The position numbers and the translations under genes are program-made. This document shows positions 1 to 64,000 of a DNA stretch of 64,000 bases, piece after piece. Under the pieces are notes generated by a model that ran no database searches, was not told the origin of the DNA, and saw only the letters and a program-made list of their open reading frames with translations. This stretch comes from Pseudobutyrivibrio sp. ACV-2 (lineage in GTDB: Bacteria; Bacillota; Clostridia; Lachnospirales; Lachnospiraceae): assembly GCF_900107545.1 (NCBI RefSeq), contig NZ_FNQZ01000002.1, forward strand, positions 62,001-126,000, read 5' to 3'. The stretch's first letter is position 1; every line of letters begins with the position of its first letter.

Positions 1-403
1 ACAGATTTATCATCTCTTGAAATAAAGAAAACCCCGGAACGCCTCCAAAACCAAGTCCGTCTGCGATTAAATCTTCTTTTTCAAATCCAATGAAAGCTTC
101 ATGAGTACATAGTGGAATCAGGCTCTTTATCACTTCCACATCTGTATCCAAGTATATACCACCATACTGAAGTAATATATCCAGTCTGGCATAATCTGTT
201 GCGAATGCCCATTTTTTATCATTAACAGCTTTTTCCATGAACGGATGCTTGTGAATGTCGTAGTTGTTTTCATTCCATTCTATTATCTCGAAATCTGGAC
301 AATTTTTACGCCAAGAATCTATACATTTTCTGACACTGGCTGGTTTTTCACTTCCACCAAACCAGAAATAATGAATTGTTTTAGGTATTAATAGATTTTC
401 CAT
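1..403 (-). CDS. GT32-family glycosyltransferase (3' end outside window)
   Basis: Only the first 134 codons are inside the window; the reading frame runs off base 1. The start ATG at 403 has a GGAG ribosome binding site just upstream. The protein begins MENLLIPKTIHYFWFGG and contains YARLDILLQYGGIYLDTD, the DxD-containing core of GT32 (OCH1/capsular sugar transferase) enzymes, which bind the nucleotide sugar through a divalent metal. It is therefore likely a cytoplasmic transferase adding a sugar to a lipid-linked capsule repeat unit; donor and acceptor cannot be read from sequence. It is divergent from the neighbouring GT2 gene, 51 bp away. Confidence 0.85.
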   Translation of the reverse strand, partial: MENLLIPKTIHYFWFGGSEKPASVRKCIDSWRKNCPDFEIIEWNENNYDIHKHPFMEKAVNDKKWAFATDYARLDILLQYGGIYLDTDVEVIKSLIPLCTHEAFIGFEKEDLIADGLGFGGVPGFSLFQEMINL

Positions 404-454
404 TACTCTCCTACTGTTGTTGCGTTTGATATAAAATATAATTATAATTAAAGT

Positions 455-1375
455 ATGAATAAAACAATAACAACAATCATACCTTTTTTTAACAGCGGTA
501 CTGCCCTGTCTGTCATGGTTGACAGCATTCTTGCAGGGACTGTTCTTCCATCTGAAATATTACTTATTGATGACGGATCATCAGATGATTCTCCTAAAAT
601 AGCAAGCGATTATGCTGCTCGTTATCCTTTTATTAAATATATTAAGAAAGAGCACGCTGGCGTATCTGCCGCTAGAAATCTGGGACTCGAAGTAGCCACC
701 GGAGAATTTATAAGCTTTCTTGATGCTGATGACTACATTGAAAGTACAATGTATGCACAAATGTTAGAAAACTTAAGCGATGATGTAGCTGGCTGTGTTT
801 GCGGCTATTTTACCGAAAAGGACGGGATTTCAACCGAATATTTTACATCATACGGTAGCTTTAGTTCTAAGGAATTATTGAAAGCTATGTTTACTGATGA
901 TAATGTAAGAGGCTTTCTTTTTACCCGACTTTTTAAGGCTGATGTAGTAAAAGCTTTTCAATTTAATACTGATATCAGTATGTGTGAGGATTTATTGTTT
1001 CAAACCACAATATTTTCCTCTATACCTGATCTTAAATTTGCTTGTGTAAACGCACCTCTTTATCACTATGTCCAAAATAGTATGTCTGCCACCAATGGCA
1101 TTAACTATTTCAAGGATGGGGTCTTCAAATATAAACCTGCATTTGACCTTATTAGAAGTATGGCTCCCTTTAAGTTTATTGAAGAGAGCTATAATTCCAT
1201 TTTGGAATTTAGCATGTACAATCTGCTTGTTGCCTACAAGGGCGGTAAAAAAGATGTAATTACTCAGGTTCGGTTGGTGCAAAAGGAACTAAAATGTACT
1301 CATCCTAGCAATGTTTCTAAGAGGCGGTTGGCTTATGTTTATTGCCCGCTCATATTTAGTCACATTTTAAGGTAA
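455..1375 (+). CDS. GT2-family glycosyltransferase
   Basis: 306 residues. The N-terminal GT-A fold shows the usual GT2 signatures: TIIPFFN at residues 7-13, the nucleotide-binding DDGSSDD at 39-45 and the metal-binding DADD at 90-93. A later CEDLLFQ segment is typical of the acceptor half of capsule GT2 enzymes. There is no clear ribosome binding site before the ATG. The gene is on the plus strand between two minus-strand transferase genes, and its stop lies 13 bp from the stop of the convergent gene, so it is transcribed on its own. Sugar specificity is unknown. Confidence 0.88.
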   Translation: MNKTITTIIPFFNSGTALSVMVDSILAGTVLPSEILLIDDGSSDDSPKIASDYAARYPFIKYIKKEHAGVSAARNLGLEVATGEFISFLDADDYIESTMYAQMLENLSDDVAGCVCGYFTEKDGISTEYFTSYGSFSSKELLKAMFTDDNVRGFLFTRLFKADVVKAFQFNTDISMCEDLLFQTTIFSSIPDLKFACVNAPLYHYVQNSMSATNGINYFKDGVFKYKPAFDLIRSMAPFKFIEESYNSILEFSMYNLLVAYKGGKKDVITQVRLVQKELKCTHPSNVSKRRLAYVYCPLIFSHILR

Positions 1376-1388
1376 CAATTGTAATATA

Positions 1389-2438
1389 TTAGCCTTTTGC
1401 AATTCTGTAAAAAATCCTAAGCAAATAAAAAATCTCGTATATACCTGTACGTAAACACAAGTATCTAAGGAAGCCGATTTTCTTGCTTTTTCCTATTTCC
1501 TTAAGAGTATGTTGGAACTCTTTGGATCTAATTTCTTTATTTATTTTATGTTTTACCATACCTGCATCACTCGTTCCTCTAAAGTGATCGTAGCAAGCAG
1601 TTAATCGGCTGACCCAATCGTTTATGTAGATTCCCTTTATAACAAGTATGTTGTCATCTGTAACATCATGTTGGGATGATTCCCAAGTAATAAAACGTCG
1701 ATAGATACATTTTGTATCCTCTAAATCATTTGAATGATATGAAATGGAAAGACTATCATCGCGTCGTTTTACATAATGGTAAAGAGCAATATTTTTCATT
1801 CCAATATATCCAGGACATTTATCCAAATAATCAAGATTGAACTTTAAATCCTCCCCAATATGTACTCCTTCATCAAATCTAATGTTGTATTCTTTTATTT
1901 TCCGCAAATCGTAACATTTATTAGTTACAAAATTAAAAATACCAAGCCATGAAAGTGTCGCAGCAGAGCTTCGATTTAATAAATAACATTCACCTTCAAT
2001 AAAACCATGAATAGTTTCCAATATTAGTTTCTTATTCCTAATGTTCCTATTGTATAAATTGTCAAAATACATGCCACACATGAAAAAACTAATATCTTTT
2101 CCTTTCCATCTATCAACACCTGCAATATAATTTTGTGCAAGTTCTGAATCAGGATAATCGTCCGCATCTATAAAGGTAATAAACTGGCCTGACGCAGCTT
2201 CAATACCTTCATTTCTAGTGTAAGAGACGCCTTTGTTTTCATGGCTGAGAACTATTATTCTTTTATCTTTCGAGGCATATTCGTTTATGATAGCCAAAGA
2301 GTGATCCGTCGAACCATCATCAACCACAATAACTTCAAGATTAGAATATGACTGATTTACAACTGCATCCAAGCAAAACTTTATGTATTTTTCTGCATTG
2401 TAAACTGGTATTACAATGGATAACAACAACTTTTCCAT
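1389..2438 (-). CDS. GT2-family glycosyltransferase
   Basis: 349 residues. GT-A fold with LSIVIPVYN near residue 6, VVDDGSTD near 38-45 and FIDADDY near 90, followed by an EDLKFN acceptor-site motif. It begins 3 bp after the stop of the GT4-GT2 fusion gene and is the last gene of the cpsC-cpsD-anchored by transcription unit that starts near 8.1 kb. The ribosome binding site is weak, so translation may be coupled to the gene before it. It probably adds one sugar of the capsule repeat unit. Confidence 0.9.
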   Translation of the reverse strand: MEKLLLSIVIPVYNAEKYIKFCLDAVVNQSYSNLEVIVVDDGSTDHSLAIINEYASKDKRIIVLSHENKGVSYTRNEGIEAASGQFITFIDADDYPDSELAQNYIAGVDRWKGKDISFFMCGMYFDNLYNRNIRNKKLILETIHGFIEGECYLLNRSSAATLSWLGIFNFVTNKCYDLRKIKEYNIRFDEGVHIGEDLKFNLDYLDKCPGYIGMKNIALYHYVKRRDDSLSISYHSNDLEDTKCIYRRFITWESSQHDVTDDNILVIKGIYINDWVSRLTACYDHFRGTSDAGMVKHKINKEIRSKEFQHTLKEIGKSKKIGFLRYLCLRTGIYEIFYLLRIFYRIAKG

Positions 2439-2441
2439 AGC

Positions 2442-4547
2442 TTAGAATTTGTAATAATTCCACAATAGCAATGCTATCTGTTTCTTGATACCAAGAATTT
2501 TTGGAATTCCATAACCTTTCAATATTTCCCGGAATTCTCTAGTCAGCTCTACTTTTGTATCACTGTCAGAGATTCTATAAACATACTTGATATAGTCCAA
2601 TAATGTTATCAAACTATAATCTACCAAGTCGTGTTCTTTTTTATCATTAAAGTAATCAATTCTCTCCCTGATTGCTTTAATATAATCCTTATATCTGCCA
2701 TTCAAACCAGCATTCATTAGACTACCAGGTCTTTGATAATATTTGTACAAGCAGTTTGGCATATAGGCTACAAGCTTTGATTTATATAAAACCTTGTAGG
2801 TTGTGGCTTCATCCTCATGAAGACGACCTTCTGGAAATCGAACATTATTCCAAAGAGAAGCCTTGTACAATTTATTCCAGGCTACAGTACAAATACTATT
2901 AGTACGCATCATCCGGATTACGCTTTCATGACCAGACCATGCACCTGTCTCATTTGAAGTAAATGGTTTTTCTGGAGTGTCACCATCCCAAACATATGAG
3001 ATACCGCATGCCATTACATCAGCATTATGTCTTTTGATCTGATAGTATAGTTTTTCTATGGCATCTGTAGTGATATAGTCATCACTATCGATGAAGAACA
3101 CATAGTCCCCACTCATTGCATCTAAGCCTGAATTTCTAGCTCCTGATAAGCCTTTATTTGACTGATGTATGACTTTTATCCTTTTATCCTTTGACGCTAA
3201 CTCATCACATAGCCTACCACTTGAATCTGTAGAGCCATCATCTATCAGGATTATTTCTAAGGCCTGATAGCTCTGATTAATTAATGAATCAACACATCTA
3301 ATCAGTTGGTCCTCCACGTTGAAAACTGGTACGATAACTGAAATCTGTTCTAGTTTTTCATGATTATCTACAAATCGTACTAGCCTATCATAATATGTAT
3401 CGATATTAAACTCTAGTGTATTTTTTGCCCATTTATATCCTTTTATGCCTATTCTTTCTCTTTTTAAGGGATTATGCACCAAATCAAGCATTGCTGTATA
3501 TAAATTTAAGATGAAATTAGTATTTTTATCTACAATAACAGCGCCATCGCCTACTACTTCTGGAAGTGCACCGGAGTTAGTAGTTATAAGAGGTATTCCT
3601 TTTGCAATGGTTTCTAGCGCTACAAGCCCAAATGGTTCTTCATTGATAGTAGGCATAACAACTACGTCATACTCATTGTATTTAGCTGCCATATCTTTTG
3701 TAGATAGACGACTAACAAGCTTTATTTTACTGGCATTTGACCCTACTGCCTTTTTTATCTTATTCTCATATTTAGTTGTTTTACCTGAAAAACCTATAAT
3801 ATCAAGGGTTACTTTTTCTGATATTGATGATGGGGAATTTTTTAGAAGCAAATTAAAGGCATTCACTAATTCTAGAACACCTTTTTCTGCAATTATTCTC
3901 CCCGCATACAGAAATTTTATATATTCATCAGCGTGCCTGTTCGTTTTGACGTATGATTTTAAATCAACGCCATTATACAGGACATGCACTACTGCATTTT
4001 TTTCATATTTAAGAATTTGAGATTTAATATACTGACTGATGGCTATAAACTGCACACCAGCCTTAGCTAATTGATTTATATAATATGGTGAACGATAGAT
4101 GTCCACATCATTGTGCATATGAAAATATACTGGAAATGCTCTACGCTCACCCAGTACGTTTAATAACTCTATTGCTAGAGACATTTGATTTTCAACAATT
4201 ACTGCATAATAATCCTCATTCATTGATTTGTAATGATTCATAAAATCAGTAATTATTTTTTTGTCAAAGCTTCTTTTAGTACCATGACTTGTTCCTGCAG
4301 TACGATAGCACTTATCTAGACATTTATCTGCTAATGCAAAACCTTTACCTAAGGAAATAGGGAAAATTTTAGTGAAATTAAAACTACAACTTTCATAAGA
4401 AATGTCAGCAATAGTAAAAAGATCTATTGCAAAATATTTTGATATTTCATTTTGATTGATAATACATGTAATTAATTCTTCAACAGCCCCACCTTTTGAG
4501 GCAGGGACTGGAAGAATACATGGTGCAAGAATTGCAAGCTTTTTCAT
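2442..4547 (-). CDS. Bifunctional glycosyltransferase: GT4 fused to GT2
   Basis: 701 residues from ATG 4547 (MKKLAILAPC), which lies 4 bp after the stop of the preceding gene. A GTG at 4574 would add nine residues but overlaps that gene and lacks a ribosome binding site. Residues 1 to about 385 are a GT-B, GT4-type enzyme (FLYAGRIIAEKGVLELV, then EPFGLVALETIAKG with the family E-x7-E pattern). From about 392 to the end is a GT-A, GT2 enzyme (ISVIVPVFN, LIDDGSTD, FIDSDDY). Two consecutive sugar transfers in one polypeptide are likely. The fusion is continuous in one frame, with no sign of a sequencing artefact. Confidence 0.9.
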   Translation of the reverse strand: MKKLAILAPCILPVPASKGGAVEELITCIINQNEISKYFAIDLFTIADISYESCSFNFTKIFPISLGKGFALADKCLDKCYRTAGTSHGTKRSFDKKIITDFMNHYKSMNEDYYAVIVENQMSLAIELLNVLGERRAFPVYFHMHNDVDIYRSPYYINQLAKAGVQFIAISQYIKSQILKYEKNAVVHVLYNGVDLKSYVKTNRHADEYIKFLYAGRIIAEKGVLELVNAFNLLLKNSPSSISEKVTLDIIGFSGKTTKYENKIKKAVGSNASKIKLVSRLSTKDMAAKYNEYDVVVMPTINEEPFGLVALETIAKGIPLITTNSGALPEVVGDGAVIVDKNTNFILNLYTAMLDLVHNPLKRERIGIKGYKWAKNTLEFNIDTYYDRLVRFVDNHEKLEQISVIVPVFNVEDQLIRCVDSLINQSYQALEIILIDDGSTDSSGRLCDELASKDKRIKVIHQSNKGLSGARNSGLDAMSGDYVFFIDSDDYITTDAIEKLYYQIKRHNADVMACGISYVWDGDTPEKPFTSNETGAWSGHESVIRMMRTNSICTVAWNKLYKASLWNNVRFPEGRLHEDEATTYKVLYKSKLVAYMPNCLYKYYQRPGSLMNAGLNGRYKDYIKAIRERIDYFNDKKEHDLVDYSLITLLDYIKYVYRISDSDTKVELTREFREILKGYGIPKILGIKKQIALLLWNYYKF

Positions 4548-4551
4548 ATCT

Positions 4552-5682
4552 TTACAATTTTTGTAGTCTGCCACGATATAGCTTAATTGTACGAGCCACT
4601 ACATCATCCCAATTATATTTACTAAGAACATATTCGGCAGCCTGCGACTTGTATGTATGAACCTCTTTCTGATCATCAAGTAGCTGGATAAGCTTCTGCT
4701 TCAAGTCCTCTACATCACCTTTTTTAAAAGTGATACCCTTGTCGGCAACAACACCTGCTGTCTCATTTATATCGCTCACCAAACAGCAGTTGCCATAACT
4801 CATTGCCTCAAGCAAGGAAATTGGCATTCCTTCCACATCACTAGGAAGGACGTACAGATAGGCATTTGAATAAAGCTCCTCTAATACTTTGCCTTGTTGG
4901 AAGCCCAAAAGCATAATTCTATCATCCTCTCGGGCTGCTTTTTTTATTTTTGAAACATAATCATTGCTGTGACTAGTGCCACCTACGATTACAAGCTTTT
5001 TATCAGTATGAATCTGCTTATAAGCCTTTATTAAATAGTGAAGTCCTTTTTCAGGAACTATACGAGCCAAAAAAAGTATGTACTCATCTTTTTGAAGACC
5101 AAATTGTTCTGTTATTACATTGGCCTCAAGTATTTCAGGTTTTCCTATACCATTAGGAATTAATGTAGCTTCTCTTCCATATTTTTCTTTGAAAAACTGC
5201 TTGTTTCCCTCTGAAAGAACAATAAGTTCATCAGCATATTTTGCTGCACATTTTTCTCCGAATTCAAGATACTTTGTAGCGAATCCACCCCATTTAGCTC
5301 TCTGACTATCTATACCATGGATAGTTGCAACAGTATGTATTCCCAATAAATGTGGTAACCATATCATTGCACAGGAACCTGAGGCGTGAAAATGTATAAC
5401 ATCATAACGACAAAAAATCGCATGAAGGGTCGCTAGAATTGAATATATTGTAGCATTCAGACTCTTTTTTTCAGATGTTGGAACAGTAATAATGTGTATT
5501 CCTTTATACATCTTTCCTATTTTAACATCGTTTTCCGCGCCAGATACATGGTGACCTGCACGATTGTAAACATATACATCGTGGCCTTCTTCAACCATTT
5601 TTGTAGCCAGCTCCTCAACTACAATTTCAACTCCTCCCTCACGAGAAGGAATTCGCTTATGACCTATCATTGCGATTTTCAT
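4552..5682 (-). CDS. GT4-family glycosyltransferase
   Basis: 376 residues, the usual GT4 length. The N-terminal start MKIAMIGHKRIPSREGGVE holds the glycine-rich loop of GT-B enzymes. The donor half has LFLARIVPEKGLHYLI and then DVEGMPISLLEAMSYG, the retaining-transferase E-x7-E region. The ribosome binding site (AGGGAG) is 7 bp before the ATG. It sits inside the cps operon between the membrane-anchored protein and the GT4-GT2 fusion. The overall form resembles rhamnosyl/galactosyl GT4 enzymes that act early on undecaprenyl-linked sugars, but that substrate assignment is only an inference. Confidence 0.9.
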   Translation of the reverse strand: MKIAMIGHKRIPSREGGVEIVVEELATKMVEEGHDVYVYNRAGHHVSGAENDVKIGKMYKGIHIITVPTSEKKSLNATIYSILATLHAIFCRYDVIHFHASGSCAMIWLPHLLGIHTVATIHGIDSQRAKWGGFATKYLEFGEKCAAKYADELIVLSEGNKQFFKEKYGREATLIPNGIGKPEILEANVITEQFGLQKDEYILFLARIVPEKGLHYLIKAYKQIHTDKKLVIVGGTSHSNDYVSKIKKAAREDDRIMLLGFQQGKVLEELYSNAYLYVLPSDVEGMPISLLEAMSYGNCCLVSDINETAGVVADKGITFKKGDVEDLKQKLIQLLDDQKEVHTYKSQAAEYVLSKYNWDDVVARTIKLYRGRLQKL

Positions 5683-5710
5683 TGCTTATCTCCCTTTATT
5701 GCAAAAACTA

Positions 5711-6619
5711 TTATTTCTTTTTAATGTATATAACAATAATAGCTGCTGTAGCAAGTAATACTAATCCTGAAACACCTCTTCCAGCCCACTTGAGGATAGG
5801 ATTGTCCGCCTTAGCCTGTACAGTCTCCGTGTTTTCTTTGCTTACTGTTACACCAAAAGTACCCAAATCTGTAGTAACTGTCTCACCATTAGTATCTGTG
5901 TACTGAAGTGAAACACCAATTTCCTGGTTACCTGGCTTTGTGAAAGTTACATAGTAATCTTCTGTGTAGCTTTTACCAGCATATGCTGTATCAAGCTTAA
6001 TTTCTCTACTAGTTGATGAAACATTACCATCTACAAGAATAACTGCATCTGTAATATTTGATGCGCTCTGGTTTACATAGCTAATGCTAAGCAATGACTT
6101 ACCATTTACAATAGCATGTGTGCTAACATCCACAGACTTAACACCTATTGTACTTCCACCTGATGTTGGAATAACAACTGTAGCAGTATTATTCATTGAC
6201 ATGTTCATTGTCTCATATCTGAAATCACAGATGAGGTCAACTGCACTTCCCATGAAATTGTCACCGATTGTCAATGGAACTGACACTGTTTTTGTATCAC
6301 CAGCTACAATAGTACCAATATACACCTGATTATCATTTCCATAAGTAGGGAACAATGAACCTGTTGAATTTGATAATGTCATTAACACACTATTAGCATT
6401 TGCATTTGATGCAGTGTTATGTAATGTAAGATTAACAGTGATTTCTTTTCCGGCTTCAATCATTCCACCTTCAATTGTATAATCCTGAACTTCAATAATG
6501 GCTACACTTGATCCTTCAACCTCATCAGCGCTTGCTACCATTGTGATATTAGCCCCAAGACAGATTACTGCACAGAGGCATACTGTAAATTTTCTTATAA
6601 TAGATTTTAAGTTTTTCAT
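5711..6619 (-). CDS. Secreted, C-terminally anchored CARDB/S-layer-like protein in the cps operon
   Basis: 302 residues from ATG 6619. GGAGG at 6625-6629 fixes this start; the in-frame GTG overlapping the cpsD stop lies upstream of that site. Residues 1 to about 32 form a signal peptide ending in ASA. The bulk is beta-rich, with two Ig-like segments typical of COG1361/CARDB proteins (EIT-VNLTLHNTAS and LLSISYVNQSASN are the strand-turn cores). The C-terminus has a membrane helix (VLLATAAIIVIYI) followed by KKK. It is thus exposed outside the cell and held by one membrane span. It lies between cpsD and the transferases, so it may take part in export or assembly of the polymer; no enzymatic motif is visible. 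Confidence 0.75.
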   Translation of the reverse strand: MKNLKSIIRKFTVCLCAVICLGANITMVASADEVEGSSVAIIEVQDYTIEGGMIEAGKEITVNLTLHNTASNANANSVLMTLSNSTGSLFPTYGNDNQVYIGTIVAGDTKTVSVPLTIGDNFMGSAVDLICDFRYETMNMSMNNTATVVIPTSGGSTIGVKSVDVSTHAIVNGKSLLSISYVNQSASNITDAVILVDGNVSSTSREIKLDTAYAGKSYTEDYYVTFTKPGNQEIGVSLQYTDTNGETVTTDLGTFGVTVSKENTETVQAKADNPILKWAGRGVSGLVLLATAAIIVIYIKKK

Positions 6620-6624
6620 TTCTG

Positions 6625-6629
6625 CCTCC
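6625..6629 (-). promoter_or_regulatory. GGAGG ribosome binding site deciding the start of the CARDB-like gene
   Basis: On the minus strand the sequence is TAGTGGAGGCAGAAATG. It contains the cpsD stop (TAG), a GTG overlapping it, and GGAGG five bases before ATG 6619. The site makes the ATG the start rather than the GTG. Confidence 0.7.
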
Positions 6630-6630
6630 A

Positions 6631-7332
6631 CTACTTTTTGTTTACTTTCTTTGCATATCTTTCATTTTGGAAATAATCGTAATCAGCATTCTGAGCGACA
6701 TACTCATCCATATCAAGCTTGTTTACGATAGTTCCAATAAGATTTGCTTTTACTTCTTTAAGTGAGTTGGCAGCTTCTATAAGACCATTTTTTGTTGTCT
6801 CCCCAATTCCTGTTACAAGGATTGTAGCATCAACATTAACTGCGATAACCTTTGCATCCATTGCAGCGTTTACAGCTGGCATATCATAGATTATAAAATC
6901 AAACATGTCTGTTAATTCATTTCTGGCAACGGTCATCTTGTTTGAGCAAAGAAGACGTACCGGATTATCAATAAGCTCTCCACATGGAATGTATGAAAGA
7001 TTATCTGTGGTTGTCTCGTAAATAACCTTGTCAAGTTCTACTCTATCCATAAGGTAATCAGAAAGACCTTCTGTGATATTTTCATTTAATCTCTTGTAAC
7101 GGCTTTTCTTTCTCATATCTCCATCAATGAGAGCTGTCCTCCACCCTGAGCTTGCAAGAGCTGCTGCAAGGTTGATAGCCACTGTAGTAGAACCATTGCC
7201 TGCTTCACAACCACAAATAACAAAAGACTTATATCCGTTCTGTTTCTTAAGGATGTGAAGATTCATGACTGCCTGATCGAAGGCATCATTTAATACATAA
7301 TTATCATTTTTATAAATATCTAACTTTTTCAC
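6631..7332 (-). CDS. cpsD: CpsD/CapB-family tyrosine kinase homologue with altered Walker A motif
   Basis: 233 residues, normal for the separate kinase subunit of Gram-positive capsule loci. The P-loop region at residues 41-50 reads GCEAGNGSTT; the family normally has G-x-G-K-T/S-T, so the catalytic lysine position is Ser48. The Walker A' segment (ALIDGDMRKK) and Walker B segment (FDFIIYDMPA) are present. The tail has a tyrosine cluster (YVAQNADYDYFQNERY), as in autophosphorylating BY-kinases. It follows the chain-length protein gene by 11 bp. In the family, CpsC and CpsD together control polymerisation and export; here kinase activity is doubtful because of the lysine loss, while the fold is clear. 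Confidence 0.88.
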   Translation of the reverse strand: MKKLDIYKNDNYVLNDAFDQAVMNLHILKKQNGYKSFVICGCEAGNGSTTVAINLAAALASSGWRTALIDGDMRKKSRYKRLNENITEGLSDYLMDRVELDKVIYETTTDNLSYIPCGELIDNPVRLLCSNKMTVARNELTDMFDFIIYDMPAVNAAMDAKVIAVNVDATILVTGIGETTKNGLIEAANSLKEVKANLIGTIVNKLDMDEYVAQNADYDYFQNERYAKKVNKK

Positions 7333-7343
7333 TGTAATGCCTC

Positions 7344-8057
7344 CTAACCCTTGTAATCTGGAATGATTCCAATTACAGGAAGTTCCTCTCTGATTGAAGC
7401 CTCGCGTACTGTGCGAACCTTTCTATCGAAGATCTCACCAAGTACAACCACAAGGCATGCTAATACAAAACCAACAACCATAAACTCAACTCGCTTCTTC
7501 CATGCTGAAAGAGTAGCATTGGTTGTTTTATTGTATGTATAGGCATTATCAAGTGTTTTAACTGAATCTTTATTTAAAATTTCTGACATCTCAATGGCGT
7601 AAGACTGAGCCATAGCATCTGCCATTTCCATAGAAAGTGCAGCATCTGTTGTAGTAGCGCTAAAGCTAATGATTGTAGCTGAACTATTCATGAAGTTTGA
7701 TATTGCAGATGAAGATGTTTTGTTTGCTGAAGAGCTAACATAAACTGAATCCTGAACATCTTTAGCAGTAATATCGCTTCTACCAATGATTAAAGCAGCT
7801 CTCTGACTTACCTTGTAAGAATTTGCTACGTTAAGATATGCATTCATGGCTGTTACAGCATTTGTAGCGTCTGCGTAAGAACCATCTGCTGCCGCATAAA
7901 CCGTAGCAGTAGCCGAATACTTATCATCACCAACATTAAGTGTAAGTCCCAATCCTATTATAAAGAAAAGAACCGTCAATAACGCGATGAACTTTTTTCT
8001 TTTGATGAGTGCCTTGAGGCATCGTCCCACATCAATTTCTAACTCATTTTTAAACAT
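7344..8057 (-). CDS. cpsC: CpsC/Wzz-type chain-length determinant and kinase activator
   Basis: 237 residues from ATG 8057; a TTG two codons upstream (8063) is nearer the GGAAGGA ribosome binding site and is also possible. One membrane helix is near residues 22-42 (FIALLTVLFFIIGLGLTL) and a second near 195-215 (FMVVGFVLACLVVVL). The stretch between them is extracellular, in the Wzz domain layout. The short cytoplasmic tail after helix 2 is where family members contact CpsD. It is the first gene of the cps transcription unit, after 314 bp without a gene. Confidence 0.9.
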   Translation of the reverse strand: MFKNELEIDVGRCLKALIKRKKFIALLTVLFFIIGLGLTLNVGDDKYSATATVYAAADGSYADATNAVTAMNAYLNVANSYKVSQRAALIIGRSDITAKDVQDSVYVSSSANKTSSSAISNFMNSSATIISFSATTTDAALSMEMADAMAQSYAIEMSEILNKDSVKTLDNAYTYNKTTNATLSAWKKRVEFMVVGFVLACLVVVLGEIFDRKVRTVREASIREELPVIGIIPDYKG

Positions 8058-8108
8058 AATCAAAATATCCTTCCTACCTTATTAATGATACATTTCGCAT
8101 TGTTATAG

Positions 8109-8214
8109 ATTATAACATCTTAGTCTATTAATGTATATTGATTAAATACTTGATATTACATTGCAATAAAAAATGATTTTTGGCTATTTTCACAAATAAT
8201 TCACACTCTGTCAA
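8109..8214 (-). promoter_or_regulatory. Candidate promoters of the cpsC operon
   Basis: Reading the minus strand, TTGACA lies at 8209-8214, with GAAAAT at 8186-8191 after exactly 17 bp and a TG in the extended -10 position. A second hexamer TATAAT occurs at 8109-8114, without a convincing -35. The rest of the 8058-8371 gap holds only this AT-rich stretch and the terminator at 8246-8271. Confidence 0.35.
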
Positions 8215-8245
8215 ATCATACATTTTTACTATACCTTAAATAAAT

Positions 8246-8271
8246 AAGGAACTAGCGTATGCCAGTCCCTT
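8246..8271 (-). terminator. Rho-independent terminator after the acetyltransferase gene
   Basis: On the minus strand AAGGGACT pairs with AGTTCCTT (one G-U pair) around a 10-base loop, followed by ATTTATTT. It separates the 12.4-8.4 kb gene group from the cpsC operon. Confidence 0.5.
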
Positions 8272-8371
8272 AGGAATCGTCGATAATATCATTTTCAATA
8301 ATTAAATTTCCCTTTCAGTTTTTTCAACTATTAGAGGTAAAACTCTTAGTTTTATCTTTGAGCGTTATTGA

Positions 8372-8917
8372 TCATTTCAATCTTTTTACTATTCTTGCAG
8401 GCGTCCCCACTGCAACACAATAATCAGGAATATCTTTAGTCACTACGGAGTTGGCACCAATAACACAATGTTTTCCAATATGAACATCTCCTATGATAGC
8501 ACAATGTGTACCAATCCAACTACCTTCTCCAATTCTCAAATGATCATGACCATTTTTCTTAGGACTATGTGTACCTTGAAACATTATAGGGTTTGATAAG
8601 TCGTTAAAACAATGATCATAAGAGCATATATAATTATCTGGCCCTATGAGCACTGCCTTTTCAATCACAACATTTCCAGCGATTCTATTTCTTGTACCAA
8701 TATCACAATTGTCCATAATAACCATGTTTTTTAGACCAAAAATATCACAAAATGGTCTAATTTTAACATTCTCCCCAAGCTCTATATTCTTCCCATTTGT
8801 TGTATGAACGTTATTACCAATATATATTCCTTTTTTATATTGTATCCCACTCCTCAAACATCTAACAAAACCAAATATATGCTGGCCTTTTTTCTTTAAT
8901 TCTCGTAATTTAAACAT
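8372..8917 (-). CDS. Left-handed beta-helix O-acetyltransferase
   Basis: 181 residues from ATG 8917, which has GGAAAGG at 8928-8934; a TTG 60 bases upstream lacks such a site. The protein shows hexapeptide repeats typical of maltose/serine acetyltransferase-like enzymes (IGEGSWIGTHCAIIGDVHIGKHCVIGANSVVTKDIP) and ends AVGTPARIVKRLK. His115-type catalytic residues are plausible in YDHCFND. It probably transfers acetyl from acetyl-CoA to a sugar hydroxyl of the repeat unit. It is the last gene of the group running from the polymerase gene at 12.4 kb. Confidence 0.85.
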   Translation of the reverse strand: MFKLRELKKKGQHIFGFVRCLRSGIQYKKGIYIGNNVHTTNGKNIELGENVKIRPFCDIFGLKNMVIMDNCDIGTRNRIAGNVVIEKAVLIGPDNYICSYDHCFNDLSNPIMFQGTHSPKKNGHDHLRIGEGSWIGTHCAIIGDVHIGKHCVIGANSVVTKDIPDYCVAVGTPARIVKRLK

Positions 8918-9017
8918 GATAATATACCTTTCCAAAATAAATGTTTTTTTCAATAAACTGTATAGCTTTATAGTCAACCAAATCTATTTGATGAAAGTAG
9001 AGTAATAGCCAATTATT

Positions 9018-10007
9018 CTAAAAACAATCATATAGTCCTTTAGCACACGTTTCAATATCGCAATTTTCCAATAGCCACTTATGAAGATTTTTCCCTTTTC
9101 TGTTTCTCTCAAAATCATCATCCAACATACATTCTATACGCTGTTTCCATACAGTAGCATCATGTGGAAGTATCTCCCCCCTATCATTTGTAACATACTC
9201 TTTATAAGTCGCAGTATCCAACGACATGAAAAGTATTTCTGCTGCCGCAGCTGTATACATAATTATTAGGCCAGCTGGACACTCAGTTGTCACTGGACAC
9301 ATGACAATTCTAGATGAATACAAATCACTATTAAATTCATCTAATTTAACATTACACTTGATTTCCACATTAGGATAATCATCTGCACTTATTCCAAGGT
9401 TAGCAAGTTTTTCTTTTTTGAGAATAAAACAAAATGTTACATCAGGCATCATTTTTGCAATCTCAAATCCAAACTTCCAATCTCTAGATGAATTACCTCC
9501 CATAAACACATCATATTTTTTTTCTATGGAATCTTTCGCTTCCTTGAAAAACCTGTCGTATTTTTCTGAAAATTGATCGTGAACTACTTTAAAATCATTC
9601 TTTACTCCTAATTCTTTTGAAAGCAATTCTCCATAATACCTACTTGAAACCGTCCCACCAAAATCGTTTGATTTAAATGCTATCTGATATGCTTTCTTAT
9701 ATAATCTTCCCTTAAAGCCGCTATTAAACTTTAGCATGATATTTTGCGCTACTATTTTTCTCTTTCTAAAAGTAAGTTTGGAAAGATAAAACAAAATCAC
9801 CGCTTGTAAATCAAACCAGCACAAAATTGTATCTCCATTTTTCGTTGATTTAAGCGCATTATTAGCACCATCAATCCATTGATAAATTCTCTTTTTCTTA
9901 TCTCTAACTGTTCCAAGGAATTCAATTTCTGACGTACCAAATGCAATTTGCCACCTTTCTTTCATCGAATCCTTAGGCATAAAATCAAAAAGCCAATATT
10001 TCGCCAT
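9018..10007 (-). CDS. Putative GT-B glycosyltransferase
   Basis: 329 residues from ATG 10007 (MAKYWLFDF), supported by AGAGGAT seven bases upstream; the longer frame to 10088 has no comparable signal. The C-terminal half has GT-B features: DVFMGGNSSRDWKFGFEIAK, then VMCPVTTECPAGLIIMYTAAAAE, where the E-C-P-A-G-L stretch fits the donor-binding loop. Named family membership is uncertain. It lies between the GT14-like gene and the acetyltransferase gene in the same direction, so a role in building the first polysaccharide is likely. Confidence 0.6.
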   Translation of the reverse strand: MAKYWLFDFMPKDSMKERWQIAFGTSEIEFLGTVRDKKKRIYQWIDGANNALKSTKNGDTILCWFDLQAVILFYLSKLTFRKRKIVAQNIMLKFNSGFKGRLYKKAYQIAFKSNDFGGTVSSRYYGELLSKELGVKNDFKVVHDQFSEKYDRFFKEAKDSIEKKYDVFMGGNSSRDWKFGFEIAKMMPDVTFCFILKKEKLANLGISADDYPNVEIKCNVKLDEFNSDLYSSRIVMCPVTTECPAGLIIMYTAAAAEILFMSLDTATYKEYVTNDRGEILPHDATVWKQRIECMLDDDFERNRKGKNLHKWLLENCDIETCAKGLYDCF

Positions 10008-10112
10008 TTTATAATCCTCTACTTTCCTTAATATTTTTAGAACAAAAACATTGTATTCTTGTAAGATTTGCAATAAGCTGACATACAAAACAACCTACCA
10101 CATTATGTTTCA

Positions 10113-10991
10113 TTAACATTCTAAGTACATTTTTATTTTTTCATCTACAACATCACCTGCAAATTTTCTAGCAAACATATACTCTTCTCTACTGCAGCAT
10201 TCAAAAAATTCATCTTTAGAAAATGTATATGGCTTACCTCTATTCCAATCTGTATATCGTAGATTTTGAAATTCAATATTTGGGTTTCTAAACCCATACC
10301 AATTAGATGCATATGGGGACAACTTAAGCAAAGTCTGTAAAAACACTTCATCAGCACAATAGGTTTCTTTGAAATGATTACGCACAAACTCCTCATTATT
10401 CACAATATATCTTGCGAAATCATCAGTTATACTAAACCAGTTAGCCCCTTTTCCAAGATAATGTTCCAAGCCTTCCACTCTATTCACTTTAAAGACCTTT
10501 TCCATTTTAATTATAAAATCCCGCACTAACTTTAAAGGATGCTTCCTTCTTCGACCAATGATTCTTTGCATGAAATAGTAATACCCACTACGTTCAAAAG
10601 CACTACTAGTTTCCCCATAGGAATCAAAGTCTACAAATTCCATTCCCTGATTTTTTTCAAAAAAACTATGTATTTCATCCTGATTTTTAAGAGGCATATC
10701 AACTGCTGAAATGAGATGGTAATAACTATATTTCCCCTCGTTAGTTGAAGCTTTAAGCAATCGAAGCTCTGCCTCTATCTGTGAATAATCCCCCCAATAA
10801 ATATTAACCGGTGAAAGAATAAAAAGGTTCTTTACTGGACATCGTTTCATAAACCTTTCTTTATCAAATTCCTTTGCCTTAGCATCAACCAGTAAAAAGA
10901 AGTCATTGCGAGAATCATTTAATATATCTAACAAAAATTGTAATTGTCCCCATTTATCATGGGCTATTATAAGATATGCATGTTTTGACAT
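10113..10991 (-). CDS. GT14-like (core-2/I-branching type) glycosyltransferase
   Basis: 292 residues from ATG 10991 (MSKHAYLIIAHDKWGQ), preceded by AGAGGAAG. The opening AYLIIAHDK, the middle YYHLISAVDMPLKNQDEI, the GANWFSITDDFARYIV stretch and YCADEVFLQTLL match the order of motifs in bacterial beta-1,6-N-acetylglucosaminyltransferase-like enzymes, which work without a DxD metal site. It starts 14 bp after the stop of the polymerase gene. It may form a branch or GlcNAc-type linkage; the sugar is an inference from the family. Confidence 0.8.
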   Translation of the reverse strand: MSKHAYLIIAHDKWGQLQFLLDILNDSRNDFFLLVDAKAKEFDKERFMKRCPVKNLFILSPVNIYWGDYSQIEAELRLLKASTNEGKYSYYHLISAVDMPLKNQDEIHSFFEKNQGMEFVDFDSYGETSSAFERSGYYYFMQRIIGRRRKHPLKLVRDFIIKMEKVFKVNRVEGLEHYLGKGANWFSITDDFARYIVNNEEFVRNHFKETYCADEVFLQTLLKLSPYASNWYGFRNPNIEFQNLRYTDWNRGKPYTFSKDEFFECCSREEYMFARKFAGDVVDEKIKMYLEC

Positions 10992-11005
10992 AAAACCGTC
11001 TTCCT

Positions 11006-12388
11006 CTATGCTAACTGGCATTCGTTATAACTTCTATTCATTATCAATACAACATAAAGCATTAAAAATGAATACATATTCCCTGTACTCAGCATAGACA
11101 ATAGATAACACACATTAGATAAAACCAAAAATCTATCACCACGTGATTTTACTACCATAAATACCAGCAATGAACAAAGTCCAAGCATACCGATTAGACC
11201 TTCATCACAAAAGATTTCCACCCAGCCAACATCGTAGGCGGTTGCTGAAATCCAGCCATCTTTTCCATTTCCAAAATGCCAATAGAATTGAACCTGTCTT
11301 CTTGTTTGAGCACCCGAACCTAATCCAAATAGAGGATTAATTTGGGCTACGTAATACATCCCCGTAAACTGACGTGTGCGAGATACTGAGCCATTATAAT
11401 TACCTCCAAATCCATTCGTATTTACTGGTGCACCTTCATCTAAATCAAAATCAAACCCCACCTCATTTAATACAGATTTTGCCGTACCAACATAGTAATA
11501 TCTCAAATTATCATTATAAAAACCAGCTATTCCCATATAGCTCAATAGCGCCAATGAAACAATAACAAAATGCTTTACAAAAAACATTCTTCTTTCTTTA
11601 CTTTTAAGAACATAAATGAAATATATGGCTATTACCATAAAAAGAAATATCATGTCAGATCTACTACCTGAATGAATAATTGCCAAAACATCCAGACCTG
11701 CTATCACTATATATTTTTTTTCTCGTAAATAATCATATAAATAAAGTATTAGAGGGAGAATAAGAATGCACATATTGCCATATAATGCTGGTGCCATCAT
11801 TGTAGTTTGCGCTCTAAGTAATCCCAATCTGTAATAAAACAGAATATATATATTCCTAGAAATTGTATAAAGCCCATCAAAAGGTCTGAATTCATTAATA
11901 CTTTCAATTACACCCACAACAAACAAAAATGATGCAGCCCAAACTACAGCTTTAATCATTGTAATCATTTCTGCTTTGGTAGGTGCCAGCATATAAACTG
12001 CAACTAATAGAAGTAGCTGTTCAAATATTACTACCAACAACGTTTTTAGCGCTTGTCCATAAGTTGTAACATAATAAAGGTTCGAAATAATTCTTAATAT
12101 AAAATATCCAAATAATAAATAATATTCTTTAGGAAGCTTTTTGAAATCAATCTCTTTAATGACAAAATCACGCCTTTTATTAATAAAAGTATATATATAA
12201 AAAACGATGTACATCATTCTGGTCACTGATAGTAATGGTAATGATGAACTAAATTCAATTCCATAGTAATTAGGTAAAAATAGCACACATGGAATGAACA
12301 AATATAAATATTTCTTTTTTATAAAGCAATATATATTTGCGAGCAAAAGTGTAATCGAAAAGGTACATAAAACAATACTATTGAACAT
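11006..12388 (-). CDS. wzy: Wzy-type polysaccharide polymerase / O-antigen ligase-like membrane protein
   Basis: 460 residues with about eleven hydrophobic helices and a long polar loop around residues 295-375 (DEGAPVNTNGFGGNYNGSVSRTRQ...GLGSGAQTRRQ), the periplasm-side loop layout of Wzy polymerases. ATG 12388 has a GGAG nine bases upstream. Wzy enzymes join undecaprenyl-linked repeat units outside the membrane. The enzyme class follows from topology rather than sequence identity, as is usual for Wzy. It is the first gene of the 12.4-8.4 kb group. Confidence 0.8.
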   Translation of the reverse strand: MFNSIVLCTFSITLLLANIYCFIKKKYLYLFIPCVLFLPNYYGIEFSSSLPLLSVTRMMYIVFYIYTFINKRRDFVIKEIDFKKLPKEYYLLFGYFILRIISNLYYVTTYGQALKTLLVVIFEQLLLLVAVYMLAPTKAEMITMIKAVVWAASFLFVVGVIESINEFRPFDGLYTISRNIYILFYYRLGLLRAQTTMMAPALYGNMCILILPLILYLYDYLREKKYIVIAGLDVLAIIHSGSRSDMIFLFMVIAIYFIYVLKSKERRMFFVKHFVIVSLALLSYMGIAGFYNDNLRYYYVGTAKSVLNEVGFDFDLDEGAPVNTNGFGGNYNGSVSRTRQFTGMYYVAQINPLFGLGSGAQTRRQVQFYWHFGNGKDGWISATAYDVGWVEIFCDEGLIGMLGLCSLLVFMVVKSRGDRFLVLSNVCYLLSMLSTGNMYSFLMLYVVLIMNRSYNECQLA

Positions 12389-12534
12389 TATTAAAAACTC
12401 CGTTCTTTTTTTAACAAGAAAGTTAAATCGCCTAAAACATTATCAAAAATAACGATATTTTGCAACCTTTTTTCTTTCCATTATGTAATATAATGTTTCG
12501 TATCAGCATTAAACTTGTGAGGTTATATTTTATT

Positions 12535-13983
12535 ATGAAAAAGACAACATTCTTGTATTCATTATCGATATTTACATTTCTTGTAATATTCTTCATTGCA
12601 ATACATCCCATCGCAATATTCGATACCGACGATTGGTATGCCACCTATCATCTTCGATTACCCATCCCAACAATAGGAGCATGGAATCCCATAAAAGTAT
12701 TTCCTGAATGTCTTATGACATTCTTTTCATATTTAGGTGCATACACCTTATATCCACTAAATAATAGATACTGTTTTTCACTTTCAATCACGAACGGTCT
12801 TTTTGTCTGTTTTATACTTACTTTATATTTCGTTGAATTCTTTCTGCTTATAGAAAAAAAATACCAGTTCACTCTCATCAAGAATATACTCATAAATGTC
12901 ATTTTCATCGCCCTTCATTTTCTAATTGTCTTCCACATAGGAGATAATAATGAACATTTATTTTACGCCTACGACATGACCTGCATTTATCATTATACTT
13001 TATCTACAGCTTTAAACGCCGCCCTTGTCATGCATTTAATAAGGACTGATGGTTTTAGGAACTGGAAGGACTATTCTAAGAAGCATAAATTCTTACTCTT
13101 TACATGGAGTTATTTAGCTATCTTTTCCAGCTTATATACTAATATTATTTTTATTGTATATGTAGGTGTCCTGCTTCTGATGACTTTAATTAACCAGGGC
13201 AAAACTCACACCTTTAACATTCAGACTTACTGTAAAACAAATATTATCCATTTGATTTTAATAGTAACTTGGTTTATAGCACTTATTATAGAAAATACCG
13301 GTGGACGCTCAGCTGATAAAGAAGAAAACTTCCTGCTAAGTTTCAAGGAATGTATCATCAATCTACTAGGTTGGTTTAATAAATTCAATCCATTATTTGT
13401 TATTTTCTCTTTAGGAACCATTTTTTTATGGATATTAACCGTTAAAAATAAAAGATGGGATGAATATGTAAAATATTTTCTAGCATATTTCCTTACAACA
13501 TTTTACATTTTACTCTTAAGCTCTGTTGTTAACAGCGAGTATGTCAGCAGAATTGATGTAATGTACGCCAGTCATTTTTGGCTACTATTAATATTGATGC
13601 TATTATTTATCGACCTAATCAAGTCTTTCAAATACAGCCAAATTGCATTAGCCCCAATAGCTTTAGTAGCTGCACTTGGTACAATATTCGCTACCAGTTC
13701 CTACAAAGAACTAAATTATTGTAATATCCCATTTGAACAGTGTGAAGCATTAGCAGACGATATTATCCTTCAATTTCAAACTGCTGATAAAAACACGGAA
13801 ACAGAAATAGACTTATTAGTACCTGAGTTTGATAGTGATATCAATTGGCCACTCAATATACATCAAAAGGATAACTTATCAAAAACAATGTATAGGCACA
13901 GAATCACTCATAATTTAATCATAATAAGAAATTTAGTTCCTTCAGAAGAAAAAACAAAAGAATTTATAAATGCTCAACATTAA
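12535..13983 (+). CDS. Multispanning membrane protein, possible GT-C glycosyltransferase
   Basis: 482 residues from ATG 12535 with GTGAGGTT at 12517-12523. A longer frame from 12460 has no ribosome binding site. About eleven hydrophobic helices are visible. The first outer loop carries IFDTDDWYATYH, an Asp-Asp pair placed where GT-C enzymes keep their catalytic aspartates. The C-terminal 80 residues are soluble. GT-C enzymes use polyprenyl-phosphate sugars to modify glycans outside the cell; that role is inferred. The gene is divergent from the polymerase gene and convergent with the GT2 gene, with a shared terminator. Confidence 0.6.
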   Translation: MKKTTFLYSLSIFTFLVIFFIAIHPIAIFDTDDWYATYHLRLPIPTIGAWNPIKVFPECLMTFFSYLGAYTLYPLNNRYCFSLSITNGLFVCFILTLYFVEFFLLIEKKYQFTLIKNILINVIFIALHFLIVFHIGDNNEHLFYAYDMTCIYHYTLSTALNAALVMHLIRTDGFRNWKDYSKKHKFLLFTWSYLAIFSSLYTNIIFIVYVGVLLLMTLINQGKTHTFNIQTYCKTNIIHLILIVTWFIALIIENTGGRSADKEENFLLSFKECIINLLGWFNKFNPLFVIFSLGTIFLWILTVKNKRWDEYVKYFLAYFLTTFYILLLSSVVNSEYVSRIDVMYASHFWLLLILMLLFIDLIKSFKYSQIALAPIALVAALGTIFATSSYKELNYCNIPFEQCEALADDIILQFQTADKNTETEIDLLVPEFDSDINWPLNIHQKDNLSKTMYRHRITHNLIIIRNLVPSEEKTKEFINAQH

Positions 13984-14014
13984 AAAATAGCCTTCCCTGC
14001 GGAGGCTATTTTTT
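13982..14014. terminator. Bidirectional rho-independent terminator
   Basis: AAAAAATAGCCTTCC at 13982-13996 pairs with GGAGGCTATTTTTT at 14001-14014 with one mismatch. A-tract and T-tract on both sides serve the membrane-protein gene on plus and the GT2 gene on minus. The hairpin overlaps the GT2 stop codon. Confidence 0.8.
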
Positions 14015-14971
14015 CTTTATGATAGATAATATCGGATATCCAACATAATACCCTATGAATTTTATTTTTTTAGAAGTATCCATATATTTGAAAATAAATT
14101 TGCCAAGTCTACACACTTCTTTATGTAAATACTGTAATTGCTTTTTCGTCTCTATATCTTCTGCCAAATTTGTCATAAGGATTATCTCTCCAACTGCTAT
14201 GCCCCATTTTTCCACAGCGCAGTCAAATAAGCCTTTTTCTATTAAATGTTTGCAGGTTTTAAGCTTTGAATCTGGTGATTTTAGCTTTTTGCTATCAAAA
14301 AGGCTCCTTGAAAGACTTGAATCAGATACGCGTTGGACATAAACCGTTCGATCCAACAAGTAAAAATTCTGACATCGATCCACCAATTCAGGCAAAACAT
14401 ACTCATCTTCGGCAAATGTCGCTTCAGTATCAAATCTTAGCCCTTCCCACACGGATTTCTTATATAATTTACCCCACACAACCGTAAAAAGAAAATTGCT
14501 GGATTTACTGCCATTTAACTTCCAAAAACTATTTGCATCAATTACCTGCTTACAATATTCATTTGGAATAGCCATGTGCTGCTGTATTTCGCCATCATCC
14601 CTACTAACGTCCGACTCGCCTATTACAGCATCAACATTATGTTCTTTGATTGCTACAAGCATTGTAGAAAATGTCTCCTTAGGAATCCAGTCATCACTAT
14701 CGATAAAAGTGATATAGTCACCTGTAGCATTATCAAGAGCAATATTTCTAGCCACAGATACACCACTATTTTCCTGCCTAATAATTTTTATATTAGGATT
14801 GAGTTTACTATACTTCAGACAAATATTTAGAGTTTCATCTGTACTACCATCATCCACTATGATTATCTCAGTATTAACATCCTTCTGGTTCAATACACTT
14901 TCTAAACACTTTTTTATATATTTTTCCCTGTTGTATACAGGAATAATTACAGATATATCACACTTACTCAT
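14006..14971 (-). CDS. GT2-family glycosyltransferase
   Basis: 321 residues. GT-A fold with ISVIIPVYN at residues 6-14, IIVDDGSTDE near 37-46 and FIDSDDW near 88-94, then an AEDEYVL acceptor motif. ATG 14971 has only a weak AAGAG upstream. It lies between the terminator at 13,982 and the rfb terminator at 15,035 and so has its own promoter or depends on read-through. Likely one sugar-transfer step for the first polysaccharide; specificity unknown. Confidence 0.9.
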   Translation of the reverse strand: MSKCDISVIIPVYNREKYIKKCLESVLNQKDVNTEIIIVDDGSTDETLNICLKYSKLNPNIKIIRQENSGVSVARNIALDNATGDYITFIDSDDWIPKETFSTMLVAIKEHNVDAVIGESDVSRDDGEIQQHMAIPNEYCKQVIDANSFWKLNGSKSSNFLFTVVWGKLYKKSVWEGLRFDTEATFAEDEYVLPELVDRCQNFYLLDRTVYVQRVSDSSLSRSLFDSKKLKSPDSKLKTCKHLIEKGLFDCAVEKWGIAVGEIILMTNLAEDIETKKQLQYLHKEVCRLGKFIFKYMDTSKKIKFIGYYVGYPILSIIKKK

Positions 14972-15034
14972 TATTACTCTTTATTAAACTTAATCTTTTT
15001 CATAAGTTTTTAGACCTTTTACAATTCATTATCC

Positions 15035-15068
15035 AAAAAACTGGCTGACCACAATAGTAGTCAGCCAG
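15035..15068 (-). terminator. Rho-independent terminator of the rfb operon
   Basis: CTGGCTGAC at 15041-15049 pairs perfectly with GTCAGCCAG at 15060-15068. On the minus strand it is followed by TTTTTTGG. It stands 11 bp after the rfbC stop. Confidence 0.9.
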
Positions 15069-15078
15069 CATAAATCAA

Positions 15079-15663
15079 TTATTCAACTACGATACCTTTT
15101 TCTTCACAGTATGCTCTATAGCTAGCATTAACCTTATCCTTATCAGAAAGGATTAAATCTTCCTTTGTCATTCCCTCTGGGATTGGCCACTGAACATTGA
15201 TGTCAGGATCATCAAATGCAAGACCACCTTCATCGTTTGGATGATAAAAATCTGTAACTTTATAGCAGAACTCAGCGTATTCGCTTACTACTAAAAATCC
15301 ATGTGCAAATCCCTTTGGAATCATGAACTGCTTTTTGTTTTCCTCTGAAAGAAGAATACCATAGTGCTTGCCAAATGTAGCAGAGCCTTCACGAAGATCT
15401 ACTGCAACATCATAAACCTCGCCTTTGATAACTCTTACAAGCTTATCCTGTGGGAAATTCTTTTGGAAATGAAGGCCACGAAGCACGCCCTTCTTGCTTG
15501 CAGACTGATTATCCTGAACGAATACATAATCAAGACCTTCTGCCTTCATATCATTTTCATTATATGTTTCCATGAAGTATCCTCTATCATCTCCAAACAC
15601 CTTTGGAGTAATGACGCAAAGACCTTCAATACCATTTACATTTTTTTCTACTGTAATAGCCAT
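15079..15663 (-). CDS. rfbC: dTDP-4-dehydrorhamnose 3,5-epimerase
   Basis: 194 residues. Third step of dTDP-L-rhamnose synthesis: epimerises dTDP-4-keto-6-deoxyglucose at C3 and C5. Family motifs include FGDDRGYFMETYN near the start, VLRGLHFQ with the catalytic histidine, KGEVYDVAVDLR, and IPKGFAHGFLV. The ribosome binding site is GAGGA eight bases before ATG. It is the last gene of the rfbB-D-A-C operon and is followed directly by a strong terminator. Confidence 0.97.
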   Translation of the reverse strand: MAITVEKNVNGIEGLCVITPKVFGDDRGYFMETYNENDMKAEGLDYVFVQDNQSASKKGVLRGLHFQKNFPQDKLVRVIKGEVYDVAVDLREGSATFGKHYGILLSEENKKQFMIPKGFAHGFLVVSEYAEFCYKVTDFYHPNDEGGLAFDDPDINVQWPIPEGMTKEDLILSDKDKVNASYRAYCEEKGIVVE

Positions 15664-15681
15664 TTTAAATCCTCGATTCTA

Positions 15682-16560
15682 TTATAGTCCGTTTGCTACA
15701 TCAACAAGATATTTGCCATAATCTGTTTTCATGAGTGGCTCGGCAAGTTTGAGTAACTGCTCCTTATCAATAAATCCACGCTTATAAGCAATTTCTTCAA
15801 TACATGAAACATACATGCCCTGACGCTTCTGGAATGTGCTGACAAATTCAGCTGCTGCAAGAAGCATATCATGATTTCCAGTATCAAGCCATGCGAATCC
15901 ACGTCCAAGAGTCTCAACATGAAGATTTCCACGGTTTAAGTATTCATTATTAACCGCAGTAATCTCAAGTTCTCCACGAGCTGAAGGTTTGATTGTCTTT
16001 GCAATTTCTACAACAGAATTGTCATAGAAATAAAGTCCTGGAACTGCGTAATTACTCTTTGGCTCTGCTGGCTTTTCCTCAATAGAAATAGCCACACCAT
16101 TTTCATCGAACTCTACGACACCGTATTCTCTAGGGTCACGAACGTAGTACCCAAAGATTGTTGCACCTGGCTCAGATTGAGTTCTGTTAGCTGCTGAAAG
16201 AAGTACCTTTGAGAATGACTGTCCATAGAAAATATTGTCTCCAAGTACAAGCGCTACTGCATCATCTCCAATGAAATCCGCACCGATGATAAAAGCCTCT
16301 GCGAGTCCGTTTGGATGTTCCTGTACAGCATACTGAATGTCCATACCAAGCTGCGAACCATCTCCTAAAAGTTCCTTAAACACTGGCAAGTCTCTAGGTG
16401 TAGAAATAATAAGTACCTCTCGAATACCTGCAAGCATAAGTGTTGATAATGGATAATAAATCATTGGCTTGTCATAAATTGGCATAATCTGTTTTGAAAT
16501 AGCTTTTGTAAGTGGATAAAGTCTAGTACCTGAACCACCTGCTAAAATAATACCCTTCAT
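15682..16560 (-). CDS. rfbA: Glucose-1-phosphate thymidylyltransferase
   Basis: 292 residues, normal length. Makes dTDP-glucose from dTTP and glucose-1-phosphate, the first step of the rhamnose pathway. The nucleotide-binding signature [16 protein letters not shown] starts at residue 3; VLGDNIFYG near 110 carries the metal-binding aspartate and [20 protein letters not shown] is the sugar-binding stretch. It lies 18 bp before rfbC and 24 bp after rfbD in one operon. Confidence 0.97.
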
Positions 16561-16584
16561 GGTTTCATTTTCCTTTCGAAGTTT

Positions 16585-17448
16585 TTAGTTTAAATATTCC
16601 CTTAATGCGTCCTTCCAATCAGCCATCTTGTAGCCACTTGTTAAGCGTAGCATGTAATTGTCTAAAATCGAATAATGTGGTCTATCTGCACTTGCAGGAT
16701 TCATCTTTTTGTATTCCTCACTAGTGACATGATTAACCTTTACATTAATCCCCTTGAGTCTAAAGATTTCTTCTGTGAAATCCGCCCAGTTTGTATCACC
16801 CTCACATGTACCGTGGAAAATACCATAGTTTTCAGTAGGCTCAAGATGATGAATCATACGAGCAAGTTCTACAGCCGATGTAGGTGAGCCAAGCTGGTCA
16901 CACACTACTGAAAGTGTATCATGTGTCTCTGCCAAGCTAAGCATTGTTTTAACGAAGTTCTTTCCATCTCCATAAAGCCACGCTGTACGAACGATAAACC
17001 ATTTATCTGCAAACTGCTGAACAAACTTCTCTCCCTCGTATTTTGTCTTGCCATAAGCACTGATAGGCGCTGGCTGATCAAACTCTGTGATAGGAGCTGA
17101 TGCATTACCTGGGAATACATAATCTGTGCTGACATGTACAAGCTTTGCACCAACCTTTGTAGCTGCTATAGCAAGATTTCTAGGTCCAAGTGCATTGAGC
17201 TTATAGGCAAAATCCCAATCCTTTTCACATCCATCTACATTAGTAGCTGCTGCACAATTGATAATAACATCTGGCTTGTTAGCTTCTACAAATGTAAGGA
17301 CCTCATTCAAATCCATGATATTAAGCGGAGAAATATGCTCTCCTTCAACAACATCTGTAAGGATGAATTCAACCTCATCCTTGTATTCATTTTGAATTGC
17401 ACGGCCAAGCTGACCATTGCAACCTGTGACTAATATTTTTCTCATCAT
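16585..17448 (-). CDS. rfbD: dTDP-4-dehydrorhamnose reductase
   Basis: 287 residues. Last step of dTDP-L-rhamnose synthesis, reducing the 4-keto group with NAD(P)H. Short-chain dehydrogenase fold with TGCNGQLGRAI at the N-terminus (dinucleotide binding), HVSTDYVFPG, and the catalytic YGKTKYEGE. Two adjacent ATG codons (17448 and 17445) follow AGGA; either may be the start. The gap to rfbB is 11 bp. Confidence 0.96.
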   Translation of the reverse strand: MMRKILVTGCNGQLGRAIQNEYKDEVEFILTDVVEGEHISPLNIMDLNEVLTFVEANKPDVIINCAAATNVDGCEKDWDFAYKLNALGPRNLAIAATKVGAKLVHVSTDYVFPGNASAPITEFDQPAPISAYGKTKYEGEKFVQQFADKWFIVRTAWLYGDGKNFVKTMLSLAETHDTLSVVCDQLGSPTSAVELARMIHHLEPTENYGIFHGTCEGDTNWADFTEEIFRLKGINVKVNHVTSEEYKKMNPASADRPHYSILDNYMLRLTSGYKMADWKDALREYLN

Positions 17449-17459
17449 ATATTCCTGCC

Positions 17460-18545
17460 TTATTTATTAGAATACATATCTGTGTAATACTTCTGATAAT
17501 CACCAGATGTTACATTTTTCATCCAATCCTCGTGCTCAAAGAACCAAGCGATTGTCTTCTTGATACCTTCCTCGAAGCATGTCTCTGGATACCAGCCTAC
17601 CTCAGCCTTGATTTTGTCTGGAGCGATAGCATAACGCCTGTCATGACCCTTGCGGTCTGTGACGTATTTGATAAGGTTCTCTGAAACAAGCTCCTTACGT
17701 GGGTCACCATCTGGAAGCATCTCCTGAAGTGTATCAAGGATGATGTGGATAATCTGGATGTTCTGCTTCTCGTTGTGTCCACCGATGTTGTATGTCTCGA
17801 ACAATCTACCCTGCTCCTGAACCATATCGATTCCCTTTGCATGGTCTTCTACGAATAACCAGTCACGTACGTTTTTGCCATCACCATAGACTGGAAGGTC
17901 TTTGCCCTGAAGAGCATTGTTGATGATAAGTGGAATAAGCTTCTCTGGGAACTGGTAAGGGCCGTAGTTATTTGAGCAGTTTGTAATGTTTGCTGGGAAC
18001 TTATATGTATCCATGTAAGCCTTTACAAGCATGTCAGATGAAGCCTTTGATGCTGAGTATGGTGAGTGTGGATCATAAGGTGATGTCTCATAGAAGAAAG
18101 CGTTGTCATCATCTGGAAGTGATCCGTAAACCTCGTCTGTAGAAACGTGAAGGAACTTCTTGCCTTCCTTGAATGTACCATCTTCAAGCTCCCATGCAGC
18201 CTTTGCACAATTAAGCATTACAGCTGTACCAAGTACGTTTGTCTGAACGAATACTTCTGGGTTCTTGATTGAACGGTCTACGTGTGACTCTGCAGCAAAG
18301 TGAACTACTCTATCGATATCATTTTCAGCGAAAATCTTGCTGATAGCTTCCTTATCACAAATGTCAGCCTTTACAAATGTGTAGTTGTCGCGATTCTCGA
18401 TATCCTTAAGGTTCTCAAGGTTACCAGCGTATGTAAGCTTATCAACATTTATAATTCTGATTTCGTTGTCGTATTTCTTAAACATGTAGTGAATGTAGTT
18501 TGAACCGATGAAACCTGCTCCACCTGTTACCAAGTAAGTTCTCAT
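17460..18545 (-). CDS. rfbB: dTDP-glucose 4,6-dehydratase
   Basis: 361 residues. Second step of the pathway, converting dTDP-glucose to the 4-keto-6-deoxy sugar through bound NAD. Signatures: TGGAGFIGSNYIHYM at 7-21, HFAAESHVDRSI, and the catalytic YSASKASSDM; STDEVYG holds the active-site acid pair. The ribosome binding site is AGAAGGAG at 18552-18559. It is the first gene of the operon, so the operator and promoter lie in 18,546-18,700. Confidence 0.97.
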   Translation of the reverse strand: MRTYLVTGGAGFIGSNYIHYMFKKYDNEIRIINVDKLTYAGNLENLKDIENRDNYTFVKADICDKEAISKIFAENDIDRVVHFAAESHVDRSIKNPEVFVQTNVLGTAVMLNCAKAAWELEDGTFKEGKKFLHVSTDEVYGSLPDDDNAFFYETSPYDPHSPYSASKASSDMLVKAYMDTYKFPANITNCSNNYGPYQFPEKLIPLIINNALQGKDLPVYGDGKNVRDWLFVEDHAKGIDMVQEQGRLFETYNIGGHNEKQNIQIIHIILDTLQEMLPDGDPRKELVSENLIKYVTDRKGHDRRYAIAPDKIKAEVGWYPETCFEEGIKKTIAWFFEHEDWMKNVTSGDYQKYYTDMYSNK

Positions 18546-18976
18546 TATTATTCTCCTTCTATCCCTTGTAGAAATCTAATATTAACCTTTAGTATTATAT
18601 ACATAATTCATATAATTTTCTATCCATAAAATAATATCTGTGAATGTTTGATAACCTCATTTGTTTTTATTTTCATATTATTAAACAATATTTACAATTG
18701 GTCCTCTTGCATTTTATGATGATATCATAGATTTCTTGTACTTTATAAAAATCCCTTATTTTTTACAAACCCATTGCACGCAATGTAATATTATTGTAAT
18801 ATATTCCACGTGAGTTTTTCGCCCCAAATACTACAAAAAGAGTTATATTATCAAAATCAGTATTTTTTATAACTTTTTTCAGGGTCTTTTCCCAGTTACT
18901 ACACATTTTATTCATATACATTACTTACACTTTTTTTATGGTGATATTTTATCCATGAAAGGAGCTGTTGAAGTAT
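18546..18976. promoter_or_regulatory. Divergent control region between rfbB and the secreted-protein gene
   Basis: 431 bp without a gene and very AT-rich. On minus, TATAAT sits at 18594-18599, about 50 bp before rfbB, with no good -35. Around 18,773-18,815 there are short inverted repeats (CATTG-CACG-CAATG, then GTAATATTATTGTAATAT) that could be an operator. I could not place a plus-strand promoter with confidence. Confidence 0.4.
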
Positions 18977-20614
18977 ATGAAAAAGATATTCTCCCTTATC
19001 TTAGTTGCAATGCTTTCGTTATCCCCTATTTATGCATTTGCAACAGAAGATACCCCCCTTCAGACACCAGCTGTTGTGGAAGGTGAATCTACGCCTGTTC
19101 CATCAGAGGAGCCTGCTCCAACAGAAGAGCCTACTCCGGCTGAATCTGAACCTACACATGTAACGGAACCTACTACTACAGAAAAATCTACCACTGGGGA
19201 AGTACCCGTATCAGACCCTGAAACCTCATCTGAGGAAAAACTAAATACTGAGGGAACAACTGATGACAATTCTGCATCAGAACAAACATCTTCAGAAACT
19301 GTTTCTGATGAACCAACTGTTACTGATTCTGAGACAAAATCTAAAACAGCCACCGACACAGTCACAGATCAAACAAAAGATTCGGAAAAAACAGTTATAC
19401 CTAAGCGACTTAAAACAATGACTACTGATAAATCGTCTGATAAAGAAACGACTTCTACTGAAGAAAAGACCTCTACTGACCTTACAGAGGATGATAAGTC
19501 AGAAGAAGAACTCACTGATGCAGATAAAGACGCAACTACAAAAGATGTAAAAATCGAAATTCCAGAACATGTGCATGAATATACATATGTAAGTAATGAA
19601 AACGGTACACATACCGTTAAATGTATTGCCCCATTGGCTCAAGCATCTGAAGATGGTACTGAAATTATTGAGGGCGAATGTGATTACGAGGAAATAGAAG
19701 ATTGTACATATGACGAAAACAAAAAATGTATTTACTGCGGGTATGTGAAACCAAAGGATGCATTCGAGCCTTCTGTATCTGTTTCTATTTCAAATCAGAC
19801 ATGTACAATTGGTCAAAACGATCCAGTTATATGCCTTACAATTTCCCAAGAGGATTTTGATATAGAGTTTGCTCAGATTTGTTTTGCAAATTATAGTAAT
19901 AATCAATATATCAATGTAGCCCTTGGACATGGAATGTATTTCAATCACAAATCTGATTCTTTCGAGTATTTATCTGACGATAATTGGTATGCTAGCCCTG
20001 ATATAACAGATGAATACAGCCCAGGCAAATTCAATATTCGATCATTTTATATCAGAAGTGTAACAGGAGAGTCTGTTCATTATTCTATTGAATCAGGTAA
20101 TTTGAATGAAGCTTTTCAGAATATTAGTATTGAACTTACGAATCCAACACCTTTAGGACTTTTAAAGGATTATTTCAGTTCGGGAAATGATAAACCAGAA
20201 GCACTACCTGAAGAACTACCTGAAAAGCCTGTTTATGATGAGACTGCTGATGAGATTATATTAGAAGAAACACTTGTAGAAGAACCATCTGAGGTTGTTG
20301 ATGAATCTAAAGCTCCTACTACTATAGCAGAAGAGTCTAAAGAACCTGAAACTCCAATAACTGTTATGGAAGAACCTAAGGTACCGGAAGCTCCAGCACC
20401 AGTTGTAGAGAAGCCTAAGAGCACCCAACCAGCAGTTGAAGAAAAACCGGCAGAAACCAAACCTTCAACTGGTTCAACTTCAACTAACAGTACAACCAAC
20501 AAATCTACCAACAAGAGTAGTAATAGTACACAAAATAATACAACCAATAATACTCAACAGAATAACAATAATTCAATTTTTAGTTTCTTAAAGAAATTAT
20601 TCGGTTTAAAATAA
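18977..20614 (+). CDS. Secreted acidic Thr/Pro/Glu-rich protein
   Basis: 545 residues from ATG 18977; a TTG three codons upstream also follows AAAGGAG. A signal peptide (MKKIFSLILVAMLSLSPIYAFA) opens the protein. Residues 28 to about 200 are low complexity, rich in Thr, Glu, Pro, Ser and Asp. A small central module around 205-265 has HVHEYTYVSNENGTHTVKC and KKCIYCGYVKP, a His/Cys pattern that may bind zinc. A folded beta-like stretch follows (265-395), then a second low-complexity part (TEEP/EEPK type) and an Asn/Thr-rich tail ending in the amphipathic SIFSFLKKLFGLK. No LPXTG motif. Function unknown; it is divergent from rfbB and next to a beta-helix protein gene. Confidence 0.7.
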   Translation: MKKIFSLILVAMLSLSPIYAFATEDTPLQTPAVVEGESTPVPSEEPAPTEEPTPAESEPTHVTEPTTTEKSTTGEVPVSDPETSSEEKLNTEGTTDDNSASEQTSSETVSDEPTVTDSETKSKTATDTVTDQTKDSEKTVIPKRLKTMTTDKSSDKETTSTEEKTSTDLTEDDKSEEELTDADKDATTKDVKIEIPEHVHEYTYVSNENGTHTVKCIAPLAQASEDGTEIIEGECDYEEIEDCTYDENKKCIYCGYVKPKDAFEPSVSVSISNQTCTIGQNDPVICLTISQEDFDIEFAQICFANYSNNQYINVALGHGMYFNHKSDSFEYLSDDNWYASPDITDEYSPGKFNIRSFYIRSVTGESVHYSIESGNLNEAFQNISIELTNPTPLGLLKDYFSSGNDKPEALPEELPEKPVYDETADEIILEETLVEEPSEVVDESKAPTTIAEESKEPETPITVMEEPKVPEAPAPVVEKPKSTQPAVEEKPAETKPSTGSTSTNSTTNKSTNKSSNSTQNNTTNNTQQNNNNSIFSFLKKLFGLK

Positions 20615-20630
20615 ATATTTATGCTATAAT
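20602..20630 (+). promoter_or_regulatory. Extended -10 promoter before the beta-helix gene
   Basis: TGCTATAAT ends at 20630, giving a full extended -10 hexamer (20625-20630), about 48 bp before ATG 20678. The hexamer 17 bp upstream (CGGTTT) is a poor -35, which is common for extended -10 promoters. Confidence 0.45.
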
Positions 20631-20677
20631 GTGCACTTGAATATTTTAATTATTCCTTTTAAATGGAGGTAAAATAC

Positions 20678-22237
20678 ATGACATTCAAAGAATATATGAC
20701 TAAGCCAAAAATTATATCTCTTATAATGATTTTTTGCTTAGTTATTTTTTGTTTTATTGTCGCTAGAATTGGGCTGCGACGAATTATAGAACCTGAGACT
20801 CCGCTTTCTTCAATCAATATAGAGGCAATGTTCTATGTAGAAATGCCAGATAATGGCCAAATTGTCTGCATCGGTGATGGTTTAATAAATTCCTCAGATG
20901 AAAAGTCAGGAGAAATGGCCGTTGAACGTTCCGTAGTAACCGCACCTGATAATAGTGCTTTCGTAGGAAACAGCTATCATGTAGTTTGGAATAACATTAG
21001 GCATGGTGAAAACGGCATTGAAGTATATGGTAAGGCGGAAAGCGGTCCTAAACCTGAAAGAAAAGTTACAGCTTCCGTACGTGATTTCGGCGCTGTAGGT
21101 GATGGCATCACAGATGATACAGATGCTATTCAGCAAGCTATATATAGCTGTCCCAATGGAGAATTATATTTTCCTACAGGTACTTACGTTATATCCAATG
21201 TAATTCGTATACCATCAAATATACATATAGCAGGTGATTCTTCAAACTCCATTATTATTGCAAAAGAAGGTACTAAAAGAGGCGCCACTATGCTCAAGAT
21301 ATATAATGCATCAAATGTTAAATTGGAAAACATTTGTATCAGCGGCAACTCCTCTGTTAATTATGAAAATATGGATACCATAGGCGGTATTCATCTACTA
21401 GATCTCTCGACTAGCAACAATATTACAATTAGTAATTGCTATTTTATTGATAATATTTATGCCGCTATAAGAGATGTTAATACAAACAATGTTATTGTAG
21501 AAAACTGTAGTTTTTTAAATGTAGATTGTGGATTTATTACTTTAGGTAAATATAATACTCATGATATTATAGTACGAAATTGTGTATTCGATGGACATCG
21601 TGCTTCCGAGCCAGTATCACTATTCGCTGATGGGTCACATGATAACGTACTTATCGAGAACAACCACATGTCAAACAAGACTTCGGGATGCGGTGTCTTG
21701 GTCGCTGGACTACAACCTAACCATAATATTAGAATAATAAACAACGTTATCGATTCCTGTGCCACTGGTATAAAAGTGGTAAATTCTACAAATGTGCAGG
21801 TTCTAAATAATTCTATTTCTAATTTAACTAACGGTGCTGGAATTAGAATGTACGACTGTACCGATGCAGTTTTAGGTGACAACATTTGCTACAATATCCA
21901 ACAAGATGGACTTGAAGTTAAAGATTGCACAAACCTTACTATAACTAATTTAACAACTACAAATTGTGGACAAGGAAATGACAATTTTGTCAATGTTAGA
22001 TTCCGCGGTGAAAAAAATAGTAATGTTTCATTTTCTGATTCAAGTATCGAATACAATAATACTAATTCAAAGGTTGGACTAATCTTCTCATGTGAAACAG
22101 ACATAGATATGAATAATATAGATTATGATAACGCATCTATTTGGCTAACAAAAAAAACTTCAAACATGTCTTTGAGTGCTCCATCTACAGTAAAAGTTAG
22201 AGATCAAGGGCAAGCAAATGAAATATTAAAATACTAA
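20678..22237 (+). CDS. Membrane-anchored right-handed beta-helix protein (pectate lyase-like)
   Basis: 519 residues from ATG 20678; GGAGG at 20665-20669 fixes this start. One N-terminal membrane helix (IISLIMIFCLVIFCFIVARIGL) anchors an extracellular part. From about residue 135 the VRDFGAVGDGITDDTDAIQQAI motif marks the pectate-lyase-3 superfamily, followed by many parallel-helix rungs with Asn ladders (NVIVENCSFLNVD, NVLIENNHMSN, NIRIINNVIDSC). Such proteins bind or cleave polysaccharides. Beside capsule genes it may process the exported polymer; cleavage activity is not shown by sequence. Confidence 0.82.
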   Translation: MTFKEYMTKPKIISLIMIFCLVIFCFIVARIGLRRIIEPETPLSSINIEAMFYVEMPDNGQIVCIGDGLINSSDEKSGEMAVERSVVTAPDNSAFVGNSYHVVWNNIRHGENGIEVYGKAESGPKPERKVTASVRDFGAVGDGITDDTDAIQQAIYSCPNGELYFPTGTYVISNVIRIPSNIHIAGDSSNSIIIAKEGTKRGATMLKIYNASNVKLENICISGNSSVNYENMDTIGGIHLLDLSTSNNITISNCYFIDNIYAAIRDVNTNNVIVENCSFLNVDCGFITLGKYNTHDIIVRNCVFDGHRASEPVSLFADGSHDNVLIENNHMSNKTSGCGVLVAGLQPNHNIRIINNVIDSCATGIKVVNSTNVQVLNNSISNLTNGAGIRMYDCTDAVLGDNICYNIQQDGLEVKDCTNLTITNLTTTNCGQGNDNFVNVRFRGEKNSNVSFSDSSIEYNNTNSKVGLIFSCETDIDMNNIDYDNASIWLTKKTSNMSLSAPSTVKVRDQGQANEILKY

Positions 22238-22376
22238 TGAAGATCCCCCTCATGAAATATAACCATAAACGGTAAACCATAGGTACTGTCCTAAAATTAT
22301 ACCGTCCACTCAAGTGGCTCACTTTCAAATCAGCGTTAGTAGCTCAAAATGAAAATGTCACAAGAGGGTGCGGAAG

Positions 22377-22613
22377 TTACTTCACTGGTTTTCTACATTC
22401 ACTTGGAAGTTCATCTGACCAAGGAAGTAGTTTATCCATAAAGCTTCTATCTGTGTCATCCAGATGCTATGGAATTACAGTAAGAAGATATTTGAAATAC
22501 TCATAAGGTTTAAAGTTATTCGTCTTGGCAGTTTCGGCTATGCTTTAAGCAACGGCACTTGCTTTGGCACCAGAGATTGTATCAATCAAAACCCAGTTCT
22601 TTCTTTTATGTTC
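22377..22613 (-). pseudogene. IS66 transposase C-terminal remnant
   Basis: Translating minus gives EHKRKNWVLIDTISGAKASA, two in-frame stops, then MDKLLPWSDELPSECRKPVK and a stop. This is the C-terminal end of an IS66 transposase. All of it is in one frame with nonsense changes, so it is an old decayed copy. It meets the plus-strand remnant head-on at a palindrome. The DNA between 22,238 and 22,376 holds no gene. Confidence 0.8.
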
Positions 22614-22625
22614 TATAGAACATAA
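22606..22625. repeat. 20-bp perfect palindrome joining two IS66 remnants
   Basis: TTATGTTCTATAGAACATAA is its own reverse complement. The imperfect arms continue outward (CCAGTTCTTTC against GAAAGAATTGG). Both arms encode the same IS66 peptide start (EHxRKNW), read outward on opposite strands. Confidence 0.85.
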
Positions 22626-22866
22626 TCGAAAGAATTGGGAATTCATGAATACCATAAAAGGTGCTGAAGCCAGCGCACTAGTATATTCAGTCGTAGAAAC
22701 AGCCAGGGCTAATAGTTTAAATGTGTATTATTACGTTGAACATCTCCTTACAGAACTACCTAAACTCCGTGATGAAAAAGGAAATATAGATATGGCAGGT
22801 ATGAATCAATTATTACCTTGGTCTGAAACTTTACCAGAAAAATGCCGTAAACCACGCCGCAAATAA
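22614..22866 (+). pseudogene. IS66 transposase C-terminal remnant
   Basis: Plus-strand translation IEHNRKNWEFMNTIKGAEASA... continues to LLPWSETLPEKCRKPRRK and a stop, the IS66 C-terminal domain without internal stops. Only the last ~85 codons of a normally ~500-residue transposase remain. It differs from the minus-strand remnant at many positions, so the two come from different IS66 copies. An IS66-like end follows at 22,886. Confidence 0.8.
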
Positions 22867-22885
22867 AACTGCGGCGTTTATTTTT

Positions 22886-22911
22886 GGGATGGCGGATTAT
22901 TTGACGCTTAC
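22886..22911. repeat. Probable IS66 terminal inverted repeat
   Basis: Read inward on minus it starts GTAAGCGTCAAATAATCC, the pattern I associate with IS66 ends, 20 bp after the transposase stop. The following 22,912-23,174 holds no gene that I recognise. Confidence 0.5.
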
Positions 22912-23174
22912 GGAAAAGTTGCCTGTGCACGTTGTACAACCGTATTTTTCTACAAAATTGGTATAACTGAAAGGATACTAACATTAAAGCAATTACCTCT
23001 AGGCAAGAAAAAACAATGTACATCTAGTAGCAAAACCTCAAAGCCCTTATAGTCGGTTTGTACATGGAATGAATATAATATCACAAATGTTCTGAATTTC
23101 TTGGGGTATTCAAGTAAAAGTCAGGAACCCACATGGATAATGGCAGTCTTTCCTGGGAACTCCACCTAAAATAA

Positions 23175-24260
23175 TCATATACAATGTGTTTTTATCCTTT
23201 TGTAACCACATGCAAGTAGTACAGAAATAATCAACTCCAATACTATTACTATATATTTAATTACGAATCCTAATTGCAATCCAGAACAAGAAACAAACAC
23301 ATTAGTCCAGCTGGTCACAACATAATGAATTAAAAAAATATACGGTGATATATCTCCCAAAAAATACGTCATTTTATTGCAAAGTGATTTTGTAATAACT
23401 CCATTAGCTTTTGCAAATAAGACAACCCACACTGCTGCTATAACTATATATATAGTAGTCCTATTATGCGTTGACTCTATTAACACTCCTCCTCTAACAT
23501 TTTTCCATCTATACGCTAAAATTGTTATAATCGTAGCAAAAATTTCTACTACAGACATTTTAAAAAAATTTAGGTCATGGTCAAAAACACCCTCTTTATA
23601 CCACTTTCCTAAGCATATGCCCACAATGAAATCACCCATTCTAAAAACTGGGAAACAATACATAAACCAGATATATATTTTACTATCTTCTCCCAATATA
23701 TAAACCCATGGAATGCATAATATTATTTCCAGCAGAAGTATAAAAAGACAGGTTATAAAAAGAAAACTGTTTTTTTTCTTGATAATTATATTTTTTATAA
23801 CAGGAAACATGAAGTATAAAAATAAAGATACTGAAAGATACCATGAAACACCGTTTAAAGAAACGTTAATACTACTATAAGGCACCCATGTTTGTATCAA
23901 TAAAATACTTAAGATTATTTTTCCAAAAATAACAAGTAATCCCTTTACAGTTAATCCATATTGTATTTTGAGTATAATCTCAAGCAAAACCGCAAAGCAC
24001 ATTGTTATTATATGCAGAGGATATAATTTAGAAATATGATTCCACGAAAATCTAATATTATCCTTCACAGTACTATTCATATAATCATTCCCATGTTTAT
24101 AAAATGTCAAAAAACCTGATAAAACATAAAATATCGAAACGCCTAGAGTAGGCCACCTTATATCCGATCCGGCGTGACTAAGAAATATTCCCAGAAAAGC
24201 AAGTGCCCTCAATGCTTGAAACGAAACTATTCTATCTTGTACAGTTCTTTTTGTATCCAT
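23175..24260 (-). CDS. Acyltransferase family 3 membrane protein
   Basis: 361 residues from ATG 24260, set by GGAGGAAAT; ATG codons further up lack such a site. It begins RIVSFQALRALAFLGIFLSHAG, the R-x-R-A-x-A and following His of acyltransferase-3 proteins, and has about ten hydrophobic helices. These enzymes add acetyl or other acyl groups to exported sugars. It stands alone between mobile-element remnants. Its promoter region (24,261-24,540) has an inverted repeat at 24,430. Confidence 0.88.
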   Translation of the reverse strand: MDTKRTVQDRIVSFQALRALAFLGIFLSHAGSDIRWPTLGVSIFYVLSGFLTFYKHGNDYMNSTVKDNIRFSWNHISKLYPLHIITMCFAVLLEIILKIQYGLTVKGLLVIFGKIILSILLIQTWVPYSSINVSLNGVSWYLSVSLFLYFMFPVIKNIIIKKKNSFLFITCLFILLLEIILCIPWVYILGEDSKIYIWFMYCFPVFRMGDFIVGICLGKWYKEGVFDHDLNFFKMSVVEIFATIITILAYRWKNVRGGVLIESTHNRTTIYIVIAAVWVVLFAKANGVITKSLCNKMTYFLGDISPYIFLIHYVVTSWTNVFVSCSGLQLGFVIKYIVIVLELIISVLLACGYKRIKTHCI

Positions 24261-24429
24261 ATTTCCTCCAAACGGTGTATTATCTATCGTCATTATATAT
24301 ATTCGTGAACTCACATTATGACATATAAGTCTCAGTATGATAAAAAATGATTATTTTATTAAATACATATCTTATATACAATTACCCAAACTGGCAAACA
24401 GTCATATATGTTGTATGCTGATAATAAAA

Positions 24430-24458
24430 TTGATTCAATTGAATTACAGCTGAATCAA
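24430..24458. repeat. Inverted repeat upstream of the acyltransferase gene
   Basis: TTGATTCA at 24430-24437 and TGAATCAA at 24451-24458 form a perfect 8-bp inverted repeat with a 13-bp spacer. It lies 170 bp upstream of the start. It could be an operator or a relic of the neighbouring IS. Confidence 0.35.
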
Positions 24459-24542
24459 AACAGGTGTCAAAATAAACCTAATATTCTAACAATATTACTT
24501 TGAATAAATTTACATAAGAAGCCAAATCATCTTATCAAAAGC

Positions 24543-24559
24543 CCCCCCTCAAATGGGGG
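24543..24559. repeat. C-rich/G-rich hairpin, possible IS200/IS605 end
   Basis: CCCCC and GGGGG arms separated by TCAAAT lie just outside the left IS1182 end. A similar, longer hairpin occurs at 26,722-26,740 beyond the other side of the tnpA remnant, so the two may be the ends of one IS200/IS605-type element that IS1182 later entered. Confidence 0.4.
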
Positions 24560-24569
24560 TTAATAGTCG

Positions 24570-26320
24570 TTTGCGAAACGCCAAAAGCCGCATAAATACG
24601 GCATTTTTTGTTAGCAAAAAAGAATAACTCCCCACTGATATGGTACAATAGAATTGACGAGAAACCACTGCACACACCAAGAAAGGAGTTATTCTGATAT
24701 ATATGATACCATATAAACAGCTTTCTTTGGCTGATATTTATTCAGATTGCCAAGATAAATTTGAAAATGACAAGCCTGCGTTTCTGTCTCTATTAGAAAA
24801 CCATATCGACCTTGATGAAATTATTCCGATTTCTTTTAGAAATCATTTCTATGCATCAACGGGTAGATTCCGTAAATACCCTTTAAAAGCTCTTCTGTGG
24901 GCTCTTATCATTCAGCGCATCTTCTCGATACCAACTGACCAGCTTCTATTAACATTTCTCGCTTATTCAAAACCACTTCGTGAATTCTGTGGTTTCACAA
25001 AAGTTCCTGACGCATCCAAAATTACTCGCTTTAAACAAGATTTTTTAGAGGACTTACAGCTAGTCTTTGATAACCTTGTAGATGTAACTGAGCCAATCTG
25101 CCAAGCTATTGATGCCGCCAAAGCAGATATGACCATTTTTGATTCTTCTGGCATTGAAGCATTTGTTACTGAAAACAATCCAAAGTATGCAAACCAGATA
25201 ATCAGGAAGCTTAAAGCATATGCCAAAGCCAAGGGCTTTTCCAAATCTTATGATCCTTATAAGGCAGCCTATAGCTCCATGCCTTCACATGCTTCTGCCA
25301 ATCCAGAGATAAAGCAGTTATACATCAATGGCCATTTTTGTTATATCTTCAAGTTTGGTATTGTAACAAATGGTATTGGCATTATCCGCCACATATCCTT
25401 TTATAACAAGGAATTCCTGACATCACATCCAGATATAGTTGTCGAAAAGAAATCATCCTCTCCTGATGAAGATAAATGCGTTCATGATGCAAAACTGCTC
25501 ATTCCTACGCTAAAGGATTTCTTTACCAAACACCCTTTAATAAATCCTAAAACATTTCTTGGAGATGCTGCATTTGACTCAGCACTTTTGTATCGTCAGC
25601 TACTTACCGGTGATACATTTGGTGATAATAGGCATTTCTCCAAAACTTATATACCGCTTAATTCCAGATCCGGCATCAAATATCCTGATTGCAAAGTTAA
25701 CGCAGATGGCATTTCATGTTGACCTAACGATGACACACTCCACATGAAATACAAGAGCTCTTCAACAAGGCCAAACGGCATTGTCAGATATAAATTTGTA
25801 TGCCCCAAAATCAATTATGTCTATGATAAAAGCACACGCAAATGTCATCGAGAATGCCAATGCACCAATCCCTGCACCGATTCTTCATGTGGACGAATGA
25901 TACACATCTATCCCGAGAAGAATCTTCGTGCTTATCCAGGTGTCCTTCGCGGAACGGAAGAATGGGATAATACCTACAAGATCAGAACTATCGTAGAGCG
26001 AGATATCAACCACATAAAGGATAACCTTTGTTTAGCAGGACGCCGCACTCAAAATGAGAAAACTCTGTATGCTGACCTGATACTTGCAGGAATCACTCAG
26101 CTGATATCTGTCGTACTTGCCGATAAGATTCATCACCATGAATACATCAGAAGCCTCAAGCCTCTCATTGCATAGGACTTACCAACTTAATAAGACATCA
26201 GCCTTATTCAAGTGCGCCTAAAATAAGATTTATCAGCCCAGTTCACGTCTTTGCCCTCAAAAAAGCATTCCAGAATACTTTTGTTAATGTTACGCCTAAA
26301 TTTCTAATGAGTTTCGCAAT
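24570..26320 (+). mobile_element. IS1182-like insertion sequence
   Basis: About 1.75 kb. TTGCGAAAC at 24571-24579 is matched in reverse orientation by GTTTCGCAA at 26311-26319, consistent with short inverted ends. It encodes one DDE transposase, interrupted by a stop. On its right it abuts the codons DRHSEYRP of an IS200-type tnpA, so it inserted inside that gene. The exact ends and target duplication are not certain. Confidence 0.6.
24703..26175 (+). pseudogene. IS1182-type transposase with one in-frame TGA
   Basis: The frame runs from ATG 24703 to 25719, meets TGA at 25720-25722, and continues in the same frame to TAG at 26173. Total would be 490 codons, normal for the family. Parts: DUF772-type N-terminus (FYASTGRFRKYPLKALLW), DDE domain (TIFDSSGIEAF with the first Asp, FLGDAAFDSALLY with the second), zinc-like Cys cluster (ECQCTNPCTDSSCG) and C-terminus (IRTIVERDINHIKDN with the Glu). 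A single nonsense change between SC and PNDD is the only damage seen. Confidence 0.85.
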
Positions 26321-26323
26321 TAC

Positions 26324-26617
26324 CTATGGTCTATATTCTGAATGCCTGTCAAAAAACATTAGCAAACTTTTTCCTTTGAGATAAGACATGAACTCCGATA
26401 CTGCCGTTTTGGACGGTATTTCTACGTACATTTAAACATGATCCACACATACCTTGCCTTCTATAAGCTCAACCGATTTCATTTCGCATAACTTCTTTAT
26501 TATTTCAACTATGTCATTCTTATTGCTTTCATACATTACTTTCCGCCGATATTATGGAATAAACACAATATGGTATGTTCAGTTCCACCTAGAATGTTGT
26601 ATACTTTTATTGTCCAT
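26324..26617 (-). pseudogene. tnpA: IS200/IS605 tnpA (HUH Y1 transposase) remnant
   Basis: From ATG 26617 the frame reads MDNKSIQHSRWN-stop-TYHIVFIP-stop-YRRKVMYESNKND, then CVDHV-stop-MYVEIPSKTAV, then FMSYLKGKSLLMFFDRHSEYRP. This is unmistakably the IS200-type TnpA, with three point nonsense changes and no frameshift. One of them destroys the second histidine of the HUH metal site. The C-terminal half with the catalytic tyrosine is missing, cut off at the IS1182 end. Confidence 0.85.
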
Positions 26618-26721
26618 TGGTCAGCCCCTCCTTTGTTATTTGATTATGGTTGCGAACCCACATCATTCTAACATTGGATGTTTCTTTTTTATACTCTAGG
26701 TAACGCTATTGCTTCGCCGGT

Positions 26722-26740
26722 CCCCCATCTCAGATGGGGG
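26722..26740. repeat. Perfect hairpin CCCCCATCT-C-AGATGGGGG
   Basis: Nine-base arms with a one-base centre, about 105 bp upstream of the tnpA remnant start. Subterminal hairpins of this kind are what IS200/IS605 transposases recognise, so this is probably the tnpA-side end. Confidence 0.6.
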
Positions 26741-26755
26741 GATTAATAGAACTTT

Positions 26756-27009
26756 TCATTTAAAGTCATCAGAAAAGCATGATTCATTGAGCTTTTGTGG
26801 TTCAGCCTGAGGCTGTAACTCCACCAGCTGAGACGCTCGGGTTTCTATGCAGTGTTCTAAGATTGCCCTCAACCAATAATAGTATTATGTTTTTAAGATG
26901 TTATGTTGTTCACTGTATTCTTTGACTTTTAGACCTCTATCAATTCAATCTTTAATAATTGCAACCTATTGTTGGGCTTTGATTTGTTTATTTGAAGTCT
27001 TGTATCCAT
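26756..27009 (-). pseudogene. IS66 orfA (TnpA-like) remnant
   Basis: Starts MDTRLQINKSKPN after GGGGACGAAC, then shifts frame to VAIIKD-stop-IDRGLKVKEYSEQHNILKT-stop-YYYWLRAI, ending LVELQPQAEPQKLNESCFSDDFK and a stop. This is the small helix-turn-helix protein of IS66 elements (VKEYxxQHxI...YYxWLR), with one frameshift and several stops. With the two transposase ends at 22.4-22.9 kb it implies at least two former IS66 copies nearby. Confidence 0.75.
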
Positions 27010-27169
27010 TGTTCGTCCCCATTTGAAAATGTTGTAAAAAGTCCGGCCTGACTTTTCACAACTACTACCTCAATAAGGACGTAATTGATATAGATGCGAT
27101 ATTTTACCATTTACTTATATTTCCCACGCTAGCCCTTATTTATTGTCACCTATAATAGGGATGAAATAA

Positions 27170-27199
27170 ATTATACAGCCCTAGCTCTTATGTTGACAA
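27170..27199 (-). promoter_or_regulatory. Recurrent promoter module, copy 1
   Basis: Minus strand: TTGTCA (27194-27199), 18 bp, TATAAT (27170-27175). The conserved upstream box is present as AACTTTGTATCAATCA, with GTTACATAA further up. The genes it once served have been replaced by IS debris, so it is an orphan. The remaining DNA between 27,010 and 27,296 holds no gene. Confidence 0.6.
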
Positions 27200-27301
27200 T
27201 TTCTGATTGATACAAAGTTAGTTTATATTTCCCCATTATCTTATGTAACTTTTCACAATTAAGACACAAACGTGGCTGTTAAAAAAACGCCCCTAAATCG
27301 A

Positions 27302-27372
27302 GTAGGAGGGAGATTTGAATAATCCCCCGACCTCTCACACCACCGTGCGTACGGTTCCGTACACGGCGGTTC
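27302..27372 (-). ncRNA. Group II intron domains V and VI
   Basis: Minus strand: GAACCGCCGTGTACGG then AACCGTACGCACGGTGGTG forms the 34-base domain V hairpin, followed by a stem GGGGG...TCCCTCC for domain VI and the end CTACTCGAT. It starts directly downstream of the reverse transcriptase stop. Confidence 0.8.
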
Positions 27373-27379
27373 AATCAAC

Positions 27380-28079
27380 TTAACAAGTAACACATCTTTC
27401 GGTGTAATAATCTAACATTGAGACTAATCCAAATGAGGTTAGTCTCTTTGTACTTATAGCCTTTTGTACCCATCCATTGTGAGCGAGCCTTGCGTATCTG
27501 TCTCCACAGTAGGCAATTTGATACGCTGCCCATCTTGGTACGTCTAGCTTCATCAAATTCTTAGCTCTATTCTGCGGAGTTTTCCAATGCTTCCAAATAC
27601 ACATACGAAGTCTGAATCTGATGCTTCCATCAAGTTCTTTACAAAGTGTTTTCATACTTCCTATTTTGAAGTAATTAATCCAACCTCTGATAAGTTGATT
27701 GAGTTTCTCTACTTTATAGCTGTTGCTGACGCCCCAACTACGGCAAGTGAGTTCTTTCATTCTCTTCTTAAACTTCGCTACTGATTTCGCATGTGGTTTC
27801 GCCTTATATTGATGCGCACTTGCGTCGTAGTAGAATCCGAATCCAAGATATTTTAATCCACTTGGTCTGTCTACTTTGCTCTTGGTCATGTTGACCTTGA
27901 GACCTAGTTTCTCCTCAATGAATCGAGAGATATTTCTCATGACTCTATTAGCAGACATTTCACTTCCGACCATGATGATACAATCATCTGCGTATCTTAC
28001 AAAGTTAAGCCCTCGCTTTTCCATCTCTTTATCAAGTTCATTCAACATAATATTTGCCAATAATGGCGAGAGATTTCCT
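27380..28079 (-). pseudogene. ltrA: Group II intron reverse transcriptase, C-terminal part
   Basis: Encodes GNLSPLLANIMLNELDKEM, the catalytic YADD (FVRYADDCIIMVGS), the thumb and the maturase X region (LNQLIRGWINYF), ending in YTERCVTC. No start of its own: an ATG at 28060 is simply a methionine of the RT4-5 region. It continues in frame from the part at 31,622-32,205 once the RIT element and one AAGG repeat are removed. Confidence 0.9.
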
Positions 28080-28111
28080 CCTTATGTAGAGTTTTGTGTT
28101 ATGTAGAGTTA
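28080..28111 (+). repeat. Left terminal inverted repeat of the RIT element
   Basis: Begins CCTTATGTAGAG and ends TGTAGAGTTA. It equals the reverse complement of 31562-31593 at 25 of 32 positions. Confidence 0.75.
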
Positions 28112-28298
28112 GTCCCTCGCGGCATAGAGTTCGTATGACTTGAGTCTCATATTACTCGGCATAATAAATGCGCGCGTTTTATTAATTCAATATCCCTATC
28201 CTTTTAGTATGCAGCAAATACTTTTTTATTATCAGACTTATAAATCCAGTATTTATCAGCTATTCTGTAATCACCAAGAGATGAAAGGAGGACCCGAT

Positions 28299-29534
28299 AT
28301 GACTCTGACAGTGATTACAGATGGATTGTTCTCGTTACTTGAGAAAAACAATTACAATCCGACAACCATTAAGTTTTATAAACGTGAATGGTCAAAAATC
28401 AGCCGTTTTATCCTCTCCGAGTACGGAGACGAAGAATTCGACATGGAACGCGGCATGGCTTATCTTGAAAAGACCTATAACCTTGTAACCAAATATAACG
28501 ATGGCACGTTATCCCAGCAAAGAGTGCAACTCTTAAGAGTAGTCCATATGTTGGAGGATTATCGTCTCCACCAGGTTCTTACTCAGCGTTTCTATGCATC
28601 AAAGAATCCACTTAAGCTTAATGACTACTTTTCCGGAATTCATGATAGGTATGTTGAGTTTTTAAACTCTCCTGAGATCTCCCAAAGTACCCAGAAGCAC
28701 TATAAGCGCATTTCATTAGTATTCATGGATTACCTTACTCAAAAAGGTGTGTCTGATATCAAAGATCTGGACATGGAATTATGCAACGGCTATATCAAAA
28801 CTCTAGCTGGTTTCAGCTTCAAAACCATTGAGCAGGATATTTGCGGACTAAGGCATTTCCTTCGATTTCTCAATGAGTCAGGTATTTTAGAAAACAACTT
28901 TGCTGATAAGATTCACGTTCCGCTTGTATCAAAGACTTCTCACATTCCATCAGCATGGAAGCCTGAAGAATTAAAAAAGCTTTTGGCAGCTGTGGATCGT
29001 AATAGTCCTATCGGGAAACGGGACTATGCTATGATGGTTATTGCTTGTGTAATGGGTCTAAGAATCAGTGATATCAAGACATTGCGTTTTTCCAACTTTG
29101 ACTGGAATAACAAAACACTGTCTATTGTGCAGCATAAAACAAAAAAGCCTCTAAAACTTCCTCTTCCCGATCAGGTAGGCTGGGCTGTTATTGATTACAT
29201 CAAGAACGGGAGACCTGATTATAACGGTTCTGATTACGTGTTTCTGAAACATAGGCCTCCATTCAATTCGTTTTCTGACAGTGATCATTTACAGCAGCGT
29301 ATCATATACCACATGCAGAAAGCTGGCATACGCAGGGACAAAAACAGGCACTCCGGGTTTCATTCTTTGAGACAATCCGCAGCATCAATGATGCTGGAAA
29401 TGGAAACGCCTCTTCCTGTAATCACTACTGTATTAGGACATTCAGACATGGATATAACCGCTGTGTATTTAAAAAATGATATACAAAAGCTTGCTGAATG
29501 TGTCTTGCCTCCTGAGGATTTTGCCCATGAGTGA
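28299..29534 (+). CDS. ritA: RitA tyrosine recombinase
   Basis: 411 residues from ATG 28299 with GGAGG seven bases upstream; the longer open frame from 28140 runs through the element end and is not used. N-terminal SAM-like DNA-binding domain, then the catalytic domain with Arg in MGLRISDIKTL, the Lys beta-hairpin (QHKTKKPLKLPLP), HSLR box, GHSDMD and the nucleophile Tyr in ITAVYLK. All active-site residues are present. Its last 8 bp overlap ritB, so the trio is translationally coupled. Confidence 0.92.
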   Translation: MTLTVITDGLFSLLEKNNYNPTTIKFYKREWSKISRFILSEYGDEEFDMERGMAYLEKTYNLVTKYNDGTLSQQRVQLLRVVHMLEDYRLHQVLTQRFYASKNPLKLNDYFSGIHDRYVEFLNSPEISQSTQKHYKRISLVFMDYLTQKGVSDIKDLDMELCNGYIKTLAGFSFKTIEQDICGLRHFLRFLNESGILENNFADKIHVPLVSKTSHIPSAWKPEELKKLLAAVDRNSPIGKRDYAMMVIACVMGLRISDIKTLRFSNFDWNNKTLSIVQHKTKKPLKLPLPDQVGWAVIDYIKNGRPDYNGSDYVFLKHRPPFNSFSDSDHLQQRIIYHMQKAGIRRDKNRHSGFHSLRQSAASMMLEMETPLPVITTVLGHSDMDITAVYLKNDIQKLAECVLPPEDFAHE

Positions 29535-30510
29535 ATATACCTTTAAAAGCGTGTTTGCTGATGATATACAGGAATTCATTTCATTAAAAAGAGCACTTGG
29601 GTTCAAATACGTTAGTGAGCAGGGGATGCTACAGCGTATAGATACATATTTTGCAGATAACAATGTAACTTTCCGAGAAATCACAAGGGAAATATCTGAT
29701 GGGTGGTGTAGAAAACGAAGTCATGAGACATTAACAAATCAGTCCAACAGAATAAGTGTTATGCGCATTTTTGCAAGGTATCTGAATGATATTGGTGTGG
29801 CTGCTTATGTTCCATTATCAGGAACATCACGTAAAAAACATCATTACAATGCTCACATATATACAGACGATGAACTTAAGCGATTCTTTGCAGCTGTAGA
29901 TGAAAGTAAGTCAGTGCCTTCTGAATGCCCGTACCGGGGCCAGGTCATGCCTGTATTCTTTAGGATACTTTATACGAGCGGAATGCGTGTATCTGAACTC
30001 AGACTGGCCAAGATAAGTGATATAAACCTCGATGATAAATATATCATTGTGAAAGGTGGCAAAAATCAGAAAGATCGGATAGTACCAATCCATCACTCTC
30101 TTGCAGAGAAATGTAGGGAACTGAAATGCAGTATTCACAAGTATTCTTCAGATGACGAGTACTTTTTTATGCAGTACCCCGGAAGACCCATGACCTTAGT
30201 ATGCGTTTATAAAAACTTTCGTAGATATCTTAGCAAAGCAGGCATCCCACATACAGGACGAGGCCCTCGTATTCATGATTTTCGCCATACTTTTTGTGTT
30301 AATCTACTGCTTAAATGGAGCAAAGAAGGCAAGGATCTGATGGCATATCTTCCATATATGAGAACCATGCTTGGTCATGAGGGATTTGAGGAAACTGCAT
30401 ACTATCTCAAACTTACCGCAGACGCATATCCGTTTATTCGTGAAAGCCTACAACGCAGCTTTCCGTCTATTATTGAGGAGGTGACTTTTGATGACAGGGA
30501 CTACTACTGA
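29527..30510 (+). CDS. ritB: RitB tyrosine recombinase
   Basis: 327 residues from ATG 29527 (MSEYTFKSVF), inside the end of ritA (ATGAGTGA overlap). Catalytic set: Arg in SGMRVSELRL, Lys in VKGGKNQKDRIVPIH, HDFRHTF, LGHEGFEET and Tyr in AYYLK. It is intact. RIT elements always carry three such proteins in this order, which probably act together on the ends; the division of labour is not known from sequence. Confidence 0.92.
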   Translation: MSEYTFKSVFADDIQEFISLKRALGFKYVSEQGMLQRIDTYFADNNVTFREITREISDGWCRKRSHETLTNQSNRISVMRIFARYLNDIGVAAYVPLSGTSRKKHHYNAHIYTDDELKRFFAAVDESKSVPSECPYRGQVMPVFFRILYTSGMRVSELRLAKISDINLDDKYIIVKGGKNQKDRIVPIHHSLAEKCRELKCSIHKYSSDDEYFFMQYPGRPMTLVCVYKNFRRYLSKAGIPHTGRGPRIHDFRHTFCVNLLLKWSKEGKDLMAYLPYMRTMLGHEGFEETAYYLKLTADAYPFIRESLQRSFPSIIEEVTFDDRDYY

Positions 30511-31501
30511 TTTCTCAAAAGCAGTTACTTCCTTTTTGACTGACTATCTGCCTCTTCAGAGGGGATATTCAAAGAACACCATCCTAAGTTACAGGGATAC
30601 GCTTAAGCTATTTGTACTATTCCTAACTGAGGATAAGGATATGAAGTTGTCAACGTTCACCATGGCAGATTTTTCACGTCCGCTTATTATTGAATTCCTC
30701 GAATGGTGTAGAAACCGAGGATGTTCAGTATCAACGACAAACCAGAGGTTGGCTGCGCTGAAGTCCTTTTCCTCCTTTGCGCAGATAGAGTGCATTGACT
30801 ATATCGCAACGCTTCTGGATGTGCAGGCTGTGCGTTCCAAAAAAACAGAAGGCAGGGAAATATCCTTCCTGAGCGTGGAACAGATGTCAAAGCTGATCAA
30901 TTATCCTGATGTCAATACGAGCAGTGGTCTTCGCCATAGGACAGTGCTTACCCTTCTTTATGATAGTGGCTGCCGAGTTCAGGAATTGTGTGACATAAAG
31001 CTCAGGGACATAAATACCGATATTAATCCAACACTGCGGCTTCATGGAAAAGGTGATAAATACCGAACAGTTGTCATCGATGATAAAACCACAAGGCTTG
31101 TAAAGGAATACATAATCCGCCTTAGGAAAGGTGCCATGCCAGATCATCCGCTTATAACCAATAGAATCGGAAAATCCATAAGCAGGGATGGCGTACAGTA
31201 CATAATTGATAAATATGTTTCTAAAATCCATGGCGAAGACTGCTCATTTCCTGCGCATGTCCATTGCCATCAATTCCGCCACAGCAAGGCAATGCACATG
31301 CTCGCAGCTGATATAAACATTGTATATATCCGCGATTTTCTCGGACATGAAGATATTTCTACGACGATGATATACAGCAGAGCCGATAATCGCCTGAAAA
31401 ATGAAGCTATAAATGCTTTGGCACCTAAAATAACCGATGACATTGACCTTCCCGACTGGAGGAAAGATCAGAATCTTTTAAGTTTCCTGAACTCTTTTTA
31501 G
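30491..31501 (+). CDS. ritC: RitC tyrosine recombinase
   Basis: 336 residues from ATG 30491 with GAGGAGG nine bases upstream, overlapping ritB by 20 bp. Catalytic set: Arg in DSGCRVQELCD, Lys in HGKGDKYRTVVI, HQFRHSKAM, LGHEDISTT and Tyr in MIYSRAD. It is the XerC/D-like member of the trio by appearance. Intact; the right inverted repeat begins 60 bp after its stop. Confidence 0.92.
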   Translation: MTGTTTDFSKAVTSFLTDYLPLQRGYSKNTILSYRDTLKLFVLFLTEDKDMKLSTFTMADFSRPLIIEFLEWCRNRGCSVSTTNQRLAALKSFSSFAQIECIDYIATLLDVQAVRSKKTEGREISFLSVEQMSKLINYPDVNTSSGLRHRTVLTLLYDSGCRVQELCDIKLRDINTDINPTLRLHGKGDKYRTVVIDDKTTRLVKEYIIRLRKGAMPDHPLITNRIGKSISRDGVQYIIDKYVSKIHGEDCSFPAHVHCHQFRHSKAMHMLAADINIVYIRDFLGHEDISTTMIYSRADNRLKNEAINALAPKITDDIDLPDWRKDQNLLSFLNSF

Positions 31502-31561
31502 CAAAATGGTTATGCCGAGTAAACTATGTCTTGTTAATGTAAATGCCATATGTATGAAGTT

Positions 31562-31593
31562 TAACTCGGCATAACAACTAGCTCAACATAAGG
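31562..31593 (-). repeat. Right terminal inverted repeat of the RIT element
   Basis: Reverse complement begins CCTTATGTTGAG. It ends with the inner motif CCGAGTTA. The DNA between it and the AAGG repeat (31594-31621) forms a small hairpin. Confidence 0.75.
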
Positions 31594-31621
31594 CGGATTA
31601 TGGAGATATCCGCATAACCCA

Positions 31622-32205
31622 CCTTGTGGTGTACCCACAATAGAGTCCTCGTACTCATCATCGATCATGATTCCACTGACTAAATATTTTCTAATGATAG
31701 AAATAACATCTCCATCTTTTATGGTTCTACCTATGATAGTCATAAGTTTATCGTGATTAACTGTGTCAAAGAACTTCTCCAAGTCAATGTCTACAATCCA
31801 ATCATTACCGTCATTCATCATGTCGAGCGCTGTTAGGATTGCTTGCTGTGCACATCTATTAGGTCTGAATCCATAACTGTGGTCATTAAATTGTTCCTCA
31901 TAGATTGGTGTTAAAACCTGTGCTATGGCTTGTTGTATGAATCTGTCTGTTACTGTTGGTACTCCTAGGTTTCTGATGCCACCATCAGGCTTTGGTATCT
32001 CTACTCTTCGTACTGGCTGAGGTTTATACTTTCTTGTCCTCAACTGTTCCTTGATGATATCGCCGTTCTTTTCAAGGTGTTCTTTGAGTTCTGTGTACTT
32101 CATTCCGTCCACTCCCTCTGCACCTTTGTTTCGTACGACTTGCAGATATGCTCTATTGAGATTATCACTAGATAGTATCTGCTCCATTAGACTACTTGTG
32201 TCCAT
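31622..32205 (-). pseudogene. ltrA: Group II intron reverse transcriptase, N-terminal part
   Basis: ATG 32205 (MDTSSLMEQILSSDNL) follows GGAAAGGAAAG. It encodes RT0-RT4: NKGAEGVDGMKY, IPKPDGGIRNLGVPTVTDR, SYGFRPNRCAQQAI, WIVDIDLEKFFDTVNH with the first catalytic Asp, and VGTPQGG. The frame is broken here by the RIT element. Joined to the other part (584 + 700 bases = 428 codons) it gives a 427-residue enzyme, normal for class IIC introns. Confidence 0.9.
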
Positions 32206-32692
32206 GCGTTCTTTCCTTTCCGTCTCGCTAGATTTGACCACCCTTCACCCGATTGGTTACGGCAGATGTTGTCATTTCTGCAACACGAGACCTACTCAAA
32301 CTTATTGATTGTTCACCCCTTCGCTCAATTTCCATTACAGAAACTTCTTCACTACTATGGGTTCGGCTGACTTCTCACAGTTCGTTGTTACTAGGCTAAT
32401 GAAACCTCTGTGAGACCTCCACGCTTAAGGTGCACGCTCTTTCTCTCCATATATCCGCCACATTTACTCTGCTACTACAAATGTGATAGTTATTAGACTT
32501 CGTTGTTCCTTGCCAACTTATCTCTCGTAGCCTAGCCTTATATGTGATTTCTGTCCGTCGGACCGGAGATTTGCTTACAGCTTCCTTCAGATTCCACCTC
32601 ACAATGGACACCCTTGCTGTTCGGCTATACACTTCCCACTATCTGGGCATGTTCGGGACTTTCACCCGTTAGAGCGCGCCCATGGCGCGCAA
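32206..32692 (-). ncRNA. Group II intron 5' RNA (domains I-III)
   Basis: 487 bases with no credible gene and a higher GC content than the surroundings. Near the 5' end, GCGCGCC and GGGCGCGC pair, followed by TCTAACGGGTGAAAGTCCCG, a hallmark of bacterial group II domain I. The region must fold into the ribozyme scaffold; domain borders cannot be set by eye. Confidence 0.7.
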
Positions 32693-32694
32693 AC

Positions 32695-32734
32695 AAGGTA
32701 AGGAGTGAAATCTTCGGATTTCACTCCTTACCTT
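32695..32734. terminator. 17-bp hairpin at the intron insertion point
   Basis: AAGGTAAGGAGTGAAAT at 32695-32711 pairs perfectly with 32718-32734 around CTTCGG. On plus it is followed by TTATTATTAT, as in a terminator. On minus it stands just 5' of the intron, which fits the class IIC habit of entering next to terminator stems. Confidence 0.75.
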
Positions 32735-32837
32735 TTATTATTATAAAAAAATGAGCCAAAAACCTATAGCTGTGACCCAAATCCGGTATATAATATGCCT
32801 ATATGGGCAAAAGAAAATCCCAAAGCAAAATAATCGA

Positions 32838-32885
32838 GGATTCAGGGGCTATCCGAGGATAGTCACTGAATCCTGTCCTTTTTAG
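32838..32885 (+). terminator. Terminator-like hairpin, homologous to the one at 48.8 kb
   Basis: GGATTCAG at 32838-32845 pairs with CTGAATCC at 32866-32873; inside it CTATCC pairs with GGATAG. On plus TGTCCTTTTT follows. A near-identical sequence lies at 48,781-48,815 in the opposite orientation. Confidence 0.6.
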
Positions 32886-32912
32886 GGGAACTTTTTTTCA
32901 GCCCCTTCGCTA

Positions 32913-33923
32913 TTAGTGTATTTTTCTTGTTCTCCCAACCACCCACGGGAACCACCTATTGATACAATACGCCGGTATTATAAGAACAATAGATAAAAAT
33001 ATAGTAATTATAATTGCTAAAAGAGAGGAATATAGCACATTATTCAAACATGTTGAATAAAAGCCTGAAGCTTTTGTTCGCAAAACATATTCCACAACCG
33101 CATAAACTTTTCCATGGAAAGCAAAGAAAATAATAGTATTAGCTCCAACATATGCAATGTACCTAGATATTCTAAATCTTTTACTTATCATTATAATCAT
33201 CAGAATACCTACCACACTCTCTATATACGAAAACATTATTGTAAACGCCTTATTCTTAATCTGAGCTGCTGGACCATATATTAAAATCATATATATTACG
33301 GCAATAACTATAAGCACACGCCAAGTATCAAACTTTTTCAGCGAACACTCATATTCACTTTTATAATAATATCCCAAAACCATCCAGAACATAGCAACAA
33401 AAATATACTCTAAATGCCAAGGCAATGTATAATTTCCCCAAGGCAATATATTCTTTGGCATTAATGCGCCATAGAGATTACTAATAACCGAAAGAAGCAG
33501 CGCTAATGCAATACCTTTTTCACTATTGTTAATTTTTATAACAAAATAAAATGGAATAAACGCTACATATAATGCCGGCACAAACCACATCACATCTCCT
33601 ACCGATCTAATCTGTAATAAATTCCATAACATATCATGCAATAAATTATGATCACTTTTTAGTGTAATGATAGCCGACATACCAATTGTTACATTACTTA
33701 AAATTAACCATGGAACAAAAAGCCCTTTTGTCTTCTTAATAAAGAACTCTTTAAATGATGATGGTTGTTTATATACATAGCCCGCAAGGAAGAAAAACAC
33801 CGTTAAAAAAAATGGTGAATAAAATGTCCTAAGTACTCTTGTTCCACTTTCCAAATGAGAAAGCATCACAAACATGATACATATGTATTTTCCAAAATCA
33901 ACCCACTCTATTCTTTTACTCAT
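32913..33923 (-). CDS. Acyltransferase family 3 membrane protein
   Basis: 336 residues. RIEWVDFGKYICIMFVMLSHLESG holds the family's early histidine after the R-x5-D start, and about ten hydrophobic helices follow, with FFLAGYVYK in helix 2. It ends INRWFPWVVGRTRKIH. ATG 33923 has GGAAGGA ten bases upstream. It likely O-acylates an exported sugar. A scar of the same C-terminus exists at 48,962-49,020, so a relative once stood there. Confidence 0.88.
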   Translation of the reverse strand: MSKRIEWVDFGKYICIMFVMLSHLESGTRVLRTFYSPFFLTVFFFLAGYVYKQPSSFKEFFIKKTKGLFVPWLILSNVTIGMSAIITLKSDHNLLHDMLWNLLQIRSVGDVMWFVPALYVAFIPFYFVIKINNSEKGIALALLLSVISNLYGALMPKNILPWGNYTLPWHLEYIFVAMFWMVLGYYYKSEYECSLKKFDTWRVLIVIAVIYMILIYGPAAQIKNKAFTIMFSYIESVVGILMIIMISKRFRISRYIAYVGANTIIFFAFHGKVYAVVEYVLRTKASGFYSTCLNNVLYSSLLAIIITIFLSIVLIIPAYCINRWFPWVVGRTRKIH

Positions 33924-34139
33924 ATCAATAATTCCTTCCTAAACTTTTATAAAACACTCTTGAAAGCTCTTTAATATCCGATATTCAGTTCTTTTTCGAT
34001 GTGCTTTTTTTCATCATTCCTCCCAAATCTTAAAGAATTTCAAAATACTAAAAACCATTTTGAAATAACGCATCTCTTGTGTGTTCCCCCCTTAACACTG
34101 ACCTCTTTTTGTACTTTGTAACTTGAAATATTCAATATT

Positions 34140-34345
34140 CCAAACGATACAAAGGTGTAGCTATGATTCTTCCTACATTCATTATCAATACTGATTATGC
34201 AATCAAATATCTTGTTATTTCATCAATCTTTATTGTTATGAATCCTAAACCATAGCTATGCCTAGCTATGGCAAATGCTCTTTCAGCTTCAATTAGATCC
34301 GTGTTGTCAATGTATTCTTGTTTTTATCCACTTTAGAATACTTCT
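34140..34345 (-). pseudogene. DDE transposase C-terminal remnant
   Basis: Minus translation DLIEAERAFAIARHSYGLGFITIKIDEITRYLIA-stop-SVLIMNVGRI resembles the C-terminal Glu-containing end of IS5/IS1182-type transposases (E-x2-F-x4-R-x2-GLG-x-I...). It has one stop and no start. The rest of the 33,924-34,524 gap holds no gene that I recognise. Confidence 0.5.
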
Positions 34346-34524
34346 TAGGTCTACCAAGTACTAATCCTAAAAGGACATATACCAGGCTCCTTACAGTGAT
34401 TACGATTATTACAGATTCCGTAGATTTGATTTGCCAGACCCCTGTCTTGGTAATACCACGTCCTAGATTCATAGTTTTCAAAAACCTGAATTAATTGTAA
34501 GTGGCAATCAATACCCATCAGTAA

Positions 34525-35667
34525 TTACCCGATAAATAGATGTTTAATCTTTCTTTTTATTTTCTGAAAAGGATGACGACTTTTCTTAAGATCATCAGTA
34601 ATCTTATTTCGTGTCATTGAAGATGCGTACATAAAACCATTTTTCTTATATTCATTGAGAAAAATGTCTCTGTAATAAGGCTTTTCAGAAGGTCCACGTA
34701 ACTGCTCATTTGTCTTTACTATATCTATATATTTTTTAAGTGTGAAAAACAAATCATTCTTACACTTTTCAAAGAGTAAAACACCCTTTTCTGTGTTACA
34801 AATTACAACCGACATACCTTTGTCAGTTGGCTCAAATCTATCTTTCCCCCAATAATCTCCAATAGTAATATCTGATATTCTTTCAGCACACGCATAATCA
34901 CATGAATAGCAGTTATCGCGATAGAAGACTTTTCTAGTATAGTTTGACATAAATAAATTATCTATAGCTTTATCCTCTACAACAGTATTGCCATTTGAAA
35001 CAGCCTTAAATCTAAATTTATTATTATCTCTAAAAGATATTTCATCTATATGACCATACTTGGTATCTAGTTCTTCAATGTATTCACTATAATAAGCTGC
35101 TGGTGGCATACCATGACATATAATATCTGTAAGATATAGATTTTTCTGCATAACTTCTGGTACAAATTTCTTTATCCCTGCACACTGACATGATGTACCA
35201 ATGAATATTACAGTTCTTCCTTGCCTAAGATCCTCTATAATTTCTTTGTATGTTCCGACCATATCACTATATGTGTATTTGGAACCTTGAAATTTCGCTA
35301 TGTCTTCAATATTATCTGTTTTCTTGAAAGTAATTACATTCTTATCAGAATAAGTAGCACCATACGCAACTCCACCCTCTTCTATAATCTTTGAGTAAAG
35401 AGCATATGCTGCTCCTCCCGAAGCAGAAGCATTTCTTTTTTTTAAATCTTTTAAGCAAACAGCATATGATATAATCGGTTCCTTCTTTTCTACAGGATTT
35501 ACAACTTGGCAAACATGACTACATCGTCCACAATTTATGCATAGCTTTTCGTCTATCACAACAGTTTCAGCACCATATTCATTTTTCACAAAGCTTATAC
35601 ATCCTTTAGGACAAGCATCTCTACATGCACCACAAGCTGTGCATTTTGAATTCTCACATATTTTCAT
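34525..35667 (-). CDS. 4Fe-4S ferredoxin / FrhB-domain protein of polysaccharide locus
   Basis: 380 residues. Two ferredoxin motifs at the N-terminus (CTACGACRDACPKGC and CINCGRCSHVC) bind two 4Fe-4S clusters. The rest is the coenzyme F420 hydrogenase beta-subunit-like (FrhB/FdhB) domain, with GTSCQCAGIKKF, DIICHGMPP and ITIGDYWG, plus further Cys (DNCYSCDYACAER). In capsule loci such proteins occur beside pyruvyl transferases; F420 use is unlikely here. Two relatives lie at 39.1 and 46.1 kb. The reaction is unknown. Confidence 0.85.
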   Translation of the reverse strand: MKICENSKCTACGACRDACPKGCISFVKNEYGAETVVIDEKLCINCGRCSHVCQVVNPVEKKEPIISYAVCLKDLKKRNASASGGAAYALYSKIIEEGGVAYGATYSDKNVITFKKTDNIEDIAKFQGSKYTYSDMVGTYKEIIEDLRQGRTVIFIGTSCQCAGIKKFVPEVMQKNLYLTDIICHGMPPAAYYSEYIEELDTKYGHIDEISFRDNNKFRFKAVSNGNTVVEDKAIDNLFMSNYTRKVFYRDNCYSCDYACAERISDITIGDYWGKDRFEPTDKGMSVVICNTEKGVLLFEKCKNDLFFTLKKYIDIVKTNEQLRGPSEKPYYRDIFLNEYKKNGFMYASSMTRNKITDDLKKSRHPFQKIKRKIKHLFIG

Positions 35668-35688
35668 TTCTTCTACCTCTTCTCTTAA

Positions 35689-36309
35689 TTATTCTTTAGA
35701 AATCTGCTGAATTTTATAACAAAAAGAAGAAATATCAGCCATATCTGGATAATACTTCATTAATTCCTGCGGAGTATAATCCCACCACTTTGAATTTTCA
35801 ATCTCTTGTATCTGTTCATCGGTAAAACGTTTTCTTATAAGTTTGGCTGGATTTCCGGCGACTATGGTATAAGGTTCAACATCATGAGTAACTACACTTC
35901 CCGCTCCAATTATTGCCCCATTACCAATCTTTGAACAAGATGATGTGATTATAACTCTAGAGCCAATCCAAACATCATTTCCTACTGTAAGCTTGTGTCG
36001 TTCTACATCCTTAACCTCAAAATGAGAAAATCTCTTATTAAAAAAAATGGCTGAAGTAGTAATGAAATCAATAGGATGATTCGCAGCCAAATAATGAACA
36101 TCTGCTGCGACACTACAATACCTGCCAATTTCAGCTTGTCCTCCCAAATTAAATCTCTTCTCAAAACAGCTTCCATAGGTATACATCCCTACTGAAACTC
36201 TATAATTTTTTTCTGTGTACTCTCGTAATGTTCCTGAATAGAGTTGTCCACCTTCCTTTTGTATTTTTTTGTTTCTTAAATATCTAAATAAAGTATCAAA
36301 TATTTTCAT
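35689..36309 (-). CDS. CatB/VatD-type hexapeptide O-acetyltransferase
   Basis: 206 residues. The left-handed beta-helix repeats (IGRYCSVAADVHYLAANHPIDF, with the catalytic His in AANHP, and VGNDVWIGSRVIITSSCSKIGNGAIIGAGSVVTHDV) match the xenobiotic/sugar acetyltransferase group that acts as a trimer on acetyl-CoA. It ends VAGNPAKLIRKRF. GAGGTTGAGTCA precedes the ATG. It is placed between the flippase and ferredoxin-like genes, so it probably acetylates the repeat unit in the cytoplasm. Confidence 0.88.
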   Translation of the reverse strand: MKIFDTLFRYLRNKKIQKEGGQLYSGTLREYTEKNYRVSVGMYTYGSCFEKRFNLGGQAEIGRYCSVAADVHYLAANHPIDFITTSAIFFNKRFSHFEVKDVERHKLTVGNDVWIGSRVIITSSCSKIGNGAIIGAGSVVTHDVEPYTIVAGNPAKLIRKRFTDEQIQEIENSKWWDYTPQELMKYYPDMADISSFCYKIQQISKE

Positions 36310-36323
36310 TGACTCAACCTCTT

Positions 36324-37850
36324 TTATTTTTTCCCTATAGCTTTAAAAGCCATCAGCTTAACCTCTTCAATGTATTTTGATTTCATAAAAATAATGAAAA
36401 ATATAACGTTAAACAATACACAACAAATAACTATATCTACAATTAATTGAAATAGAGGTTTTCCTATACCAATAATACTACACAAAAAATAGCAAATTGC
36501 CGTAACAAAACAAGTTACGACCAAATAGATTAAATTATCTGTAATATATTTTCTGCAGGAACACTTAAACAATTCAGAGAATAACACTTTTGTCTCCCAA
36601 GGATAATATATAAAAACAAATATGATGATAGTTGATATAAGTGCACCTATCAATCCAATTTTTTGAACCAAAATTATATTGGTAACAACATTAATAACTG
36701 CGCCTATGTAAGGTTTCCAAAAATCTTGTTTCCACATACCTGCAGCATCTTTGAAATGTAATCCCATCGCACGAATCTGCCAAGTATAAAAATATATTAC
36801 CATCCAAACAACAACTGTTAGGGACAACATACGTTTTTCGCCTACCCATACCTTCATAAATGGCTGATATAAACACATAAAACAGCAAGCGCAAAAACCA
36901 ACTAACCAAGCTGATACAAAATTTAGCTTAAGAAACAGTTCGTAATTCTTTTCCTTACTTTCAGTTACAATACTATTACCTATACTAGGAACTACTGACG
37001 TATACACTACAGTGAAAATACTGATAACCGCAGACATTATGTAATAATAATTACTATAAATACCTAAAATTGAGAGACCTAAAAAAGCAGAAATCACTAT
37101 ACTATCAGCAGAATTAATAACAGTAGCACCTATTTTATGTCCCAAAACAGCACCTGTTCTTGAATACAAGTCTTTTCTCTCATCTTTAGACAACCTTCCA
37201 TCTGGAATATAATTAGGACATATTTTTTTTGCTTCTATAGCGCAAATAATGTTATTAGCCATTGTATATATAGGAACAATAATGATATATGCATAATAGT
37301 TCTTTAATAAGACAAGCAAAACAATCTGTATAGTATATTCAATAATCGACAGAACCATCTCTACAGTACTAATTATGTCTCTTCTCTGATTTGCCATTAG
37401 CAATGAACTTTTATATGCAAATAAGAAATAACTAATTGCTGTATTGAATAGATAAATCCAAAATAATATATAGAGATTAACATCAGGAGGACAATCGCCT
37501 TTTACGAGCCTATCCAAAAAGAAACTCATTATAAAACCAGCGAAAAGCACCACACAGCCAACAATCCTATACACTACCTTAAATTCATTTAATAGCGAAT
37601 TAACTTTAGAACTATTTTTTTCTGCGATGGGCTTATACATAGCATAAACAATAGCACTCCTAAATCCTAATTCAGAAAGATTAAGCACATGTAGTAACGA
37701 TGTAAATAAACTACTAAGGCCTACATATTCATTGCCAAGTGTATATATTATTACAGTTCTTACAATAAAAGGAAAAATAATTGTTACTATCTTATTTAGT
37801 AAGCCAAAAAAAATATTTCTAGAAGCATTTTTCGAGCGTGACTGTGCCAT
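36324..37850 (-). CDS. wzx: Wzx-type oligosaccharide flippase
   Basis: 508 residues from ATG 37850, which has GGGAGGAAG upstream; the upstream in-frame start at 37883 would overlap the preceding gene. About fourteen hydrophobic helices in the MOP-superfamily pattern, opening with NIFFGLLNKIVTIIFPFIVRTVIIYTLG and including NLSELGFRSAIVYAMY. It carries the undecaprenyl-linked repeat unit to the outer face of the membrane. It is the flippase of the second locus; the first locus shows none in this window. Confidence 0.9.
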   Translation of the reverse strand: MAQSRSKNASRNIFFGLLNKIVTIIFPFIVRTVIIYTLGNEYVGLSSLFTSLLHVLNLSELGFRSAIVYAMYKPIAEKNSSKVNSLLNEFKVVYRIVGCVVLFAGFIMSFFLDRLVKGDCPPDVNLYILFWIYLFNTAISYFLFAYKSSLLMANQRRDIISTVEMVLSIIEYTIQIVLLVLLKNYYAYIIIVPIYTMANNIICAIEAKKICPNYIPDGRLSKDERKDLYSRTGAVLGHKIGATVINSADSIVISAFLGLSILGIYSNYYYIMSAVISIFTVVYTSVVPSIGNSIVTESKEKNYELFLKLNFVSAWLVGFCACCFMCLYQPFMKVWVGEKRMLSLTVVVWMVIYFYTWQIRAMGLHFKDAAGMWKQDFWKPYIGAVINVVTNIILVQKIGLIGALISTIIIFVFIYYPWETKVLFSELFKCSCRKYITDNLIYLVVTCFVTAICYFLCSIIGIGKPLFQLIVDIVICCVLFNVIFFIIFMKSKYIEEVKLMAFKAIGKK

Positions 37851-37854
37851 AAGA

Positions 37855-39072
37855 CTATCTTCCTCCCTTGCTGTATTTTTCATTAGCTTTAACCCATCTA
37901 ACTACTTCATCCACAAACATGACTTTTTTCTCATCTAGCAGGTTCTTAGACTTCAAAATACAGTTTGTAAGTTCCTTATACTCAAAAATATATCTATCAA
38001 TCATATCAACCAAATCATTCTCAGAGGTACTACATAAATCTAGAACATAAGGGTAATTTAGATTATTAAACAATCCTTTAAACTTTCTACTATACGCCAA
38101 AGGAATTGTTGCTACTCCAGCTGAGTATGAGGCAATAGTAGCATGCATTCTAGAACCAATAAACACATCTAGTCCAGAAATAAATGACTTAGCCTCTATT
38201 GGTGTTTTAAACTTAGGTGCACATTCAAGGCCATATTCTTCAGCTAATTTATAGCATACCGTATAATCATCCTCCACACTGTCAACACTATGAGAAATCA
38301 CATGTCCTATCAAATATATTCGATTAACTGGATTAGATTTAAGTTCCTCTATAATCGTTCTAATCACACTCTCATAATTTACAGAAAGACCAAATTGATT
38401 ATTCTGAGTATAACCACCATTCCACAGTAATCCTGAAACATTTATACCTATATTTTTAACTGTGTCGTTCATTTTCTGTTTATTATATGGCAAAAAGAAA
38501 GCCATATCTGATACGACAGTAATTGGATTAGTTATCCCCATATTTCTTAGTACATCTTTTGATATCTCATCACGAGACATAAGTAGGGAAGCATTCTTGC
38601 ATGCTTTCTTAGCAATGAACCTAGTTCTGAATTGTTTATAAGGGCCATATGTCTGTGGTGCAAGTAACAATGGTATACCATTCTTCTCAATCAATAATTT
38701 GGCATAGGTATAATTGATAAATCGTCTCCAACCATAAATATCGGAAAAACTGTCTCCTTGAGTTGCATCTACAGCAACATCTGCCCAATTTCTAACAATA
38801 TCTAGGAATTTTCGTCTATCATTTCTATCCTTATATACATTCTTTATTACTTCCCCTTTAACAAGATTCCTTGATATGTCCAGTTGATCACATAACAAAT
38901 CTATTGATTGTTCATCGATTTTACTAGCAACTACTTTATAATTAAACACAATACCCAATTGTTCAGAAACCATTTGAAAAACACTTATTGCAGAATACGT
39001 CAATGCTATACAACCAAGATTTCCATTTGTCACAAGTAATCCACACAATAATACATTCATTGTTTTTTTCAT
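37855..39072 (-). CDS. Polysaccharide pyruvyl transferase family protein
   Basis: 405 residues. Starts NVLLCGLLVTNGNLGCIALTYS, with the G-x3-N-x-G-C-I loop of the WcaK/CsaB family; later VSDMAFFLPYNKQ, DVFIGSRMHATIASYSAGVATIPLAYSRKFKGLF, the strongly conserved R-M-H-A motif. The family uses phosphoenolpyruvate to put a ketal-linked pyruvate on sugars. ATG 39072 has only a weak upstream site. It lies between the fusion gene and wzx, with a 5 bp gap to wzx. Confidence 0.88.
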   Translation of the reverse strand: MKKTMNVLLCGLLVTNGNLGCIALTYSAISVFQMVSEQLGIVFNYKVVASKIDEQSIDLLCDQLDISRNLVKGEVIKNVYKDRNDRRKFLDIVRNWADVAVDATQGDSFSDIYGWRRFINYTYAKLLIEKNGIPLLLAPQTYGPYKQFRTRFIAKKACKNASLLMSRDEISKDVLRNMGITNPITVVSDMAFFLPYNKQKMNDTVKNIGINVSGLLWNGGYTQNNQFGLSVNYESVIRTIIEELKSNPVNRIYLIGHVISHSVDSVEDDYTVCYKLAEEYGLECAPKFKTPIEAKSFISGLDVFIGSRMHATIASYSAGVATIPLAYSRKFKGLFNNLNYPYVLDLCSTSENDLVDMIDRYIFEYKELTNCILKSKNLLDEKKVMFVDEVVRWVKANEKYSKGGR

Positions 39073-39123
39073 AATCTATTTCTTCTCACTTCTTACAAAT
39101 CTAATTATGATTAAGCAAATTTT

Positions 39124-41502
39124 TTATAAATCTAACAATAACTTAATCTTAAGCGTTAAATTATTCTTTATATAACTTTTTTTACTAATCTTACCATATC
39201 TATCTAAAACATCCCTATCTAAAATAGCATAGTCCTTATCATTAATTTGCGACAAATATCTATCTCTATTCTTTGAAACAGGCAAGTGGAATAACAGTTG
39301 CTTATTATGAAGGGCGATTTTTTCATATGATGACTCCTCAATAACTAGCTGATTTTTAATTTTATCTAACATAGCCCTTCCCTTGTCACTATTAACTATG
39401 ACACATGACATACCCTGTTTCCTGATATCTTTATTACCATTCTCTTTTACAAAACTAGGATGTTCATATTCAGCGCCCCAATAATCGCCAAGAGTTATAT
39501 CAGCTCCACGTGTTCTAGAAGCAAACGGACAACTGAAACAACTATCTCGCAAAATATCACCTTTTAAAAACATCATAAAATATGAAGATTTATAAAAAGG
39601 AATAATTTTATTTTTAACTAAGCCACATTTATCCTTAAAAAATATATTTATATTCTTGTCCCAACCTTTAGCCTTATCTCTAAACACAATATTAGTTATA
39701 GTTCCACCAATCGTGGAGTTTAACAATTCTTGATATTTATGAAAAATTTTATGTGATGGCACTCCGTGACATATTACTTCTGTTGTATATAAATTTGTAT
39801 AATCCTTACCTAAATAATTTTTTAATCCATTAATCTGACAAGGAGTTCCTGAAAATAAAACATCTTTTCCTGATAAAAGTTTCTCTTTCACATCAGCATA
39901 GATACCTGCCGTATTACTTTGTATGTATTTAGAATTATATAGCTTTTCAACATTTTCTAAAGAATCCACACCAACATGTGAAACATAGAAAAATCCATTG
40001 CTATGTTTACTAATTTCAGCTCCATAAACAACTCCATCATTTTTTAAAAAAGCTTCACATAACAATGGAAACACTCCACCAGAAGATGATTTCTCGGATT
40101 TCGAACAATCCTTTGTAGCTGCAATATACGATTTCTTTTTATATTCATTCTTGACAGGATTTGCAAGTGGACAAATTCTTTTACATTTCCCACATTTTAT
40201 ACAAGCATCATGATTAATAGATGGATATTTGTACCCATATTCATCTTCAACCATATCTATAGCATGAACGGGACAACCATCATGACACGCAGCACATCCT
40301 GAACACTTACTTTTATCAGCATATACAGTATCAAACTCTGTATTCACCTCTGATTTTAATGTAACATTTACTTCCTCGTTGACTATAGGCAAATACTTAC
40401 CAAGAAATTGTTTCGAGAATTCACGAAATTTTAATAAATTATCATCCACTATTGAATAATCTAATTTTTCGGAAAAATAAACACTTTCAGAATTGGCATC
40501 GACTATTCGATCACCCAAATTTAATTTATTTACTAAATCATAAATGCGAATATTCTGAGTGTCATTTTTTTTGTCATCAAATCGTTTAAACAATGAAAAC
40601 TCTTTGTGGAAAATAACAGAGAAAATTGTAGCGTGATACGAATCTGTAAGAACATATTCAGAATTTTTGATAAGATTTACAAACTCTGCAGGACCTACGT
40701 TTTCTACCATCTCATACCCTAGCTTAATGCTATCAACTGATGTTGGTATTACTTTTACTGGAAGGCCTGTAGCCTTTCTAACCTCTTCAATACCTTTAGA
40801 ATAAAAATCTCTATTTCCTAAAAAATAACAAACTATATACCTGTCTTCAGACTTTAATGCTTTTTCAGTTAAATCATCCCACAGCTTCTTGTCTACCAAT
40901 AAGGTGGGATCTAGCACAGTTTCAACTGTTTTATCCGTAAGTGTATTCAACACTTTCGCAGTTTCTGCTTCACGTACAGAAATACCAGTGAAATCCGCCA
41001 ACTTTTCTTTAAGAAAATCAATCTTAATTTTGTTAAGATTATGAACCGGAAGACTTGGAGCATAAGAAATTTTTATTTTTGAGTTTGGAATCCAATCCAA
41101 GTAATAGGCAGGATTAATGTGTTTATTCATGCTCCATACTTGATCACTTCCACATATATATACATCATATTCATTTGAAATACCCTTCAGTCCGTTAATT
41201 CCTGTAAAAGGCATTGAGAGATTAATGTTATAAGAAACAAATTCATCACAAACTAGTTGTGTCCTCCTCAGTATACCTTTCATTTTAGCATTCCTATGAA
41301 TAGTACGATCAATTTTATTTGTAATTTTCTTATAATATAAACATTTTTTTGATGGATAAATATAATCATCCATAACAGGTTTATAATCCAATACAGTTAC
41401 ATCAAAACCTAATGCACTCAAATATCCCTGAAGCGCATAAGCTTGAAGAATTGAACCATAATTTGATGTTCCTGCGACCCAAGTTAAAATGGCTATTTTC
41501 AT
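39124..41502 (-). CDS. Fusion: polysaccharide pyruvyl transferase + ferredoxin/FrhB
   Basis: 792 residues. Residues 1 to about 375 are a pyruvyl-transferase domain (ILTWVAGTSNYGSILQAYALQ; YICGSDQVWS; EYVLTDSYHATIFSVIFHKEF, the equivalent of the R-M-H-A site as SYHAT). From about 400 come two ferredoxin motifs (CSGCAACHDGCPVHAI, CIKCGKCKRICP), then the FrhB domain (GTPCQINGLKNY, EVICHGVPSH, ITLGDYWGA). The fusion physically links the two families seen as separate genes beside it. AAGGAG lies seven bases before ATG 41502. Confidence 0.92.
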   Translation of the reverse strand: MKIAILTWVAGTSNYGSILQAYALQGYLSALGFDVTVLDYKPVMDDYIYPSKKCLYYKKITNKIDRTIHRNAKMKGILRRTQLVCDEFVSYNINLSMPFTGINGLKGISNEYDVYICGSDQVWSMNKHINPAYYLDWIPNSKIKISYAPSLPVHNLNKIKIDFLKEKLADFTGISVREAETAKVLNTLTDKTVETVLDPTLLVDKKLWDDLTEKALKSEDRYIVCYFLGNRDFYSKGIEEVRKATGLPVKVIPTSVDSIKLGYEMVENVGPAEFVNLIKNSEYVLTDSYHATIFSVIFHKEFSLFKRFDDKKNDTQNIRIYDLVNKLNLGDRIVDANSESVYFSEKLDYSIVDDNLLKFREFSKQFLGKYLPIVNEEVNVTLKSEVNTEFDTVYADKSKCSGCAACHDGCPVHAIDMVEDEYGYKYPSINHDACIKCGKCKRICPLANPVKNEYKKKSYIAATKDCSKSEKSSSGGVFPLLCEAFLKNDGVVYGAEISKHSNGFFYVSHVGVDSLENVEKLYNSKYIQSNTAGIYADVKEKLLSGKDVLFSGTPCQINGLKNYLGKDYTNLYTTEVICHGVPSHKIFHKYQELLNSTIGGTITNIVFRDKAKGWDKNINIFFKDKCGLVKNKIIPFYKSSYFMMFLKGDILRDSCFSCPFASRTRGADITLGDYWGAEYEHPSFVKENGNKDIRKQGMSCVIVNSDKGRAMLDKIKNQLVIEESSYEKIALHNKQLLFHLPVSKNRDRYLSQINDKDYAILDRDVLDRYGKISKKSYIKNNLTLKIKLLLDL

Positions 41503-41511
41503 ACATGCTCC

Positions 41512-42387
41512 TTATTTTTTTATTCTTTCTTTCGCATAAGAAAAAGTCAGAATAATATTATTAATTACTTTAAAAACTTTTAATATATATGCCTTTTTGC
41601 CGTAGTACTTTCGACATGTATATTCTCGTGATTTTAATGCCTGATTTGGAACATACAACTTGGATTTTAAAGAGGTTGCTTTTCCTTTTTTAGCATGATT
41701 ATGATGAAAGAAATGCTCTAAATCAATCATTTCACGATAACCTGCTTGCCTAAGTTCTATCCCCAAAATATTCTCTTCGCCATACAAAAATGTACCTTCA
41801 TCAAGATAATTAATCTTTAGCAATGCTTCTTTCTTTATAAGGAGCAAGCTTCCATGCACAATATCTACATATGCGCATTTTTCTGGTAGAACTACAAGTT
41901 TAGATTGACTTCTCTTACCATATTTTATATATCCACGTTTTATCATCTCTGGATATGTTGGTATATCCCAATATGAATGATAAATATCATAATTATCATG
42001 GGTCAAAAGTACTGGGCTTATTACTGCAACATCTTCAAACATTGAAGCTTTATCCATCAGTTTCTCAAAAATATCTTCTTCATCAACTAATGTATCTGGA
42101 TTCATTATTCCAACGAACTCTATATCTGGCCATTTATGAATAGCATATCTAAATCCAAAGTTATTACCTGCAGCATATCCAGCATTATGAGTATTCACAA
42201 TAACATCTACACTCTCTTCACCACCAAATTCAGCTTTTAGAATGTCATATGAATCATTAGTCGATGCATTATCCACAACAACGATATGTATTGTCTTTTG
42301 AGATATCAGTAGTTGCCTAACACACTTTATCGTATCATCATATTTATTAAAATTTAATACAACTATGGCCAGTCGTCTCTTATGCAT
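41512..42387 (-). CDS. GT2-family glycosyltransferase (rhamnosyltransferase-like)
   Basis: 291 residues. LAIVVLNFNKYDDTIKCVRQL, VVVDNASTNDS, NAGYAAGNNFGFRYAI and GIMNPDTLV follow the WbbL-like GT2 pattern, in which the metal site is N-P-D instead of D-x-D. LYGEENILGIELRQAGY is the acceptor loop. ATAGGAGAG lies before the ATG. Since a full dTDP-L-rhamnose pathway is encoded at 15-18.5 kb, rhamnose transfer is a reasonable guess but not shown. Confidence 0.9.
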   Translation of the reverse strand: MHKRRLAIVVLNFNKYDDTIKCVRQLLISQKTIHIVVVDNASTNDSYDILKAEFGGEESVDVIVNTHNAGYAAGNNFGFRYAIHKWPDIEFVGIMNPDTLVDEEDIFEKLMDKASMFEDVAVISPVLLTHDNYDIYHSYWDIPTYPEMIKRGYIKYGKRSQSKLVVLPEKCAYVDIVHGSLLLIKKEALLKINYLDEGTFLYGEENILGIELRQAGYREMIDLEHFFHHNHAKKGKATSLKSKLYVPNQALKSREYTCRKYYGKKAYILKVFKVINNIILTFSYAKERIKK

Positions 42388-42396
42388 AAATCTCTC

Positions 42397-43641
42397 CTAT
42401 AAAACTATTCTCACCTTTGAATTTAGAATGTTTTTATGATATTCTTCCATCATTGCAAGCATAAGGGTCATAATTGAACCAAATGAAAACTTCCAATACC
42501 ACCAAATAATATTTGTACATATTATTTGTAAAAATAATGTGAATAGTAAAAATCTAAAATCACCCTTTTTAGCCGCTTCATAGGAACATATGAACATTTT
42601 AATTGTTATCCAAATATACCATCCTAGTCCAATAAAGCCATAAATATACGCAAATGCATACATACCATTATCATTTAAATTTAATCTATCGTATAGACCA
42701 GCAGCACTCCAAGCATCAGGACAAGAATAATGAGGATAACCTCTTCCAACCAAAGGAGACTTACTTATTTCAACTTTATACAATTCCTTTCCTATCTCTC
42801 GTATTAAAGCTGACTTATCTGTAGATGAATCCATAACAGACGTTAATAAATATTGACCTAACTCAGACTGTAAGACAACAAGTATTAAACCAAGTATAAT
42901 AAACATATAAAACACTTTTTTACCAATTTTATTCCTATAAAACATCGTTATAAAAATAGTTAAAGCACCATATGCAACCATTACTATTCTTGTTTGAAGC
43001 ACGAAAATACAATGGTAATAAGCCATCACCAAACCTATGCCCCCTATAATTTTCTCCCTGTTGCTTGATGCAGAAAAATATAGTACCAACGAGCCCACAA
43101 TTAATATTGTCGAAAAAGTGATATTATTAGTAATTCGAACACCGAATCTTGTTCTATATCTTAAGTCTAATATTTGTATTCCATACCTAGCTAAAAAATG
43201 CTGGACTATAATAACAATTGTAACAATAAATGATAATTTATATATACAATTCCAAAGATATTCAGCAGAAACTATTTTCTCAACAATAAGAGCTCTAAAG
43301 AGATAATAACTACATATCAACATTAAAAACTCTCGCTGTGCCCAAAATCCGTCCCATATACTCTGTCCAAATAAGACATGTGGAACAATAGCTGCAACTA
43401 TTGCTATTGGAATAATACATAATACATTGATTGAGAAATAATAATTTTTTAAAATATTAATTCTGTAACGTAATATAACATATAGAAATACACATAAATA
43501 TATATCTAAAACAAAATCCGTATACTCTATATGAAATAAACTTGAAAATCGACTTTCATTAACCAAAAAAATCATTCTATCAGGAATTAAAAATAACAAT
43601 ACAAATAAAATATTTGTTGTGTCAACTTTGATATATTTCAA
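42397..43641 (-). CDS. wzy: Wzy-type polysaccharide polymerase
   Basis: 414 residues. About eleven hydrophobic helices, with a polar outer loop after helix nine that includes LVGRGYPHYSCPDAWSAAGLYDRL. The start is TTG 43641, well spaced from GTGAGG; no ATG is available nearby. Topology and position, between GT2 and GT4 genes and with wzx in the same locus, support polymerase; sequence identity cannot. A polymerase with similar topology is at 11.0 kb, so the window encodes two. Confidence 0.8.
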   Translation of the reverse strand: MKYIKVDTTNILFVLLFLIPDRMIFLVNESRFSSLFHIEYTDFVLDIYLCVFLYVILRYRINILKNYYFSINVLCIIPIAIVAAIVPHVLFGQSIWDGFWAQREFLMLICSYYLFRALIVEKIVSAEYLWNCIYKLSFIVTIVIIVQHFLARYGIQILDLRYRTRFGVRITNNITFSTILIVGSLVLYFSASSNREKIIGGIGLVMAYYHCIFVLQTRIVMVAYGALTIFITMFYRNKIGKKVFYMFIILGLILVVLQSELGQYLLTSVMDSSTDKSALIREIGKELYKVEISKSPLVGRGYPHYSCPDAWSAAGLYDRLNLNDNGMYAFAYIYGFIGLGWYIWITIKMFICSYEAAKKGDFRFLLFTLFLQIICTNIIWWYWKFSFGSIMTLMLAMMEEYHKNILNSKVRIVL

Positions 43642-43656
43642 AATATAACCTCACTT

Positions 43657-44766
43657 TTATATATACATCAGTTTAGAATATTCTTCTTTTAATCTAGTAC
43701 AAGTATTTTTTATCGAGAAAATACTTGCAGTTTTCTTTGCATTAGCTGACATGTTTTCAACTTTTTCTTTATCGCTCAAAATGCCAAGTGTAAAAGATAT
43801 AGCTTCAGCTAAAGCTTCGTCACTTATTTTGTTTGTCAAAAATCCATTTTCCCCATCTTTTAGAATTTCAGGTATTCCTCCAACTCTGTTTGCTATACAA
43901 GGAATACCAAATGACATTGCTTCAACTAACGATATACCAAATACCTCTTTCCATACTGATGGATAGACAAAAATACTAGTTTCTTTCAAAAATGGGATTA
44001 CATCTGGATATCTTCCCTCAAACTTTATTATATCTCCAAGACCTAGATGATTTACTAGTTCTTCTAAGTTTTTTCTTTCTGGTCCATCGCCAACCAACGA
44101 AACAGAAATTGGAAACTTATCCTTAATAAGCCCTACAGCTCTAACCAAATAGTCAATTCCCTTTACATAATTTAATCTACCGATATAAGTAATTTTATAT
44201 GGTTTATCTGTAGGAATAGAGTGCTCTTTACCACACTCTAATTTATCCATTGAAATACCATTATATACAACACATTTTCTTTTGTTTGATAGTCCAAATT
44301 CCTCTTCATAGGATTCTTTACCTGCATTTGATACAAAAATTATTAAATCCGAAGCATTTAAACTTACTCTAAACATAAAATGGGCAAAATAAAACTTCAT
44401 CTTGCTCTTAGTGAAAAAATATTTACGATCGTAGCACGAATGTGCAACCGTAACTTTTTTCGTTTTTGTTCCTAAAGTGGCTAATAACCAATACAACTTA
44501 AGAAATGGATCACCATGGTGTACCGTTACAATATCATAGTTTTTCACAATCTTCCTAAGCTGTATTAGTCTCTTTATGTTTATTTTGCCTTTGATATTAG
44601 CTAGTGAATATGTCTTTAATCCTAGTTCACGCATTTGATCATGAATTGAGCCCTCTGAAAACAAAAAACAAAATCCGTTATCATACTCACTATTCAATCC
44701 TATATCTCTGCAAAGACTCTCTATTCCTCCTGCCTCACCGCTTGTAAGCAGATTTAAAACTTTCAT
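43657..44766 (-). CDS. GT4-family glycosyltransferase
   Basis: 369 residues, GT-B fold. N-terminus VLNLLTSGEAGGIESLCRDI with the glycine-rich loop; donor half with ITYIGRLNYVKGIDYLVRAV, VSLVGDGPERKNLE and PSVWKEVFGISLVEAMSFG (E-x7-E type). AAGGAG lies eight bases before ATG 44766. In the second locus operon between LicD and the polymerase gene. Likely one repeat-unit sugar; donor unknown. Confidence 0.92.
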   Translation of the reverse strand: MKVLNLLTSGEAGGIESLCRDIGLNSEYDNGFCFLFSEGSIHDQMRELGLKTYSLANIKGKINIKRLIQLRKIVKNYDIVTVHHGDPFLKLYWLLATLGTKTKKVTVAHSCYDRKYFFTKSKMKFYFAHFMFRVSLNASDLIIFVSNAGKESYEEEFGLSNKRKCVVYNGISMDKLECGKEHSIPTDKPYKITYIGRLNYVKGIDYLVRAVGLIKDKFPISVSLVGDGPERKNLEELVNHLGLGDIIKFEGRYPDVIPFLKETSIFVYPSVWKEVFGISLVEAMSFGIPCIANRVGGIPEILKDGENGFLTNKISDEALAEAISFTLGILSDKEKVENMSANAKKTASIFSIKNTCTRLKEEYSKLMYI

Positions 44767-44787
44767 ATATACTCCTTAAGATAAGTA

Positions 44788-45597
44788 TTATATAGATATT
44801 TTATATACATCATGTCCAGAATTTCTTTTATCTTCTGGCGGTAATGCCATATAGTTTTTGTAAAGTCGTTTCAAATTTTCTTCCCAATTACTAGGTGCAT
44901 TTACAACTATGTCTTCAAAAGGTAACTCTATAAGATTATCGAAATCTGTCTTTTTAAAGTACAATCTGTCACTATCGTAATTACTCGAGAACATACTTGC
45001 CAGATATTCCCAATCATCATGATTTCTTATAACAAGCTTATTTTGTATATTAATAAGCGTCTGTTTTGGTAATACACCAACAACTGCGCTCACGAGATTT
45101 ATTAGCTTCTTATTTCCTTTTCTTTCCATATGACATTCTTCTTTACTCCAAACAGCAAATGTAAGGAGCCTAGCTATCATTCTTCGAAGCTTTGTGCTTT
45201 TTAACCCAGGCTCACGAATACTATCAAATGGGAAAATGTCTATAAATAATCCATTTTTCGCTTTACAGTTTTTTCTATATTCTTCAACAAATACTGTGCC
45301 TTCTTTTACAAGCTTAGCATAAGGCATATAATAATGAGAATCTGTAGAATAATCTTGGATAAAACATCCTTCTATAGGTTCTTCCTGTAAAAATTTTATT
45401 AATTTCTCATAATCTTCCCTTAGGAGACCAACATCAATATCATCATCCCAGGGAATAAATCCTTTATGTCGTATAGTACCAAGTAAAGTGCCACATATAA
45501 CTGTGTATCTAATACCATGCGAATTACAGTATTCATGAAAAGAGCGTAACATTTCCAATTGTATACTATGAATTTTATCCAATTTATTCTGTTCCAT
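44788..45597 (-). CDS. licD: LicD-family phosphotransferase
   Basis: 269 residues. SHGIRYTVICGTLLGTIRHKGFIPWDDDIDVGLLREDY is the LicD nucleotidyltransferase-fold core, with G-T-x-L-G and the D-D-D-I-D metal site. Family members move phosphocholine or another phospho-group (ribitol or glycerol type) from a CDP carrier to a sugar. The next gene upstream encodes a TagD-like cytidylyltransferase, which could make that carrier. The AGGA is thirteen bases before the ATG, a little far. Confidence 0.92.
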   Translation of the reverse strand: MEQNKLDKIHSIQLEMLRSFHEYCNSHGIRYTVICGTLLGTIRHKGFIPWDDDIDVGLLREDYEKLIKFLQEEPIEGCFIQDYSTDSHYYMPYAKLVKEGTVFVEEYRKNCKAKNGLFIDIFPFDSIREPGLKSTKLRRMIARLLTFAVWSKEECHMERKGNKKLINLVSAVVGVLPKQTLINIQNKLVIRNHDDWEYLASMFSSNYDSDRLYFKKTDFDNLIELPFEDIVVNAPSNWEENLKRLYKNYMALPPEDKRNSGHDVYKISI

Positions 45598-45638
45598 AAT
45601 TTTTACGATATCCTCATTTGATTAACTATATCTGATTA

Positions 45639-46085
45639 TTATTTCTCATTTTCCTTATCACGAATTGAATGAAGCACCTCTGTAAGAAGGGTTGAAGAAG
45701 TCCCATCAGTATGTGGCAAAAAGACTAATTCAACACCTGTCCCATCAAACTCCTCAATGTATTTGTTGTACATTGGGCTATTCTTCCAATCATCTCCATG
45801 AAAAAGTGCATTGTATTTTAATTTTTCCCAAGCAGCATATTTATCCATACTTGTCTGTGGAACAACTTCATCTACATACTTGATTGCCTCGACAATCTTT
45901 ACTCTCTCTTCAAAAGGAATGATAGGCTTTTTGTTTTTATATTCCTGAACTAACTCATCTGTACTCACACCTACAATAAGATAATTGCACTGAGCTTTAG
46001 CATTCTTTAACACATTTAAATGGCCAATATGAAATAGGTCAAAAACACCTGTGGTATATCCAATCCTAAATTTCTTGTCACTCAT
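45639..46085 (-). CDS. TagD-like glycerol-3-phosphate/phospho-alcohol cytidylyltransferase
   Basis: 148 residues. RIGYTTGVFDLFHIGHLNVLKNA contains the H-x-G-H motif; NALFHGDDWKNSP follows, and TDGTSSTLLTEVL stands in the place of the usual R-x-x-S-T-S stretch. Makes a CDP-activated phospho-alcohol from CTP. It lies 41 bp before licD, and the pair would supply and transfer one decoration. The exact substrate (glycerol-3-phosphate, phosphocholine or other) cannot be fixed. Confidence 0.88.
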   Translation of the reverse strand: MSDKKFRIGYTTGVFDLFHIGHLNVLKNAKAQCNYLIVGVSTDELVQEYKNKKPIIPFEERVKIVEAIKYVDEVVPQTSMDKYAAWEKLKYNALFHGDDWKNSPMYNKYIEEFDGTGVELVFLPHTDGTSSTLLTEVLHSIRDKENEK

Positions 46086-46143
46086 TTATTATTCTCCTTC
46101 TATATCTACATAACAATTCATATATTATTAAGTTCTAATATAG

Positions 46144-47358
46144 TTATTTCCCCTTTGCTTTTTGAAGCACTCGTTTTGCATTTCTTTTAAACTTACCTGG
46201 TAAAAGCGCAGACAAAATAAGCTTATACATTTTTTCTTTTTTTACACAAGAATCAACTAATTTGTCAAAAGATTCCGTTTTATATTTTGAAATAAAATAT
46301 TCACGTTTAGGATTCATCTTTGCTGGGGAAAGCAGTTGGCTATTACGCTTATACAATGCATCCACACTGGTTTCAAACTGTTCACACTTTTCTAATTTAT
46401 TAAACAGTTGCCGCCCCTTTGATGTGTTAACAAGTACACACGACACACCAGAATAATCAACGTATTCAGGATTTAATTCCTGAATTCTCCAATAATCTCC
46501 AACAGTAATATCGCCATACCTATCTTTATTCGCGAACTTACAATCATAGCAACTATCCTTATAAAATAACCCTGCTGTAAAACCATGTAAATATGGATTT
46601 CTTTTACCACTCTCTACAATAGTCTTACCATTAGAAAATTCTATGCAGATATTCTTCGAATGTATCTCACCGTATAAATCCTTAACCTTATGCCTTAAAT
46701 CGACCTTTATGACCTGACTGCCCCTTTTTTTATTTAATTCCTCAATATATTTTCTAAAAATATCCTCTCCTGGTACACCATGGCATACCAGATCAACCAA
46801 AAATAGATTATCGTATTCTTTTTTTAGAAAGTTCCTAAGCGCAGCTACTTGGCAAGGCGTACCTGTAAATAGAACGTGGCCTCCTTCACTAAGTCTTCTC
46901 CTTACCTCTTTGTATATTCCCTCGCAATTACTCTGAACATATTTAGATTTTTTTAACGACTCTCTCTCATCAAATGGAACAATTCTGTGATAGACTCTCA
47001 AATCGTCTCCCCATACTGCTCCAGCAACCATCAAATCGTCATACTGACTATGAAGAGCCGTAGCTATTGCTTCAAAAGCTCCTCCTGATGCACTTCTTTC
47101 TCGCAACTCAGGTGATTCAACCATCAAAGCATAAGCTTTCTTTTCATAATTGGGCTCTATCAAATCCGGTTTCTTACCGATAGGACAAACCTTCCTACAT
47201 GCACCACAAGAAATGCATTTCTGTGTATCAATCTGAGGGTATCTCCCCCCATCTCTACCATAATAAAACCCTATAGCACCTGCCATACAAACATCACTAC
47301 ACGCGGCACATCCAGAGCACGATGAAGTATCCTTGTTATCAAGAAATGTCTCAATCAT
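46144..47358 (-). CDS. 4Fe-4S ferredoxin / FrhB-domain protein of polysaccharide locus
   Basis: 404 residues. Ferredoxin motifs CSGCAACSDVCMAGAI and CISCGACRKVCPIG at the start, then the FrhB domain (GTPCQVAALRNFL, DLVCHGVPGEDIF, ITVGDYWR) and YDCKFANKDR. It is the third member of this family in the locus and is closest in layout to the C-terminal half of the fusion protein. It lies between the radical SAM gene and the cytidylyltransferase gene. Redox reaction unknown. Confidence 0.87.
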   Translation of the reverse strand: MIETFLDNKDTSSCSGCAACSDVCMAGAIGFYYGRDGGRYPQIDTQKCISCGACRKVCPIGKKPDLIEPNYEKKAYALMVESPELRERSASGGAFEAIATALHSQYDDLMVAGAVWGDDLRVYHRIVPFDERESLKKSKYVQSNCEGIYKEVRRRLSEGGHVLFTGTPCQVAALRNFLKKEYDNLFLVDLVCHGVPGEDIFRKYIEELNKKRGSQVIKVDLRHKVKDLYGEIHSKNICIEFSNGKTIVESGKRNPYLHGFTAGLFYKDSCYDCKFANKDRYGDITVGDYWRIQELNPEYVDYSGVSCVLVNTSKGRQLFNKLEKCEQFETSVDALYKRNSQLLSPAKMNPKREYFISKYKTESFDKLVDSCVKKEKMYKLILSALLPGKFKRNAKRVLQKAKGK

Positions 47359-47387
47359 ATTTCCGATTCCTTATTTTTGACAACTAA

Positions 47388-48560
47388 TTATTTGCCCATC
47401 TGTGCTGCAATATCAGCATCTACAATTTCTTCACCAGTCTTATCCTTAAGCTGCTCCATAGAAGCTGCTGAAAGACCGTTGTTTACTGTTGCGCACATAT
47501 CGCATGTACTGCACTTATCAAGATCTTCCTTTGTAACCTTTCCATCGCGTAAGTCACGAACAATCTTGTTCTCGTACATGCTATATTTCTTCTTTGTCCA
47601 GAACTTAAGCTTGTGACGAATTACCCACCAAAGCGGTACCCAAATGTATTTGTGCATTGCAGGAGAAACTGAACCAATCATCCAGCAGTCTCTATCACAG
47701 CATCTAACCTTTGAACGTACTGCCTCTGCTTCTGGAGAATTCCAGAGCTCATCCCATGACTGATTGTTAAGGTTACCCATAACCTCTTTATCCTTTGTTC
47801 CGTTACATGGCATAACGTCACCATATGGATCAATGAAAAAAGTATCAAATGACATGTCACATGGAAGAAGTCTCTTCTGTCCATAGATATAATTGATAAG
47901 ACCATGGTTGAAGTATGCTCTAAACCACTTCTTTGGGCTCTTGCTAGCAAGAAGCTCGTTTACAAGGTTCTCAAAGTTCTGAGCAACCATTGGACGGTCC
48001 TTGATAATGTTCTTTGCTTCTACAAAATAGAAGCTGTTGTGAAGTGATGCTGTAGCAAACTCCATGCCCATTTCATTTGAAAGTTGGTAAAGAGGCACAA
48101 GGTCAGGAGCATTTTTGTCCTGTACTGTCATACCAAATCCAACATCTGTCATACCCATTTCACGAAGTTTCTTAAGAGTCTGGTATCCTCTCTGGAAACC
48201 ATTCTCAAGTCCTCTGATTTCATTATTTGTCTGCTCAAGTCCTTCAATTGAAATACGAATACCAATCTGTGGGAACTCTTTGCAAAGATCTACAATACGA
48301 TCTGTAAAGAAACCATTTGTAGAAATAACGATACGATCCGACTTCTTATATAATTCACGAACAATATCCTTGATATCTGTTCTAATGAAAGGTTCACCAC
48401 CTGTAATATTTGTGAAATACATCTTTGGAAGCTTCTTGATTGTCTCAATTGAGATTTCTTCCTCAGGCTTTGATGGCGCCTTATATCTGTTGCACATAGA
48501 GCAGCGTGCGTTACATCTGTAAGTTACAATTACGGTTCCGTTGAGTTTCTTCTCAGCCAT
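47388..48560 (-). CDS. Radical SAM/SPASM protein
   Basis: 390 residues. CNARCSMCNRY near residue 16 is the C-x3-C-x2-C site for the SAM-bound 4Fe-4S cluster; NITGGEPFIRTDI and STNGFFTDRI continue the TIM-barrel. The C-terminal SPASM-like part has PCNGTKDKEVMGNLNNQSW, CCDRDC and CSTCDMCATV for extra clusters. First gene of the second locus transcription unit, with AAAGGAGAG before the ATG and promoter copy 2 about 90 bp upstream. Substrate unknown; a sugar or a small peptide is possible. Confidence 0.9.
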   Translation of the reverse strand: MAEKKLNGTVIVTYRCNARCSMCNRYKAPSKPEEEISIETIKKLPKMYFTNITGGEPFIRTDIKDIVRELYKKSDRIVISTNGFFTDRIVDLCKEFPQIGIRISIEGLEQTNNEIRGLENGFQRGYQTLKKLREMGMTDVGFGMTVQDKNAPDLVPLYQLSNEMGMEFATASLHNSFYFVEAKNIIKDRPMVAQNFENLVNELLASKSPKKWFRAYFNHGLINYIYGQKRLLPCDMSFDTFFIDPYGDVMPCNGTKDKEVMGNLNNQSWDELWNSPEAEAVRSKVRCCDRDCWMIGSVSPAMHKYIWVPLWWVIRHKLKFWTKKKYSMYENKIVRDLRDGKVTKEDLDKCSTCDMCATVNNGLSAASMEQLKDKTGEEIVDADIAAQMGK

Positions 48561-48648
48561 TATTCTCTCCTTTTTTGGTACTATAATTTATCTAAACCTT
48601 AGCGTTTGTTAAAAGTTGCAGTTTACCCATAATGAGGCACCTTGCAGA

Positions 48649-48740
48649 ATTATACACTTTCATTGCATGTGTTGACAATCACTGATTAACACAAACTTAG
48701 TGAGTATTTTCTTATCATATTATGTAACAATTCACAATTA
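48649..48740 (-). promoter_or_regulatory. Recurrent promoter module, copy 2 (radical SAM gene)
   Basis: Minus strand: GTTACATAATAT (48720-48731 area), the box AAGTTTGTGTTAATCA, TTGTCA at 48673-48678, 18 bp, TATAAT at 48649-48654. The gene starts about 80 bp downstream. This is the most complete copy. Confidence 0.75.
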
Positions 48741-48780
48741 TGACACAAAAAAGATATATAAAAAACTCCCCTAAACAAGA

Positions 48781-48815
48781 AAAGGATTCAGTGACTATCT
48801 TGGCCCTGAACCCTT
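48781..48815 (-). terminator. Terminator-like hairpin before promoter copy 2
   Basis: GGTTCAG/CTGAATCC pair around GGCCAAGATAGTCA; on minus TTTTCTTGTTT follows. The following CTTG-TTTAGGGG is the uninterrupted counterpart of the group II intron site at 32.7 kb. Confidence 0.6.
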
Positions 48816-48961
48816 TATATTTTATTTCCTAAGCTGTTTATCCACTTATGTTTTCATCGAAAATGGCAGACACTAATTAAACCAGAATCATTCTGGCAAA
48901 AACAATTAATAAATATATATGCTTTTATGTAGCACTCAGATTATGAATTAATGTTTTAACC

Positions 48962-49020
48962 TCTAGTGGTAATTTTAGTTCTTCCAACCACCCATGGAAA
49001 CCACCTATTGATACATTCTT
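48962..49020 (-). pseudogene. C-terminal scar of an acyltransferase-3 gene
   Basis: Minus translation CINRWFPWVVGRTKITTRG then stop, against CINRWFPWVVGRTRKIH at the end of the gene at 32.9 kb. Only about 19 codons remain. The surrounding DNA from 48,816 to 49,322 has no further gene that I can support. Confidence 0.7.
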
Positions 49021-49322
49021 ACACATTAATCTCACCTATAATATATATTTACTCCTATGAAATTATACATTTAATTTATTCATGACTATTACAGAGGCTA
49101 CAATTCTGGTTGCAATGTTCAACCACTGGTATTTCTGCATGAGGAATATATATTTTTTTATCCATATTTAATATTTAACAATCCTTTTCTACAAGTTAGC
49201 GTATCAGATTAAATCACATTCAGTCCGTTTGTGTAAAAAACGAAACTCTGTTTTAAGAATTCTTCTATCTCTACCACAAAAAAGGAGCCTTACATCAAAA
49301 AACCTTATCTGCTATTCAAAAA

Positions 49323-49346
49323 GGAGCAACTCATTATGAGTGCCCC
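49323..49346 (-). terminator. Rho-independent terminator of the acyltransferase gene
   Basis: GGAGCAACTCAT and TATGAGTGCCCC form a stem with one mismatch; TTTTTG follows on minus. It overlaps the stop codon. Confidence 0.7.
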
Positions 49347-50377
49347 CTCTCCATTCTATACTTGCATATATTTTTTCCCATTCCAATTAAATTTTTATCT
49401 ATCAGATGAATAAAATATGCACATGTAATTGAAATAACAAAACTACATACTATAAACGCTCCTGAATTATCCCATGAATAATATTTATCTAAAATATTAA
49501 TAACGTATCCATGAACCAAATATAATTCAAAGGAAATCCCACCTAAAAACATACTTATCTTATTGCCAAAATAAATCCTTGTATTTGCAATCAATATAAA
49601 CATAGTAATTGCAATGCCCAATAGTATTTTCAGCAAATAATCACCTGCAAATGGAATCCATTTATACTGTAGATACAAACCACCAAGCGTTAATGATAAA
49701 ACCAGACAAGCAAGCATTTTATAAATCCAGTTTTTAGAGAATGCATTAAAAAAACAAGTTTTGATTGTTGCTAAAGCTATGCCCCATATGAACCCGTAAC
49801 ACTCAGTAGGCCATATGGTGCTTGTCATAATTCCAGCTTTTGATAGATTATATGTAACCAAACTTCCTATCATTACTAATATACTTGCAAATATTTTCCA
49901 TTTTTTTTCTTCTTTAAACAGCTTATTGGCAATCCAAAATGCAAGGAAGCAGCCAATCAACCATCGCACCCAATTGTCAATATACAATAGGGATAGAGGA
50001 CTATTATACTCTCCAAACATTAACAATCTGATTACATAAAAAAACACATCAACAACTATTGAAACAATGATTAATTTAGGTAATCGCTTTCGCCAAAAAG
50101 AAACTATCATTTCAGGATGACTATCACGTGATAAAGTCAGACCATACGCTGATGTCATAAAAAAGAAGGTAATTGCTATGTAACCAAAACTAGAAATCAT
50201 ATCCTGAATTCTGTTTTGGTAGCTAACAGGAATGTGGGCAAATATAACTACAAGGCACCAGAACCCCCTCATTGCTTGAGTATTATTTTTATCAAAAAAA
50301 CTACTGTTTACTTCACTAACCTTAATCCCATATAGAATATCCACCAGTAAAAATATAAGCGCTAGTATCATCACCAT
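49334..50377 (-). CDS. Acyltransferase family 3 membrane protein
   Basis: 347 residues. NTQAMRGFWCLVVIFAHIPVSYQN has the family R-G-x-x-x-x-x-V-x-x-x-H pattern. About ten hydrophobic helices follow. Paralogue of the protein at 55.7 kb. The region from about 50,290 through the promoter is nearly identical in the two loci, while the rest of the coding sequence has diverged. The 5' leader holds a hairpin, and a five-codon frame (MLRKW) whose stop overlaps ATG codon 3 of this gene. Likely O-acylation of an exported glycan. Confidence 0.88.
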   Translation of the reverse strand: MVMILALIFLLVDILYGIKVSEVNSSFFDKNNTQAMRGFWCLVVIFAHIPVSYQNRIQDMISSFGYIAITFFFMTSAYGLTLSRDSHPEMIVSFWRKRLPKLIIVSIVVDVFFYVIRLLMFGEYNSPLSLLYIDNWVRWLIGCFLAFWIANKLFKEEKKWKIFASILVMIGSLVTYNLSKAGIMTSTIWPTECYGFIWGIALATIKTCFFNAFSKNWIYKMLACLVLSLTLGGLYLQYKWIPFAGDYLLKILLGIAITMFILIANTRIYFGNKISMFLGGISFELYLVHGYVINILDKYYSWDNSGAFIVCSFVISITCAYFIHLIDKNLIGMGKNICKYRMERGHS

Positions 50378-50446
50378 TTTCTTAACATTAATCCCTTCAT
50401 TAATAATTTACACAAGATAAGAATGTGGCATACTGTAAATTCAGAA

Positions 50447-50474
50447 AAGGCTTGGAGTCAAGACTCCAAGCCTT
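50447..50474 (-). promoter_or_regulatory. Leader hairpin, possible transcription attenuator (copy A)
   Basis: AAGGCTTGGAGT pairs perfectly with ACTCCAAGCCTT around four bases, and TTCT follows on minus. It lies between promoter copy 3 and the acyltransferase start, about 45-75 bases into the transcript, so it is placed as an attenuator rather than as the end of another gene. Confidence 0.55.
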
Positions 50475-50526
50475 ATATAACTTCATCAATTCTCTCATTA
50501 TTTACATTGCTTTATCAACATGTAAA

Positions 50527-50611
50527 ATTATACATCCTAAAAACCACCGGTGACAATTACCTATTTATCACAAACTTGATTCATATTTCAGTTATATTAT
50601 GTAACATTTTG
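50527..50611 (-). promoter_or_regulatory. Recurrent promoter module, copy 3
   Basis: TTGTCA at 50551-50556, 18 bp, TATAAT at 50527-50532; the upstream box is AAGTTTGTGATAAATA, with GTTACATAATAT near 50,600. It precedes the leader hairpin and the acyltransferase gene at 49.3-50.4 kb. Confidence 0.72.
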
Positions 50612-50660
50612 TAGAATTTAGGATTGTTCCCCTCTTTATATTTTCTTCTTACACTCTCAT

Positions 50661-52853
50661 TTATGGTTGAAATTTAATTCCAAAATGCCCATCAAAGTCT
50701 ATGCTTGCTTCAATTTCACTCACAATATTCACTGTAATTGTTCCATCAATATCAATTACGATTTTTGTTGGATAGCATGGTTTTGGCTGATTTGGGTTTG
50801 TTGGCTCACCTGGATTATCCGGCTGACCTGGGTTTATTGGCTCACCTGGATTATCTGGCTGGTCCGGATTTGTTGGCTCTCCTGGATTGTCTGGCTGGTC
50901 CGGATTTATTGGTTCGTCTGGGTTATCCGGCTGGTCTGGGTTTGTTGGCTCACCTGGGCTATCCGGCTGGTCTGGGTTTGTTGGCTCGCCTGGGTTATCC
51001 GGCTGGTCTGGATTTGTTGACTCGCCTGGGCTATCCGGCTGGTCTGGGTTTGTTGGCTCACCTGGGTTGTCTGGCTGGTCTGGATTTGTTGGCTCACTTG
51101 GGTTGTCTGGCTGGTCCGGATTTGTTGGCTCACCCGGATTGTCTGGCTGGTCCGGATTTGTTGGCTCTCCTGGATTGTCTGGCTGACTTGGGTCAATATT
51201 TCTTGCCTCAAGAATTTCCTCTATTTCTTCTTTTGCATTATTAGCAGCTGCCACATTAGATTCAGCAGTTTTGCATGCTTTCTGTGATGCCGATAAAATA
51301 TTTCGAGAATTAATCACTTCCTGATTAATATAATCCTCGGTTTCCTTTGAGATGTGCTCATGGAAATAGTTTTCATCGGCTGCTAAAATCCTTGCTTCTA
51401 TTTCTTTATAGCGAATATCATGTTGTTCTATCCCATGTTCATCATAAAATTCAGCAGCTTTATTTACTTCATCTCTAAAATATTTCAACAGTTGTTTATA
51501 TGCTTGGCATGTTGCAGATGACTCATATTCTAATCTAGCAGCTTTTTCTTCTGGATAATACTTTTCTAGAATTGCACCTCGCTCCTCCCAGTCACCATAT
51601 CCATAACCATAACCTATAGATCTAATAACACTACTTAAACGTGCAGATTCCATATCATAATAAGAAGGATTATATCCCCATCTTCTGTTTTCATACTCAT
51701 AGTAATCGCTTTCATCCATTACTGAAGCAAGTTCTCTACTATCATAATTAGCAAACATCCCCTCATTCCAATATTGGGTTTTGCTTATCAAGTATTCCTC
51801 CATATCCATAACTTCCGCTTGACTTACTGATAATAGGCCATACCCATCACGGGCACTGATATAATAAGGCTCATCATACACATATTCCATATCCGTCATG
51901 GTTGATGACTTAAAGTCATTCATAATTCTCTGTATATTTTCGATTTTACTCTTTCTATTTTTGTCATTATCAACTAACTCTGATGACAAGGTTTTATTAT
52001 ATTCAGCCAATTCCAATGTAGATTTTGCTATTGCTGCTGCCTCATTCACTTGTTCATCCGTAGCTTCATCTTGTTTGACCTCATAAAGCTTGCCAATTAA
52101 CGCTGCAAAATTTGCTCTATATACCTCATCCCTGTTATCATATTCCATATGTGCATTTTCCGACTTTTCCTTTAAAAGTGCATAGTCAGACAATTCACTT
52201 TCAAATTTGGCAGCATCTAACTCTGAATAATACTCATGCTTATAGTTTTCGCCTTGACTAAAATAATCGTCCCACCATTTTGCATAATCCTTTTGATCTT
52301 TCTTTATATTTGCAATCATAGCATATACGCCATCATCGATGAGAGCCTTCTGATAAGCCTCCTGAATAGCCTTGTCATCAGCCACTTTTGGCGAATCATC
52401 ACTCTTCAATTCCTTTGAGGCTCCTCTTGTAGATTCGCTATTGCTATTTGAAACTGCCGAAGCCAACAAATATTTCTCCTTCATTGGTCTTTGTTCAGCG
52501 ATTCCATAAGTAACATAGTGCTTATAATATGAAGCATAGTCATCACCAAAGGCCTTAGCCAAATCTGGATTTGCTTCCTTGTAATCCGTTACATCAAAAT
52601 TGGCATTTATTTCCCTTCCTTCATAAATACCAAATGACATAAAATGATTGAACAGCGCATTTTCATCTGTTCCGTATACCTTTACAACATCAGGATACTG
52701 TGATGCATACCACTCACCATCAAATAATGAGCGTAGTTCCTCCTCGCACCCTAAATTAATTGGCTTTTCTGCAGCGTAAACAGGCGTTCCTACAAGCAGA
52801 GAAAAGCACACTGCTGTTGTCGCCAATAGCAGCCCACTTTTACGTGTTTTCAT
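50661..52853 (-). CDS. Secreted surface protein with PDNPGEPTNPDQ repeats
   Basis: 730 residues. Signal peptide 1-28 (ending VYAA). Residues about 42-123 hold two related 40-residue modules (WYASQYPDVVKVYG...HFMSFGIYEGR; YKEANPDLAKAFG...HYVTYGIAEQR), of a kind seen in Lachnospiraceae surface proteins. Residues about 150-550 are charged, helical and rich in Tyr, probably coiled coil. Residues 558-689 are eleven 12-residue repeats, PDNPGEPTNPDQ with small changes, a stiff extended stalk. A 41-residue tail follows (IVIDIDGTITVNIVSEIEASIDFDG). No LPXTG or membrane tail. GAGGAGG precedes ATG 52853. Binding role guessed only. Confidence 0.8.
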   Translation of the reverse strand: MKTRKSGLLLATTAVCFSLLVGTPVYAAEKPINLGCEEELRSLFDGEWYASQYPDVVKVYGTDENALFNHFMSFGIYEGREINANFDVTDYKEANPDLAKAFGDDYASYYKHYVTYGIAEQRPMKEKYLLASAVSNSNSESTRGASKELKSDDSPKVADDKAIQEAYQKALIDDGVYAMIANIKKDQKDYAKWWDDYFSQGENYKHEYYSELDAAKFESELSDYALLKEKSENAHMEYDNRDEVYRANFAALIGKLYEVKQDEATDEQVNEAAAIAKSTLELAEYNKTLSSELVDNDKNRKSKIENIQRIMNDFKSSTMTDMEYVYDEPYYISARDGYGLLSVSQAEVMDMEEYLISKTQYWNEGMFANYDSRELASVMDESDYYEYENRRWGYNPSYYDMESARLSSVIRSIGYGYGYGDWEERGAILEKYYPEEKAARLEYESSATCQAYKQLLKYFRDEVNKAAEFYDEHGIEQHDIRYKEIEARILAADENYFHEHISKETEDYINQEVINSRNILSASQKACKTAESNVAAANNAKEEIEEILEARNIDPSQPDNPGEPTNPDQPDNPGEPTNPDQPDNPSEPTNPDQPDNPGEPTNPDQPDSPGESTNPDQPDNPGEPTNPDQPDSPGEPTNPDQPDNPDEPINPDQPDNPGEPTNPDQPDNPGEPINPGQPDNPGEPTNPNQPKPCYPTKIVIDIDGTITVNIVSEIEASIDFDGHFGIKFQP
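50788..51182. repeat. Eleven tandem 36-bp units (minisatellite) in coding DNA
   Basis: Each unit encodes one 12-residue repeat; units differ by silent and a few amino-acid changes (S for N, D for G, I for T). The length, a multiple of three, keeps the frame if units are lost or gained. Confidence 0.9.
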
Positions 52854-52963
52854 ATATTATCCTCCTCTAAATATGTATTTATTCTGAATATGCCACTTTA
52901 GTTTGCAATTGTCCATAGTTCTTACATTTATTTTTCAATACACACTTTGTAATTATACGCAAA

Positions 52964-52990
52964 AGGATGTAGGCATTAAACCTACATCCT
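52964..52990 (-). terminator. Rho-independent terminator (GGATGTAGG type)
   Basis: AGGATGTAGG pairs with CCTACATCCT around seven bases; TTTTGCG follows on minus. Related hairpins stand at 55,636-55,665 and 60,357-60,380. Confidence 0.7.
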
Positions 52991-53052
52991 CTATACTCAT
53001 AACCTTTCAAGGCACAAAATATCTACAACATTTCTAATCGCTAAATCAGTCA

Positions 53053-53260
53053 CTATAGCTTCGATAAATACTTTTCATACTCATCCTCTGGTATCCCTAA
53101 CGATTCCATCGCCTGTTCTGCAGTCACTTTAAAGCTACGCATGATGCTTTTAACAGATGCCAGGTGTTCTTGTTCTCTTCCCTCGCTTCATGTTTTATGA
53201 TTGCTTCTTCTTCCCATCTCTGCATATATCTCACCCCAACTGTCTCGCTGGCTTTTGTCT
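53053..53260 (-). pseudogene. 3' remnant of an Rpn-type nuclease gene
   Basis: Minus translation ends EHLASVKSIMRSFKVTAEQAMESLGIPEDEYEKYLSKL and stop, nearly the same as the end of the intact protein at 60.4 kb. Upstream the frame shifts (RWEEEAIIKHEAREEN). The rest of the gene is gone. The DNA at 53,261-53,459 shows nothing I recognise. Confidence 0.8.
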
Positions 53261-53459
53261 GCGATCCCCTGTTTATAATTCGTTCTAGATTATCATTTTT
53301 AATCTCTGCATCTCTACTTTGATTATATTCAATATTCTGTCATTAGCTCTACCAATCTTGCACCTCTAAAAAAATTTTTCTTTTATTCTTCTATTTCTCA
53401 GAGGTTATATGCTTAATTAGTGCGAATTATTTTACCTTTCAGAGCTGTATAATTATCTA

Positions 53460-55211
53460 CTATTTAACTGTCCCAACAACACATGTTTTTTTGCAAAAAC
53501 AAATGGCATAGGAAACTACTCCCAGGTAACCATCATCAAGAATGCCCTCTTCATAGCGTTTATCAATTATCTGTGAAAGTGCCTCTTGTAATCCTGAACT
53601 AATTTCTGAAAATTTCTTTCTATTTTTTATTTCAAATATATACGCTGGGTCTTCTGGATTATTAGGATAAATTACAATGTCAGGTCGTCCATCCCCTTCC
53701 TCTCGATTTGATTTCACAGTATAATTGGGCATTCCATATAATAATGACAATAGTAATCCATGATAAAAACCTTCATCACTATCATAATAGCTGATACTTT
53801 TAGCTAGAAGCCCCCTAACAAAACCTTCAATAGAAGAGACATCCTGATTTTTTACAGCATTATACAAACTGTTGTAATCAAGCTGTTTTATACTTTTCTC
53901 AAACCACTGTCGAATTTGGTTTTTGAAAACATATGCTATTTCCCTATTTGGAATTTTCATAGTAAAGTATATTGTCTCATCTTGAATTCTTGCAGAAACC
54001 TTTTTCATATAGCCTGTGAAGTACAAAAAGTTCCACAAATTATCATCATTTTCTCTAATATCACCATATGTAATATCTTCATGAATCACCTTTTCAAGTG
54101 TTCCCCCTGATATCAATATATCAAGTTCATTTTTTACCGCCTCATCAGCATTTTCGACCATTTCTCTAATGATTGAATTAGAAGATGTGTTGGACCAATA
54201 TGGCTCCGGAAATCTAGATGGATTAGAAATATGATCATTTACATACTTTATAACACTCCATGGATTATATACTTCACAATCTCCAAATAAATATCCATCG
54301 TACCACTCTTTAACAGTATCTATGTCGTCAGTTAAATTATAATCACTGAGCATAATCTCAGTCTCACGTGTCGTGAAGCCAAAAAACTCTCCAAAATTAA
54401 CGCCATTTATAGTATTAACCTCAAGATTATTGAGGCCAGTAAAAATACTTTCTTTACTAATTCGTAAACAGCCAGTGACAACAGCTAACGCTAAAGCATC
54501 ATTTGTCTTGAGTGCTGATTCAAACAAGGATCTAATCAATCCCACCATTTCATCATAAAATCCCTGATTATACGCATTTTCAAGTGGCACATCATATTCA
54601 TCTAACAAAATGACCACGTTTTTATGATGATAATCTCTTAAGAATGTTGAAAGAGTTTTAATTGCTGTTGAATATTTTACATATTCTGATTTGATGGCTT
54701 GTTCCCTATCCTCCCTAGAACAGAATGTTTTTTCTTTCTCATCCCAAAGATACATACCCTGTTCAAAGGATTCAAATTCGGCAATTTCTACAGAACCCCG
54801 ATTCATATATTTTTTTAAATATGAGTGTCTCTTAAACTCACTAATTATTTCTTCACGGATTTTTAGAAATGCTGTGTCAAAATCATCCTGCTTGGCAGAC
54901 TTAAATGACATGCGAATAACAGGATATTGTCCCATCCTAGAAATAATTTCTGGCCCAGCTTCCATTATTTTCATGTTATGAAAATATCTTTCATTATTTA
55001 CTTTATCACCCTGACTATCTCTTTCATCCTCAAAAAAGGTCTGTAACATAGAAAGTGCAAGTGTTTTACCAAACCGCCTTGGGCGTGTAAACAAAGTAAC
55101 CAAGCCGCCTTTTTCAATAAGATCCCTTATAAACATGGTCTTATCGACATAATATATATTCTCATCTATAAAATCTTTATATTTTTCATATCCAATTCCA
55201 ATTTTTTTCAC
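53460..55211 (-). CDS. DUF1703-type AAA-ATPase with PD-(D/E)XK nuclease domain
   Basis: 583 residues from GTG 55211, which has GGAGG eight bases upstream; a GTG five codons earlier lies inside that site. The N-terminal AAA-ATPase-like domain starts KKIGIGYEKYKDF, with Walker A in TRPRRFGKTLALSML and Walker B in VVILLDEYDVPLENA. The C-terminal nuclease-like domain has GRPDIVIYPNNPEDPAYIFEIKNRKKF (D...E-x-K). Role unknown; the family is greatly expanded in rumen and gut Clostridia. A paralogue lies at 57.1 kb. Confidence 0.88.
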   Translation of the reverse strand: MKKIGIGYEKYKDFIDENIYYVDKTMFIRDLIEKGGLVTLFTRPRRFGKTLALSMLQTFFEDERDSQGDKVNNERYFHNMKIMEAGPEIISRMGQYPVIRMSFKSAKQDDFDTAFLKIREEIISEFKRHSYLKKYMNRGSVEIAEFESFEQGMYLWDEKEKTFCSREDREQAIKSEYVKYSTAIKTLSTFLRDYHHKNVVILLDEYDVPLENAYNQGFYDEMVGLIRSLFESALKTNDALALAVVTGCLRISKESIFTGLNNLEVNTINGVNFGEFFGFTTRETEIMLSDYNLTDDIDTVKEWYDGYLFGDCEVYNPWSVIKYVNDHISNPSRFPEPYWSNTSSNSIIREMVENADEAVKNELDILISGGTLEKVIHEDITYGDIRENDDNLWNFLYFTGYMKKVSARIQDETIYFTMKIPNREIAYVFKNQIRQWFEKSIKQLDYNSLYNAVKNQDVSSIEGFVRGLLAKSISYYDSDEGFYHGLLLSLLYGMPNYTVKSNREEGDGRPDIVIYPNNPEDPAYIFEIKNRKKFSEISSGLQEALSQIIDKRYEEGILDDGYLGVVSYAICFCKKTCVVGTVK

Positions 55212-55226
55212 TACAAAAGCCTCCAC

Positions 55227-55635
55227 TATTAAAAACGCCTTCCACTAGAGTATACCATTTAATATCAATAAAACACAAACCGCCGGTTACTTTTCCAACT
55301 CTGAAAGGTAAACTTATTTACATCCTGCCAACTTAAACTGACTACCTCCTCATGTATCTTCTTTAAATACATAAGTGCTTTATCAGAAAACCAGAATACT
55401 ACCTTGTAATACGAAAAGCTTCCGCCAAAACTCTTTCAATAACTCCCTCAATGTAATATGTTTTAATATGGAAATGTGGTCGAAGTGACCTAGATGCACT
55501 TATGCATTTGGGTGAAAAATCCATATACCATATAGCTCTAGTTATGTAAATGCCAATTTTATTATTTACATATCATTTTATAACCATTTGACATTATATT
55601 TTCAAATATTTCAACTCTACGCGAATATACAAAAA
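55227..55635. other. Stretch without a recognisable gene
   Basis: About 410 bp between the ATPase gene and the next terminator. A minus-strand fragment (RPHFHIKTYYIEGVIERVLAEAFRIT, then stop) looks like a relic, but I cannot name its source. No promoter of the TTGTCA-18-TATAAT type is here. Confidence 0.4.
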
Positions 55636-55665
55636 GGACGCAGGCACACATTAATACCTACATCC
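55636..55665 (-). terminator. Terminator (degenerate GGATGTAGG type)
   Basis: GGACGCAGG against CCTACATCC with two weak pairs; TTTTTGT follows on minus. It lies 24 bp after the acyltransferase stop. Confidence 0.5.
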
Positions 55666-55688
55666 CTTATACTCAAACCCCTTCTACA

Positions 55689-56711
55689 CTAGACATTTAT
55701 AATTCGAGTTGCAGCCCTAATTAGCCTTACGTCGATCAAATGAATAATATAGGAACACATAACAGTTGTAATTATGCTCATCATAATAAATACAGACGAA
55801 TTATTCCATTCATAATATTTTTCAAAAATATTGAATACATATCCATGAACTAAATATATTTCGAAAGATATCTCCCCTAAAAACATGTTGATTTTATTTC
55901 CAAAACTTATTCTGGTATTTGCGATTAATACAAACATTGTAATTGCAATCCCTAACAGAATTTTTAATAAATAATCACCGGCAAATGGCAGCCATTTAAA
56001 TTTTAAGTACAAGACTCCAAGAACCAAAGATACTAACAGGCTTATTATCCATTTGCGACTCCATCTATCTGAGAAATATTTCAAAAAATATGGTCTAATT
56101 GTCCCTAGTATAATTCCCCAAACAAATCCGTAGCATTCTGTCGTCCATGCAGTATGGGTAAATACACCAATTTTTACAAGATAATATACTAAAAGACTCC
56201 ATAATACTACTATCACACAAGTACTTACTTTCCAATACAATGTTTTTTTAAGCAACTTATTAGATACCCATAAAGCAAACAAACATCCCAGCAACCACTT
56301 TACCCAATCATCGACATATATAAGATTTATTGGATTTACATATTCCCTGTATAAAACAGTTCTAACAAGGTAAAAAAATACATCTATAGTCCAAGATACA
56401 ATTAATAATTTAGGTAATCTCTTACGCCAAAAATTTTTTATAGAATTTGAATTCTTATCAAGTGACATTGTAACTCCATATGCTGATGTCAAAAAAAAGA
56501 ACGTCACTCCAATAAAACCAAAGCATCCGATCAAATCTTGAATTGTATTTTGATAACTAGCTGGTACATGTACAAACATAACTATTATGCACCAAAATCC
56601 TCTCATTGCCTGAGTATTATTTTTATCAAAAAAGCTGATGTTTACTTCACTAACCTTAATCCCATATAGAATATCCACCAGTAAAAATATAAGCGCTAGT
56701 ATCATCACCAT
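55689..56711 (-). CDS. Acyltransferase family 3 membrane protein
   Basis: 340 residues. Starts MVMILALIFLLVDILYGIKVSEVN, as the protein at 49.3 kb does, and has NTQAMRGFWCIIVMFVHVPASYQN with the family histidine. About ten hydrophobic helices. Near-identical 5' end and leader, with less conserved remainder, suggest a segmental copy or recombination. Leader hairpin and promoter copy 4 lie upstream. Probably acylates an exported glycan; the acyl group is unknown. Confidence 0.88.
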   Translation of the reverse strand: MVMILALIFLLVDILYGIKVSEVNISFFDKNNTQAMRGFWCIIVMFVHVPASYQNTIQDLIGCFGFIGVTFFFLTSAYGVTMSLDKNSNSIKNFWRKRLPKLLIVSWTIDVFFYLVRTVLYREYVNPINLIYVDDWVKWLLGCLFALWVSNKLLKKTLYWKVSTCVIVVLWSLLVYYLVKIGVFTHTAWTTECYGFVWGIILGTIRPYFLKYFSDRWSRKWIISLLVSLVLGVLYLKFKWLPFAGDYLLKILLGIAITMFVLIANTRISFGNKINMFLGEISFEIYLVHGYVFNIFEKYYEWNNSSVFIMMSIITTVMCSYIIHLIDVRLIRAATRIINV

Positions 56712-56780
56712 TTTCTTAACATTAATCCCTTCATTAATAATTTACACAAGATAAGAATGTGGCATACTGTAAATTCAGAA

Positions 56781-56808
56781 AAGGCTTGGAGTCAAGACTC
56801 CAAGCCTT
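56781..56808 (-). promoter_or_regulatory. Leader hairpin, possible transcription attenuator (copy B)
   Basis: Same 12-bp perfect stem as at 50,447-50,474, at the same distance from promoter and gene. Confidence 0.55.
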
Positions 56809-56860
56809 ATATAACTTCATCAATTCTCTCATTATTTACATTGTTTTATCAACATGTAAA

Positions 56861-56945
56861 ATTATACATCCTAGAAACCACCGGTGACAATTACCTATTT
56901 ATCACAAACTTGATTCATATTTCAGTTATATTATGTAACATTTTG
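56861..56945 (-). promoter_or_regulatory. Recurrent promoter module, copy 4
   Basis: TTGTCA at 56885-56890, 18 bp, TATAAT at 56861-56866, with the same upstream box as copy 3. Confidence 0.72.
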
Positions 56946-57067
56946 TAGAATTTAGGATTGTTTCTTTACATCCTCTACTCTTAAACCTATTTAAATTATT
57001 CAGCCTAAAGCCACTTATTTTTCATAAAAACGCTATAGCTTTGTCGATAATCATTTTAATTCATCTT

Positions 57068-58822
57068 TTAATTATTCATGACTCCAACTATACAACTTTT
57101 CTTACAAAAGCAGATTCCATATGAAACTACTCCGGTATATCCTTCCTGAAGAATTCCGTTTTCATATTTCTTGGTACGTATCTGATCAAAAGCCGCCTTC
57201 AATCCCTCTTCCATCTCATTAAACTTCTTACGTACTTTTAGTTCAAAAATAAAGGCCGCATCCCTCGGACGTTCTGGATATAAAATTATATCCGGCCTCC
57301 CATTTCCTTCTTCCCTATTAGACTTTGGCGCATAATTCTTCATTCCATAAAGAAGAGATAACAAGAACCCATGATAAAAACTTTCTTCACTATCAAAATA
57401 ACTAATACTCTTTGAGAGCAATTCATTGATAAAGTCTTCTATACCTTGGCAGTCCATCTCTGCAATAGCTTTATATAAGGCCGAAAAATCTTTTTCTTTA
57501 ATCCTTCTATCAAACCAATCTTGTATTTGATGTCTGTATATACTCATCACCTCAGCATTAGGAATCTTCATACTAATGTATACATCCTCATTTTGAAGAC
57601 GTTCCGATACCTTCTTTAGATATCCTGTAAAGAAAAGGAAATTCCATAGATTAGCGTCACTTTTATCAATATCCCAATATGTAATATCTTCATGTATACG
57701 CTTTTCTATAGTTCCACCTGATATCAATGTGTCAAGGTCAGCTTTAACTGTATCATCAGCATTTTCTACCATGTCCTTTATAATAGAATTTGACGAAGTA
57801 TTAGACCAAAATGGAATCGGAAACTCACGCTTTCCATTAACCTTACTATCCACATAGCAAATAACACTCCAAGGATTATAAACTTCTGAAACGCCAAATA
57901 AATATCCATCGTACCACTCTTTTACTTCAGTATACCTATCTTCCAATTGGTATGCCTTAAGCATTTCCTTAACTTCTGACTCATTAAATCCAAATCCCTC
58001 GGAAAAATCTGCGTTAAGAATAGAGTTAACCTTTAGATTATTTAGTCCTGTAAATATACTTTCTTTACTAATTCGAAGGCAACCGGAAACAACTGCAAAT
58101 TCAAGGGAATCATTGGTTTTAAATGCAGACTCAAATAGCGATCTGATATACGCAACCATTTCATCATAAAATCCCTCTTGATATGCATTTTCAAGAGGAA
58201 CATCATACTCGTCTATTAAAATAATAACATTCTTTCCTTGGTACTCCTTTAAAAAATCTGCAAGAGTTTTTATTGCGGTAGAATATTTTGCGTACTCGAT
58301 TTTGATGGCAGACTCTCGCTCATCCTTTTCTTTTATAAGAGCCTCCTTTTCAGCCCAATTTGATACACCATATTCATAACTTTCAAATTCAGCTATCCTC
58401 TTAGCATCGCCGTTCATCATCTTTTTTAAATAACTATGTCTAGCGAATTCACCTATTATTTCATCACGTAACTTAATAAACGAACTATAAAAATCCGGTT
58501 GTTTTGCTGATTTAAGAGATAATTTTATAACAGGATATTGACCCATCTTAGTCAGTATATCTTCGTCTGCATTTGCAATCTGCATCCCTTCAAAGTATCT
58601 AGAGTTATCAATAATATTTCCTTCTTTGTCATATACTTGCTCAAAATAAGTGCGAAGCATAGACATTGCCAAAGTCTTACCAAATCTACGAGGTCTAGTA
58701 AATAAGGTGACTTTGCCTCCATTATCAATTATATCCCGTACCAGCAATGTTTTATCTACGTAATACAGATCATTATCTATGAACTCTTTGTAATTCTCAT
58801 ACCCTATTCCGATTTTTTTCAC
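57068..58822 (-). CDS. DUF1703-type AAA-ATPase with PD-(D/E)XK nuclease domain
   Basis: 584 residues from GTG 58822, with GAGG six bases upstream. Walker A in TRPRRFGKTLAMSML (residues 42-56), Walker B in VIILIDEYDVPLENA near 205, and a C-terminal nuclease motif GRPDIILYPERPRDAAFIFELKVRKKF. Close paralogue of the protein at 53.5 kb, alike over the whole length. Just after its stop, TTATCGACAAAGCTATAG resembles the last codons of the Rpn-type gene, as if one had stood there. Function unknown. Confidence 0.88.
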   Translation of the reverse strand: MKKIGIGYENYKEFIDNDLYYVDKTLLVRDIIDNGGKVTLFTRPRRFGKTLAMSMLRTYFEQVYDKEGNIIDNSRYFEGMQIANADEDILTKMGQYPVIKLSLKSAKQPDFYSSFIKLRDEIIGEFARHSYLKKMMNGDAKRIAEFESYEYGVSNWAEKEALIKEKDERESAIKIEYAKYSTAIKTLADFLKEYQGKNVIILIDEYDVPLENAYQEGFYDEMVAYIRSLFESAFKTNDSLEFAVVSGCLRISKESIFTGLNNLKVNSILNADFSEGFGFNESEVKEMLKAYQLEDRYTEVKEWYDGYLFGVSEVYNPWSVICYVDSKVNGKREFPIPFWSNTSSNSIIKDMVENADDTVKADLDTLISGGTIEKRIHEDITYWDIDKSDANLWNFLFFTGYLKKVSERLQNEDVYISMKIPNAEVMSIYRHQIQDWFDRRIKEKDFSALYKAIAEMDCQGIEDFINELLSKSISYFDSEESFYHGFLLSLLYGMKNYAPKSNREEGNGRPDIILYPERPRDAAFIFELKVRKKFNEMEEGLKAAFDQIRTKKYENGILQEGYTGVVSYGICFCKKSCIVGVMNN

Positions 58823-58888
58823 TCTAAACCTCGAATTTTAATATATTATTTTACGTCAATTTTACGCTATTCAAACTTAATTAAAAAT

Positions 58889-58920
58889 AAAGCTGTGAAA
58901 CATGACATGCTCACAGCTTT
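58889..58920 (-). terminator. Rho-independent terminator of the GT4 gene
   Basis: AAAGCTGTGA pairs perfectly with TCACAGCTTT around twelve bases; ATTTTTAATT follows on minus. Confidence 0.75.
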
Positions 58921-58972
58921 TATTATAAACTATTTATATACGCCTTGGAAGTTAAGACAAATAGGCTATACT

Positions 58973-60178
58973 TTAATTTTCAGTATATATACAAAGTATC
59001 TTTTCCAAATACTCATCAATTGTATCAAAGCTTAACTCCTTGCAATTATCATGCATTGTCTTTGCCTTGGCATCATCCTGCCAAATAGTATGAATGGCAT
59101 CACAGAGAGCATCGACATCACCGCTTTCGTAGAGAAGTCCAGTTTCGCCAACCTTAATAAGTTCTGGGATACCACCGATATTTGCTCCAATCACAGGTGT
59201 ACCATACATCTGAGATTCCATTACAGAAAATGGACAGTTCTCATACCACTCTGATGAATAAACTGACATCTTAGCTTTGCGAATAAGATTTGCTAAATCG
59301 TCACCACTTTGGAAACCAACATTTTTGATATTATCAATGCCCTTAAGTAAGTCCTCAAGAGGTCCTTTTCCTGCAAAAACGAAATTAACTTCTGGCATTT
59401 TTTTCGCAGCTTCAATAAGAGTTCTGATTCCTTTTTCCTCAGAATATCTACCAAAGTAAAGAACATAGTCTTCTTTTTCAGCCTCCACCCATGGAATGGA
59501 TTCAATAAAATTGTGAATAGCCACTGTCTTTGGTGCAAAAAGAGGATTGGTATCCAGCTTGCTCTTCATGAACTTGCTGCAGCAAATAAATTTGTCAATG
59601 TATTTATATGTACCTTTGAGCTTCCAGAATGAAGCCTCAAGTGTACCAATAAAACTTTTGGCTGTGCTGCCATGAATGCACTTACCTTTTGTACAATTCA
59701 TAAAGCTTCCTGTGAGACACTTCTCACAGTTCTCACGAGTGTTAGGATTGTTGCACATGTGATTTGGGCAAACAAGCTGATAATCGTGAGCAGTGAACAC
59801 TATCTTACACTTGTGGCCAGTCTGCTTTCTCCATTTTACGATTTCAAGAATCATAGATGGTGTAAGCTGATAGTTGAAATTATTCAAATGAACAACATCA
59901 GGCTGGAAATCATCTAAAACTAATCTGATTTTCTGGCGAGCTTCCTTGGAATATATTGTCTTAAGAGGATATGTCATCTTTTCGAATTTGCTTGCGTCAT
60001 GGAAATCCATATCAGATGTGTATGCATTCACTCTATTGCCAACACATCTGCCCTCGTGCTCCATTCCAAAATACTGAACCTCATGGCCTTTTGCCATTAG
60101 AGCTTCACCTAATTTAAATATATATGTTTCTGATCCACCATTAGGATACAAAAACTTATTTACCATAAGTACTTTCAT
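58973..60178 (-). CDS. GT4-family glycosyltransferase with Cys-rich insertion
   Basis: 401 residues. GT-B fold: VLMVNKFLYPNGGSETYIFKLGEAL at the start, YVLYFGRYSEEKGIRTLIEAA and SSEWYENCPFSVMESQMYG in the donor half. In the N-terminal half, after FTAHDYQLVCPNH, six Cys in about 35 residues (CPNHMC, CEKC, NCTKGKC) plus a His could hold a metal. This insertion occurs in some GT4 enzymes of this group. ATG 60178 has GCGGAG upstream; promoter copy 5 drives it alone. Confidence 0.9.
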   Translation of the reverse strand: MKVLMVNKFLYPNGGSETYIFKLGEALMAKGHEVQYFGMEHEGRCVGNRVNAYTSDMDFHDASKFEKMTYPLKTIYSKEARQKIRLVLDDFQPDVVHLNNFNYQLTPSMILEIVKWRKQTGHKCKIVFTAHDYQLVCPNHMCNNPNTRENCEKCLTGSFMNCTKGKCIHGSTAKSFIGTLEASFWKLKGTYKYIDKFICCSKFMKSKLDTNPLFAPKTVAIHNFIESIPWVEAEKEDYVLYFGRYSEEKGIRTLIEAAKKMPEVNFVFAGKGPLEDLLKGIDNIKNVGFQSGDDLANLIRKAKMSVYSSEWYENCPFSVMESQMYGTPVIGANIGGIPELIKVGETGLLYESGDVDALCDAIHTIWQDDAKAKTMHDNCKELSFDTIDEYLEKILCIYTEN

Positions 60179-60230
60179 AATATTCTCCGCTTCCCATAAT
60201 ATTCAACCATAATAATAGTTATCCTGCTGA

Positions 60231-60310
60231 ATTATACAACTTAGCAACCACTGTTGACAATCATTGATTAACACAAACTTCATCTACTATTTAAGTTATA
60301 ATATGTAATT
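60231..60310 (-). promoter_or_regulatory. Recurrent promoter module, copy 5 (GT4 gene)
   Basis: TTGTCA at 60255-60260, 18 bp, TATAAT at 60231-60236, box AAGTTTGTGTTAATCA; further up ATTACATATTAT. About 50 bp before the GT4 start. Confidence 0.75.
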
Positions 60311-60356
60311 ATTTACGATATTTATAAAATTCAGCAAAATGCATGGCTACAAAAAA

Positions 60357-60380
60357 GATGTAGGCATATAAACCTACATC
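60357..60380 (-). terminator. Rho-independent terminator (GATGTAGG type)
   Basis: GATGTAGG pairs with CCTACATC around eight bases; TTTTTTG follows on minus, 27 bp after the Rpn-type gene. Confidence 0.7.
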
Positions 60381-60407
60381 CTCTACAATCTAGCTAAATA
60401 TAATCAA

Positions 60408-61286
60408 CTATAATTTTGATAAGTACTTTTCATAGTCGCCTTCCGGTATCCCCAGCGACTCCATTGCTTGTTCTGCAGTAACTTTAAAACTACGCATGAT
60501 GTTTTTAACGGACTCCAAACGTTCTTTCTCTACTCCTTGTGTTATTCCTTTTTCTATCCCTTTTTCCTCACCAAGGAGCTCTCTATAATCACCATAGCTT
60601 TCATAAGCTTCTTCACTAGTCATTATTGCTAACATATATTCTTCGACCTCCTTTCTATGTTCGGAGAGGTATTTAGATAGTTTTCCCTTCTCGATGCATA
60701 TTTTAATTGTCGCACGCACAGCTGCCTCTTTATCTTTATTATACACTCTAAGCTGCTCTTTTAAAATAGTACAAAAGGCCAGATATTCTCCTATAATATC
60801 GTCACGTTCTTCATCTGCATATATTACTTTAGCTTTTACATCTATTGCACTGTCAGCATCAAAAAACTCCTCCTTAAGCGACAACACATCTGGATTATCC
60901 CCCTTAGATCCAGCGTATATTACATAAAGTTCTGCTTCAGGTAATTTCAGAGCCTCCCCACCATAAAGTTTTGCTTTCAGTATCTTACTACTGTAAACAT
61001 AGTTCTGATAGGACTTTGCCAGATACAAAAATAGTCTGAATATAATATTTGAACTCCATGTACTCTGAGCCTCTACTAATGTAATAAGCTTTCCATTAAC
61101 TATAAAGCCCAGGTCATTATAGATATCATTTGTAAAAACATTCTCTATTGATATAACGTCCAGACCACTTTCATCTGTGGCAGTATCTTCAGGGTGCAAC
61201 GCTCTATATAGTTGCAACAGATACTCCTTACTCTCATCACCAAACATATGGGTAAATAAGCTATCCTTTACTTTCATTTTTACCAT
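60408..61286 (-). CDS. Rpn-family PD-(D/E)XK nuclease (recombination-promoting nuclease type)
   Basis: 292 residues. KVKDSLFTHMFGDESKEYLLQLYRAL at the start and NDLGFIVNGKLITLVEAQSTWS near residues 57-80 (D-x13-E-x-Q) form the active-site pattern of the Rpn/transposase-like nuclease group. RLFLYLAKSYQNY follows. The tail has a run of basic/acidic residues with GIEKGITQGVEKERLE repeats. ATG 61286 is two bases after AAAGG; an ATG at 61277 is also possible. Two remnants of the same family (53.1 and 57.0 kb) lie nearby. Confidence 0.85.
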   Translation of the reverse strand: MVKMKVKDSLFTHMFGDESKEYLLQLYRALHPEDTATDESGLDVISIENVFTNDIYNDLGFIVNGKLITLVEAQSTWSSNIIFRLFLYLAKSYQNYVYSSKILKAKLYGGEALKLPEAELYVIYAGSKGDNPDVLSLKEEFFDADSAIDVKAKVIYADEERDDIIGEYLAFCTILKEQLRVYNKDKEAAVRATIKICIEKGKLSKYLSEHRKEVEEYMLAIMTSEEAYESYGDYRELLGEEKGIEKGITQGVEKERLESVKNIMRSFKVTAEQAMESLGIPEGDYEKYLSKL

Positions 61287-61351
61287 TGCCTTTTATTACT
61301 CCTATAGCTTCTTATTTCCTTGGATATATAAAACTTATTCATCTAAGTATC

Positions 61352-61419
61352 TTGACCTTTAGTGAGTAATGTAATATATTATCCATTGGATAACATACAT
61401 TATACATATCCATTGGTTA
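61352..61419 (+). promoter_or_regulatory. Promoter and tandem operators of the XRE gene
   Basis: TTGACC (61352-61357), 17 bp, TATATT (61375-61380). TTATCCATTGGATAA at 61379-61393 is a palindrome overlapping the -10, and TATCCATTGGTTA at 61407-61419 is a second copy 27 bp on, i.e. about two and a half helical turns. This fits negative autoregulation by a dimeric helix-turn-helix protein. Confidence 0.65.
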
Positions 61420-61441
61420 CTTTTCAATATGGGAGTCAAAT

Positions 61442-61789
61442 ATGAACGATAATATTATTTCTCAAAGAATTACCGCTGCACGAGAAAACCTTGGCATTTC
61501 CAAAGCAGAAGCTTCTCGAAGATTGAACTTATCAAAAATAGGATACTGCAGATATGAGTATGGTGATCGCACCCCATCACCACAAACACTTGAAGTCATA
61601 GCACAATGCTTTGGCACTTCTGTAGAATATCTCACAGGAGAGACAGACGACATTGAGCCTACTAAGCTTGTAATTGATAAAACTACAAATCCAGAACTAT
61701 TTGAATTACTAAAAGTATGCTCAACCTATGATAATGCTACTGTTAAACGTATTGCCATATATGCATCTGCGCTGATGAAAAATGATTAA
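61442..61789 (+). CDS. XRE-family (Cro/CI-type) transcriptional regulator
   Basis: 115 residues. ISQRITAARENLGISKAEASRRLNLSKIGYCRYEYGDRTPSPQTLEVIAQCFG is a complete helix-turn-helix of the XRE type at residues 6-58. The C-terminal half (PELFELLKVCSTYDNATVKRIAIYASALM) is helical. GGGAG lies six bases before the ATG. Single gene, divergent from the Rpn-type gene, with operator-like repeats in its own promoter. Target genes other than itself are not visible. Confidence 0.92.
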   Translation: MNDNIISQRITAARENLGISKAEASRRLNLSKIGYCRYEYGDRTPSPQTLEVIAQCFGTSVEYLTGETDDIEPTKLVIDKTTNPELFELLKVCSTYDNATVKRIAIYASALMKND

Positions 61790-61811
61790 AAAAAATTCAT
61801 AAAAACAAATA

Positions 61812-61834
61812 GCCTGAGGCATCATGCCCCAGGC
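61812..61834. terminator. Bidirectional terminator between XRE and chemoreceptor genes
   Basis: GCCTGAGGC and GCCCCAGGC form a stem with one mismatch around five bases; A/T tracts lie on both sides. Confidence 0.65.
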
Positions 61835-61886
61835 CAATTAATTATTTTATTTTACTAAGCCCATAATTTGGCTCTATATTTATACT

Positions 61887-63704
61887 TTATTCCGCTTCCT
61901 CATCCATCTCAAAAAGATTTACAATCTTTGTAAGTGACTCAATTGCTTTTTCTGTATCGCCTACTTTGTCATTTACGTCTCCAGTGCCGTTTACGATTCC
62001 GGAAGTTTTTTCTGCGATGTCATATACGCCATGAGCTGATTCGCCTACTGTAGCATTGATGTGCTCAAGAGTTATAGAAATACTTTCTATTGAACCTGAA
62101 AGTTCCTCAACACCAGCAGAAATAGAGCTCATGCTATCCTGGAATATTTCTGCATCAGAATAGTATTGTTCTGATACTTTTCCAAAATCTTCATAGTCTC
62201 CTAATACTGTCTCCTCAAGGAAGTTTGTTGTGTCCTCAAGGCATGAAGACATTTGGTAAACAGCATTGTTAACCTCACCTACGATTTCATCAATATTTCC
62301 AACGGCTTCGCTTGTCTGTTTTGCCAGGTTACTGATTTCTGAAGCAACTACTGCAAAGCCCTTTCCGGCATCACCTGCACGAGCCGCTTCGATAGAAGCA
62401 TTAAGTGCCAACAATGATGTCTGTGACGAAATCTGCATAATAGTGTTGGTCAGCTCATTAATCTTTTCTACAGCCTTTGCATTTTCGATAGCCTCGTCTG
62501 TCTGCTTTCTTACATTCTCGTAAGTTTCTTTTGTCCTGTCTGTTGCCTGCTTTGTGCTGGCTTTAAGATCCTTGGCTCTACCCATGATATCCTTTGAAAG
62601 ATTAGCTCCCTCCAATGCCATACCATCGATATTTTTAGCTTCATCTTTGATAAGCGAAACATTATTGCTGATTTCGGCTGTTGCAGCTGATGTTTCTTCC
62701 ATTGATGCAGCAAGCTCTTCAGTTGTAGCAGAATTGTCTGCACACATAGAGTTTACTTCATCTGCAGTTCCCTTTAGTGTAATTACATTTCCGTTAATTC
62801 TATCTTCGGTACTTGTGATATCTGTAACCATTTCTCTTAAGGCATTGCGCATCACTCGTACAGAATTTGCAATCATACCGATTTCATCTTTACGCTTTGT
62901 TAAAGCTGTGCCCGTCTTGCTGGTCTTGAAATTAAAATGAGCTGTATTGTTTATGATATCAACAATATCCTTTAATGGACGCAACATACCATTAATCACC
63001 AGATAGAAAATAATCATGTACACTAGCAATACAATTAACACAGAAATATTGATTATTTTGCTGAGATTTGATACGGGCTTCATAATCAAATCATAATCAC
63101 CAGTAATAATTACGATATTTCCTCCACCTGTAAAGGCATAACCTGCATATTTCTGGGAGCCTTTGTACTCATAAATTATGGAACCACTGCCTATATCTTC
63201 AGCTGTCTCACCAGCCTGAAGACGTGCAACAATGCTTTTTACAGCATCATTTTCAACAGGTTGAGCTATTTTTTCTATTGAAGGATGGTAAATCATAATA
63301 CCTTCATTGCTGACATAATAAGCATAAGAGCCTTCTACACCTTCAATTTGAATTCCACCTAAAGGTCTGTCGAAAGTCTCAAAGGTAGACTGTGTATTCT
63401 CTGCTGGATTTGCCATCAATTCTGAATATAGATATCTTTCGATAGTAGGGCCTGACAGATCGTTGTATCCCTCTAAAGTGATATATCTTCCTGTAGAATC
63501 CATAGTGGAATCTACTGTACTTGCAGCAACTTCCGCCAGATTTTGTGTATAGTTACGATAGGTATTATTAAGGGTATCCTTAGAAAACCTAATAGCTATC
63601 CCACCTACCGCGATCATCGCCAAAATAAAAACAATATCAAATACTACGACAATTTTAAATGCCATAGAATTAACAAAAGAGACGTTGTCATTCTTGTTTC
63701 TCAT
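61887..63704 (-). CDS. Methyl-accepting chemotaxis protein
   Basis: 605 residues. Membrane helix 1 near 17-38 ([20 protein letters not shown]), extracellular Cache-like sensor to about 220 ([15 protein letters not shown] is a typical Cache strand), helix 2 near 225-245 ([18 protein letters not shown]), HAMP ([15 protein letters not shown]), then the coiled-coil signalling domain with the conserved hairpin tip [20 protein letters not shown], which contacts CheA and CheW. No C-terminal CheR pentapeptide. The cell is therefore likely motile. AGAGAGG lies before the ATG. Ligand unknown. Confidence 0.95.
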
Positions 63705-63847
63705 TCTAATACCTCTCTAGAAAAACACTATCCCATGAAACGTCCCTATAATAACATGTATTTAATTATATATAAATAGCTTAATTGTATTGTTCACAAT
63801 TTAATAACATTTAACCTACAAATTTCATTTTTTCGTTATATAAATTG

Positions 63848-64000
63848 TCAATCTCGCATAAAGATGTCCCTTGTGTACACTTTATTACAAACATCATCCA
63901 ATATTGCATCGTATCTATTTGCTATAATGCTATCGCTCATTTCCTTAAACTTTTGTAAATCATTTACAACCAAACTTCCAAAGAATGTATCTCCATCTTT
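63848..64000 (-). CDS. ugd: UDP-glucose/nucleotide-sugar dehydrogenase, C-terminal end (start outside window)
   Basis: The last 50 codons: [22 protein letters not shown], then [25 protein letters not shown]. This matches the C-terminal part of Ugd-type enzymes (D-x-I-x-A-N-R...DKVYTRDLF), which oxidise UDP-glucose to UDP-glucuronate. The reading frame continues past base 64,000. It could supply a uronic acid to the polysaccharides made here. The 143 bp between its stop and the chemoreceptor start hold only AT-rich DNA. Confidence 0.75.

Follow-up and report, generated by a model that had tools for sequence, protein, structure and literature searches.

A RIT element carrying a palindrome and six-base boxes in the reverse transcriptase gene of a group II intron from Pseudobutyrivibrio sp. 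ACV-2, and its probable site-specific, strand-biased insertion

The window, a stretch of 64,000 nucleotides from contig NZ_FNQZ01000002.1 of Pseudobutyrivibrio sp. ACV-2, contains an intact RIT (recombinase-in-trio) element that lies antisense in the reverse transcriptase (RT) gene of a group II intron (Table 1). That the host of the insertion is a group II intron follows from the presence of both its RNA domains and an RT with a maturase domain; TIGR04416 matches both RT parts, each below the cut-off for the whole protein. The initial annotation recognized a RIT element with three overlapping, open tyrosine recombinase genes antisense in an intron RT, which the open reading frames, the Pfam matches and the RT halves on the other strand bear out. 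Its placing of the insertion at an exact spot in the RT gene also stands, although the element directly follows the codons for GTPQ and not GTPQG. In the source genome the element is present once, and the upstream part of the intron has a single match; the interrupted intron presumably can no longer move by itself.

Table 1. Coordinates of the RIT element, its boxes and the interrupted group II intron in the window
Feature	Position	Strand	Evidence
Group II intron 3' catalytic part	27297..27371	-	Rfam RF00029
3' part of RT with maturase domain, starts GGNLSPLLAN	27380..28081	-	Pfam RVT_1 and GIIM; continuous in 6 relatives
Downstream 6-bp box GGAGGA, target's own	28076..28081	-	Equals empty site in 6/6 relatives
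RIT element proper, inverted end to inverted end	28082..31591	+	Ends match at 23/32 positions; L002 and other relatives with same ends
Left 32-bp inverted end, two TTATG..GAG boxes	28082..28113	+	
RitA, tyrosine recombinase, 411 aa	28299..29534	+	Pfam Phage_integrase; alignment A4
RitB, tyrosine recombinase, 327 aa	29527..30510	+	Pfam Phage_integrase; alignment A2
RitC, tyrosine recombinase, 336 aa	30491..31501	+	Pfam Phage_integrase; alignment A3
Right 32-bp inverted end	31560..31591	-	
Inner 6-bp box GGCGGA, inverted relative to outer box, element-carried	31592..31597	+	Unlike empty site
20-bp palindrome, 8/10 pairs, two fused recombinase arms	31598..31617	.	Same position in relatives
Outer 6-bp box GGTGGG, element-carried	31618..31623	-	Unlike empty site GGAGGA in 6/6 relatives
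5' part of group II intron RT, ends GTPQ	31624..32241	-	Pfam RVT_1, NCBIfam TIGR04416
Group II intron RNA D1D4-1	32316..32394	-	Rfam RF01998
Group II intron RNA D1D4-3	32431..32608	-	Rfam RF02001

Comparison with empty sites and relatives sets the inserted unit at 3542 bp (28082-31623). Read on the RT strand, this unit consists of a 6-bp outer box, a 20-bp palindrome, an inverted 6-bp inner box and the trio between 32-bp inverted ends, past which lie six bases of the target itself. Inverted ends had been noted and are present, but the true ends are those of Table 1; the supposed right end also held the box-palindrome-box module, which belongs to the element. From end to end the element measures 3510 bp and fits the approximately 3.5 kb with inverted ends expected of a RIT element. 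The catalytic pattern of tyrosine recombinases is R, H, R, H, Y, and these residues are invariant columns in the alignments of all three genes (A2, A3 and A4). Distant RITs match the trio in the identical order A, B, C, and no fourth gene was found among the plus-strand open reading frames of at least 80 aa between the ends, which are the three recombinase genes only. RitA and RitB overlap by 8 bp and RitB and RitC by 20 bp, the latter value depending on the chosen start, while overlaps of 4-8 bp are given for RIT elements in the available text of PMC3414803. The predicted structure of RitA, a model of low mean confidence (pLDDT 54.8), has two helical bundles (residues 3-98 and 109-193), and the parts consulted of PMC8138268 ascribe two core-binding domains to RitA of RIT elements.

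Uninserted copies of the intron in the same genus (L146-L151) reveal the site before insertion. In all six the RT runs through the site, as had been anticipated, and the sequence reads CAA-GGAGGA-AAT in five of them and CAG-GGAGGA-AAT in L151. The joined RT flanks of the window likewise give a single open frame of 440 codons from stop to stop, with the junction past residue 207, and the insertion was indeed precise. Over the first two 100-bp windows to either side of the site, the flanks share 89-98% identity with the five nearest uninserted copies and 76-87% with the sixth. Because both RT halves are open and the near-site flanks so similar to uninserted copies, the insertion is probably recent, as the initial annotation had supposed. 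Given this 89-98% identity, we rejected the idea that the RT of the window is chimeric; the lower identity found farther downstream is common to the relative L147.

The position of the insertion is not incidental. L002, whose DNA is 90% identical along 3.66 kb, occupies the same codon in the RT of another intron; its ends are of the same kind, and not the other ends that might have spoken against the element as first delimited. The same RT codon is cut in 12 of the 15 loci of the subfamily, the remaining three being unreadable, and the RT motif is hit again in Rhodococcus (L175) and Agrobacterium (L178). Judged from these sequences, the window's subfamily appears to home on DNA encoding the conserved PQG|G motif of group II intron RTs. 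RITs in general appear to be site-specific, with other clades cutting other conserved genes, mostly of mobile elements: besides RT PQG|G, the targets include IstB ATPase motifs, IS3 HSDQG, IS110, IS66 TnpB, ArdC HELGH and a phage portal. Copies 90% identical in different introns, together with the empty sites, are the observations that suggest mobility of the element. The initial annotation had missed this specific target and read the insertion as transposition into an incidental site with a 4-bp duplication of AAGG. AAGG does occur on both sides (as CCTT at 28080-28083 and 31622-31625, AAGG being the minus-strand reading), yet the match is a coincidence of a target that reads CAA|GG and an element end that reads ATAA|GG. 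The real unit is the 6-bp box; across its six positions, the boxes that derive from the element depart from the empty-site sequence. Both the empty sites and the relatives at the same codon of different RTs contradict a 4-bp duplication, which retains almost no probability and was rejected.

The layout of the window recurs in distant RITs, with a score of at least 30 in 54 of the 86 scanned loci and in none of 1051 dinucleotide shuffles. These shuffles replaced a first control of random positions within the same loci (19/1720 at a score of at least 33), because random positions could hit real ends. The other 32 loci gave no candidate or a score below 30, and some of them are truncated contigs; the layout scan found no credible ends on the complete plasmids L176, L177, L181 and L182. 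Within a locus, the outer box and the downstream box differ at 0.59 positions, against 4.34 when compared between loci, and the two are equal in 18 of 28 non-RT loci, which none of 10000 permutations matched. The palindrome lies on the RT 5' side in all ten loci with both readable, while the orientation of the trio is mixed (17 versus 20 among 37 loci). The palindrome pattern occurs in two of 29 genomes of the genus, in the window and at one place in G028. In L006 and L106 a palindrome stands on either side, and L043 and L046 carry an extra module outside.

Such extra or double modules, and the likeness of the palindrome to two fused element ends, would also fit a palindrome that lies outside the mobile unit and was left behind either by a second element, since decayed, or by a previous insertion and deletion at this same place. 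We consider this very improbable, since the palindrome is absent from all six empty sites of the window's intron and keeps a constant distance in loci of several phyla. Moreover, its sequence follows the element's relatives, with a GATATC-type centre common to the window, L002 and L003, which argues that it travels with the element.

In five of the six insertions that were tested with empty sites, the target's six bases lie on the side away from the palindrome. The downstream box equals the empty site in 6/6 homologues for the window, 3/3 for L178, 2/3 for L180, 3/4 for L185 and 5/7 for L110, the last three having one or two homologues each with a differing box. The exception, L183, shows the reverse polarity and has chimeric flanks (94-97% versus 68-76% identity), although invoking these as the reason is an after-the-fact explanation. 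The pattern in which the outer box equals the inner box outnumbers that in which the inner box equals the downstream box by six to one. Tn916 is a model for double-strand exchange across a 6-bp overlap, and ordinary recombination of this kind would exchange both strands over the overlap, leave heteroduplex at both junctions and let either junction keep the target bases, with no strand bias. The boxes do act like an overlap that need not be the same in element and target, and five or six insertions give little basis for asserting a strand bias, so that the 5/6 polarity, or the six against one of the box patterns, could be an effect of small sample. Nevertheless, with the target box on the same side in five of six insertions and the sole exception having chimeric flanks, we regard double-strand exchange as unlikely.

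We therefore favour, at a probability of about 70%, a site-specific RIT transposon that would move in circular form, recombining across a 6-bp overlap, and enter by strand-biased exchange, in the way put forward for SE and Tn554, keeping the target's six bases (X) away from the palindrome. Comparison establishes the exact ends, the 6-bp box at the crossover, the element-carried palindrome with two further boxes and the target-owned far box. In the proposed mechanism, the recombinases would bind TTATG..GAG boxes as 10-bp arms around the 6-bp overlap, and the junction of the excised circle would read end-X-palindrome-X'-end, that is, two inverted core sites sharing the palindrome. One core site may recombine with the target half-site (C.CAA), the cut falling between CAA and X. 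Strand-biased exchange would then leave the element's X beside the palindrome and the target's X on the far side, and the trio could face either way because the circle junction is symmetric. The carried boxes may be leftovers of earlier target sites, with the inner box tending toward correction to the outer box. The double palindromes of L006 and L106 and the outside module of L043 and L046 are not predicted by this model. A folded hairpin is a possible, putative substrate, to which the palindrome and the polarity are the features that fit. Extended to RITs of several phyla, a more tentative proposal, and on balance a doubtful one, is that they are motif-homing transposons with one conserved, often catalytic motif per clade, which insert a folded hairpin of ~52 bases, formed from two inverted core sites, by one-strand exchange and rewrite the carried 6-base boxes at each jump. 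If true, every insertion would preserve a brief record of the sites targeted before it.

One scan of IMG/VR returned no close relative (best 38%), plasmid and phage records held none at 60% or more, and 392 genomes of the order, 391 of the class and 22 further genomes of the family yielded no new subfamily member. The matches in G457 and G468 are the loci L007 and L006, already in the set. In CTXphi and integron cassettes, two inverted core sites can be folded into one duplex site. The window element resembles these systems in its inverted core sites, and one-strand exchange by analogy would give the observed polarity, but it encodes three recombinases of its own and its single-stranded substrate is only putative. 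SE elements and Tn554 are likewise multi-recombinase and site-specific, with a 6-bp footprint and the target's 6 bp at one end, a feature present in five of six insertions here. However, SEs encode IntA, Tfp, IntB and Srap and Tn554 TnpA-C, neither gene set being that of the window element, and the available portion of that account (PMC10214605) does not mention a second core site, inverted and joined by a shared palindrome, such as the window element has. GInts also combine several integrases in one operon with site specificity, but as described in the consulted part of PMC5385486 they have four genes (ginABCD), form large islands with cargo and are flanked by direct imperfect repeats, whereas no fourth gene was found between the ends of the window element. 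The RIT of Cupriavidus (ritABC) shares the overlapping A, B, C trio of ~3.5 kb between inverted ends; according to the accessible text of PMC3414803 and PMC2864759, RITs have interrupted radC and the transposase gene of an IS66 element, and the former notes a palindrome near a RIT end, but this text reports no convincing recombination site, while the window resolves the boxes, the shared palindrome, the polarity and the RT target. The RIT family is thus known, and its ends, target rule and polarity appear to be new relative to the cited literature as far as available, with Ricker et al. (2013) outside the comparison. The shared site and unusual ends among relatives suggest how such elements pick and enter targets, and a target rule of conserved-motif DNA, usually within some other mobile element, would account for how a strictly site-specific element reaches targets in distant hosts. 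According to a table from 2023 (PMC10214605, available part), RITs had been tested neither for their target specificity nor for an empty site or movement. The precise ends, the uninserted sites, the 6-bp overlap, the polarity and the predicted junction of the circle that come from the window and its relatives make RIT movement directly testable.

The window (G000:C37:62001-126000, part of a 3.66-Mb genome) carries a trio of overlapping, open tyrosine-recombinase genes that interrupts the reverse transcriptase (RT) of a group II intron and lies antisense to it. Both RT parts match RVT_1 of Pfam, the second also matches the maturase domain, and Rfam matches to group II intron RNA are found on both sides of the insert. 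Six uninserted intron copies of the same genus, each 85-96% identical across 679 bases upstream of the site, all have an RT that is uninterrupted across it. The RT was therefore continuous before 3542 bp (28082-31623) were added, which bears out the continuity proposed in the initial annotation, and the window's own flanks are non-chimeric at the site. The window's element has the features of recombinase-in-trio (RIT) elements that could be compared; for RitA, a model of low confidence shows two helical bundles, which may or may not be two core-binding domains. Adjoining the intron 5' end, at 32695-32739, an 18-bp perfect hairpin precedes a T-rich stretch; insertion behind terminators is known for some group II introns. 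Elsewhere in the window, two consecutive ORFs (24703-26175) resemble, by eye, one transposase split in two.

On the RT strand, the order is CAA, an outer box GGTGGG, a 20-bp palindrome, an inverted inner box GGCGGA, the element, a downstream box GGAGGA and AATCTC; the inverted ends of the element are 32 bp each and match at 23 of 32 positions. The empty site reads GGAGGA in all six relatives, so that the downstream box is the target's own and the outer and inner boxes were brought by the element. The AAGG on both sides, previously taken for a 4-bp direct repeat, is a coincidence, because the target (CAA/GG) and the element end (ATAA/GG) each yield AAGG. The left half of the target, which fits C.CA(A/G) in 10 of 11 subfamily and RT sites (the exception being the subfamily locus L003), resembles the element arm CATAA, whereas the right half does not.

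Scanning genome contigs with RitB identified 13 subfamily loci (L002-L014), and a RitC model identified one more (L097) among 397 family genomes. In Butyrivibrio sp. LC3010 (L002), 3.66 kb of DNA match the window at 90% identity, yet the element occupies the same codon of another intron RT. Readable RT insertions at this codon are found in 11 of the 14 loci (12 of 15 with the window), where Pfam matches an RT flank piece in seven (L002, L005, L007, L009, L011, L012 and L097) and the short flanks of L003, L004, L006 and L008 were assigned by eye; the three unreadable loci are L010, which has lost its left end and whose contig stops at the right one, L013, with its rit genes broken, and L014, a fragment. 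In five of seven scanned downstream RT pieces (L002, L007, L009, and L175 and L178 from other genera), the RVT_1 alignment begins with the first residue of the piece, at profile position 122, while that of L012 aligns only from residue 80 and that of the window was entered from a later start. The trio may point either way relative to the RT, and the palindrome is on the RT 5' side in all 10 loci where both are readable (the window, L002, L003, L005, L007, L008, L011, L097, L175 and L178). Each side of L006 bears an RT 5' half and a palindrome, and L004, a 7186-bp MAG contig, folds back, its two identical trios placed head to head across the palindrome; both arrangements may be assembly effects, although the head-to-head trios of L004 may also be real. 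The short MAG contig that carries the L008 element is labelled Parabacteroides, whereas its relatives belong to Firmicutes, reflecting either transfer or wrong binning.

Among 86 loci from viral contigs, family genomes, plasmids and the subfamily, the end scan, in which box similarity counts in the score and the far end is placed solely by the inverted repeat, gave scores of at least 30 in 54 and at least 33 in 48, including the near-copies L043/L045, L046/L049, L053/L054 and L051/L052; three loci gave nothing. The window scored 30.5, and none of 1051 dinucleotide-shuffled end pairs reached 30. Targets were identified by Pfam search of the interrupted-gene pieces, each piece apart; no Pfam match was found for the flanking pieces of L055, L105 and L108, whose target names come from the junction motif by eye.

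Trio of the window and genes interrupted by RIT elements at other loci
Feature	Locus or position	Basis or remark
Trio of overlapping open tyrosine-recombinase genes	28299-31501	
Group II RT target	L175, Rhodococcus pseudokoreensis	RitB 38.5% identical to window
Group II RT target	L178, Agrobacterium vitis	RitB 35.5% identical to window
IstB target	L035, L183	Pfam
Transposase with Mu-type C-terminal domain, target	L132	Pfam
IS3-type integrase core target	L133	Pfam
IS110 target	L184	Pfam
IS66 TnpB target	L130	Pfam
ArdC with zincin domain, target	L185	Pfam
Error-prone DNA polymerase target	L180	Pfam
C5 methylase target	L041	Pfam
AlbA/Schlafen-like target	L110	Pfam
HK97 gp10-like target	L037, L143	Pfam
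Phage portal target	L040, L044	Pfam

In the RitC tree of 54 rows, the portal (7 rows) and gp10 (4 rows) clades each form one group, with two members of each assigned by Pfam and the remaining rows from the junction motif. The window falls in a starred clade of 13 rows, including L008, in which all 12 rows with a readable flank are RT insertions; L009, L010 and L012 are labelled x, so the printed tally for RT is 5 changes. The Rhodococcus RT element is placed apart from this clade, and L178 was left out for its split RitC. RIT targets are thus inherited within clades, and the RT motif became a target either repeatedly or very early. The window's genome also has a second RitB-like gene, divergent at 30% identity, with another recombinase match after it (G000:C10:2988-4867; L024, L033), perhaps another RIT. 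In a different genome, G028, the palindrome pattern has a lone match (G028:C1:710224-710243; L197), and a divergent RitB match lies ~14 kb away. On the 11-kb plasmid pTPRO8 of Salipiger profundus (L184), RitA and RitB are each annotated in two copies that share a protein accession and face opposite ways.

Boxes were compared in 37 of 49 candidates (score at least 33, plus the window) after 12 were dropped: all three are equal in 15, outer equals downstream in nine, outer equals inner in six, inner equals downstream in one and all differ in six. The outer and downstream boxes differ on average at 0.59 positions within a locus versus 4.34 between loci, and they are equal in 18 of 28 loci outside the RT group, a number reached by none of 10000 permutations. 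Where boxes differ, empty sites show which one is the target's. As in the window, it is the downstream box in L178 (3/3 homologues), L180 (2/3; GATCCC, which is the outer box, is found in the third, at 82% identity), L185 (3/4; in the fourth the flank is diverged and the box reads TGACCA) and L110 (5 of 7 readable among 11 fetched; the others have CATAAA, and CACAAA, the inner box). L183 is reversed: the empty site, GTCCAG in 3/3, is nearly matched by its outer box GTCCAA and not by its downstream box. The same IstB copies share 94-97% identity with the upstream flank of L183 and 68-76% with the downstream flank, which makes L183 probably a recombinant of two insertions. The target box thus lies away from the palindrome in five of six insertions, or 5/5 without the chimeric L183, which is suggestive, though not proof, of strand-biased exchange in RIT insertion.

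The RIT family is already known. In the parts consulted, PMC3414803 describes RITs of ~3,500 bp and mentions radC and a transposase gene as the sites of one insertion each; it notes a palindromic sequence that overlaps a 28-9 bp inverted repeat, and no convincing binding sites. An IS66 tnpA gene and radC are the insertion sites given in PMC2864759, likewise consulted in part. No account of the group II intron RT target, the 6-bp boxes or the polarity was found in the portions of the RIT literature surveyed, outside which lies the main RIT survey (Ricker et al., 2013), which may describe the palindrome; the anatomy and target rule therefore appear new.

Comparison of the sequences shows the ends, the boxes and the target specificity, and it shows the polarity to the extent of the counts above. 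In the mechanism that we propose, TTATG..GAG would be 10-bp arms around a 6-bp overlap (X), the circle junction would consist of two inverted core sites with the palindrome in common, and the target would be cut between CAA and X. Because the predicted junction, ~52 bp, is near-palindromic, either of its strands could form a hairpin that presents one core site. Such a folded substrate would produce the polarity and might be the reason that the inner box tracks the outer box. The double or extra palindromes of L006, L043, L046 and L106, on both sides of or outside the element, are unaccounted for by this mechanism. In CTXphi and integron cassettes, a strand folded into a hairpin presents the core site, and a possible folding of the RIT junction strand into a one-core-site hairpin would be similar. 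The exchange would be strand-biased, as proposed for SEs, in which, according to the part of PMC10214605 consulted, the target's six bases stay at one end, as they do in five of the six RIT insertions above.
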